A DNA stretch of 36,954 nt from Deltaproteobacteria bacterium. Lineage in GTDB: Bacteria; Desulfobacterota; Desulfobulbia; Desulfobulbales; VMSU01. The stretch's first letter is position 1, and each line of letters starts with the position of its first letter. Shown here one piece after another: positions 1-36,954 of this stretch. Made by a program: the position numbers and the translations under genes. A model generated the notes under the pieces. The model saw only the letters and a list, made by a program, of their open reading frames with translations. It searched no databases and was not told the DNA's origin. Location: assembly GCA_021789795.1 (NCBI GenBank), contig JAJYJA010000002.1, positions 1 through 36,954 on the forward strand, given 5' to 3'.

Positions 1-11
1 TTGCTATTCAG

Positions 12-23
12 TTGTCAAAGATC
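12..23 (-). promoter_or_regulatory. boxA-like antitermination element of an rRNA leader
   Basis: Read on the minus strand this is GATCTTTGACAA, which resembles the boxA element (TGYTCTTTRAMA) found in rRNA operon leaders, where it loads NusB/NusE for antitermination. It lies downstream of two tandem promoters on the same strand and just before the left edge, so a 16S rRNA gene is expected immediately outside the window. The match is by eye only. Confidence 0.55.
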
Positions 24-70
24 GACTGCCCTTACTGCTCCCCCTGGCTCTTTCGCCCGGGCATCCCGTC

Positions 71-99
71 TATTTATCGCATTACATCTGCCGTGTCAA
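71..99 (-). promoter_or_regulatory. rRNA-type promoter, proximal (P2)
   Basis: On the minus strand the -35 hexamer TTGACA (94-99) is followed after 17 bp by TAAATA (71-76). It fires leftward towards the boxA-like element and out of the window. With the second promoter about 93 bp upstream it forms the tandem P1/P2 arrangement typical of rRNA operons. Confidence 0.6.
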
Positions 100-163
100 G
101 AGGATTTTTTACCGCCTCTCTTCGCCCCGCCCATCAGGGAACGAGGGTGACGGGAAGGCGCCC

Positions 164-192
164 AACTTAGCCTAAGCCTCCTCCCTTGTCAA
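164..192 (-). promoter_or_regulatory. rRNA-type promoter, distal (P1)
   Basis: On the minus strand the -35 hexamer TTGACA (187-192) is followed after 17 bp by TAAGTT (164-169). It has the same direction as the proximal promoter. No coding region lies between the two, which supports a stable-RNA leader rather than a protein gene. Confidence 0.5.
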
Positions 193-319
193 CCCACTTT
201 ATTTTGAAGGCGTTGAAATACGCAGACCGAGTTGCGGGAGGGTGAGGAGCGAGAGATTTTTCTGTTTTTCTCATTTCTTCCACACTTCTTCCCCAATCGG
301 TTATTATACTGCCAACCAA

Positions 320-470
320 GATGGCGTCGCAAAAAGACCGATCTACTGCGGCGCGTGGCGGTTTGGCTCGTTCGGCATACCATCTGTATGGCCTTACTCG
401 CCAAACACACCCCGCGCCTTGTATATCGGCCCTTTTGCTTAGCCATCGGCTACCTTTTTGCGAGATCATC
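320..470 (+). repeat. MITE-like repeat, copy A (151 bp, full length)
   Basis: The copy begins GATGGCGTCGCAAAAAG and ends with the reverse complement of GATGATCTCGCAAAAAG, so the 17-bp terminal inverted repeats match at 14 positions. Inner segments are also complementary (CCGATCTACTGC pairs loosely with the stretch ending in ATATCGG; GTTTGGC pairs with GCCAAAC; CATAC pairs with GTATG), so a transcript could fold into one long imperfect hairpin. Direct repeats AACCAA(G) flank it at 314-319 and 471-476. It differs from copy B at only 4 of 151 positions. It lies in the 5' region of the first protein gene. No transposase is encoded within it. Confidence 0.85.
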
Positions 471-534
471 AACCAAGAGCAAAGGAAAAACAGCGCCGCT
501 CAAGGCCGGCGTCCATAAACCGGAGGACAAAACC

Positions 535-885
535 ATGCGCAAGCCACTAGCCACCCTCACCCTGGTCACCCTGCTCGGTCTGGGCCTTAGCAGCCCGGCG
601 CTAGCCCACTGGCGCGGACGGGGGAATTTCGACATCATCCTCGGGCCGCCGGTCGGCTGGTCGTATTACCCGCCACCCCCGCCCCGCTACTACGACTATT
701 ATCCGCCGCCGGTGGTGATGATGGCCCCGCCTCCCCAGCAAGTATATATCGAACAGGCCCCCAAGCCAGCGGCCCCGCCTCAGAGCTACTGGTACTACTG
801 CACCAACCCCCAGGGCTACTACCCCACGATCAAGGAGTGCCCGGGCGGCTGGCTCAAGGTAGTGCCCCAGCCCACCGCGCCCTAA
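535..885 (+). CDS. small exported proline/tyrosine-rich protein
   Basis: The protein has 116 aa and an unknown function. The start at 535 is chosen because CGGAGGA lies 7 nt upstream and a clean Sec signal peptide follows (hydrophobic stretch from about residue 7 to 20, then ALA-H). The mature part is Pro/Tyr-rich (runs such as YYPPPPPRYYDYYPPP) and ends in a Cys-containing module, WYYC, GYYPTIKECPGGW and LKVVP. I have seen similar C-terminal modules in small envelope proteins of Proteobacteria without a known role. The two Cys residues could form a disulfide. It is followed after 24 bp by a glycine-zipper lipoprotein gene, probably in one transcript. An upstream extension of the reading frame through the MITE-like repeat is not credible as coding. 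Confidence 0.75.
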   Translation: MRKPLATLTLVTLLGLGLSSPALAHWRGRGNFDIILGPPVGWSYYPPPPPRYYDYYPPPVVMMAPPPQQVYIEQAPKPAAPPQSYWYYCTNPQGYYPTIKECPGGWLKVVPQPTAP

Positions 886-909
886 CCAACCACCACGGAG
901 GAACCAGCT

Positions 910-1473
910 ATGAAGATCACCCCCAAGTCGTGGCGCTTCCTGCCCCTGCTGCTGGCAATCGGCGGCTGCGCCACCATGCCCACCGGCCCCTCGGTGATGG
1001 CCCTTCCCGGTTCCGGCAAGAGCTTTGGCCAGTTTCGTAGCGACGACGCCATGTGCCGGCAATACGCCCAGGAACAGTTGGGTATCACCCCCCAGCAGAG
1101 CGCCGGCCGTAGCGCCGTGGCCAGTGCCGCCACCGGCACCGCCCTAGGGGCCGCCGCCGGGGCACTGATGGGCGGCGACCGCGGGGCGGCGGTGGGGGCC
1201 GGCGCCGGTCTGCTCATGGGCGGCCTCACCGGCAGCGAGGCGTCCCAGGAGTCGGCCTACAACGCCCAGCATCGCTACAACAACTATTACATCCAGTGCA
1301 TGTATGCCAACGGGCACCTGGTGCCCATGCCCAGCCACATGCTGATGAAAACCATAGAGCCGGAGGTGGCGGCCCCCGTTGCCCCTGCACCTACAGCCCC
1401 GACCCCACCCCCAGGGGCCGCCATACCTCCCCCTCCGCCTGGTCAGCCGCCCCAGCCCCCGCCCGGCTCCTGA
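910..1473 (+). CDS. glycine-zipper outer-membrane lipoprotein
   Basis: The protein has 187 aa. A lipoprotein signal peptide ends in a lipobox (AIGGC, Cys at about residue 20). Residues of about 65-105 are a Gly/Ala-rich repeat (GTALGAAAGALMGG, then GAAVGAGAGLLMGG) typical of glycine-zipper domains of 17-kDa-antigen-type lipoproteins, which are thought to insert into or pack against the outer membrane. The C-terminal 40 residues are a proline-rich tail (PPPPPGQPPQPPPG). CACGGAGGA is the ribosome site. The role is inferred to be envelope structure; no enzymatic motif is visible. Confidence 0.75.
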   Translation: MKITPKSWRFLPLLLAIGGCATMPTGPSVMALPGSGKSFGQFRSDDAMCRQYAQEQLGITPQQSAGRSAVASAATGTALGAAAGALMGGDRGAAVGAGAGLLMGGLTGSEASQESAYNAQHRYNNYYIQCMYANGHLVPMPSHMLMKTIEPEVAAPVAPAPTAPTPPPGAAIPPPPPGQPPQPPPGS

Positions 1474-1593
1474 CCGGCTCCCGCCGCCTCGCCCTTCCCT
1501 CCCAAACCTGCCGGGGCGGCCATAATCAACCTGCGCGGCACGCCGCGCATCTCCTGGAGCGGGCAGGGGAAAGATTTGCTCCCGCCCCGGAGG

Positions 1594-1634
1594 GCCTCTG
1601 TCCGGCCACCCCGCGTTCTGAGCCGGACAGAGGC
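1594..1634 (+). terminator. perfect 13-bp hairpin, probable terminator
   Basis: GCCTCTGTCCGGC (1594-1606) and GCCGGACAGAGGC (1622-1634) form a perfect 13-bp stem with a 15-nt loop, followed by ATTTTG. The T-tract is short, so it may be a weak terminator or a processing/attenuation hairpin. It separates the lipoprotein gene from the next gene within a 219-bp gap that otherwise holds only the ribosome site GGAGGA. Confidence 0.55.
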
Positions 1635-1692
1635 ATTTTGCGATTACCGGGCCACGCAAGGCCCTCTCAACCAACCCTATGGAGGAACCACC

Positions 1693-2274
1693 ATGAACAA
1701 GAAACTCAAGCTCTTAGCCGCGCTCATCACCATCTCCGCCGCCGGCCTCCTGTCCCAACCGGCGGCAAGCCTGGCCGCCGACTCCGCCCCCCCTCCGCCA
1801 CCGCCCATGGCGGGCGCAGGGCCAGGAATGGGGCAAGGAATGGGCCCAGGCATGGGGCCGGGAATGATGGGCGGCCCCGGCATGGGCAGAAAGGGGCCGG
1901 GAATGGAGGGACGCTTCGGCAAGGCCCTGGGTCTCTCCGCCGATCAGAAGGCCAAGATCAAGGCCATCCGCGAGGCGGGCTGGAAGACCTGCGAGCCGCT
2001 CCGCAAGAGCCTGTTTGAAACCCAGAAAAAGATCGAGGCCGCCATCAAGGCCACCCCCTTTGATGAAAACGCGGTCCGTTCCCTGGCCCAAAGCGAGTCC
2101 GACACCCGGGTCAACCTGGAGGTGACCCGGGCCCAGACCAGAAGCCAGATCTACGCCATCCTCACCCCCGAACAGCAGCGCAAGCTGGACCAACTCATGG
2201 CCGAGCGCCGCGGGCCGGGGATGCCGCACTGCCGCTGTCGGAAAAATCCGCCGGCGTCGAGGCAGGGTTCTTGA
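1693..2274 (+). CDS. Spy/CpxP-like periplasmic LTXXQ protein
   Basis: The protein has 193 aa. The start is set by GGAGGA at 1681-1686 and a Sec signal peptide ending near ASLAA (about residue 29). After a Pro run comes a Met/Gly repeat (GMGQGMGPGMGPGMM, about residues 45-60) that could bind soft metals. An alpha-helical region of about residues 75-180 follows, with LTPEQQRKLDQL near its end, the LTXXQ-type signature of Spy/CpxP periplasmic chaperones and zinc-resistance-associated proteins. The tail carries two Cys (CRCRK). A strong terminator follows, and the MacAB efflux genes begin about 130 bp downstream. An envelope-stress or metal role is inferred from the family. Confidence 0.75.
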   Translation: MNKKLKLLAALITISAAGLLSQPAASLAADSAPPPPPPMAGAGPGMGQGMGPGMGPGMMGGPGMGRKGPGMEGRFGKALGLSADQKAKIKAIREAGWKTCEPLRKSLFETQKKIEAAIKATPFDENAVRSLAQSESDTRVNLEVTRAQTRSQIYAILTPEQQRKLDQLMAERRGPGMPHCRCRKNPPASRQGS

Positions 2275-2319
2275 CAAGCCTCCGTCCGTCGGAATACGCT
2301 AAACAGCCATCTCCACCCT

Positions 2320-2369
2320 CCGGCCCTGGCCCGGAAAGCACCTCCTTCCCGCCAGGGCCGGTTTTTTTT
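2320..2369 (+). terminator. Rho-independent terminator
   Basis: CCGGCCCTGGC (2320-2330) pairs perfectly with GCCAGGGCCGG (2351-2361), followed by eight T residues (2362-2369). It ends the small envelope-protein cluster and isolates it from macA. Confidence 0.9.
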
Positions 2370-2401
2370 ACCCGATCCCGCACCCCCGACCAAGGATCCG
2401 C

Positions 2402-3745
2402 ATGAAGCCCATTATCCGCAATCTTCTCCTGGCCCTGGCCATCATCCTGGCCGTCTGGCTCGTCTGGCACCTGCGGCAACCACCGGCTAACCTTACCAGC
2501 TTCCGCACCGACAAGATCAGCCGAGGCGACCTCCTGGTCTCGATCAGCGCCACCGGCACCGTCGAGCCGGAGGACGTGATCGACGTGGGTGCCCAGGTGG
2601 CGGGCCAGATCGTCGGCTTCGGCAAGGACGCCCAGGACAAACCCATCGACTACGGCTCCAACGTCACCGAGGGCACGGTGCTGGCCCGGATCGACGACTC
2701 GGTCTATCGCGCCCAGGCCGACCAGGCCCAGGCCCAGTACGAGGCGGCCCTGGCCAACTTAAAGCGCTCCCAGGCCGACATCGGCCAGGCCCAGGCCAAA
2801 CTCCAGCAGGCCCAAGCCGACTGGCAGCGGGCCCAGAAACTCGGCCACTCCAAGGCCCTTTCCCGGGCCGCCTACGACAGCTACCGGGCCGCCTTCGAGA
2901 CCGCCAAGTCGGCCCTGGCGGTCTCGAAGGCCACCATCGCCCAGAGCAAGGCCCAGGCCGACCAGGCCCAGGCCAGCCTCAAGGCGGCGCGGCGCAACCT
3001 CGACTACTGCACCATCAAGAGCCCGGTGAACGGGGTGATCATCGACCGCCGGGTCAACATCGGCCAGACCGTGGTCGCCAGCCTCAACGCCCCCAGTCTC
3101 TTCCTGCTCGCCAACGACTTACGGAAGATGCAGGTCTGGGTGGCGGTCAACGAGGCCGACATCGGCAAGATCCACCAAGGCATTCCGGTGTCGTTCACGG
3201 TGGACGCCTTCCCCAACCAGACCTTCACCGGCGAGGTGCATAAGGTACGACTCAACGCCTCCATGACCCAGAACGTGGTCACCTACACGGTGGAGATCAG
3301 CACCGACAACAGCAGCGGACGATTGCTCCCCTACCTGACCGCCAACGTGCGCTTCGAGTTGGACCGCCGCCAAGGGGTGCTCATGGCCCCCAACGCCGCC
3401 CTGCGCTGGAAACCGTCCCCCGAGGAGATCGACCCCGCCTTCGGCAAGCCCCAGAAAGACCAACGGCCAACCGGCCCCCACAAGAACGAATCGCCCGCTA
3501 CGGCCACCGCCAATGGCTCCCGAAAAACGGGGACGATTTGGCTGCTCGGGCCTAACAACCTGGCCCGGCCCCTCAAGGTGGCGGTTGGCCAGACCGACGG
3601 GGTAATGACCGAGGTGAGCGGCGAGGGGGTTGAGGAGGGCCAGGAGATCATAACCGGGGTGGAGGCCCAGCGCCAGGGCAAGGAGACGGCCAGCAACCCC
3701 TTCACCCCCAAGCTCAAGTTCGGGAAAAAACCCGACAAGCCGTAA
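2402..3745 (+). CDS. macA: MacA-type periplasmic adaptor (HlyD/MFP family)
   Basis: The protein has 447 aa. It is the membrane-fusion subunit of a tripartite ABC efflux pump, bridging the inner-membrane MacB-type permease and an outer-membrane channel. An N-terminal membrane anchor spans residues of about 5-24 and is followed by a barrel-sandwich half (GTVEPEDVIDVGAQVAGQI). A long Ala/Gln-rich helical hairpin (about 100-200, repeats of QAQAQ and QADQAQASL) precedes the second lipoyl half (CTIKSPVNGVIIDRRVNIGQTV) and beta-barrel domains. A charged Pro/Lys-rich insert near residues 345-375 precedes the last domain (IWLLGPNNLARPLKVAVG). AAGGA precedes the ATG. The ATPase gene follows after 5 bp, so they are one operon. 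The substrate cannot be predicted. Confidence 0.9.
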   Translation: MKPIIRNLLLALAIILAVWLVWHLRQPPANLTSFRTDKISRGDLLVSISATGTVEPEDVIDVGAQVAGQIVGFGKDAQDKPIDYGSNVTEGTVLARIDDSVYRAQADQAQAQYEAALANLKRSQADIGQAQAKLQQAQADWQRAQKLGHSKALSRAAYDSYRAAFETAKSALAVSKATIAQSKAQADQAQASLKAARRNLDYCTIKSPVNGVIIDRRVNIGQTVVASLNAPSLFLLANDLRKMQVWVAVNEADIGKIHQGIPVSFTVDAFPNQTFTGEVHKVRLNASMTQNVVTYTVEISTDNSSGRLLPYLTANVRFELDRRQGVLMAPNAALRWKPSPEEIDPAFGKPQKDQRPTGPHKNESPATATANGSRKTGTIWLLGPNNLARPLKVAVGQTDGVMTEVSGEGVEEGQEIITGVEAQRQGKETASNPFTPKLKFGKKPDKP

Positions 3746-3750
3746 CCGCC

Positions 3751-4473
3751 ATGCCACTGATCGAGCTTAACCGCATCAACAAGACCTATCACCTGGGTGA
3801 CTTCGAGGTGCAGGTGCTAAAGGACATCACCATGTCGGTCGGCGAGGGGGAACTGGTGGCCCTGATGGGGGCCTCGGGCTCCGGCAAGAGCACCCTGATG
3901 AACATCCTGGGCTGCCTGGATCGCCCCACCAGCGGCGAGTACTGGCTGGACGGCGAGGAGGTCTCCCGGCTGTCCCTGGATCAGCGCGCCCTGCTGCGCA
4001 ACGGCAAGATCGGCTTCGTCTTTCAGAACTTCAACCTCCTGCCCCGCACCTCGGCCCTGGACAACGTCGCCATGCCGCTCTCCTACGCCCAGGACAACCC
4101 CTCCGAGCGGGAGGCCCGGGTCCGGGCCAAGGAGATGCTGGAAAGGGTGGGACTGGGCGAACGTATCGACCACGAGCCCTCCAAGCTCTCCGGCGGTCAG
4201 CAGCAGCGGGTGGCCATCGCCCGGGCGCTCATCAACCGGCCCCGGATCCTGTTCGCCGACGAGCCGACCGGCAACCTCGACTCCCGCACCAGCGTCGAGG
4301 TGCTCCACATGTTTCAGCGCTTAAACCAGGAGGACGGGGTCACCATCATCCTGGTGACCCACGACCCCAACGTGGCCCACTACGCCCAGCGGGTGATCCA
4401 CATCCACGACGGTCAGATCGCCGCCGGCATCTATGACGCCCAGGCCCCGAAGGGGGAGGAGGGCCAGGCATGA
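3751..4473 (+). CDS. ABC transporter ATPase, MacB/LolD type
   Basis: The protein has 240 aa. This separate nucleotide-binding subunit powers the permease encoded next. Walker A is GASGSGKST (about residues 40-48), the Q-loop lies in FVFQNFNLL, the signature is [15 protein letters not shown], and Walker B is [13 protein letters not shown], as expected for the LolD/MacB family. E. coli MacB carries ATPase and permease in one chain; here they are separate. The stop overlaps the permease start by 4 nt (ATGA at 4470-4473), which indicates translational coupling. Confidence 0.93.
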
Positions 4474-5837
4474 GACTATACCGCACCCTGCGCCTGGCCC
4501 TGCGGGCCCTGACCCGCAACCCCCTGCGGGCCCTGCTCACCACCCTGGGCATCGTCATCGGGGTGGGGGCGGTGATCGCCATGATGGAGATCGGCGCCGG
4601 CTCCTCCACCGCCATCAAGAAGACCATCGCCAGCATGGGGGCCAACGTCATCCTTATCCTGCCCGGCACCGCAGCCAGCGGCGGGGTAAGTTTCGGGATG
4701 GGCAGCGTCAACACCCTATCCCCGGACGACTGCACCGCCATCGCCCGCGAGTGTCCCTCGGTCAGGAGCGCCGCCCCCATCGTCCGGGCCCGGGCCCAGC
4801 TCGTGTACGGCAGCCGCAACTGGGTGCCGAACCTGATGGACGGCACCACCCCCGCCTTCCTTAACATCCGCGACCTAGACAACCTGACCGAGGGCGAGCC
4901 CTTCACCGAGCGCGACATCCTCAACGGCAACCGGGTCTGTCTCTTGGGGCCGACCATCGTCCGGGAGCTGTTTCAAGGCGAATCGCCGATCGGCAAGGAG
5001 ATTAGGGTAAAGAACGTCAGCTTCCGGGTGGTGGGGGTGCTGCCCGCCAAGGGGGCCAACATGATGGGCATGGATCAGGACGACATCCTGCTCGCCCCCT
5101 GGACCACCATCAAATACCGGGTCACCGGCTCCACCCTTTCCAACTCCAACCAGAGCGCGGCCAGCACCAGCAGCACGGTCAACAGCCTAAGCAACCTCTA
5201 CCCCGGCACCTCAAGCGACCTCTACCCGGCCACCTCGGACGTGCAGGCCGCCGACAACCCCATGCCGGTGCGCTTCGCCACCGTGGACCAGATCCTGGCC
5301 TCGGCCATCAGCACCGAGGAGATCCAAAACGCCATCCGCCAGATCACCGCCCTCCTGCACGAACGCCACCACATCCGGGAGGGAGAGCCCGACGACTTCA
5401 ACATCCGGGACATGACCGAGATGACCAAGACCCTGACCTCCACCACCACCCTGATGGGCAACCTGCTCCTGTGCGTGGCCATGATCTCGCTGGTGGTGGG
5501 CGGGGTGGGGATCATGAACATCATGCTGGTGTCGGTGACCGAGCGCACCCGGGAAATCGGGCTGCGGATGGCGGTAGGCGCCCGGCCCAGCGACATCCTC
5601 CGCCAGTTCCTGGTGGAGGCGATCGTCCTCTGCTTAAGCGGCGGGGCCCTGGGCATCCTGCTGGGGCACGGGGGATCGACGCTGGTCGCCATCCTTCTCC
5701 ACTGGCCGGTGCAGACCTCGCCCGCCGCCATCGTCGCCGCCGTGGCGGTCTCCGTCACCCTGGGACTGGCCTTCGGCTTCTATCCAGCCTGGAAGGCCTC
5801 TCGCCTAGACCCCATCGAGGCCCTGCGCTATGAATGA
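4470..5837 (+). CDS. macB: MacB-type ABC permease (MacB_PCD/FtsX)
   Basis: The protein has 455 aa. The first membrane helix is near residues 20-42 (LLTTLGIVIGVGAVIAMMEI), followed by a large periplasmic domain and three C-terminal helices of the FtsX domain (about 325-450) with the family motif ERTREIGLRMAVGARPSDI. A Ser/Thr/Asn-rich stretch of about 35 residues around 220-255 (STLSNSNQSAASTSSTVNS) looks like an inserted flexible loop. The final codons are TAT GAA TGA. The stop codon is composed of the last base of the duplicated target site and the first two bases of MITE-like copy C, so the insertion itself now ends this gene. Without the element the frame would stop at TAG in the same place. 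Confidence 0.92.
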   Translation: MRLYRTLRLALRALTRNPLRALLTTLGIVIGVGAVIAMMEIGAGSSTAIKKTIASMGANVILILPGTAASGGVSFGMGSVNTLSPDDCTAIARECPSVRSAAPIVRARAQLVYGSRNWVPNLMDGTTPAFLNIRDLDNLTEGEPFTERDILNGNRVCLLGPTIVRELFQGESPIGKEIRVKNVSFRVVGVLPAKGANMMGMDQDDILLAPWTTIKYRVTGSTLSNSNQSAASTSSTVNSLSNLYPGTSSDLYPATSDVQAADNPMPVRFATVDQILASAISTEEIQNAIRQITALLHERHHIREGEPDDFNIRDMTEMTKTLTSTTTLMGNLLLCVAMISLVVGGVGIMNIMLVSVTERTREIGLRMAVGARPSDILRQFLVEAIVLCLSGGALGILLGHGGSTLVAILLHWPVQTSPAAIVAAVAVSVTLGLAFGFYPAWKASRLDPIEALRYE

Positions 5838-5952
5838 TGACGTCGCAACAAACCCGATCTGCCACGTCCCCGTCCAACACCGGCAACGCACCCCGCGCCT
5901 GGCATGTCGGCCCTTTTGTTTAGCCCCTCAGCTACCTTTTGGCGAGATCATC
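5836..5952 (+). repeat. MITE-like repeat, copy C (117 bp, internally shortened)
   Basis: The ends match copies A and B: it starts GATGACGTCGCAACAAAC and ends CTACCTTTTGGCGAGATCATC with one base inserted or changed. The right half (CACCCCGCGCCT to the end) aligns well, while the central hairpin part is deleted or replaced. Flanking 7-mers TATGAAT (5829-5835) and AATGAAT (5953-5959) differ at one base and fit a 7-bp target duplication. The element fills the whole space between the permease stop and the next start codon. It is older than A and B, judging by divergence. Confidence 0.8.
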
Positions 5953-5953
5953 A

Positions 5954-7402
5954 ATGAATAGACATCGCATCCCCACCCGCCGCCCTCTCGCCCTGCTGCT
6001 AGGCGCAAGCCTCCTGGCTGGCTGCGCCGTCGGCCCCGACTACCAGCCTCCCCAGGCCGAGGTGCCGGCCCAGTGGTCGAATCAGGAACAAAAGGCCCCC
6101 GCCACCGGGGAGACGGCCAGGGTGAGCGACCAGGAGCTTGGCCGCTGGTGGGAGACCTTCCGCGACTCGACCCTGACCGCGCTTGAGAAACGGGCCTTAA
6201 AGTCAAACCTCGACCTCAAGCTGGCCGCGGCCCGCATCGAACAGGCCCGGGCGTTACGGCTTATGGCCGGGGCCAACCTGGGGCCAGGCCTGGAGGCCAC
6301 CTCCCAGTTCCGCCAGAGCCGCTCCCTGGCTAGTCCGCTTGTCACCAACGGCGGGGCGGCAACGATCGGCAACCAGTTCCAGGCCGGTTTCGATGCCAGT
6401 TGGGAGCTCGACCTCTTCGGCGGCGGACGCCGGGGGGTGGAGGCGGCGGACGCCGATCTCCTGGCCGCCGCCCAGGCGAGTCTAAGCGCCCAGGTCAGCC
6501 TGACCGCCGAGGTGGCCCGCGACTATCTTGAGCTGCGGGCCCTGCAACAGGGCATCATCACCACCAAGGGTGAGATGGCGGCCGAGGAGCAGACGGTAGA
6601 GTTGACCCGCCAGTTGTTCAAGGCCGGGTTCAACAGCCGCCTGGACGTAGAGACCGCCGAGGCCCAGTTAGCTAACCGCCGGGCCCTGCTGCCGCCCTTG
6701 CAGGCGGCGGCCCAGCAGGCCATGCACGGGCTGGCCATCCTGCTAGGCCAGGCGCCGGAGGCCCTGACCGCCGAATTGTCCCCCACCGCCGCCCTGCCCG
6801 AGCCGCCGGCGACCCCGCCCGCCGGGCTGCCCTCCGACCTCCTGCGCCGGCGGCCCGACATCCGCCAGGCCGAGGCCAACATCCACGCCGCCACCGCCCG
6901 GATCGGGGTCGCCGAGGCCGATCTCTTCCCCAAGCTCAACCTCACCGGCGCCATCAGCCTCCAGGGCGACGCCATCAACTCCTGGTTCAACTGGACCAAC
7001 CGCCTCTGGTCGCTGGGGCCGTCGGCCAGCTGGCAGCTCTTCGACAGCGGCAGGATCAGGGCCAACGTCATGCAGCAGCAGAGCATAAAGGATCAAAGCC
7101 TGATCGCCTACCGGCAGACGGTGCTCTCCGCCCTGCAGGAGGTGGAGGACGCCCTGGTCGCGGTCAACCGGGAACGCGAGCACCAACAGGCGCTGCGGCA
7201 GGCCAGGGAGGCGGATCAAAGGGCCCTGAACCTGGCCCGGGACCTTTACACCGCCGGCCAGACAGATTTCACAAGCGTCCTCCTGGCGGAGCAGACCCTC
7301 TACACCGCCGACGACGCCCTAACCCAAAGCAGCAAGGCCCTGGCCACCAACCTGGTCGCCCTCTACAAGGCCCTGGGCGGCGGCTGGCAGACAAGCGGCT
7401 GA
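5954..7402 (+). CDS. outer-membrane efflux lipoprotein (TolC/NodT family)
   Basis: The protein has 482 aa and is the outer-membrane channel of the MacAB-type pump. The chosen ATG at 5954 directly follows the repeat and gives a lipoprotein signal with lipobox LLAGC (Cys at about residue 24), then AVGPDYQPP, the usual NodT-family N-terminus. Two OEP repeats follow (about 60-250 and 280-470), with family signatures such as WWETFRD, LRRRPDIRQAEANIHAATARIGVAEADLFP and SWQLFDSGR. An in-frame TTG at 5939 lies inside the repeat and is less likely. GGCGAG at the repeat's end is the only candidate ribosome site. The start codon lies in the right-hand target duplication. Confidence 0.9.
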   Translation: MNRHRIPTRRPLALLLGASLLAGCAVGPDYQPPQAEVPAQWSNQEQKAPATGETARVSDQELGRWWETFRDSTLTALEKRALKSNLDLKLAAARIEQARALRLMAGANLGPGLEATSQFRQSRSLASPLVTNGGAATIGNQFQAGFDASWELDLFGGGRRGVEAADADLLAAAQASLSAQVSLTAEVARDYLELRALQQGIITTKGEMAAEEQTVELTRQLFKAGFNSRLDVETAEAQLANRRALLPPLQAAAQQAMHGLAILLGQAPEALTAELSPTAALPEPPATPPAGLPSDLLRRRPDIRQAEANIHAATARIGVAEADLFPKLNLTGAISLQGDAINSWFNWTNRLWSLGPSASWQLFDSGRIRANVMQQQSIKDQSLIAYRQTVLSALQEVEDALVAVNREREHQQALRQAREADQRALNLARDLYTAGQTDFTSVLLAEQTLYTADDALTQSSKALATNLVALYKALGGGWQTSG

Positions 7403-7418
7403 CCTGGCACTAATTTGG

Positions 7419-7447
7419 TTGACATCTCGGCACCTCGCATGTAGTAA
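7419..7447 (+). promoter_or_regulatory. sigma70-type promoter upstream of the PilZ gene
   Basis: TTGACA (7419-7424), a 17-bp spacer and TAGTAA (7442-7447) lie 17 bp after the efflux operon. Transcription would begin near 7454, leaving about 100 nt of leader before the ATG at 7554. The motAB genes may also depend on it. Confidence 0.5.
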
Positions 7448-7553
7448 AAAGGTATCCTCTTGAAAAATGAGGGTGTTACCGGGCCGGTGCCCGCCCGAGC
7501 GCCGCCCCGGAAGCCCGCCCCTGGATGCCAACCATCGCCACAGTGCGCCGACC

Positions 7554-8234
7554 ATGACCAACGAATTGCCCCTCCCGGAAGACCCTGTCAACCGCCGGGA
7601 TAATTTCCGGATCGACAACGTTCTGCCCATCTCCATCCGCAAGCTCGCCGGCCAACCCCGGCCCACGGCCCATCTCATCCCCATCGCCGTCGGCGGCAGC
7701 GGTTCCCTCACCCCGGACGGCTCGTTCATCTCCGCCTTTAATGAACCTAACCCCACCCTGTCTCTGACCTTAATCGAGACGCGGGCCAAGCTCGATCTGC
7801 TCCTAAACGCCGCCCACCCGGAGGGCGACCGGCGTCCCCGCGACAGCGGCCCGGACCTGCTGACCCTGGGCCAGTTGGTGGCCCAGATCAACCGCCAGGC
7901 CGACCAGCTCTTAAATCTCAACCGCCTGGCCCGCGCCGACGAACGGGTACAGATCGAGGCGGTCAACTTGAGCGCCAGCGGGGTAAAGCTGATGACCGAC
8001 GAGGTGCTGGAGGCCAACGATCCGGTGGAGGTGCGGATCTTCATCAACCTGCGGGAACCCTTCTGGGTGGTGGCGGGGGGCACGGTGGTCCGGGCCCAAC
8101 TCCTGCCCTCCGGTCGACGGGAGGTGGCAATCGACTTCACCGGCATCAGCGAGACGGTGAGCGACGAGCTGTCCCGCTATGCCCTGCTCTGCCAGAAACA
8201 ACAGATTATCGCCCGCCGGGGGGCGCCATCCTGA
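7554..8234 (+). CDS. PilZ-domain protein, probable c-di-GMP effector
   Basis: The protein has 226 aa from ATG 7554. An in-frame ATG at 7467 would add 29 low-complexity residues but falls only about 13 nt after the predicted transcription start; neither has a good ribosome site, so the start is uncertain. The sequence shows RRDNFR near residue 14 (the RxxxR c-di-GMP motif), a roughly 100-residue helical insert (IETRAKLDLLLN, LVAQINRQADQLLNLN), then NLSASGVKL (the N/DxSxxG motif) and the remaining beta-barrel. Known PilZ proteins such as YcgR bind c-di-GMP and act on the flagellar motor. Position immediately upstream of motAB suggests the same here, by inference. The split of the two motifs by a helical insert is notable. 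Confidence 0.8.
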   Translation: MTNELPLPEDPVNRRDNFRIDNVLPISIRKLAGQPRPTAHLIPIAVGGSGSLTPDGSFISAFNEPNPTLSLTLIETRAKLDLLLNAAHPEGDRRPRDSGPDLLTLGQLVAQINRQADQLLNLNRLARADERVQIEAVNLSASGVKLMTDEVLEANDPVEVRIFINLREPFWVVAGGTVVRAQLLPSGRREVAIDFTGISETVSDELSRYALLCQKQQIIARRGAPS

Positions 8235-8362
8235 CCGCCCCGGACTGGCCCCCGATCACGCCGATGCCCGTGCTCGACTCTCCCCGTCCGCATCCTGACC
8301 GGGCTGCATCCAGCGGTGGCACCGGGGCCACGCAGCCACTCATCTAAGGTAACCAACACGCC

Positions 8363-9229
8363 ATGTTCGTAGGAATCGGGGTAGCGGTAGTTCTGGTCGC
8401 GGTGCTGGGCGGCTTTGCTCTTGAGCACGGCAACGTCGCCCTCCTCTGGCAGCCGATCGAGATGATGATCATCTTCGGCGCCGCCCTGGGCGGGCTGTTC
8501 ATCGCCTCGCCCAGCCATGTGGTCAAGAGCATCTTCAAGGATCTAAGCAAGGTCTTCTCCAGCTCCGGGATCAACAAGGAACGCTACCTGGCCCTGCTGA
8601 TGCTGCTCAACTCCATCTTCTACAAGATCAAGAAGGAGGGGCTGATCACCATCGAGGACGACGTGGACAACCCCGGCAAGAGCAAGCTCTTTCAGGCGCA
8701 TCAGGCGATCATGGCCGATTCCGAGGTGTCGGTGTTCATCTGCGACACCATCCGCACCATGATCACCGCCAACTACCCGCCCCACGAGATGGAGGCCCTG
8801 ATGGAGATCGACCTGGAGACCAACCACCACGAGCGGATGGAGTCCTCGCACGCGGTGGAGAAGGTGGCCGACTCCCTGCCCGGCCTGGGCATCGTGGCCG
8901 CGGTGCTGGGCATCGTGCTCACCATGAACGACCTGGGCCAGCCCGCCGAGATCCTGGGCCACCATATCGGCGCCGCCCTGTGCGGCACCTTCCTGGGCGT
9001 GCTGGCCTGCTACGGCTTCATCGGCCCGGTGGCGGTGACCCTGGCCCACCGCGCCACCGAGCGCCAGACCTACATGAACGTCATCAAGACCGGCCTGCTC
9101 GCCGCCTACGCCTCGGACTTCATGGTGCCGTTCGCCATCGAATCCGCCCGGCGCTCCATCCCGGCGGGCGAATGCCCCTCCTTCAACGAGGTTGACGAGG
9201 CGATCAAGAAATGGAAGGCCAAAAGCTAA
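8363..9229 (+). CDS. motA: flagellar motor stator protein MotA
   Basis: The protein has 288 aa, a normal length. It is the inner-membrane stator subunit that, with MotB, conducts ions to drive flagellar rotation. Two N-terminal helices (about 2-20 and 34-50) are followed by a large cytoplasmic loop rich in charges (the rotor-facing part) and two C-terminal helices with SLPGLGIVAAVLGIVLTM, HIGAALCGTFLGVLACYGF and the typical PVA(V)TLAHRA ending. These motifs fit the proton-type E. coli MotA branch rather than PomA, though ion choice is inference. CTAAGGTAA precedes the ATG. It overlaps motB by 19 nt. Confidence 0.95.
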   Translation: MFVGIGVAVVLVAVLGGFALEHGNVALLWQPIEMMIIFGAALGGLFIASPSHVVKSIFKDLSKVFSSSGINKERYLALLMLLNSIFYKIKKEGLITIEDDVDNPGKSKLFQAHQAIMADSEVSVFICDTIRTMITANYPPHEMEALMEIDLETNHHERMESSHAVEKVADSLPGLGIVAAVLGIVLTMNDLGQPAEILGHHIGAALCGTFLGVLACYGFIGPVAVTLAHRATERQTYMNVIKTGLLAAYASDFMVPFAIESARRSIPAGECPSFNEVDEAIKKWKAKS

Positions 9230-10134
9230 CCATCATCAAGAAGGTCAAGAAGGGCGGCGGCGCCGGGCACCACGGCGGCAGCTGGAAGGTGGCCTTTGCC
9301 GACTTCATGACCGCGATGATGGCCTTCTTCCTGCTCATGTGGCTATTGAGCATGGGGCCGCAGAAAAAAAAGGAAGACCTGGCCAACTACTTCAAGACCT
9401 TCAGCCTGTTCGGCGAGGGCGGGGTCTCCTCGTCGTCGGTGTCCTTGAGCGATGATGCGGCGGGCGGCAAAACCCAGGTCAACCCGGGACCCTCCGCCCC
9501 CCAATCCGGTGGTTCCGGCGGCGACCAGGAAGGCGACGCCGAGCACCAGGAGATGGAGGCCATGAAGGCCAAGATCCAGGCCGACATCAAGAGCCGGCTG
9601 GCCGAGGTAAAGGATCAGGTGGTGATCAACGAGTTCGAGGGCGGGATCAAGGTGGACATCATGGACAAGAACGGCCAGCCCATGTTCAAGCTGGGCAGCA
9701 CCGAGCTTACCGACAAGGCCAGGCAGGTGCTGGCGGTGGTGGCGGCGGATATCAAAAATTCCACCCGCCGGATCGAGATCGAGGGCCACACCGACGCCGT
9801 GGCTTACAACAGTAACCAAAAGTTCGGCAACTGGGAACTGTCCACCGCCCGGGCCTCGGCGGCGCGGGTGGAGCTGGAGAAGGACGGGTTGAATCCGTCC
9901 CTGCTGATGCGGGTCTCGGGCTACGCCGACACCGAGCCGATCATCAAGGACAACCCCTTCGACCCCCGAAACCGCCGGATCAGCATCCGCATTTTATATC
10001 CCCAAAAGCCGGCCCCCGCCGGGCCGCAACCGGGAGGCACGGGGCCAGACGCCAAACAACCCGGCCCTGATCAGGCGCCGCCGATAATCGCGCCCCCGGC
10101 TCCGCCCCAAGTAGCGCCGCAACTGGTCAAGTAG
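9211..10134 (+). CDS. motB: flagellar motor stator protein MotB
   Basis: The protein has 307 aa. The N-terminal basic segment is followed by one membrane helix (about 27-45; FADFMTAMMAFFLLMWLL) holding the conserved Asp of the ion pathway. A linker follows, then an OmpA/peptidoglycan-binding domain (about 155-265) with IEIEGHTDAV, NWELSTARA and NRRISIRI. The last about 40 residues are a Pro-rich tail (APAGPQPGG, PPAPPQVAPQ). The start is inside motA, so translation is coupled. The stop codon overlaps the convergent HD-GYP gene's end by 8 bp. Confidence 0.95.
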   Translation: MEGQKLTIIKKVKKGGGAGHHGGSWKVAFADFMTAMMAFFLLMWLLSMGPQKKKEDLANYFKTFSLFGEGGVSSSSVSLSDDAAGGKTQVNPGPSAPQSGGSGGDQEGDAEHQEMEAMKAKIQADIKSRLAEVKDQVVINEFEGGIKVDIMDKNGQPMFKLGSTELTDKARQVLAVVAADIKNSTRRIEIEGHTDAVAYNSNQKFGNWELSTARASAARVELEKDGLNPSLLMRVSGYADTEPIIKDNPFDPRNRRISIRILYPQKPAPAGPQPGGTGPDAKQPGPDQAPPIIAPPAPPQVAPQLVK

Positions 10135-11677
10135 CACTTCCGGCCTCCCCCCTAAACAGCTCGCCCAAGGCCTGATCCAGGGGAGCTCCCTTGTCGAAGT
10201 GGCGGGAATAAGGTTGAGAGATAACCTGCCAATCGCTCCTGGCCTGGTTCAGGCAGGCGACGATCTTGCCGAACAGCTGATCCAGCCGCTCCGGGGCGCA
10301 CTCGACGTAGAGCAGGTAATCCCCGTTACGGGAAAACATCCGGGCGTTCTCCCGCCCCTCCTCCCGGTTGAAGTTCTCCACCGCGTCGTGCAGATTCTGG
10401 CCAATCTCGTCCATAATCTGATCCACCAGCACCTGCCCCAGTCTCCGGTAACAATCCGCCAAGGCCACGAAGTTGGTCACCAACAGGTCGTAGGGCCGCT
10501 CCCGACGGCCCAGGACGTGGGTATCGTCCAGAAAATAGAGGTAGCGGTAGTTGTAGAAGCCGGAGAGCGGCTCCCGGAAGTAGGCCTTACGCCTAAACAA
10601 CTCCAGGTCCATCATGTAACCGGCCACCAGTTCCCGGCTAATGGTCAGCGGATCCCAACCGGTCAACACCTCCTCCAGGACGGTCACCACCATCCGGTCG
10701 ATGCGTCCTTGCCGGGCCTCCATCTGGAGCATGTCCAGGGCCGCCGCCTTGTCCATCGGCTTCTTGTAAGGCCGCCGGGCGACTAAGGCCTCGTAGATGT
10801 CGGCCACCATCACGATCCGCACCAAGACCCCCAGCTCCTCTCCGGCCAGCCCGTCCGGGTAGCCAGACCCATCCAGGCGCTCATGGTGGTGACGGATGAT
10901 GAAGGCCACCCGGCGGTCATGATGCTTCTGGGTAAAGAGGTTGGCGCCCAGCTGCGGGTGCAGGCGCATGATATGGCGATCCTGGGTGTCGAACTGGCCG
11001 GGCTTCAAGAGGATGTCGTCGGGGATAGCCACCTTGCCGATGTCATGCACCAGGCAGGCCCGCTCCAGCACCTCGATCTCCTCGCCAGGCAGGCCCAGCC
11101 GCTGGCCGATCCGCTTGGAGATCTCCGCCACCCGCACCGCATGCTCGAAGGTGTAGTGGTCACGGTTGGCCAGCATCTCGTCCATGGTGGCGAAGAGATC
11201 GCTGATCAACAGGTCCTTGGCCCGATTGGCCGCCGCCACCTCCCGGTGGGCGGCCAGGAGTTTCTCCTCCGCCTCCCGCCGCTCGCCGATCTCCCGTTCC
11301 AGGCCGCGGATCAGCTTGCGCTCCCGGAAGATGCGGTTCAGCTTGGCCTCCAGCTCGTCGTTCTCGAAGGGCTTGATGATGAAGTCGGTGCCGCCGGCGT
11401 TGATGATGTTGGAGTAGATGTAGGTCTCGGTATGGCCGGTGATCACCAGGACATCGGTGCCGGGGTAGCGTTCCTTGACGTGGGCCAGGAGCTGCATCCC
11501 GTCCAAGCGCGGCATCATCATGTCGGTGATCACCACGTCGAACTCGCTCCCAACCAGCCGCTCCACCGCCTCCTGGCCGTCCACCGCCACCTGGCAGTCG
11601 TAGCCGTGGGCGGTCAGGAGGCGGCTCACGATCTCGCGGATGAACGGGTCGTCATCGACCACCAGCACGCGTCGCAT
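10127..11677 (-). CDS. response regulator: REC, HD-GYP, degenerate GGDEF
   Basis: The protein has 516 aa. The REC domain (1-120) has the acidic pair D8/D9, phospho-acceptor D52 and K102. A helical linker (120-160) leads to an HD-GYP domain (about 165-350) with HDIGK (211-215) and HHHERLDGSGYP (263-274), the catalytic motifs of c-di-GMP phosphodiesterases. The C-terminal part (about 366-500) resembles a GGDEF domain: EPLSGFYNYRYL matches the usual DPLTGLxNRR start, but the active loop reads SRNGDYL instead of RxGGDEF, so cyclase activity is unlikely. It could bind GTP or act as a sensor. It follows ettA by 18 bp and is convergent with motB. Its likely effect is on motility or surface behaviour. 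Confidence 0.88.
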   Translation of the reverse strand: MRRVLVVDDDPFIREIVSRLLTAHGYDCQVAVDGQEAVERLVGSEFDVVITDMMMPRLDGMQLLAHVKERYPGTDVLVITGHTETYIYSNIINAGGTDFIIKPFENDELEAKLNRIFRERKLIRGLEREIGERREAEEKLLAAHREVAAANRAKDLLISDLFATMDEMLANRDHYTFEHAVRVAEISKRIGQRLGLPGEEIEVLERACLVHDIGKVAIPDDILLKPGQFDTQDRHIMRLHPQLGANLFTQKHHDRRVAFIIRHHHERLDGSGYPDGLAGEELGVLVRIVMVADIYEALVARRPYKKPMDKAAALDMLQMEARQGRIDRMVVTVLEEVLTGWDPLTISRELVAGYMMDLELFRRKAYFREPLSGFYNYRYLYFLDDTHVLGRRERPYDLLVTNFVALADCYRRLGQVLVDQIMDEIGQNLHDAVENFNREEGRENARMFSRNGDYLLYVECAPERLDQLFGKIVACLNQARSDWQVISQPYSRHFDKGAPLDQALGELFRGEAGSAT

Positions 11678-11695
11678 AGTCAGGCGTCCGCCTTC

Positions 11696-13378
<1,683 letters not shown>

Positions 13379-13406
13379 TATCTTTCCTTAAAGGTGGTTA
13401 ATTGAT

Positions 13407-13557
13407 GATGATCTCGCAAAAAGGTAGCCGATGGCTAAGCAAAAGGGTCGATATACAAGGCGCGGGGTGCGTTTGGCGAGTAAGGCCATACACATGGTAT
13501 GCCGAACGAGCCAAACCGCCACGCGCCGCAGTAGATCGGACTTTTTGCGACGCCATC
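13407..13557 (-). repeat. MITE-like repeat, copy B (151 bp, full length)
   Basis: In inverted orientation relative to copies A and C, it matches copy A at 147 of 151 positions by direct comparison. The same imperfect 17-bp terminal inverted repeats are present. It is flanked by exact 7-bp direct repeats AATTGAT (13400-13406 and 13558-13564), as expected of target duplication on insertion. It lies between batE and ettA, both on the minus strand. No coding capacity is credible: the frames that cross it are the same spurious frames seen in copy A. Confidence 0.88.
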
Positions 13558-13626
13558 AATTGATGAGGCGAGGGCATTAACGAGGCCACGCTGGCCACGA
13601 TGATTCGCTTGTGCCTGGCGAGGACT

Positions 13627-14484
13627 TCAGAGCAGTTCGGCGCTGACCGTCTCCACCCAGCAGCGGCGACCATCGGCGAGTTCGATGTAAAGCCAGTCGC
13701 CCCGGCGCTCAACCAGGGTGAACTCCACCCCGGCGTGCAGGGGGGCGTCGAAGCTTACGGCGTAGGCCTGGCCATCTCCCTTGCGGGCCGTGGTCTCGAC
13801 GGCAACGAGCACCCCGGCCCGCTGGCGGTCGAAATGTTCGTAGAGCAGGGAGGCGGACAGAAGCACGGAGAGCGCCAGGGCGAGCGCCACCGGCCAGGGG
13901 AAAGGCCTCCGCCGCCGGTAGAGTTGCAGGCCGAGCCCGGCCCAGAAGCAGGCGTTCGCCGTCACCAGTGCCCAGAGCCGCAACCGGGCGGAAAGGTCAT
14001 AGTGCCAGAAAAGGATGGTCTTGGCAACCGCAACCTCCTGTTGGGGCTTGATGCGGTCCGGCTGCTGGCCCCGGGCCGCGGCCAGATTCTGGCGTAAATT
14101 TTCGTCGCCGGGCAGATAGAGCTGGGCCCGCCGGTAGTTCAAGATCGCCCGGCCCAGGTCGTGGAGCTGGAAATAGCTGTTGCCGAGGTCGTAGTAGAGC
14201 CCGCCGTTTCGCACCCCCTCATGCACCAGTTTCTCGAAGCGAATCAAGGCCTGCTGATAAAGTCCGGCGGCCTGGGCCGGATCGTCGGTCTGGCTGGCCC
14301 GCCGGAAAAAACCGTTGGCCTCGGAGAGCAATCGCTGCCTGACGTTCAACTCCTCAGCCCCAGAGCGGCCCGAGGCGGAGACCAGCAAGGCAAGCAGCAA
14401 CCCGGTTATGGTCATTAAAAACCAGTGCCGCCCCTGACCAGCGGCGGGTGGCGTCAGCTCATCACCTGTCGAGACCAATTCCAT
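13627..14484 (-). CDS. batE: BatE-like TPR and SH3-domain membrane protein
   Basis: The protein has 285 aa and is the last gene of the Bat operon. GGAGG lies 9 nt before the ATG. A hydrophobic segment near residues 22-42 may be a signal anchor. TPR-like helices follow (about 55-140; GLYYDLGNSYFQLHDLGRAILNYRRAQLYLPGDENLRQNL), the pattern usual for BatE. Two further membrane helices (about 165-215) precede an SH3-like domain (220-285; GVEFTLVERRGDWLYIELADGRRCWV). The exact role is unknown in the family; Bat proteins are linked to aerotolerance and envelope stress. Confidence 0.85.
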   Translation of the reverse strand: MELVSTGDELTPPAAGQGRHWFLMTITGLLLALLVSASGRSGAEELNVRQRLLSEANGFFRRASQTDDPAQAAGLYQQALIRFEKLVHEGVRNGGLYYDLGNSYFQLHDLGRAILNYRRAQLYLPGDENLRQNLAAARGQQPDRIKPQQEVAVAKTILFWHYDLSARLRLWALVTANACFWAGLGLQLYRRRRPFPWPVALALALSVLLSASLLYEHFDRQRAGVLVAVETTARKGDGQAYAVSFDAPLHAGVEFTLVERRGDWLYIELADGRRCWVETVSAELL

Positions 14485-14505
14485 TTCCGTTCCCTCCGCT
14501 TGCCG

Positions 14506-16335
14506 TTAGCCCAGGTCGCTCGCCACCCGCCGGGCCAGCTCCACCAGACGGCCAAAATCCGCGCCGCCCAAGCCGGGACCGGCGTATTTAGCGGCCTCGC
14601 ACCCCTCCATCACCTGGCGCAGACGGGCCAGACATTCGGGCCCGGCCCCCAGGGCGGCAAGGCCGGGTTCGACATCGGCATAGGTCAAGGCCGCCGGGTT
14701 GCGGTTCAGCTTGGCGCCCAGGTAGTCGCGCAGCGCCCGGCCCAGGGCCAGGTAGCCCTCGCCTCCCGCCCCCTCGCTGATCCGGTTAAGCTCCGCCGTC
14801 AGTATCCTACCCGCCTGCCTGGCCCGGCGGCTGGTCGAGTCCCGATGCCGACGGCGGACGGCGACCAGCACCAACCCAAAGATCGCCCAGAGCGCGGGCG
14901 GGACGACAAGCGCCGCCTCCGCGCCCCGGCCCAGTCCCAGGCTATCCACCGGCTCCTGGTTCTCCAGCAGTTCCGGCCCCTCGTAGTTGAAGTTGATCCC
15001 CCCGGCGGCGGTCTTGAGGGTTCTTTTGTCCGGGGCGCCATAGGCGTCTTGCAGGGTCACGGTCTTGGCCGCGCTCACCTTAAGCGGCACCGGCTGGGAG
15101 CTGGCGGTCTCGTAGCGGGAGCTTGCCGGGTTGAAGTAGCTCAAGTGCAGGCTTGGGATCTCCTTTACCCCGGCCTTGCTGGCCCGGATGGTCTGAGTGA
15201 AGGTCTTCAGCACCCCGCTACCCTCGCCCGGGGCCATCTCGTCTGGCACCTTGAAGTCCGCGCCCAGTTCCCGGGCCAGGTCAGGCAGCTTGACCCCGGC
15301 CACCGCCGGCCCGGCCACCTGGACGGTCAGGGTAATGGGGTCACCCACCTTGACCTGGGTGGGGGTGGCGGTCACCGCCAGGGAGTAGGCGCCGACCAGA
15401 CCGGTAAAGTCGGCGGGCCGGCCCTGGCTGGGCAGGGGCAGGACGGTGAGCGTCGGCTGGTTGGAGGGCGCGACCACGGTGCGATATACCTGCCGTGGCC
15501 CGCCGAAGAAATCGTTCGGGAAGAAGCCGGAGAAGGGATCGTGTCCCCGGCCCTGGGTGTAGCCGCTCAGGGCCTGACAGGAGACGGTGGCCTGGGGCAG
15601 GGTCAGGCGGCCCGGCTCCTTGGCGGTCAGGGTCTTGGAGAAAGAGACGGTGAGGTAGTTGTTGCCGTTAAGCACCCCGCGGGCCTTCTCGGCCAGGATA
15701 TCGCCGCCCGGCGCCGGGATGCGCACCACCTCATCGCGCTTGGGGTCCAGGGCCGGCCCCGGCCCGTCGCTAACCGAAAAGCGCGGATCATTGAGCAGCG
15801 GCAGGTTGAAGTTGAACCCCTTGACATCCTTGCCGATGTACCAGGTCACGGTCAGGACGATCGGCTCGCCGACGTAGGCCTGTTCCTTGTTTAAGCCCAG
15901 ACGCAGCTTGAAATCCTCGCTCTCCTGGGGCTTGTTGACCAGGATGGGGATGGCCTGGGTCTGATAGGACTGTTTATCCACCACCACGGTGAGGGGCGGG
16001 ATGACGAGCCGGCCCTCCCGCTGGGGGGTGAGTTGGTAGTTGAAGACGTAGCCGCGCCGGGAGAGGCGCTCCAGGTGGCCGTTGATGATGCTCACCGATT
16101 CGCTGCTGTTCTGCTGGCCGCCCCGCGACACCACCGAAAAGTCGGTAATGGCCGAGAGGTCGGGCTCCTTGGGGCTCTCGCTGCCCTCCACCTGGATCTC
16201 GAGCGCGAGGCCCTCGCCCAGCACCACCTGCTGCCGGTCCACCACCGCCCGCACCGACACCCCGGCCCCGAAGGCCGAGGCGAGGGAACAGGCCAGCATC
16301 AGGCAGATCAAGCCGACAAATCGCAATAGTCGCAT
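14506..16335 (-). CDS. batD: BatD oxygen-tolerance protein
   Basis: The protein has 609 aa from ATG 16335 (GTGGGG about 7 nt upstream); an in-frame GTG at 16347 would add 4 residues. A Sec signal peptide (cleavage near AFGAG) leads to several beta-sandwich repeats: VSVRAVVDRQQVVLGEGLALEIQV, LGLNKEQAYVGEPIVLTVTWY and AVTATPTQVKVGDPITLTVQV each start a similar domain. One membrane helix near 475-495 is followed by a cytoplasmic helical tail (YLALGRALRDYLGAKL, CEAAKYAG). This layout is that of BatD proteins, presumed periplasmic partners of the VWA proteins BatA/BatB. It is separated by 25 bp from batC and 21 bp from batE. Confidence 0.9.
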   Translation of the reverse strand: MRLLRFVGLICLMLACSLASAFGAGVSVRAVVDRQQVVLGEGLALEIQVEGSESPKEPDLSAITDFSVVSRGGQQNSSESVSIINGHLERLSRRGYVFNYQLTPQREGRLVIPPLTVVVDKQSYQTQAIPILVNKPQESEDFKLRLGLNKEQAYVGEPIVLTVTWYIGKDVKGFNFNLPLLNDPRFSVSDGPGPALDPKRDEVVRIPAPGGDILAEKARGVLNGNNYLTVSFSKTLTAKEPGRLTLPQATVSCQALSGYTQGRGHDPFSGFFPNDFFGGPRQVYRTVVAPSNQPTLTVLPLPSQGRPADFTGLVGAYSLAVTATPTQVKVGDPITLTVQVAGPAVAGVKLPDLARELGADFKVPDEMAPGEGSGVLKTFTQTIRASKAGVKEIPSLHLSYFNPASSRYETASSQPVPLKVSAAKTVTLQDAYGAPDKRTLKTAAGGINFNYEGPELLENQEPVDSLGLGRGAEAALVVPPALWAIFGLVLVAVRRRHRDSTSRRARQAGRILTAELNRISEGAGGEGYLALGRALRDYLGAKLNRNPAALTYADVEPGLAALGAGPECLARLRQVMEGCEAAKYAGPGLGGADFGRLVELARRVASDLG

Positions 16336-16360
16336 ATAGCACCCCACAAACGGCTTGCGG

Positions 16361-17551
16361 TCACCAATCCCGCCCCACCGGTGCGTATCCCGCTTCCCCC
16401 GCCCGGTTCTGGCGTTGACGGTTAAGCCGATCTTTTTGTTCCTGGGCCAAGATGTCCTGGGCCGTCTGCTCCGCGGGGACGGCCTGGGATTCCCCCGCCC
16501 GGACGGCGGCTTGAGCCGCTCCGGCGGGGGGCTTGGCGTCCTGCTTGGGCGAGGCCGCCTGGCCGGTCTGTCCGCCGGGGCTTGGCTTGGCCCCGGATTG
16601 GCCGGCCTGTTGGCCTTGGCCCTCCTTAGCCTTAGTCCTGGGGCCGGGGGCCGGGTTATTTTCCTGCCGGTCCGGGGAGGACGTCTGCCCGTTTAATTTC
16701 TCCTGGGCCTTGCGAAGTGAGTTTGCCGCCTGCCCCTGGGCCGTCGCCGCCGGGCCCGGCCTTCCGGCCCGCAACTCATCCCCGGCCTGGGCCTGGGCCT
16801 GCTCCGCCTGCTTAAGGGCCTGACCTGCCGCCTGGCCCTCCTTTCCGGCCTGCTTGGCTTGTTCCGCCATCGCCCTGGTCTGGCCGGCGAGATCATCCTG
16901 CCTTCCCGCCTCCTCTTGGCCGACCGCCTGGTTCGCCGAAGAGGGTGACTGGCTGGCCAGGTCGCGGCTGCGGTTAGCCATCTTCTCCTGCCGCTCGGCC
17001 ATCTGGCCCAGCTTTTTAGCCAGTTCCTCCCGCTCCTTCTGCTCCTTTCGCCTTTTTTCCAGCTCCGCCTCCGCCTGTTGCAGCCGCCGCTTGCCAATTT
17101 CGAGGTTGCGGCCCGCCGCCGTCTGCAAGCCTTGCCCTTGCGCCCCGGCGGCTCGGAAGTGACTTATACTCTCCTGGTATTTTTTTATCGCCTCCTCCGG
17201 GTTATTGGCCGCCGCCTCGGCCTGACGGAAGAGGGCGTCGCCCAGGTTAAATTCGCTGTTGCCGGTCAACCGGGGGTCGCGGCTCAAGATGGCGGCCCGC
17301 TGATAGGCCTCCGCCGCGCCCGCCAGGTCGTTTAGCCGGTAGCGGGCGTTACCCAGATCGTAGAGGATCTCCGGGGAGTTGGGGGCCTTGGCCGCCGCCG
17401 CCTGGTAACGCTTGAGGCTGTCGGCAAATTTGCCTGCCTGGTAGAGGGCGTTGCCTTGGGCGGCCAGCCCCCGGGCCGTCTCGGCCCGCAGGGGGGCGGA
17501 GGACAGAAGGACGAAGGAGAGCGCCGCCCAAGGCCAGGCCAGCCTCCTCAT
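16361..17551 (-). CDS. batC: BatC-like TPR protein with Gln/Ala-rich coiled coil
   Basis: The protein has 396 aa. A signal peptide (about 1-23, cleavage near APLRAE) leads to TPR repeats (about 25-130; LAAQGNALYQAGKFADSLKRYQAAAAKAP, ILYDLGNARYRLNDLAGAAEAYQRA). A long charged coiled coil with Gln/Ala/Lys repeats follows (about 145-280; QQAEAELEKRRKEQKEREELAKKL), then a low-complexity Gly/Pro/Gln tail. The start overlaps the batB stop (ATGA). A longer reading frame to 18130 only reads batB out of frame and is rejected. BatC-type TPR proteins are thought to assemble with BatA/BatB. Confidence 0.85.
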   Translation of the reverse strand: MRRLAWPWAALSFVLLSSAPLRAETARGLAAQGNALYQAGKFADSLKRYQAAAAKAPNSPEILYDLGNARYRLNDLAGAAEAYQRAAILSRDPRLTGNSEFNLGDALFRQAEAAANNPEEAIKKYQESISHFRAAGAQGQGLQTAAGRNLEIGKRRLQQAEAELEKRRKEQKEREELAKKLGQMAERQEKMANRSRDLASQSPSSANQAVGQEEAGRQDDLAGQTRAMAEQAKQAGKEGQAAGQALKQAEQAQAQAGDELRAGRPGPAATAQGQAANSLRKAQEKLNGQTSSPDRQENNPAPGPRTKAKEGQGQQAGQSGAKPSPGGQTGQAASPKQDAKPPAGAAQAAVRAGESQAVPAEQTAQDILAQEQKDRLNRQRQNRAGEAGYAPVGRDW

Positions 17552-18558
17552 CCCCAATCCTCCTCCCGCATCGTCATCTCCCCGAGCAGCAGCAAGAGCG
17601 CGGCCAGCAGGAAGAACTGAAACTTCTCCTGGAAACGGGTCACGGTCTTGGCCGCCAATCGTCTCTTGCCGGCGTTCATGATCAGTTCCTGATAGACTTG
17701 GCCCAGGTTGATGTTGCCGGTCGCCACCGGCAGGTAACGGCCTCCGGGGGTGGCCTCGGCCATCTGCCGCAGGACGGGGCCGTCGAGCTTGCTCCACACC
17801 TCCTGGCCCTGGTACTTGAGGAAGGTCTGCCGACCCTGATCGTCGGTGACCGGGATGCGCGCCCCCTCCTTCTCGTCTCCCAGGCCGATGACGATCAGCC
17901 TTACCCCCCGCTCTCCGGCGGCCTTGGCCGCCTCCAGCGGATAGCTGCCATGATCCTCGCCGTCGGTGATCAGGATCACATCCTGGTATCGCTGGGCCTG
18001 GTTGTCCAAGACATCGTGCAGCACGGTCCGCAGGGCGTCGCCGATCTTGGTGCCGCCTCGGGAGACCGAGTCCGGCCCCACCCCCTCCAGGGCCAGGCGG
18101 AAGAAACCGTAATCCAGGGTCAGCGGACATTTGACCACCGCCTGACCGGCAAAGGCCACCAGGGCCACCCGGTCGCCCCGCAGCCGGTCGATCACATCCG
18201 AGATGGCGAGCTTGGCGTGCTCCAGGCGGCTGGGGGCCAGGTCTGGGGCCAGCATACTCCTCGACACGTCAAGCAGGAAGACCACGTCCCGGCCCGAGCG
18301 CCTAACCGTCGTCTCCCGACGGTTCCAGGCCGGCCGGGCCAGGGCCACGATCAGCAGGGCCAGGGCCAGGAAGAAGAGGCCCGCCCTGCCCAACCGCCTG
18401 CCGCCCCTGGGCAGGAGATGATCCCGCATCCCTGCATCGACGAAACGGGCCAGGGCCGCCCGCCGCTGGGCCGCCGCGTACCAGTAAAGCCCGGCCAGCA
18501 AGGGCAGCAGGAGCAGCAGGGCCAGACGGCCCGCCGCGTACCAGTGGCCGCCGTTCAC
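17548..18558 (-). CDS. batB: BatB-type VWA membrane protein
   Basis: The protein has 336 aa with a GTG start that overlaps the batA stop by 4 nt. Two N-terminal membrane helices (about 8-28 and 58-75; ALLIVALARPAW) precede a von Willebrand A domain (about 88-290) with MIDAS motif DVSRSM, the threonine region SRGGTKIGDAL and the aspartate in ILITDGEDHG. A final helix lies near 312-328 (FQFFLLAALLLLLGEM). VWA domains of this class bind a divalent cation and partner proteins in the periplasm. Confidence 0.92.
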   Translation of the reverse strand: MNGGHWYAAGRLALLLLLPLLAGLYWYAAAQRRAALARFVDAGMRDHLLPRGGRRLGRAGLFFLALALLIVALARPAWNRRETTVRRSGRDVVFLLDVSRSMLAPDLAPSRLEHAKLAISDVIDRLRGDRVALVAFAGQAVVKCPLTLDYGFFRLALEGVGPDSVSRGGTKIGDALRTVLHDVLDNQAQRYQDVILITDGEDHGSYPLEAAKAAGERGVRLIVIGLGDEKEGARIPVTDDQGRQTFLKYQGQEVWSKLDGPVLRQMAEATPGGRYLPVATGNINLGQVYQELIMNAGKRRLAAKTVTRFQEKFQFFLLAALLLLLGEMTMREEDWG

Positions 18559-19613
18559 GGCAGCCTCCGGAAGAGGGTACAGCGCAGGACGGCCTCCAGC
18601 AGCAACAGGATCAGGGCGGCGGCCGCCAGGGGGACAAAATACTCCCGGTAGTCGAGGTAGCGCACGCTCTCCACCTCGCTCTTCTCCAGATGATCGATCT
18701 CCCGGTACACCGCCCGCAGGGCCTGGCCGTCCTGGGCCATCCAGAAGCTACCGCCGGTGATCTTGGCAATCTGCTCCAGGGTCTGGCGGTCCACCCCCTC
18801 GCCGGTGCGCACCAGTTGGGTGCCGAACAGGGTATCCACCTTGACCACCCCGTCGCCGCCCACCCCGATGGCATAGATCTTGATCCCCCACTTCTTGGCC
18901 AGTTGGGCGGCCTCCTCCGGGGCATAACGCCCGGCGTTGTTCTGGCCGTCGGTCAGGAGGATGATAATCTTGCTCTTGATGGTATAGGTCTTGCCGCCCT
19001 CGCCGACCTGCCGGGCCAGGGTCTGCTCGGCGGTGTGCAGCCGGGCGGCGGCCAGGGCGATGGCGTCGCCGATGGCGGTGCGGTTGTTGGGGCTGTCCTG
19101 GGCCGCCACCCGGATGGTCTTGATGAACCCGGCCAGAACCCCGTGGGCCAGGGTCAAGGGGCAGACGGTCTCGGGGTAGCGGTCGAAGCTGACCATGCCG
19201 ATCAGATCGGCGGGCCGGCCCTTGAGCTCGCGCCGGTTGCCGTTCACGAACTCGGCAAACACCTGTTTCACCACCTCCAGGCGGCTCGACTTCCGACCCT
19301 CGAAGTTCATCTCGTTACCCATGCTGCCGGAACGATCCACCACCATCTCAATCGCCACCCCCCGGCTTACGTCCCGCACCTTCTCGATCCCCGCCTGGGG
19401 CCGGGCCAGGGCCACGATCAGCAGGATCAAGGCCAGGAGGCGGAGATAGACCGGCAGACGACGCAGGCGCAGCCGCCAGGAGACCGCCTCCGTGGGCAGC
19501 AGCAGTCCCAGATCGGAGAACAGCAGCCCCCTCCCCCTCCCGCGCCGCCAGAGCAGTCCCAGGCCGGGCAAGACCAGCAAGCCCAACAGGGCCAGGGGGG
19601 TGGCGAACCTCAT
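18555..19613 (-). CDS. batA: BatA-type VWA membrane protein
   Basis: The protein has 352 aa from ATG 19613, which overlaps the preceding stop (ATGA). A longer frame to 19742 begins with a Pro/Gly-rich stretch that is merely the upstream gene in another frame. Two N-terminal helices (about 5-20 and 50-68) are followed by a VWA domain (about 80-295) with a full MIDAS motif DRSGSM and the later ILLTDGQNNAG. A last helix lies near 325-345. It pairs with BatB, and the two genes probably arose by duplication. Confidence 0.92.
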   Translation of the reverse strand: MRFATPLALLGLLVLPGLGLLWRRGRGRGLLFSDLGLLLPTEAVSWRLRLRRLPVYLRLLALILLIVALARPQAGIEKVRDVSRGVAIEMVVDRSGSMGNEMNFEGRKSSRLEVVKQVFAEFVNGNRRELKGRPADLIGMVSFDRYPETVCPLTLAHGVLAGFIKTIRVAAQDSPNNRTAIGDAIALAAARLHTAEQTLARQVGEGGKTYTIKSKIIILLTDGQNNAGRYAPEEAAQLAKKWGIKIYAIGVGGDGVVKVDTLFGTQLVRTGEGVDRQTLEQIAKITGGSFWMAQDGQALRAVYREIDHLEKSEVESVRYLDYREYFVPLAAAALILLLLEAVLRCTLFRRLP

Positions 19614-20641
19614 CTTCCGGCCCCCGTCCCGGCCCCATCCTCCCGGGGCTCGGTCTGGCCGACGAAGCGGCGGCACAGCGCCAGGGCCGCCTCCGCCTCC
19701 AGGCGGGAGGGGAGACGGTTGGCGAATTTCACCAGATCGCAACCGGCCAGAAACTCGGCCAGCAGCCGGGCGTTGGCCGGCTCGGCCATCGGCCCGCCCC
19801 GCAGCTCCCGCAACTCTTGAAGAAACTCCTCGGTGGTCCGCTCCGGGGCCTTGAGCCCGAAACGGGCCTCGACGTAGCGGCGCAGGATATTTGACAACCG
19901 GTCGTAGAAGGTCTGGCCCTCGCCCCGGCCCAGGAGGTCTGCGGCCAGCAGCTCGTCCAAGGCCCGATAAGCGGCCAGATGCGGGGGCAGCAGCGGCGGC
20001 AGGCGTTTACTTCGCCGCCGCCAGCGCCGCAGACCCCAGAGCCCGGCCCACAGCAGCCCCGCCATCGCTAGCCCCAGCCCGGCAAGCAGCCAGGGAGAAA
20101 ACGGCGGGAGGACGGGAGGGGCGATATCGGTGAGCTTGGCACCCTGCTCGCCCGGGGCGAGCAGGGAATCAACCCGCACCACCAGCGGCTCGCTGCTGAC
20201 CGTGGCCGCCGGGGCGCCGCCCTGGCCCCAGGCCTCGACCGTCAGGGCCGGGATCCGCCACTCGCCGGGGGCCTGGGGATCGAGCAGCAGCCGGAAGTTC
20301 ACCCGCACCTTGCCCTCGCCAGCCATTTCGGGAGGTGATTGGGAGGAAGAGATGACGCTCAGCCCCGGCAGATCGGGGAGTTTGGCCAGGCGCAGGGAGT
20401 ACGATTCGGCGGCCTCGGCCCGCAGCTCAAGGTGCAGGTGCTCGGCCACCGTCAACCGCTGGCGGTCGAGGGTCAGGGTGAGGGCCAAGGGGCCGTTTTT
20501 GAACTCCCGGCTGACCGCCGGCCTCCTGGCCACCGCCGGAGCCGGCTGTTTGACGCAGGCGCCCAGGGCCAGCAAGGCCGCGGCCATAAGCCAGGAAACA
20601 AGCCACCGCCGCCAGCGGCCCGAGATGCCCGTCTCCCTCAC
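19610..20641 (-). CDS. lipoprotein of the Bat operon (BatD-like N-terminus, DUF4381-like helices)
   Basis: The protein has 343 aa with a GTG start that overlaps the DUF58 gene's stop (GTGA). The lipobox LLALGAC places Cys near residue 29. A beta-rich domain follows (LTLTLDRQRLTVAEHLHLELRAEA), resembling the repeats of BatD, then one membrane helix (about 183-205) and a cytoplasmic helical domain with YDRLSNILRRYVEARFGLKAPERTTEEFL and CDLVKFA. A gene of this type commonly sits between DUF58 and batA in moxR/bat operons of Proteobacteria. A lipid anchor plus a later membrane helix is an odd pair of predictions, so topology is uncertain. Confidence 0.75.
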   Translation of the reverse strand: MRETGISGRWRRWLVSWLMAAALLALGACVKQPAPAVARRPAVSREFKNGPLALTLTLDRQRLTVAEHLHLELRAEAAESYSLRLAKLPDLPGLSVISSSQSPPEMAGEGKVRVNFRLLLDPQAPGEWRIPALTVEAWGQGGAPAATVSSEPLVVRVDSLLAPGEQGAKLTDIAPPVLPPFSPWLLAGLGLAMAGLLWAGLWGLRRWRRRSKRLPPLLPPHLAAYRALDELLAADLLGRGEGQTFYDRLSNILRRYVEARFGLKAPERTTEEFLQELRELRGGPMAEPANARLLAEFLAGCDLVKFANRLPSRLEAEAALALCRRFVGQTEPREDGAGTGAGR

Positions 20642-21530
20642 CGCCGCCGCTCCCGCTGTTTGAAGAAGCGCACCAAATCGTCCACGTAGGAAATCCGCCG
20701 CCCGTCCCCGGCCCGGATAACGATCGGGATATGATCCACGGCCAGCGAGCCGAACAGCCGCTCCAGCCCCCGCCGTCGCTCCTCGCTCCGCCGTTCGTAG
20801 GCCGCCTGAAAGGCGGGATCGGAGGTATCGACCAGCCGGGTGCGTCCGGTCTCGGGATCGGACAGCGCCATCAGCCCCAGCCGGGGCAGGCTCAGCTCGC
20901 GGCGGTCGAGGATGGAGACGGCGATCAGGTCGTGGCGGCGGGCCAGGGAACCCAGGGGCCGGGCGAAGTCCGGGGCCAAGAAATCCGAGAGCAGAAACAC
21001 CACCCCCCGCTTACGGGCCACCCGGCCCAGAAAATCCAGGGTCAAGGCCAGGTCGGTGCCCCGGCCCGCAGGGGAGGCGTCCAGCACCTCCCGGATGATC
21101 CTCAACACGTGCGAGGCCCCCTTGCGGGGCGGAATGAACCTCTCCACCCGCTCGGAAAAGAGGAGGAGTCCCACCTTGTCGTTGTTCCTGATCGCCGAGA
21201 AGGCGAGCAGGGCGCAAAGCTCCGCCGCCACCTCGCTCTTCCGCCTGTTCACCGAGCCGAAGAGCCCGGAGGCGGAGAGATCGACGGCCAGGAATACGGT
21301 CAGTTCCCGCTCCTCGACGTAGCGTTTGACAAAGGGATGGCCGGTGCGGGCGGTGACGTTCCAGTCGATCAGCCGCACCTCGTCGCCAGGCGCGTACTCG
21401 CGCACCTCGTCGAACTCCATGCCCCGGCCCTTGAAGACGCTTAGATACTCGCCGGCCAGGATATCGTCCACCGCCCGCCGGGTAAAAATCTGGATGAACC
21501 GGATCCGGCGGGCCAGTTCGCTGGTCCCGC

Positions 21531-21534
<4 letters not shown>
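20638..21534 (-). CDS. DUF58 domain protein
   Basis: The protein has 298 aa. DUF58 proteins have a VWA-like fold and work with MoxR AAA+ ATPases. The hallmark is RGMEFDEVREYAPGDEVR and IDWNVTARTG (about 37-65), followed by a VWA-like core (FLAVDLSASGLFG, GVVFLLSDFLAPDF). No membrane helix is visible, so it is probably cytoplasmic. Start and stop overlap neighbours by 4 nt each (ATGA with moxR, GTGA with the lipoprotein gene), which implies tight stoichiometry. Confidence 0.92.
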
Positions 21535-22520
<986 letters not shown>

Positions 22521-22601
22521 GCCTCCCTCCTCACCCAGAAATGGCGCCGTCTGACGCCCCGGTCAACACTCACCGGACGCACCAGACCGCAAACGGAGGC
22601 A

Positions 22602-22629
22602 ATTCTAATCCTACCCCCCGGATTGTCAA
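22602..22629 (-). promoter_or_regulatory. promoter of the moxR-bat operon
   Basis: On the minus strand TTGACA (22624-22629), a 16-bp spacer and TAGAAT (22602-22607) lie about 80 bp before the moxR start. It is the only strong promoter seen for the nine-kilobase operon. A 9-bp inverted pair GGCGCCGTC/GACGGCGCC brackets the intergenic region (about 22545-22553 and 22646-22654). Confidence 0.65.
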
Positions 22630-22654
22630 GGGGGCACAAGACAGCTGACGGCGC

Positions 22655-24031
22655 CTAAAAATATACCGCCTTCACCTTGGCCTCGTCCTGACGGCCGGTG
22701 GCCGCGGCCATGGCCAACACCGTGTTTTTGGCCGACCTGATCATGTCGTTCATGCCGATTCCGTCCCAGCCGAAGCCGCAGATCAACAGGCCGGGGAAAT
22801 GCCGCTCCATCTCGGCCCGCCAGGCCAGGAGCCGGGGATGATCCATCTCCAGTTGGGGGATGCCATGCTCGGGCCGCAACACCCGGCTGAACAGGGGAGG
22901 CTCCGGCAGCTCGATCAGTTGGCGCAGGTCTTCATATACCGCGGAGATCAGCTCCTCGTCGTCTAAGGCCAGACGCTCCGGATGCCGCCTGCCGCCCACC
23001 AGGGCCTCGATCAATACCTGGCCTGACGGGGCCCGGTCCGGGAACATGTGGGAGGTGAACATCGCCCCCAAGGTGAAACGCCCCTCCCGCTCGGGGGCCA
23101 GATAGCCAAAGCCGTAAGGCACCTTGGCCCGCCCGGAAAGGCCCATGACCACGTTGACGATCCGCGACACCGGCAGGCAACTGACCGGCGGCGGCCTAAG
23201 GCCGGACAAGAGTTGCAGGCCGCCATTCACCGGCGCCGCCAGCACCACCCGCCCGGCCTCGATCGTCCCCTGGTCGGTGCGCACCCGCCAATCCCCTCCC
23301 CCGCCAGGTTCCAGGCCCTGAACCAGGGTGTTTTGAGCCACCTCCCGCCCTTGGGCGAGGACGGTTATCAGCCGCTCCATGCCGTCCGGAAAGTTAAGCA
23401 TCGACGGCAGCCTCCCCAGGCCCTGGCCCTTGGCCGCCTCCCTCTTCTTGCGGATCAGCCCCCGAATCACCGAGCCCGTGGCAAGCTCCAGCTTGCGGAC
23501 TCCAGGCATCACCGAATCGAGGCAGAGCCTGGTATAATCGCCGGCAAAACTGCCGGTGACCGCGGCATCGACCAGGGGCAAAAGCTCGGGGCCAAAACGA
23601 TGCCTCACCCAGTCGCCGATGGTCATCGCCTCCGGTATTGGCCGCCGCCAGAGGTCGGCCAGGACCCGCAGCTTGCCCCATCCCGAGATCAGAGGGGTGG
23701 TCAGGGCGCTGGCCAGGCTCTGCGGCAGACGCACCAGCCTGCCCCGATGACAGAGGTAACGATAAAAGTCCCCCAGGGGCGCTGCCTGGGCCTCGTTGTA
23801 GAGCCCGGTGTCACGCAACAGTTCCTGGCTCTCCGCGGTGTTGTCGAGAAAGCCATGCGGCCCCCACTCGCCCTGGAATCCCGCCTGCCGGAAGGTCTGT
23901 ACCGCCCCGCCCAGCCGGGGGGCCTTCTCCACCACCAGCAGCGAACGGCCCGGGAGGAGCTTGTCGACAAAATGGGCCACGCTCAACCCCGACAGGCCGC
24001 CGCCGACAATCAGCACGTCATATCTCGCCAT
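22655..24031 (-). CDS. hemY: protoporphyrinogen/coproporphyrinogen oxidase, HemY type
   Basis: The protein has 458 aa. It is an FAD enzyme that oxidises protoporphyrinogen IX (or coproporphyrinogen III) late in haem synthesis. The N-terminal dinucleotide motif is VGGGLSGLS (about 9-17) with VVEKAPRLGGAVQTF. The family's substrate-side segments follow, and the C-terminal FAD-closing motif is FPGLLICGFGWDGIGMNDMIRSA. AAGGAG precedes the ATG. It is divergent from a flavodoxin-like gene 35 bp away. Haem demand is plausible because DsrM and DsrJ are cytochromes. Whether the product is protoporphyrin or coproporphyrin cannot be read from the sequence. Confidence 0.9.
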   Translation of the reverse strand: MARYDVLIVGGGLSGLSVAHFVDKLLPGRSLLVVEKAPRLGGAVQTFRQAGFQGEWGPHGFLDNTAESQELLRDTGLYNEAQAAPLGDFYRYLCHRGRLVRLPQSLASALTTPLISGWGKLRVLADLWRRPIPEAMTIGDWVRHRFGPELLPLVDAAVTGSFAGDYTRLCLDSVMPGVRKLELATGSVIRGLIRKKREAAKGQGLGRLPSMLNFPDGMERLITVLAQGREVAQNTLVQGLEPGGGGDWRVRTDQGTIEAGRVVLAAPVNGGLQLLSGLRPPPVSCLPVSRIVNVVMGLSGRAKVPYGFGYLAPEREGRFTLGAMFTSHMFPDRAPSGQVLIEALVGGRRHPERLALDDEELISAVYEDLRQLIELPEPPLFSRVLRPEHGIPQLEMDHPRLLAWRAEMERHFPGLLICGFGWDGIGMNDMIRSAKNTVLAMAAATGRQDEAKVKAVYF

Positions 24032-24066
24032 CGCCTTTCTCCTTGTCAGCCACGCGGCCCCTGATT

Positions 24067-24780
24067 ATGATGGTGGCCGTGAACGACACCCAGGTCAACC
24101 CCACAAAAACAAAAAGAATCCTCATCATCGGCTACTCCTTCAGCGGCCAGACCAGCGGTCTGGTGCGCCAGATCATGGCGGCCTTGCAACAGGCAGGCCA
24201 CGAGGTGGTCAAGGAAAGGCTGACCCCGGACCCGGCCCTGAAGTTTCCCACCAGCTCGATCTGGGCCTGCCTCGCCATGATGCTGACCACCTTCCTGCGG
24301 ATACGCACCCCGATCCAGGCCTTGTCACCCGTCTGTTTCACCGGTTTCGACCTCATCATCCTGGGCGGCCCGACCTGGTCTTACAACCCCAGCGGCCCCA
24401 TCCTCTCCCTGATCGACCGGGATGGGAAGCGGCTGTTTGCCGGCCAGACGGTACTGCCGGTGATCTCCTGCCGGGGTTACTGGCGGATGCACCGCTGGGG
24501 CCTCGTCCGGCTCCTCGTCCGCTCTGGGGCCACGGTCCCCAACTGCATCGTCTTCTCCCACCCCAACCGTGAGCCTTGGCGCACCATCGGCGTCTTTCTC
24601 AAGATCGCCGGCAAGACGCCGGAACGCTGGCCGATCCTGCACCGTCACTACACCCACTTCGGCCACTCCCGCGATCAACAGGACGAGGCGGCCCGGTTCG
24701 GAACCCTGATCGGTCAGGCCTTAAGCCGCAACCAATCCCTGGCCGGGATAGAGTTCCACACCCCCCTCGCCCTGCCCTGA
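24067..24780 (+). CDS. flavodoxin-like NAD(P)H-dependent oxidoreductase family protein
   Basis: The protein has 237 aa. A flavodoxin-type fold is indicated by ILIIGYSFSGQTSGLV (phosphate-binding loop of an FMN site, about 18-33) and FDLIILGGPTWSYNPSGPI. The rest is helical, with CRGYWRMHRWGLVRLL and VFSHPNREPW. No clear ribosome site precedes ATG 24067; ATG 24070 or GTG 24079 are alternatives. It diverges from hemY across 35 bp. The E. coli haem enzyme HemG is also a flavodoxin fold, but the sequence here is longer and not obviously HemG. A redox role is inferred only. Confidence 0.7.
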   Translation: MMVAVNDTQVNPTKTKRILIIGYSFSGQTSGLVRQIMAALQQAGHEVVKERLTPDPALKFPTSSIWACLAMMLTTFLRIRTPIQALSPVCFTGFDLIILGGPTWSYNPSGPILSLIDRDGKRLFAGQTVLPVISCRGYWRMHRWGLVRLLVRSGATVPNCIVFSHPNREPWRTIGVFLKIAGKTPERWPILHRHYTHFGHSRDQQDEAARFGTLIGQALSRNQSLAGIEFHTPLALP

Positions 24781-24789
24781 GGATAGCGG

Positions 24790-25308
24790 CTAGAACTCGA
24801 TCCCCGGCTGGGCCTTGACGCCCTCGGCGTAAGGATGCTTCACCTCCCGCATCTCGGTCACCAGCTCCGCCTCCCGCACCAGGGCCGGGCTGGCGTCGCG
24901 GCCAGTGACCACCAGATGCACCCCCGGCGGCCGACGGCGGATGACCTCTAGGATCCGCCCCTCTGCCACCAGGCCATAGTTGATGACGTAGGTCAGTTCG
25001 TCCAGCACCACCAGGTCGAAGGCCCCGGACATGATCTTCCCCTCCGCCAGCGCCCAACCCTCCTCGGCGGCCCGGCGGCTCTCCTCCGGGCTCTGCTTCC
25101 AGGTGAAGCCGCTGCCCGTCACGTGGAACTCCAGCCCGGCCAGGGACGCACAGGCCTTGGCCTCGCCGGTGGGCCAGCGGCCCTTGATGAACTGCACGAC
25201 GCAGACCGAGAATCCGTGCCCCACGGCCCGCAACGCCTGCCCCAGGGCGGCGGTGGTCTTGCCCTTGCCGTTGCCGGTATAAAGTATGGTCAGCCCCCGT
25301 CGCTCCAT
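24790..25308 (-). CDS. cobO: cob(I)yrinic acid a,c-diamide adenosyltransferase (CobO/BtuR)
   Basis: The protein has 172 aa. It transfers the adenosyl group of ATP to reduced corrinoids in adenosylcobalamin synthesis or salvage. The family signature GLTILYTGNGKGKTTAALG is at the N-terminus, followed by VCVVQFIKG, DLVVLDELTYVINYGL, HLVVTGRDASPAL and the C-terminal EMREVKHPYAEGVKAQPGIEF, which is nearly invariant in CobO. The start at ATG 25308 is preferred (GGAAG a few nt upstream); the alternative TTG at 25338 sits 1 nt from a large hairpin. It is convergent with the flavodoxin-like gene across 9 bp. Confidence 0.93.
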   Translation of the reverse strand: MERRGLTILYTGNGKGKTTAALGQALRAVGHGFSVCVVQFIKGRWPTGEAKACASLAGLEFHVTGSGFTWKQSPEESRRAAEEGWALAEGKIMSGAFDLVVLDELTYVINYGLVAEGRILEVIRRRPPGVHLVVTGRDASPALVREAELVTEMREVKHPYAEGVKAQPGIEF

Positions 25309-25339
25309 GTCTTCCAGTCTTTCTTGCCCAGCCCTCAAA

Positions 25340-25379
25340 CGGCAAGAGGGCTTGACTAAAATGCCAAGCCCTCTTGCCG
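25340..25379 (-). terminator. perfect 15-bp hairpin between TPR gene and cobO
   Basis: CGGCAAGAGGGCTTG (25340-25354) and CAAGCCCTCTTGCCG (25365-25379) form a perfect 15-bp stem with a 10-nt loop. On the minus strand it is followed only by GTTTGAGG, so it lacks a proper T-tract. It may be a terminator of the TPR gene or a structured leader of cobO. Confidence 0.5.
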
Positions 25380-25425
25380 GTAGTCAGGGGCCAGGTGACG
25401 GGAGGCAGAGGATGCCCCCTCCCGA

Positions 25426-25440
25426 CCATGATTATCATGG
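25426..25440. promoter_or_regulatory. 15-bp palindrome upstream of cobO
   Basis: CCATGATTATCATGG is a perfect palindrome around a central T, 15 bp after the TPR stop codon on the minus strand and about 120 bp before cobO. It could be an operator, but no regulator is identified. Confidence 0.3.
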
Positions 25441-25455
25441 CAGTTCCGTATGCCC

Positions 25456-26079
25456 CTAGTTCTTTTCCCCTGCCAACTGCCGCTTGGCCTCCTCGATCGC
25501 CTTGCTCACCGGCAACCCGTTGGCAGCGGCCACCCCGGGGTGGGCGTCCTCGAGTTTCTGCCAGACCTTTATCGCCCCCTGGGGGGCGTGCAGGTCGTTG
25601 AACAGCACGATCCCCTTGTTGAACGGCGCCTGCACCTGCTCGGGGTCAACGGCGATGGCACGGTCAAAGGCGGCGAGCGCCTCCTTAAACTGTCCGGCAC
25701 TGCGGTACATCACCCCCAGGTCGGTAAGCACGTTGGGATTCTTGGGATTCAACTTGAGGTACTGGTTGTAGGCGGATATGGCCTTCTGGGACTGATTGGA
25801 ATCAAAGTAGAGATTGCCCAGTTGCACCCAGGCGTCTAGGTCCTTGGGATTGGCCGCCACCTGTTTTTCCAGGACGGCGATGGCCTCGAGGCTCTGAGGA
25901 GGAATCGACGCGGGGCCCGACAGCTGCCCGTTGCCGGGGACGGCGCGCATCTGGCCCGGCGGCGGGGCGGGCATACGCAACGAGCTATACCCCACTCCGA
26001 TCAGAAAACCCGCCACTAGGGCGACCGCCACCGACACCCACAGGGTCTGGGGCCTTATCAAATCCGAATCTTGAGACAT
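25456..26079 (-). CDS. membrane-anchored TPR protein
   Basis: The protein has 207 aa. An N-terminal membrane helix (about 13-31; WVSVAVALVAGFLIGVGYSSL) anchors it and is followed by a Pro-rich linker. At least three TPR repeats cover about 65-175 (DLDAWVQLGNLYFDSNQSQKAISAYNQYLKLNP, NVLTDLGVMYRSAGQFKEALAAFDRAIAVDP). The C-terminus is charged. GGGAGA lies just upstream. TPR proteins of this kind scaffold envelope complexes, but the partner is unknown. It lies 28 bp downstream of the Bax-like gene on the same strand. Confidence 0.85.
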   Translation of the reverse strand: MSQDSDLIRPQTLWVSVAVALVAGFLIGVGYSSLRMPAPPPGQMRAVPGNGQLSGPASIPPQSLEAIAVLEKQVAANPKDLDAWVQLGNLYFDSNQSQKAISAYNQYLKLNPKNPNVLTDLGVMYRSAGQFKEALAAFDRAIAVDPEQVQAPFNKGIVLFNDLHAPQGAIKVWQKLEDAHPGVAAANGLPVSKAIEEAKRQLAGEKN

Positions 26080-26107
26080 GTCGAATCTCCCTCGCGTAAA
26101 CCACCGA

Positions 26108-27124
26108 TCAACCGGTGGTCAGCAGCAGGTTGTCGTAATGGCGCAGGCGGTTTAGGGCGATGATGTGCTTCACCTCATCGATATAACACTGCCGACGCTC
26201 GGAATATGCGGTCAGGCCATCGGCGATGCGCATCGGGTCTAAGGTCTGGCTGCGGATACGCCGCAACTCCTTGTAGGCCGAGGAGCGGTTGAGGTGCAGC
26301 ACGTAGGCCCTAACCGAATCAAGGATGGAGCCAAACTCCATGATCTTGGGGGGGGCGGGGCCGTCATCGCTGGCATACATGCCAAAGAGGTTGTTGGACT
26401 CCAAGGCGTAGTGCGAGCCGCCCCAAGATGACTCCAGCGCCCCCTGGGCCAGGATGAGGCTGGGCGGCAGGACATCGACCATGGCCACCAGATCCACGGC
26501 CCGCTCGGTCTTGTATTTTCTGGTCAACGAGAGGATGAACTTGGTCTTCTCGTGCCCCAGCCGCCGCTGCCAGTCCTTCCGGCCCGGGGCGAAGTTCATC
26601 TTAATGGCCCCGTCGCCAAGTTCGGCAAGGATGGACAGCAATTGCCGCCGCTCCTGCCGCACCTCGTCCAAGACCACCATCACCGTGGGCAACAGGACGT
26701 TGATAAACAACTTCTTGCGGTCCTCGCCGTCCAGGCCGCCGATCTTCTGCGGCATCCGCCCGGCGGCCACCATGGGCATCGCCATCTCCCGGGCCACCCC
26801 CTCGATCCTGGCCGTCTTCAACAACGCCAGCATCTCCTTGTTGATGAGCGGCGGCGAGACCTCCGTCCCCTCGCGGGAGACGGCCAGCAGGGGCGCGACC
26901 GAGGGCCCGGACTCAAACCCAGGGGTAAGACAAGCGGCTGGCCTGAGGCCAACCGTCGGCTCGAAGGTTGCGACCGACGGCCGCCAGTCCCCACCGGAGC
27001 CAAGGCGCAGCGCCAGGAGCATCAGGGCCATCAACGTCCCCTGCCCCACCAAGGACGACCAACGGCCCAGACCGGCAACGGCCCAGACCGCGCACCGATT
27101 TTTTATTACTTTGACCACCGTCAT
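26108..27124 (-). CDS. Bax-like glucosaminidase-family protein
   Basis: The protein has 338 aa from ATG 27124 (GGGGAA 4 nt upstream); ATG 27136 would add four residues and has no ribosome site. A signal anchor lies near 20-42. The catalytic domain of the FlgJ/Bax N-acetylglucosaminidase family occupies about 200-330, with VLPPSLILAQGALESSWG (the Glu is the expected catalytic acid), ESNNLFGMYA, FGSILDSVRAYVLHLNRSSAY and GLTAYSERRQCYIDEVKHII. Known members cut peptidoglycan glycan strands. An N-terminal domain (about 80-190) of unknown role is also present. The gene follows tRNA-Arg by 75 bp. Confidence 0.85.
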   Translation of the reverse strand: MTVVKVIKNRCAVWAVAGLGRWSSLVGQGTLMALMLLALRLGSGGDWRPSVATFEPTVGLRPAACLTPGFESGPSVAPLLAVSREGTEVSPPLINKEMLALLKTARIEGVAREMAMPMVAAGRMPQKIGGLDGEDRKKLFINVLLPTVMVVLDEVRQERRQLLSILAELGDGAIKMNFAPGRKDWQRRLGHEKTKFILSLTRKYKTERAVDLVAMVDVLPPSLILAQGALESSWGGSHYALESNNLFGMYASDDGPAPPKIMEFGSILDSVRAYVLHLNRSSAYKELRRIRSQTLDPMRIADGLTAYSERRQCYIDEVKHIIALNRLRHYDNLLLTTG

Positions 27125-27149
27125 TAAGTTCCCCATTTCAGTATCGAAC

Positions 27150-27188
27150 CTTGCCGGCCACTAAAGAAACCCTCAACTCGCCGGCAAG
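27150..27188 (-). other. 9-bp hairpin between tRNA-Arg and the Bax-like gene
   Basis: CTTGCCGGC (27150-27158) and GCCGGCAAG (27180-27188) form a perfect 9-bp stem with a 21-nt loop. On the minus strand it follows the tRNA 3' end by 11 nt but has no T-tract, so it may be a processing signal or weak terminator. Confidence 0.4.
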
Positions 27189-27199
27189 ACCTCTTATTT

Positions 27200-27276
27200 T
27201 GGCGCGCCAGGCAGGGCTCGAACCTGCGACCTACGGCTTAGAAGGCCGTTGCTCTATCCTGCTGAGCTACTGGCGC
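27200..27276 (-). tRNA. tRNA-Arg(UCU), CCA encoded
   Basis: The 77-nt cloverleaf has acceptor arms GCGCCAG and CTGGCGC, a D-arm with AGCTCAGCAGGATAGAGC, and an anticodon stem ACGGC/GCCGT around the loop CTTCTAA, giving anticodon TCT. The T-arm contains GGTTCGAGCC. The discriminator is G, and CCA is encoded at 27200-27202. It reads AGA codons, which are rare in GC-rich genomes. Confidence 0.96.
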
Positions 27277-27324
27277 GGAAGCGCCCACGGACGTTTATGG
27301 TTAATTCAGGTAAACTGAGGTTAC

Positions 27325-27353
27325 GTTATACAGAACAGGTTGACCGATGTCAA
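27325..27353 (-). promoter_or_regulatory. promoter of tRNA-Arg(UCU)
   Basis: On the minus strand TTGACA (27348-27353), a 17-bp spacer and TATAAC (27325-27330) place the start near 27318, about 40 nt before the tRNA. A 7-4-7 inverted repeat GGTTGAC/GTCAACC (27338-27355) covers the -35 element and may be coincidental or an operator. Confidence 0.7.
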
Positions 27354-27371
27354 CCACCGGGGCAGGCAGCA

Positions 27372-27434
27372 GGGACGCGACAAGACGCACCCTTCCCCGC
27401 CAAGCGAGAGGGGTGACCGGCCTTGTCGCGTCCC
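27372..27434 (-). other. 13-bp inverted repeat downstream of the HU gene
   Basis: GGGACGCGACAAG (27372-27384) and CTTGTCGCGTCCC (27422-27434) are perfectly complementary, with a 37-nt loop that contains its own partial CCCC/GGGG complement. It lies 41 bp past the HU stop codon. There is no T-tract; it may be a Rho-type or mRNA-stabilising 3' structure. Confidence 0.5.
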
Positions 27435-27474
27435 GCGATTAAACGAGACGGGCTGGAAGATCAGGCGTGCAGAG

Positions 27475-27747
27475 TCAGTTTACGGCGTCGGCCAACTGAC
27501 TGCCGGCCTTGAACTTCGCCACCTTCTTGGCGGCGATCTTGATCGACTTGCCGGTCTGGGGATTCCGGCCGGTACGGGCCGCCCGCTCGGAGACGGAGAA
27601 GGTGCCAAAGCCCACCAGGGTGACGGAGTTGCCCTGGGCCAGGCTGCCCTTGACCGCCTCCACGAAGCCCTCCAGCGCCTTCTCGGCGGCCACCTGTGAC
27701 AAGCCCGCCGAGGTTGCCATTGCCTTAACTAATTCTGACTTGTTCAT
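27475..27747 (-). CDS. hup: HU-family DNA-binding protein
   Basis: The protein has 90 aa, the normal HU length. It is a small dimeric nucleoid protein that bends DNA. It begins MNKSELVKAMA, continues with the helical dimerisation half and carries the family signature VGFGTFSVSERAARTGRNPQTG followed by KIAAKKVAKFKAG. The start is at 27747 with AAAGGAG 6 nt upstream; the upstream in-frame extension to 27858 is not supported. The proline at the tip of the DNA-binding arm (NPQTG) is present. Confidence 0.95.
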   Translation of the reverse strand: MNKSELVKAMATSAGLSQVAAEKALEGFVEAVKGSLAQGNSVTLVGFGTFSVSERAARTGRNPQTGKSIKIAAKKVAKFKAGSQLADAVN

Positions 27748-27829
27748 CGTTTTCTCCTTTCCCAAAAGATCGTTATGAAGCTGCCCCAATACCACGCCGT
27801 CTAAGGCTTCCCCCCGTGCGGCATAGTAC

Positions 27830-27858
27830 TTCCTACCAGTATCCAAATGGCTTGTCAA
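27830..27858 (-). promoter_or_regulatory. candidate promoter of the HU gene
   Basis: On the minus strand TTGACA (27853-27858), 17 bp and TAGGAA (27830-27835) lie about 83 bp before the HU start. The -35 is perfect, the -10 weak. Confidence 0.4.
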
Positions 27859-27892
27859 CTCTCAGACCAACAAAATCGCCGCCCGGCGCAAG

Positions 27893-30223
27893 TTATCGCC
27901 TCTCGGCCCTGGCCTCCACCTCGGTCCACACCGGCCCCTTGACCGTATCGACCACCGCGATTCCCTGGCGCACCAGTTCGTCACGCACCCCGTCCGCCCG
28001 GGCCCAGTCCTTGGCCAGCCGCGCCTGTTCCCGCTCGGCGATCAACCGGTCGATCTCCGGGGCCAGGGGGCACTCTTGCAGCCTGAGCACCTCGACGACC
28101 TCGTTTACCCGGCCCAGGGCCTCCAGGATATAGGTCTTCTGATCCCGGTCCAACTGGCCCTGACTCAAGACCGGATTCATCCGCTTCACGAAGTCGAACA
28201 GGGCCGCCAGGGCCCGGGAGATGTTCAAGTCGTCGTCCAAGGCGGCGAAGAAACCCTCCTCCATCTCGGTGACGTAGGTGGCCACCTGGGGATGCGGCAG
28301 GCCGAGCGGCAGACAGATCAGCTTGCGGGTGAACTCATCCAGCCGCTTTAGGTTCTTCTGGGCCGCGGTCAGACGTTTGGGCGAGAAATCGATCACCTTC
28401 CGGTAGTGGGTGGAGAGCAAAAAGAACCTGACCTCCCGGCCGGTGTAACCCTGTTGCAACAACTCCCGCAGGGTGACGGCGTTGCCCCGGTGCATCTTCT
28501 TGCCGTCCACCAGCACCATCTCGCTGTGCAGCCAGAAGCGGGAGAGGGGCTTACCGGTGATGGCGCAGGCGATGGCGTTTTCGTTCTCGTGGTGCGGGAA
28601 GATCAGGTTGCAGCCGCTGGTGTGGATGTCCATCGTCTCCCCCAGGTAGTGGAGGGTCATGGCGGCGCACTCCACATGCCAGCCGGGCCGGACGTTACCG
28701 AACTCGCTCTCGAAGAATATCCCCCGCTTCAACTCGGCTAGAGTCGAGCGCTTGAGCAGGGTGAAATCCTGAGGGTTGTCCTTGGCGTAGTCGTCGAGAT
28801 CAACCGTCTTGCCCACCTGGATCTTGCTCAGATCGACCCGTGACAACTTGCCGTACTCGGGGAACTTGGAGATATCGAAGTACACCGAACCGTGCTTGGC
28901 GTAGGCGTAACCCTTCTTTATCAGTTGGGCGCTCAAATCGATCATGGCCTCGACATGCTCGGAGGCCTTGGGATAGCCGGTGGCGGGGCGCACCCCGAGC
29001 TGACCCATGTCCTCGTGGAAGGCGTCGATGTAGAAGCCGGTGAACTCGGAAAGCTCCTGGCCCTGAGCGATGGCGCCGTTGATGGTGTTGTCGTCCAGGT
29101 CGGTAAAGTTCATGAAGAACTTGACCTCCAGACCCCGGGCGGCCAGCACCCGCCGCACCAGATCGGCGAACACGAAACGCCGGCAGTGGCCAAGGTTGGC
29201 GTACTCGTAGGCGGTGGGTCCACAGGCGTAGAAGGTGGCCTCACCCTCCCGCTGGGGGGCGAAGACCTCCTTCTTGCGGGACCAGGTGTTGTAGAACCGC
29301 AAGGCCCGGGACGGCTTGGCCTCGGGCTCGGCGGCGGAGAACAGGGAGGTACTCAGGTATTTCTCCCCCCCGTCCGGGAAGATGACCACGATCACCCCCG
29401 CCTGGATCTGCCGGGCCCTGGTCAGGGCGGCGCACATGGCGGCCCCCGAGCTCATGCCCACCAACAGACCCTCCTTGCGGGCCAGGAGCCGGGCGGTGGC
29501 AAAGGCCTCCTCGTCCGGGACGTTGATGATCTGAAAGACCTTATTCTTGTCGAAAATCCCCGGGCAGTAGGACTCCTTCAGATTCTTCAGGCCCTGAATC
29601 TTGTGGTTCGAAAACGGCTCCATGGCCGTCACCCGCACCTCGGGATGGTGGTCGGCAAAGTACTGGCACAGACCCATCACCGTGCCGGTGGTGCCCAGGG
29701 TGGCGACCACGTCGGTCACCCTCCCCTCGGTCTGCCGCCAGATCTCCGGCCCGGTGTGGTGATAGTGGGCCCGCCAGTTGGCCTCGTTGTTAAACTGGTC
29801 GGTCAAAAAATAGCGGTCCGGGTGCTGCCGGGCCAGGGCGTAGGCCTGCTCGATGGCCCCGTCGGTACCCTTCTTGGCTGGGGTGAGCAGGATCTCGGCC
29901 CCGAAGGCGGTCATGATCTGGCGGCGTTCGACGCTCGCCGACTCGGGCATGATGAGCTGGCAGCGGTAGCCCTTGACCGCGCAGACCATGGCCAGTCCGA
30001 TGCCGGTGTTGCCGCTGGTGGCCTCCAGCACCGTCTTGTCCGGGGTCAGCTCCCCGGACTGCTCCGCCGCCTCGATCATCGACAGGGCGATGCGCTCCTT
30101 GACCGAACCGGCGGGGTTGAAGGACTCCACCTTGGCGTAGATGGTCACCCCAGGATAGGGGTTGAGCCGCTGGATCGGAACGATGGGGGTGTTGCCGATA
30201 TAGTCGAGGATGGTCTTCTTCAT
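27893..30223 (-). CDS. fusion: cysteine synthase (CysM-like) with cysteinyl-tRNA synthetase-like domain
   Basis: The protein has 776 aa, one continuous frame. Residues 1-300 are a PLP-dependent cysteine synthase: K42 in GSVKERIA is the expected PLP lysine, TSGNTG is at 69-74, and GTTGTVMG at 177-184 resembles CysM more than CysK. Residues of about 306-776 are CysRS-like. The zinc ligands are kept (C334 in CGPT, C519 in PGWHVEC, and H/E in FPHHENE 542-548). The HIGH motif reads NLGH (343-346), and KMSKS is replaced by KMHRG (576-580) with two residues missing before GN. Aminoacylation may therefore be weakened or changed. The start lies 7 nt from the T-tract of the dsr terminator with no clear ribosome site. 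Cysteine supply could be channelled to tRNA or to persulfide chemistry; both are inference. Confidence 0.9.
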   Translation of the reverse strand: MKKTILDYIGNTPIVPIQRLNPYPGVTIYAKVESFNPAGSVKERIALSMIEAAEQSGELTPDKTVLEATSGNTGIGLAMVCAVKGYRCQLIMPESASVERRQIMTAFGAEILLTPAKKGTDGAIEQAYALARQHPDRYFLTDQFNNEANWRAHYHHTGPEIWRQTEGRVTDVVATLGTTGTVMGLCQYFADHHPEVRVTAMEPFSNHKIQGLKNLKESYCPGIFDKNKVFQIINVPDEEAFATARLLARKEGLLVGMSSGAAMCAALTRARQIQAGVIVVIFPDGGEKYLSTSLFSAAEPEAKPSRALRFYNTWSRKKEVFAPQREGEATFYACGPTAYEYANLGHCRRFVFADLVRRVLAARGLEVKFFMNFTDLDDNTINGAIAQGQELSEFTGFYIDAFHEDMGQLGVRPATGYPKASEHVEAMIDLSAQLIKKGYAYAKHGSVYFDISKFPEYGKLSRVDLSKIQVGKTVDLDDYAKDNPQDFTLLKRSTLAELKRGIFFESEFGNVRPGWHVECAAMTLHYLGETMDIHTSGCNLIFPHHENENAIACAITGKPLSRFWLHSEMVLVDGKKMHRGNAVTLRELLQQGYTGREVRFFLLSTHYRKVIDFSPKRLTAAQKNLKRLDEFTRKLICLPLGLPHPQVATYVTEMEEGFFAALDDDLNISRALAALFDFVKRMNPVLSQGQLDRDQKTYILEALGRVNEVVEVLRLQECPLAPEIDRLIAEREQARLAKDWARADGVRDELVRQGIAVVDTVKGPVWTEVEARAERR

Positions 30224-30230
30224 GGAAACT

Positions 30231-30266
30231 AAAAAAGGGCAAGCGTCCGCACACGAACGCCTGCCC
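30231..30266 (-). terminator. Rho-independent terminator after dsrP
   Basis: On the minus strand GGGCAGGCGTTC pairs with GACGCTTGCCC (one mismatch region) and is followed by six T residues (30231-30236). It ends the dsr operon 27 bp after the dsrP stop. Its T-tract is only 7 nt from the start codon of the next gene. Confidence 0.85.
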
Positions 30267-30292
30267 CTGCTCTTAGTCGGAAATGAGCTAAC

Positions 30293-31447
30293 TTAAGCCT
30301 CTTTGGCCTGCACCGAGATGGCGATCTTGTAGAGAATCGTCAGAATCAAGGCCCCGGCGGCCCAGACCGCCAGGCTGATGCCGATCTCGATCACCGTCGG
30401 GTAGTATTCGGTCACCCGGTCGAAGGGGTTGGGCACGAAGCCGCCCAGCACCATACCCACACCCTTGTCGATCCACAGGGAGAGGAAGAGCATGGCGCAG
30501 CTCAAGGCGAAGGTGCCCTCGTTGCGCTTGATCTGCGGGAAGAGCAGCATGGTGGTGGCGATCAGGCCGATGGTCAAAGAAAACCGCATCGGCAGCACCA
30601 GGTTGTTGTGGCCATCCAGGCCCCAGAACAGGTAGTCCAGGGTGTGCATGTGGCCGGGGATGCGGCTGTAGTAGGCGACGAAGAATTCCAACCCCAGGAA
30701 GAAGAAGTTGGCCAGGGCGGCGTAGGTGATGATGGTGCCGAGCTTCTGAAAGGCCTTATCCCCGGCGTCGAAATTGGCCACTCGCTTCAAGACCATGGCG
30801 ATCAGCACCAGCAGGCTAGGCCCGGCGGCGAAGGCCGAGGCCAGGAAGCGGGGGGCGAGGATGGCGGTCAGCCAGAAGTGGCGGCCCGGCAGACCGCAGT
30901 ACAGGAAGGCGGTAACGGTATGGATACTGAAGGCCCAGGGGATGGAGAGGTAGATAAAGGGCTTGACCCAGTGGGGATAGTGCACCCCCTTGTTGTGGGA
31001 GTTGAGGATCACCCAGCCGCAGATGGCGTTTAGAAACAGGTAGCCGTTCAAGACGATCATGTCCCAAAAGAGCATGGAGTGAGGGGTCGGGTGCAGGAGG
31101 ACGTTCATGATCCGCATCGGCTGGCCGAGATCGGCGGTGATGAACATGATGCACATGGCCACCGCGGCGATGGCCATGAACTCACCCAGGATGGTGATCT
31201 TGCCAAAGGCCTTGAAGTCGTGGATGTAATAGGGCAGCACCAGCATCACGCCCCCGGCGGCCACCCCGACCATGAAGGTGAACTGGGCGATATAGATGCC
31301 CCACGACACGTCCCGGCTCATGCCGGTGGCGCCAAGACCGTAATTAAACTGATAGAGGTAGAACAGCCCGCCGATGGTGATCACCCCCAGCAGGAAGAAA
31401 ATCCAGGCCCAATACTTGTTGCTTCCTACGAGCGCCTTCTCTAGCAT
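30293..31447 (-). CDS. dsrP: DsrP, NrfD-family menaquinone-interacting membrane subunit
   Basis: The protein has 384 aa with about ten membrane helices. It belongs to the NrfD/PsrC family and is the integral quinone-reactive subunit of the DsrMKJOP complex, which links the menaquinone pool to DsrC/sulfite reduction. It starts MLEKALVGSNKYW and includes GMSRDVSWGIYIAQFTFMVGVAAGG, the usual first quinone-site region. The ribosome site AAGGTGA overlaps the dsrO stop codon (9 bp apart). It is the last gene of the operon and is followed by a terminator. Confidence 0.93.
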   Translation of the reverse strand: MLEKALVGSNKYWAWIFFLLGVITIGGLFYLYQFNYGLGATGMSRDVSWGIYIAQFTFMVGVAAGGVMLVLPYYIHDFKAFGKITILGEFMAIAAVAMCIMFITADLGQPMRIMNVLLHPTPHSMLFWDMIVLNGYLFLNAICGWVILNSHNKGVHYPHWVKPFIYLSIPWAFSIHTVTAFLYCGLPGRHFWLTAILAPRFLASAFAAGPSLLVLIAMVLKRVANFDAGDKAFQKLGTIITYAALANFFFLGLEFFVAYYSRIPGHMHTLDYLFWGLDGHNNLVLPMRFSLTIGLIATTMLLFPQIKRNEGTFALSCAMLFLSLWIDKGVGMVLGGFVPNPFDRVTEYYPTVIEIGISLAVWAAGALILTILYKIAISVQAKEA

Positions 31448-31456
31448 ATCGTCACC

Positions 31457-32320
31457 TTAAATGATGTAGAACACGGAAGGTTTTGTCCCGGCCGCCGAAT
31501 TACGCTGGATGGTAAAGTTGGCGTTCAATACCTTGGCGATCTCGGAGTTGGGGTCGTTGATGTTGCCGAAGACCATGGCCTTGGTATCGCCGGTGGCCTC
31601 GACGCAGGCCGGCGGCTTGCCGACCGCCAGCCGTTCCGGGCAGAAGTTACACTTCTCGACCACGCCCCGCATCCGGGTGGGATAGTTGGGATTCAGGCCG
31701 TGCTTGAAGAACTTGTAGTTGCCGTTGGCGTACTGCTCCCGGGGATTGCGCCAGTTGAAGCTGCGGGCCCCGTACGGACAGGCGGCCATGCAGAAGCGGC
31801 AGCCGATGCAGCGGTGGAAGTCCATAATCACCACCCCCTTGTCGTTCTTGAAGGTCGCCTGGGTGGGGCAGGCCCGCACGCAGGGCGGGTTGGCGCAGTG
31901 ATTACAGGTGAGTAGCACCGGCAGGTCGTTTAGCCCGGCGTTACGCTTGTACTGGCTGGCGTCCGGGAAGCTGTGCTCGTAGTCGTCAACCCATATCCAC
32001 TTGATCTCATCCTTGGGGTTGCCGTAGTCCGGGACGTTGTGCTCGTAGTGGCAGGCATTGATGCACTTCTCGGCCAGACCCTTGTTGGCGGCGAACTTGG
32101 GGATGTCGATCACCATGCCGTACTGAAAGGCGGTCTCCGCCTCCTGGTGGCCGCCCTGCTCGGGGGCGCCATGCCCGGCCGCCGTCTCCCCCCCGCCAGC
32201 CCCCTCTTCCGAGGCCAAGGCGTTACCCTTGAGCAGCTGGGTGAAGGCTGACGAGGCCCCCAGGCCAGCGACAGCGGAGAGGCCGGCGATCTTTAGGAAA
32301 TTTCTTCTCTTAACATCCAT
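31457..32320 (-). CDS. dsrO: DsrO, periplasmic four-cluster ferredoxin-like subunit
   Basis: The protein has 287 aa from ATG 32320 (GGAGG 7 nt upstream). The start overlaps the dsrJ stop by one base (TAATG). A twin-arginine signal (RRNFLK at about 5-10) sends the folded protein to the periplasm. Iron-sulfur ligand sets are CINACHYEH, CNHCANPPCVRACP, CIGCRFCMAACPYGA and CNFCPERLAVGKPPACVEAT, as in DsrO/NrfC-like proteins carrying several 4Fe-4S clusters. Residues of about 37-62 after the signal are a Gly/Glu/His-rich low-complexity linker (EEGAGGGETAAGHGAPEQGG), which looks longer than needed and may be variable. It passes electrons between DsrJ and DsrP. Confidence 0.93.
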   Translation of the reverse strand: MDVKRRNFLKIAGLSAVAGLGASSAFTQLLKGNALASEEGAGGGETAAGHGAPEQGGHQEAETAFQYGMVIDIPKFAANKGLAEKCINACHYEHNVPDYGNPKDEIKWIWVDDYEHSFPDASQYKRNAGLNDLPVLLTCNHCANPPCVRACPTQATFKNDKGVVIMDFHRCIGCRFCMAACPYGARSFNWRNPREQYANGNYKFFKHGLNPNYPTRMRGVVEKCNFCPERLAVGKPPACVEATGDTKAMVFGNINDPNSEIAKVLNANFTIQRNSAAGTKPSVFYII

Positions 32321-32700
32321 TAGTTTGCCTCCTTCTTCGGCTGGAAATGACAATCCCAACAAAAAGGATCAACCGAGGCGTAGGTGTGACACTCGTCACA
32401 GAATTTCTTCCGGTCCGGATGGCACTTCATGCAGCCCATCTGCAGGCTCTTGGCATAGGGCTTACCCTCGACATCGATCAGCTTCCGCTTCTCCTCCCGC
32501 ACCACCTCGTTGCGCCAGTTGTCGAGCAACACCATGTGCGAGGTCCGCATGTAGGCGATGTCGGCGACGCATTTCTTGCTCAAGGTGGGCTTTTCCAGCT
32601 TGGGCACATGCTGGGCGTGCACCAGGTCGTACCACACAGGGAAGGTTACGATCGCGACAAAAATAGCCAGTCCGGTCAGTACTTTTCCTTTATCATACAT
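32320..32700 (-). CDS. dsrJ: DsrJ, periplasmic triheme cytochrome c
   Basis: The protein has 126 aa. A single N-terminal helix (about 8-28) anchors it. Three CxxCH haem sites are seen: CMKCH (90-94), CDECH (101-105) and CWDCH (114-118). C44 is a candidate for the Cys axial haem ligand reported for DsrJ. ATG 32700 is preferred because GAAGGG lies 8 nt upstream; ATG 32706 overlaps the dsrK stop (TGATG) and is possible. The protein lies between DsrK and DsrO in the operon. Confidence 0.92.
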   Translation of the reverse strand: MYDKGKVLTGLAIFVAIVTFPVWYDLVHAQHVPKLEKPTLSKKCVADIAYMRTSHMVLLDNWRNEVVREEKRKLIDVEGKPYAKSLQMGCMKCHPDRKKFCDECHTYASVDPFCWDCHFQPKKEAN

Positions 32701-32705
32701 TGGCA

Positions 32706-34349
32706 TCACCCTTCCATCCCTTCAAGGGGCTCAAACCGCAGGCCCGATTCCCGTTCTTTCTCCCCATCCATAACCAGGGCGTTGCCCACCAGCTCCGACA
32801 CCCCGCACACCTGGGTGCCTGGCACCCAGAAATCTACCAGGTTAGTCAGGGTGGCACGGTCGATGGCGCAGACGCAGGACAGGGTGTTGACATCGTGCTT
32901 GTCCTTGACAAACTGGACGGCGTTGGCCCGCGGCAGACCGGAGCGCATCCGGAGATCCATGATCTCGCCGGTGTTCAAACCGGTGCCGGAACCGCAGCAG
33001 AAGGTGGACTCGCGGATGGTGTTCTCCGGCATCTCGTAGAAGTTGTTGGCCACGTTCTTTATGACGTAGCGTGGCTCCTCCAGCAGACCCATGGCCCGGG
33101 CGGGGTTGCAGGAGTCGTGGAAGGTGACCCGGCGGTGGTTGTTGCGGCTGGGGTCGAGCTTCAGCTTGCCGTGCCGGATGAGGTCGGCGGTGAACTCGCT
33201 GATGTGTACCATCTTGGTGGAGGCGGCGTTTTCAAACACCGTGCCGGTGATCGGCGACTTGGGCACCTGCAGGAAGTCCGCCGGGCCGTTCATGGTGTCC
33301 ATGTATTGGTGCAGCACCCGCCACATGTGGCCGCACTCGCCGCCCAGGATCCACTTGACCCCCAGGCGCTTGGCCTCGGCGTACATCTTGGCGTTTAGGC
33401 GCTTCATCAACTCGTTGTTGGTGAACAGGCCGAAGTTGCCGCCCTCGGAGGCGTAGGTGCTCAGGGTGTAATCCAGGCCGATGTGCTCGAACAGCAGCAG
33501 GTAGCCCATGAAGGTGTAGATGCCGGGATCGGCGAAGAGGTCGGCGGAGGGGGTGATGAACAGCACCTCGGCGCCCTTGCGGTTCCAGCTCGGGGTGATG
33601 CGGATACCGGTGATGGACTCGATGTCGTCACAGAGGTATTCGGCGTTCTCCTTCAAGGTGTGGGGCTGCAAGCCCATGTGGTTGCCGGTGCGGTTGGAGT
33701 TGGCCGCCGGCTCCAGGATCCAGTTGGTGTTGACCCCCACCAGGTGCAGCAGCTCGCGGGCGATCATGGTGATCTCGGCGGTGTCGATGCCGTAGGGGCA
33801 GAACACCGAGCAGCGACGACACTCGGTGCACTGGTAGTAGTACATGAACCACTCCTTCAGCACCCCGAAGGTCATCTCCCTGGCCCCGGCCAGTTTACCC
33901 AAAATCTTGCCCGCCTTGGTAAACTCGTTACGGTAGATGGAGCGCATCAGCTCGGCCCGCAGCACCGGCATGTTCTTGGGGTCGCCGGTGCCCAGGAAGA
34001 AGTGGCACTTGTCGGCGCAGGCCCCGCAGCGCACGCAGCAGTCCATGAAGATCTTCAGGGAACGAAACTTATCCAGCCGCTCCTTGAAGCCGTTGATGAT
34101 GATCTCCTTCCAGTTTTCGGGCAGCTTCCAGTCATCGCTTTCGATGTTCCATACCCTGGGCTCCCCGAACTTGCCGGGCAGGGATTTGGAGTGGTACGCC
34201 ACCATCTCCGGCTTGCCGGGGTAACAATAGTTCCCGGGTTTAAACACCGCGGGGATATCCCACCAGTCCTGGGTTGGAATCGCTCCCGTCATCAGGGACG
34301 GCTCCCGGGCGACACTCACACCTAGTTCGTCTGCTTTTTGATTTGCCAT
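32706..34349 (-). CDS. dsrK: DsrK, cytoplasmic iron-sulfur (HdrD-like) subunit
   Basis: The protein has 547 aa from ATG 34349 (AAGGA 8 nt upstream; TTG 34355 is an alternative). It is the catalytic cytoplasmic subunit of DsrMKJOP, thought to act on DsrC trisulfide. Two 4Fe-4S sets lie at about 105-116 (CVRCGACADKC) and 174-184 (CTECRRCSVFC). Two CCG domains follow: ILGGECGHMW in the first, and HDSCNPARAMG with TFCCGSGTG in the second, the type that holds a noncubane cluster in HdrB/D proteins. A Cys near the C-terminus (CVCAID) may be a further ligand. Confidence 0.95.
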   Translation of the reverse strand: MANQKADELGVSVAREPSLMTGAIPTQDWWDIPAVFKPGNYCYPGKPEMVAYHSKSLPGKFGEPRVWNIESDDWKLPENWKEIIINGFKERLDKFRSLKIFMDCCVRCGACADKCHFFLGTGDPKNMPVLRAELMRSIYRNEFTKAGKILGKLAGAREMTFGVLKEWFMYYYQCTECRRCSVFCPYGIDTAEITMIARELLHLVGVNTNWILEPAANSNRTGNHMGLQPHTLKENAEYLCDDIESITGIRITPSWNRKGAEVLFITPSADLFADPGIYTFMGYLLLFEHIGLDYTLSTYASEGGNFGLFTNNELMKRLNAKMYAEAKRLGVKWILGGECGHMWRVLHQYMDTMNGPADFLQVPKSPITGTVFENAASTKMVHISEFTADLIRHGKLKLDPSRNNHRRVTFHDSCNPARAMGLLEEPRYVIKNVANNFYEMPENTIRESTFCCGSGTGLNTGEIMDLRMRSGLPRANAVQFVKDKHDVNTLSCVCAIDRATLTNLVDFWVPGTQVCGVSELVGNALVMDGEKERESGLRFEPLEGMEG

Positions 34350-34397
34350 TGTCAATATCCTTACGTGCTGAAGTTTCCTTCTTGCTTCGGGCTTCCG

Positions 34398-35417
34398 TTA
34401 TTCAGCGGCCGGGGTTTCTGCCGGCAACTCCTTATCCACCGGGATCCCGGCCTCGACCATGAACTCCCTAAACTCGTCCTCGTAGGAGGCATAGGAGTGC
34501 GGCTTGAGGTTCGGGTCGTTCCAGGGGTTGATGTGGCGCACCATGCGGCTGTTGTTGGCCAGATTCCGGGTCGGGCTCATGAATACCCCGCCCATATGCA
34601 TCAGCTTGCTGAACGGAAAATAGACCAAGAGGGTGCAGACCAGGAAGAGGTGGACGTAGAAGACCGTGCCCAGATCGCCCACGATCACCGGCTTGAAGGT
34701 GGCCAGGCCCACCGCCAGCTGCTTGATGTTGACCACGTCCGCCCGAGTGAGGTAACGCATGGTCATCCCGCTCAAGGCGATGGCCAGGATCAGGAACAGG
34801 GGGAAATAGTCGGCGGGCAGGGAGATGTAGCGGACGTTGGTGAGCAGCAGCCGGCGCAGGAGAAGCAGGGTAATCGCCCCCACGATCACCAGGTCGGACT
34901 GGTAGAGATGGGGCAGGCCGATCTGCAAGAAGCCATCAAAGAACTCCAGGATCTTGACAAAGAAGGGAATGGGGTCGGCAAACAGCCGGATGTGCCTCAG
35001 CACGATCACCAGGAAGGCGTAATGAAAGAGCAGGCCAAACAACCACAGGTACTTGCTGGAGCCGTAACGCAGCTTGGGGCCGTCATAGACGTCGGCCTGG
35101 GTGTTGCGGAACAGGGAGCGGAACAAGAAGACCTCCAGGAACATCCTCACCGTCACCCCGAAGGAGGTGGAGGGGTTGTCGAAGCAGGCCTGTTCGATCC
35201 AGGGCAGGGAGTTGGCCTGGCCGCAGGTGGTGGGGATGCGGAACGGCACCGGCGACTTGGCCCAGCCCACCACCTTGTTGATAAAGCCGCCCAGAAAGAT
35301 CAGGATGGCCAGGTAGGGGAAGACGATGCCAAACAGGGGCTCCATCCCAGCCCGGGAGCCGATGGTGGCGATGACGATCAGACCAAGGACGGCGACGAAG
35401 GGATACAGGATTTTCAT
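34398..35417 (-). CDS. dsrM: DsrM, membrane b-type cytochrome (NarI-like)
   Basis: The protein has 339 aa. An N-terminal double helix (about 3-50) precedes the NarI-like four- to five-helix core (LWLFGLLFHYAFLVIVLRHIR, FYVHLFLVCTLLVYFPFSKLMHMGG), with paired His residues suited to two b haems. A short cytoplasmic tail is charged (SYEDEFREFMVEAG). It exchanges electrons between the menaquinone pool and DsrK. The start has AGGTCG about 8 nt upstream. The 130-bp region before it has a 12-bp near-palindrome AGTTGACCAACT (35442-35453) and a GACGGC/GCCGTC hairpin (35494-35512), but no clear promoter. Confidence 0.93.
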   Translation of the reverse strand: MKILYPFVAVLGLIVIATIGSRAGMEPLFGIVFPYLAILIFLGGFINKVVGWAKSPVPFRIPTTCGQANSLPWIEQACFDNPSTSFGVTVRMFLEVFLFRSLFRNTQADVYDGPKLRYGSSKYLWLFGLLFHYAFLVIVLRHIRLFADPIPFFVKILEFFDGFLQIGLPHLYQSDLVIVGAITLLLLRRLLLTNVRYISLPADYFPLFLILAIALSGMTMRYLTRADVVNIKQLAVGLATFKPVIVGDLGTVFYVHLFLVCTLLVYFPFSKLMHMGGVFMSPTRNLANNSRMVRHINPWNDPNLKPHSYASYEDEFREFMVEAGIPVDKELPAETPAAE

Positions 35418-35547
35418 TTACTACGACCTCGCTTCATGTTGAGTTGACCAACTAGCCGTTGTAGGAAAATAACGCCAACGAAAGCCTCACGACGACGGCA
35501 CAAGAAGCCGTCCAGGCAAGTATGTACTGGTTATTTCTGAACGGCTC

Positions 35548-36102
35548 CTAACAGTCCCGGATAACTTTCAGCTCGACCCTCTCGGCCTGGCTGTCGCCGC
35601 CCAGTGCCGACGACGGGCAGCGCCCGGCGGCCAAGATGTGGTTGCCCTTCTTGTATTCGCTCAGTTTCACCTCGTGCAACAGCTCCCGGTCTTCCACATA
35701 CAGGTCGAAGAGCTTCAAGGCCAGGCGGTCGATCTTGGCGGCCAACTCGGACCACTCTTGGCCGGCGGCCAGCAGGGTCTCCCAGCCCAGTTGCTCGACC
35801 AATACCGGTTTCAGCTGGAAGACAAAGCCCACCGCCTGCGAGGGGGTGAAGGTCTGCACCGAGCGCAGCTTGATGAACTGGGCCAGCTCCGCCGGCATCT
35901 CGCCCGCCGGGGCATCCCCCACCAGTTGCTCGTAGATCGCCGTAAGCCCGGTCTTGGCGGCAAATCCCAAGGGGTTGGCGAAACGGTCCTTCTGGCGCTT
36001 GAAGAAGCTGGCCCCGTCGGCGGAGTAGCTGGCCAGCACCGCCTCGATCCACCGCGCAACGATTTTCGACTTTTTCTCCGCCAGCTTGTCCTGAAAGCTC
36101 AT
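35548..36102 (-). CDS. RsbRD_N-domain protein upstream of dsrMKJOP
   Basis: The protein has 184 aa. The N-terminal 140 residues resemble the RsbRD N-terminal helical sensor fold (SKIVARWIEAVLASYSADGASFFKRQKDRFANPLG is its usual opening). No STAS or kinase domain follows. Instead there is a short charged tail with two Cys (CPSS and a C-terminal Cys). Proteins of this kind are, to my knowledge, often found directly upstream of dsrM in sulfate reducers, and a sensory role for the operon is inferred. AAGGTGG lies about 9 nt before the ATG. Spacing to dsrM is 130 bp. Confidence 0.75.
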   Translation of the reverse strand: MSFQDKLAEKKSKIVARWIEAVLASYSADGASFFKRQKDRFANPLGFAAKTGLTAIYEQLVGDAPAGEMPAELAQFIKLRSVQTFTPSQAVGFVFQLKPVLVEQLGWETLLAAGQEWSELAAKIDRLALKLFDLYVEDRELLHEVKLSEYKKGNHILAAGRCPSSALGGDSQAERVELKVIRDC

Positions 36103-36216
36103 ATCGGTAGAACCACCTTCTTTTACTAATTAATTCACACCTTAACAAGATGCGGGTGAATCCTCATTCATCAAAGTGGGTTCAGGGTTATCATGTTTCT
36201 TTTAATTTTTCAACAT

Positions 36217-36254
36217 AAAAAAAGGCTACCCGGCAATAACCCGCCGGGATAGCC
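36217..36254 (-). terminator. Rho-independent terminator facing an unassigned region
   Basis: On the minus strand GGCTATCCCGGC (one bulged base) pairs with GCCGGGTAGCC and is followed by seven T residues (36217-36223). The only minus-strand DNA upstream of it, up to arsR, has no convincing gene. It may end a small RNA or divergent arsR-region transcript. Confidence 0.75.
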
Positions 36255-36382
36255 GATTCACCGCCAGCGACGGGAGTCTTAAGCCTATCGCCAAGGTGCG
36301 GAACCCACCGGTCGTGAGATACGTGGCCGCCTCCTGGCCGCCCCCGCCGCTCACCGGGCAAAATGCCGCTTGCGATCCGCGC

Positions 36383-36410
36383 TTGACATATCCTTTTATC
36401 CGGATATAAT
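36383..36410 (+). promoter_or_regulatory. near-consensus arsR promoter with overlapping operator
   Basis: TTGACA (36383-36388), a 16-bp spacer and TATAAT (36405-36410) are both perfect hexamers. Inverted elements ATATCC (36388-36393) and GGATAT (36402-36407), and the palindrome TATCCGGATA (36397-36406), overlap the spacer and -10, as expected for autoregulation by an ArsR-type repressor. Confidence 0.85.
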
Positions 36411-36417
36411 GCTTGAC

Positions 36418-36810
36418 ATGCGAACCACCGTCCCCCTCTTCAAGGCCCTGGCCGACGAAACCCGGCTGCGCATCCTCGCCCTGCTCGGGCAAGGGGAGCT
36501 CTGCGTCTGCGACCTGACGGCGGCCCTGCAACTCCCCCAGTCAACCGCCTCCCGGCATTTGGCGGTGTTGAAAAACGCTGGCTGGGTGAGCGGCCGTCGG
36601 CAGGGGGTCTGGATGTATTACCGGCTGCTCGACACGGGCGCGGCAAGCCGTATCGCCATGCACAACGCCATCTTGGCCCACCTTGAGGAGTCCACGACGG
36701 CCAGGAGAGACCGGAAAGTTCTAAAAAACCATCTGGCGCAGAAGGCGCAACCCGGCTGCGGCGAAGCGGCGCTGGACAAGGCGGCGCCGGTCAGAAAGTA
36801 CCGGAGGTGA
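36418..36810 (+). CDS. arsR: ArsR-family arsenite-responsive repressor
   Basis: The protein has 130 aa from ATG 36418. The winged-helix domain spans about 5-85 (LADETRLRILALL, LPQSTASRHLAVLKNAGWV). ELCVCDL (27-33) carries the CxC metal-binding pair of E. coli-type ArsR, which senses As(III)/Sb(III). A C-terminal tail contains PGCGE. The promoter's predicted start is at 36416-36418, so the mRNA is probably leaderless; ATG 36409 lies before that point. The ACR3 permease gene begins 3 bp after the stop. Confidence 0.92.
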   Translation: MRTTVPLFKALADETRLRILALLGQGELCVCDLTAALQLPQSTASRHLAVLKNAGWVSGRRQGVWMYYRLLDTGAASRIAMHNAILAHLEESTTARRDRKVLKNHLAQKAQPGCGEAALDKAAPVRKYRR

Positions 36811-36813
36811 ACG

Positions 36814-36954
36814 ATGAATACCACCAGCTCCAAGCGGCTATCCTTTCTCGACCGTTTTCTCACCCTGTGGATCTTCCTGGCCATGTTCACAGGCGTCACG
36901 ACCGGCTGGCTCTACCCCGGCGTCCGCCAGCTGATCAACTCCTTTCAGGTCGGC
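36814..36954 (+). CDS. acr3: ACR3-family arsenite permease, 5' part only
   Basis: The first 47 codons are seen and the gene runs off the right edge. The N-terminus ([19 protein letters not shown], then GWLYPGV) is characteristic of ACR3 arsenite efflux permeases of the BART superfamily. CGGAGG lies 7 nt upstream. With arsR it forms an ars operon. Confidence 0.88.

Follow-up and report, generated by a model that had tools for sequence, protein, structure and literature searches.

The final transfer of electrons in sulfate respiration is carried out by the DsrMKJOP complex; to our knowledge, the complex described so far has five subunits and does not include DsrT. The DsrT protein of Chlorobaculum tepidum has been genetically tested. 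The dsrT gene adjoins dsrM and follows the distribution of DsrMKJOP among bacterial reducers; it also occurs in Chlorobi, and a possible regulation of dsr expression by its product has been suggested (PMC10504309). Operons of the dsrTMKJOP type occur in most sulfate reducers, including Desulfobulbales, and a regulatory role of dsrT is suspected there as well (PMC13047784). Elsewhere the function of DsrT was termed unknown, and the gene was reported to be absent from Pseudomonadota (PMC11406059). In Desulfovibrio, HcpR is the predicted regulator of APS reductase and ATP sulfurylase, DsrAB being outside its predicted regulon (PMC545781); no paper tying a TetR regulator to dsr genes was found in the literature searched.

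The dsrT Gene and the dsrTMKJOP Operon

The window analyzed here is a whole stretch of 36,954 nucleotides from a draft genome of the order Desulfobulbales. An orf at positions 35548–36102 of its minus strand (as are all features below unless stated otherwise) encodes a protein of 184 aa; it starts with ATG, and the sequence AAGGTGG is found 5′ of the start. The protein contains an RsbRD_N domain (PF14361, E = 6.6e-18, 65.8 bits against a cut-off of 24.3) in residues 3–105 (35788–36096), while the Pfam scan revealed no other domain, in particular no STAS, DNA-binding or enzyme domain. It is the only RsbRD_N protein of its genome. The gene is followed, after 130 nt and on the same strand, by dsrM (34398–35417; NF038037), dsrK (32706–34355; NF045796), dsrJ (32320–32709; NF038038), dsrO (31457–32362; NF045797) and dsrP (30293–31447; NF045798), all five of which exceed their NCBIfam cut-offs. 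The dsrT–dsrM gap contains neither a terminator-like site nor RNA structure (z = −0.25).

The position, sequence family and distribution of the gene show that it is dsrT, the head of a dsrTMKJOP operon. The initial annotation had placed an RsbRD_N domain without a STAS partner directly upstream of dsrM, and both the Pfam match and the NCBIfam assignment of DsrM bear this out. A new, unnamed gene was also considered and ruled out, since the name dsrT is already in the literature. It should be mentioned that just 3′ of dsrP the window contains a 776-aa orf (27893–30223) that fuses a PALP enzyme of the cysteine synthase type with a cysteinyl-tRNA synthetase.

Distribution and Gene Order of dsrT

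In total, 198 genomes of the phylum were analyzed, with DsrM counted above its cut-off. Both DsrT and DsrM were revealed in 92 of them, DsrT alone in three, DsrM alone in three and neither in 100 (Fisher p = 1e-48, related genomes not being independent). The dsrT gene lies immediately 5′ of dsrM and on the same strand at 91 of 98 dsrM places, a position that is not due to chance. Four of the other seven places are contig ends (G070, G091, G113 and G135), and in G177 a divergent dsrT copy is located on another contig, close to its end. No dsrT was found in G030 and G067 (L076, L077), where a dsrC-containing cluster and two other genes precede dsrM; these natural dsrMKJOP loci without dsrT are useful controls. 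Within the order of the window, DsrT was found in 93 of 96 genomes.

A scan of named genomes yielded 550 relatives, the best 80 of which come from records named Deltaproteobacteria, Nitrospirota, Clostridia and others. In 77 of these best 80, dsrM is directly 3′ of dsrT. The exceptions are a locus interrupted by a contig end (L092), a locus with the order dsrT-dsrK-J-O-P-dsrM (L090) and a dsrT-dsrK-dsrC locus without dsrM (L086/L079, G004:C270); the latter genome has another dsrT located at dsrM, so that the dsrT at dsrK-dsrC is a second one. At two loci, then, dsrT stays beside dsrK where dsrM is elsewhere, which is a hint.

The gene order, whose conservation across sulfate reducers the initial annotation proposed to check, is conserved both in the phylum and among the best relatives. 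Absence of dsrT from most dsrMKJOP operons, which the same annotation named as evidence against its proposal, is not what we found: nearly every such operon of the phylum has the gene, which is also widespread beyond the phylum. DsrT is a near-universal companion of DsrMKJOP. At the same time, the complex can work without it, because dsrT is missing from the G030 and G067 loci and from Pseudomonadota (PMC11406059).

Fold, Conserved Residues and Stressosome Partners

The AlphaFold2 model of DsrT, built with 42 homologues (pLDDT 86.8), consists entirely of helices, with a globin-like RsbRD_N domain, a long helix in residues 115–151 (35650–35760) and a low-confidence tail past about residue 160. 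The top PDB match in Foldseek was 3zta, the N-terminal domain of the stressosome protein RsbR (probability 0.93, TM 0.55 by target), with an E value of 0.48 that is not significant alone; it was followed by phycobiliproteins and globins, with 2bnl, also an RsbR N-terminal domain, placed lower. Sequence homologues of DsrT were not found in the PDB, where a short FaNPV stretch gave only chance matches, to a capsid protein VP4.

Comparison of 125 sequences revealed that F41, N43 and P44 are invariant and W18, Y26 and Q83 nearly so. The long helix carries the conserved residues D125, F132, R139 and E140. The F41-x-N43-P44 signature marks DsrT and is missing from a STAS-bearing RsbR of the phylum (L078). 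No column of these 125 sequences contains more than 30% His. A haem globin sensor was therefore rejected, as the conserved proximal His is lacking; DsrT is modelled as a helical, globin-like domain without haem, to which a long helix and a disordered tail are attached.

Two STAS matches were revealed in the genome of the window, one RsbV-like and located beside a response-regulator/phosphatase/kinase protein, the other in a locus that, judged from its neighbouring orfs, is Mla-type. An RsbS/RsbT pair was not found in this draft genome (95.5% complete). A complete module, comprising RsbR with STAS, RsbS, RsbT, a second kinase-like protein and a phosphatase, is present in another genome of the phylum (G182:C50, L078), and its DsrT is located at dsrM, apart from this module. 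DsrT therefore works, at least in this genome, without stressosome partners. Membership of DsrT in a stressosome was rejected, as the protein has no STAS domain and neither RsbS nor RsbT was found in this draft genome.

Palindrome and Promoter-Like Element Upstream of dsrT

The region upstream of dsrT contains the palindrome TGAATGAGGATTCA (36157–36170), which comparison identifies as a candidate TetR/YsiA-type operator. It is preceded by a conserved promoter-like element, TTGAAA-N11-ACATGATA (36189–36213), which reads as a −35 box TTGAAA with an extended −10 box TGATAACC. A perfect TGAAT-N4-ATTCA was found 5′ of dsrT in 55 of 75 loci of the order, against 0.1% in shuffled sequences, and is usually located about 43 nt 3′ of the start of the conserved TTGAAA-N11-ACATG(A/C)TA element. 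Over six genomes of the order, 48 occurrences per strand were counted for this pattern, against four for the reversed one. Intergenic copies in genomes of the order lie 5′ of dsrA, dsrC, nuoA, adk, genes of multihaem cytochromes and a TetR-family gene. In the window's own genome the palindrome precedes, besides dsrT, the TetR gene (L273, G000:C101:201-785), nuoA, a Sulf_transp gene and the gene of a multihaem cytochrome. A site matching at 9 of 10 positions is located upstream of dsrA. These sites (36157–36213 of the window and the loci L273, L362, L274, L272 and L276) outline a candidate sulfate-respiration regulon of the order.

At dsrA the palindrome is present in 28 of the 29 loci with full upstream sequence, and in 27 of these 28 it starts 7–10 nt past the −10 box of a TTGACA-N16/17-TAnnnT promoter. 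The TetR/YsiA-like gene has it upstream in 27 of 30 cases (at least 9 of 10 positions; some starts of the TetR genes are approximate), against 0 of 30 coding controls, which were loosely placed windows within the same genes. Stronger evidence than these controls is the constant spacing at dsrA, which was read from the sequence itself. The palindrome is probably a real operator.

Farther upstream, a terminator-like hairpin with a T run (36229–36248) lies 5′ of the dsrT promoter and ends a structured stretch (36225–36365); the 198-nt fold that includes this stretch has z = −3.3. The structure is kept, with a compensatory-looking change, in G222 of the same genus and not in other members of the family; the stretch could be a small RNA. 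No Rfam element matched near dsrT. On the plus strand (36370–36954), a divergent ArsR-family gene has a perfect TTGACA-N16-TATAAT promoter, and the start of a membrane protein 3′ of it looks like an arsenite permease.

A Candidate TetR/YsiA-Like Regulator

The product of the TetR-family gene has a TetR_N and a YsiA-like TetR_C_4 domain. Of 58 genomes of the order, 53 contain a strong orthologue (E below 1e-50). In the complete genome G014 the TetR gene is missing, and the palindrome is gone at both dsrT and dsrA while the dsrA promoter is intact; this genome is a natural deletion test for the pairing of site and regulator. A counterexample is G212, a further complete genome without the gene, in which the dsrA site is still perfect and the dsrT site degraded. 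The drafts G220 and G234 keep their dsrT sites with the TetR gene undetected, and G201 has neither the dsrT site nor the gene. Over 97 genomes, whose lineages are not independent, site and regulator are associated with p = 5e-8; in the set from outside the order alone the association is weak (p = 0.09).

The TetR/YsiA-like protein is the likely ligand of the palindrome, and it is a better candidate for the transcriptional regulator than DsrT. The predicted targets are dsrTMKJOP, dsrAB, dsrC, nuo, a sulfur transporter and cytochromes. A further lead is the resemblance of the palindrome to the FadR box of Bacillus subtilis.

Possible Function of DsrT

The reading that we prefer, with a probability of roughly 0.5, is that DsrT is a cytosolic factor acting directly on DsrMK and is not a transcription factor, the operon being under separate TetR/YsiA-like control. 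DsrT would be a sensor domain of the RsbR N-terminal type, haem-free and globin-like, without STAS output and, here, without stressosome partners. Located in the cytosol, it would act on DsrMK itself, and there most likely on DsrK. As a factor for assembly, stability or allosteric control it would adjust the flow of electrons to DsrC to a signal of the cell. Transcription of dsrTMKJOP in the order would be set by the separate repressor through the TGAAT-N4-ATTCA operator near the start site, a site that would control dsrAB as well; this proposal has good comparative support. Direct action on the complex is preferred to signalling of the RsbR type because the genome lacks an RsbS/RsbT module, and it agrees with the lack of a DNA-binding domain combined with the strict linkage to dsrMK. 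Perhaps DsrK rather than DsrM is the target, as the two loci with dsrT beside dsrK suggest. The initial annotation had also proposed an accessory subunit of DsrMKJOP; an accessory or regulatory role for this complex is the best reading.

DsrT might instead regulate dsr expression by signalling: it would sense a condition, and its partner proteins would relay this to a sigma or transcription factor. In RsbR co-antagonists RsbRD_N serves as the sensor domain, and dsrT is the first gene of the operon; an indirect regulatory role is possible even without a DNA-binding domain, and the literature suggests one on the grounds of homology (PMC10504309, PMC13047784). However, the protein has neither a STAS nor a DNA-binding domain, its genome contains no RsbS/RsbT, and the candidate TetR-type operator already accounts for the control of the operon in the order, which makes this regulator doubtful.

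The cysteine residues bear on a further proposal of the initial annotation, a redox or sulfur sensor; DsrT could use its tail Cys for thiol sensing of this kind or as a partner in sulfur handling. The tail of the protein does contain the two Cys residues noted there, Cys162 and Cys184. Cys162 belongs to a C162-P-S motif (35611–35619) and is retained in 73 of the 74 full-length sequences from the order despite the disordered and otherwise variable tail around it; among the family members checked from outside the order it was found in only three (L010, L066 and L072). The terminal Cys184 (35551–35553) was found in nine sequences, all from the window's own family, and the two-Cys tail is therefore not a general feature. 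Another Cys, at column 138, is present in 43 of 56 sequences of the wider family (a count of 112 of 125 is biased, because this Cys was part of one search pattern), and is absent from about half of the order and from the window protein, which has Asp there.

Conservation of the tail cysteines thus holds for Cys162 within the order and rarely beyond, and they are a lineage feature. The order-wide Cys162 and the additional terminal Cys of the family would fit a thiol sensor, but the tail Cys is missing in most relatives outside the order and the column 138 Cys is missing from the window protein as well as from about half of the order, so that we consider this role unlikely. An in-frame TGA in a relative from G256 (L214) was also considered as a selenocysteine codon and rejected, since this TGA simply ends the gene as its normal stop codon.

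That DsrT is a maturation chaperone dedicated to DsrK or DsrM, serving cofactor insertion or membrane assembly outside the finished complex, is improbable: the strict linkage to dsrMK, the lack of a conserved His and of an enzyme domain and its absence from the described five-subunit complex would agree with it, but the sensor-type fold is atypical for chaperones. Besides, Pseudomonadota sulfur oxidisers mature DsrMK without DsrT (PMC11406059).

Direct action of DsrT on DsrMK can be extended to a specific and very improbable scheme. In it DsrT would work together with DsrK: the globin-like body would dock on DsrMK, and the flexible Cys tail (CPS and, in the family, the terminal Cys) would reach the DsrC-docking site. 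There it would act in the manner of the two-Cys arm of DsrC or in opposition to it, and thereby gate the last step of sulfate respiration.

Comparison with Known Systems

The name and the gene dsrT were already known; new are the reading of DsrT as an RsbR-type sensor free of partners, the order-wide Cys162 and the predicted TetR/YsiA-type regulon of genes for dissimilatory sulfite reduction. The data make two previously vague ideas testable, the action of DsrT on DsrK and a TetR/YsiA-like repressor common to dsrTMKJOP and dsrAB.

With the RsbR/RsbRD stressosome sensors (3zta, 2bnl) DsrT shares the RsbRD_N domain, a globin-like helical fold, the long C-terminal helix and the lack of a conserved His. 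In contrast to them, it has no STAS domain and no RsbS/RsbT neighbours, carries the FxNP signature and is linked to respiration genes. The candidate regulator likewise has the TetR_N and YsiA-like C-terminal domains of the YsiA/FadR-type TetR repressors, while its predicted targets are sulfate-respiration genes instead. Also close is the DsrT of dsrTMKJOP operons in sulfate reducers and green sulfur bacteria, which the window protein resembles in its position directly 5′ of dsrM and in its distribution with DsrMKJOP of the reductive type (PMC13047784, PMC10504309); the likeness to the green sulfur bacterial protein is drawn from the published description. The window protein differs from the described ones by the order-specific CPS Cys and the family-specific terminal Cys. 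It is thus a member of a known gene family with a lineage-specific Cys tail.
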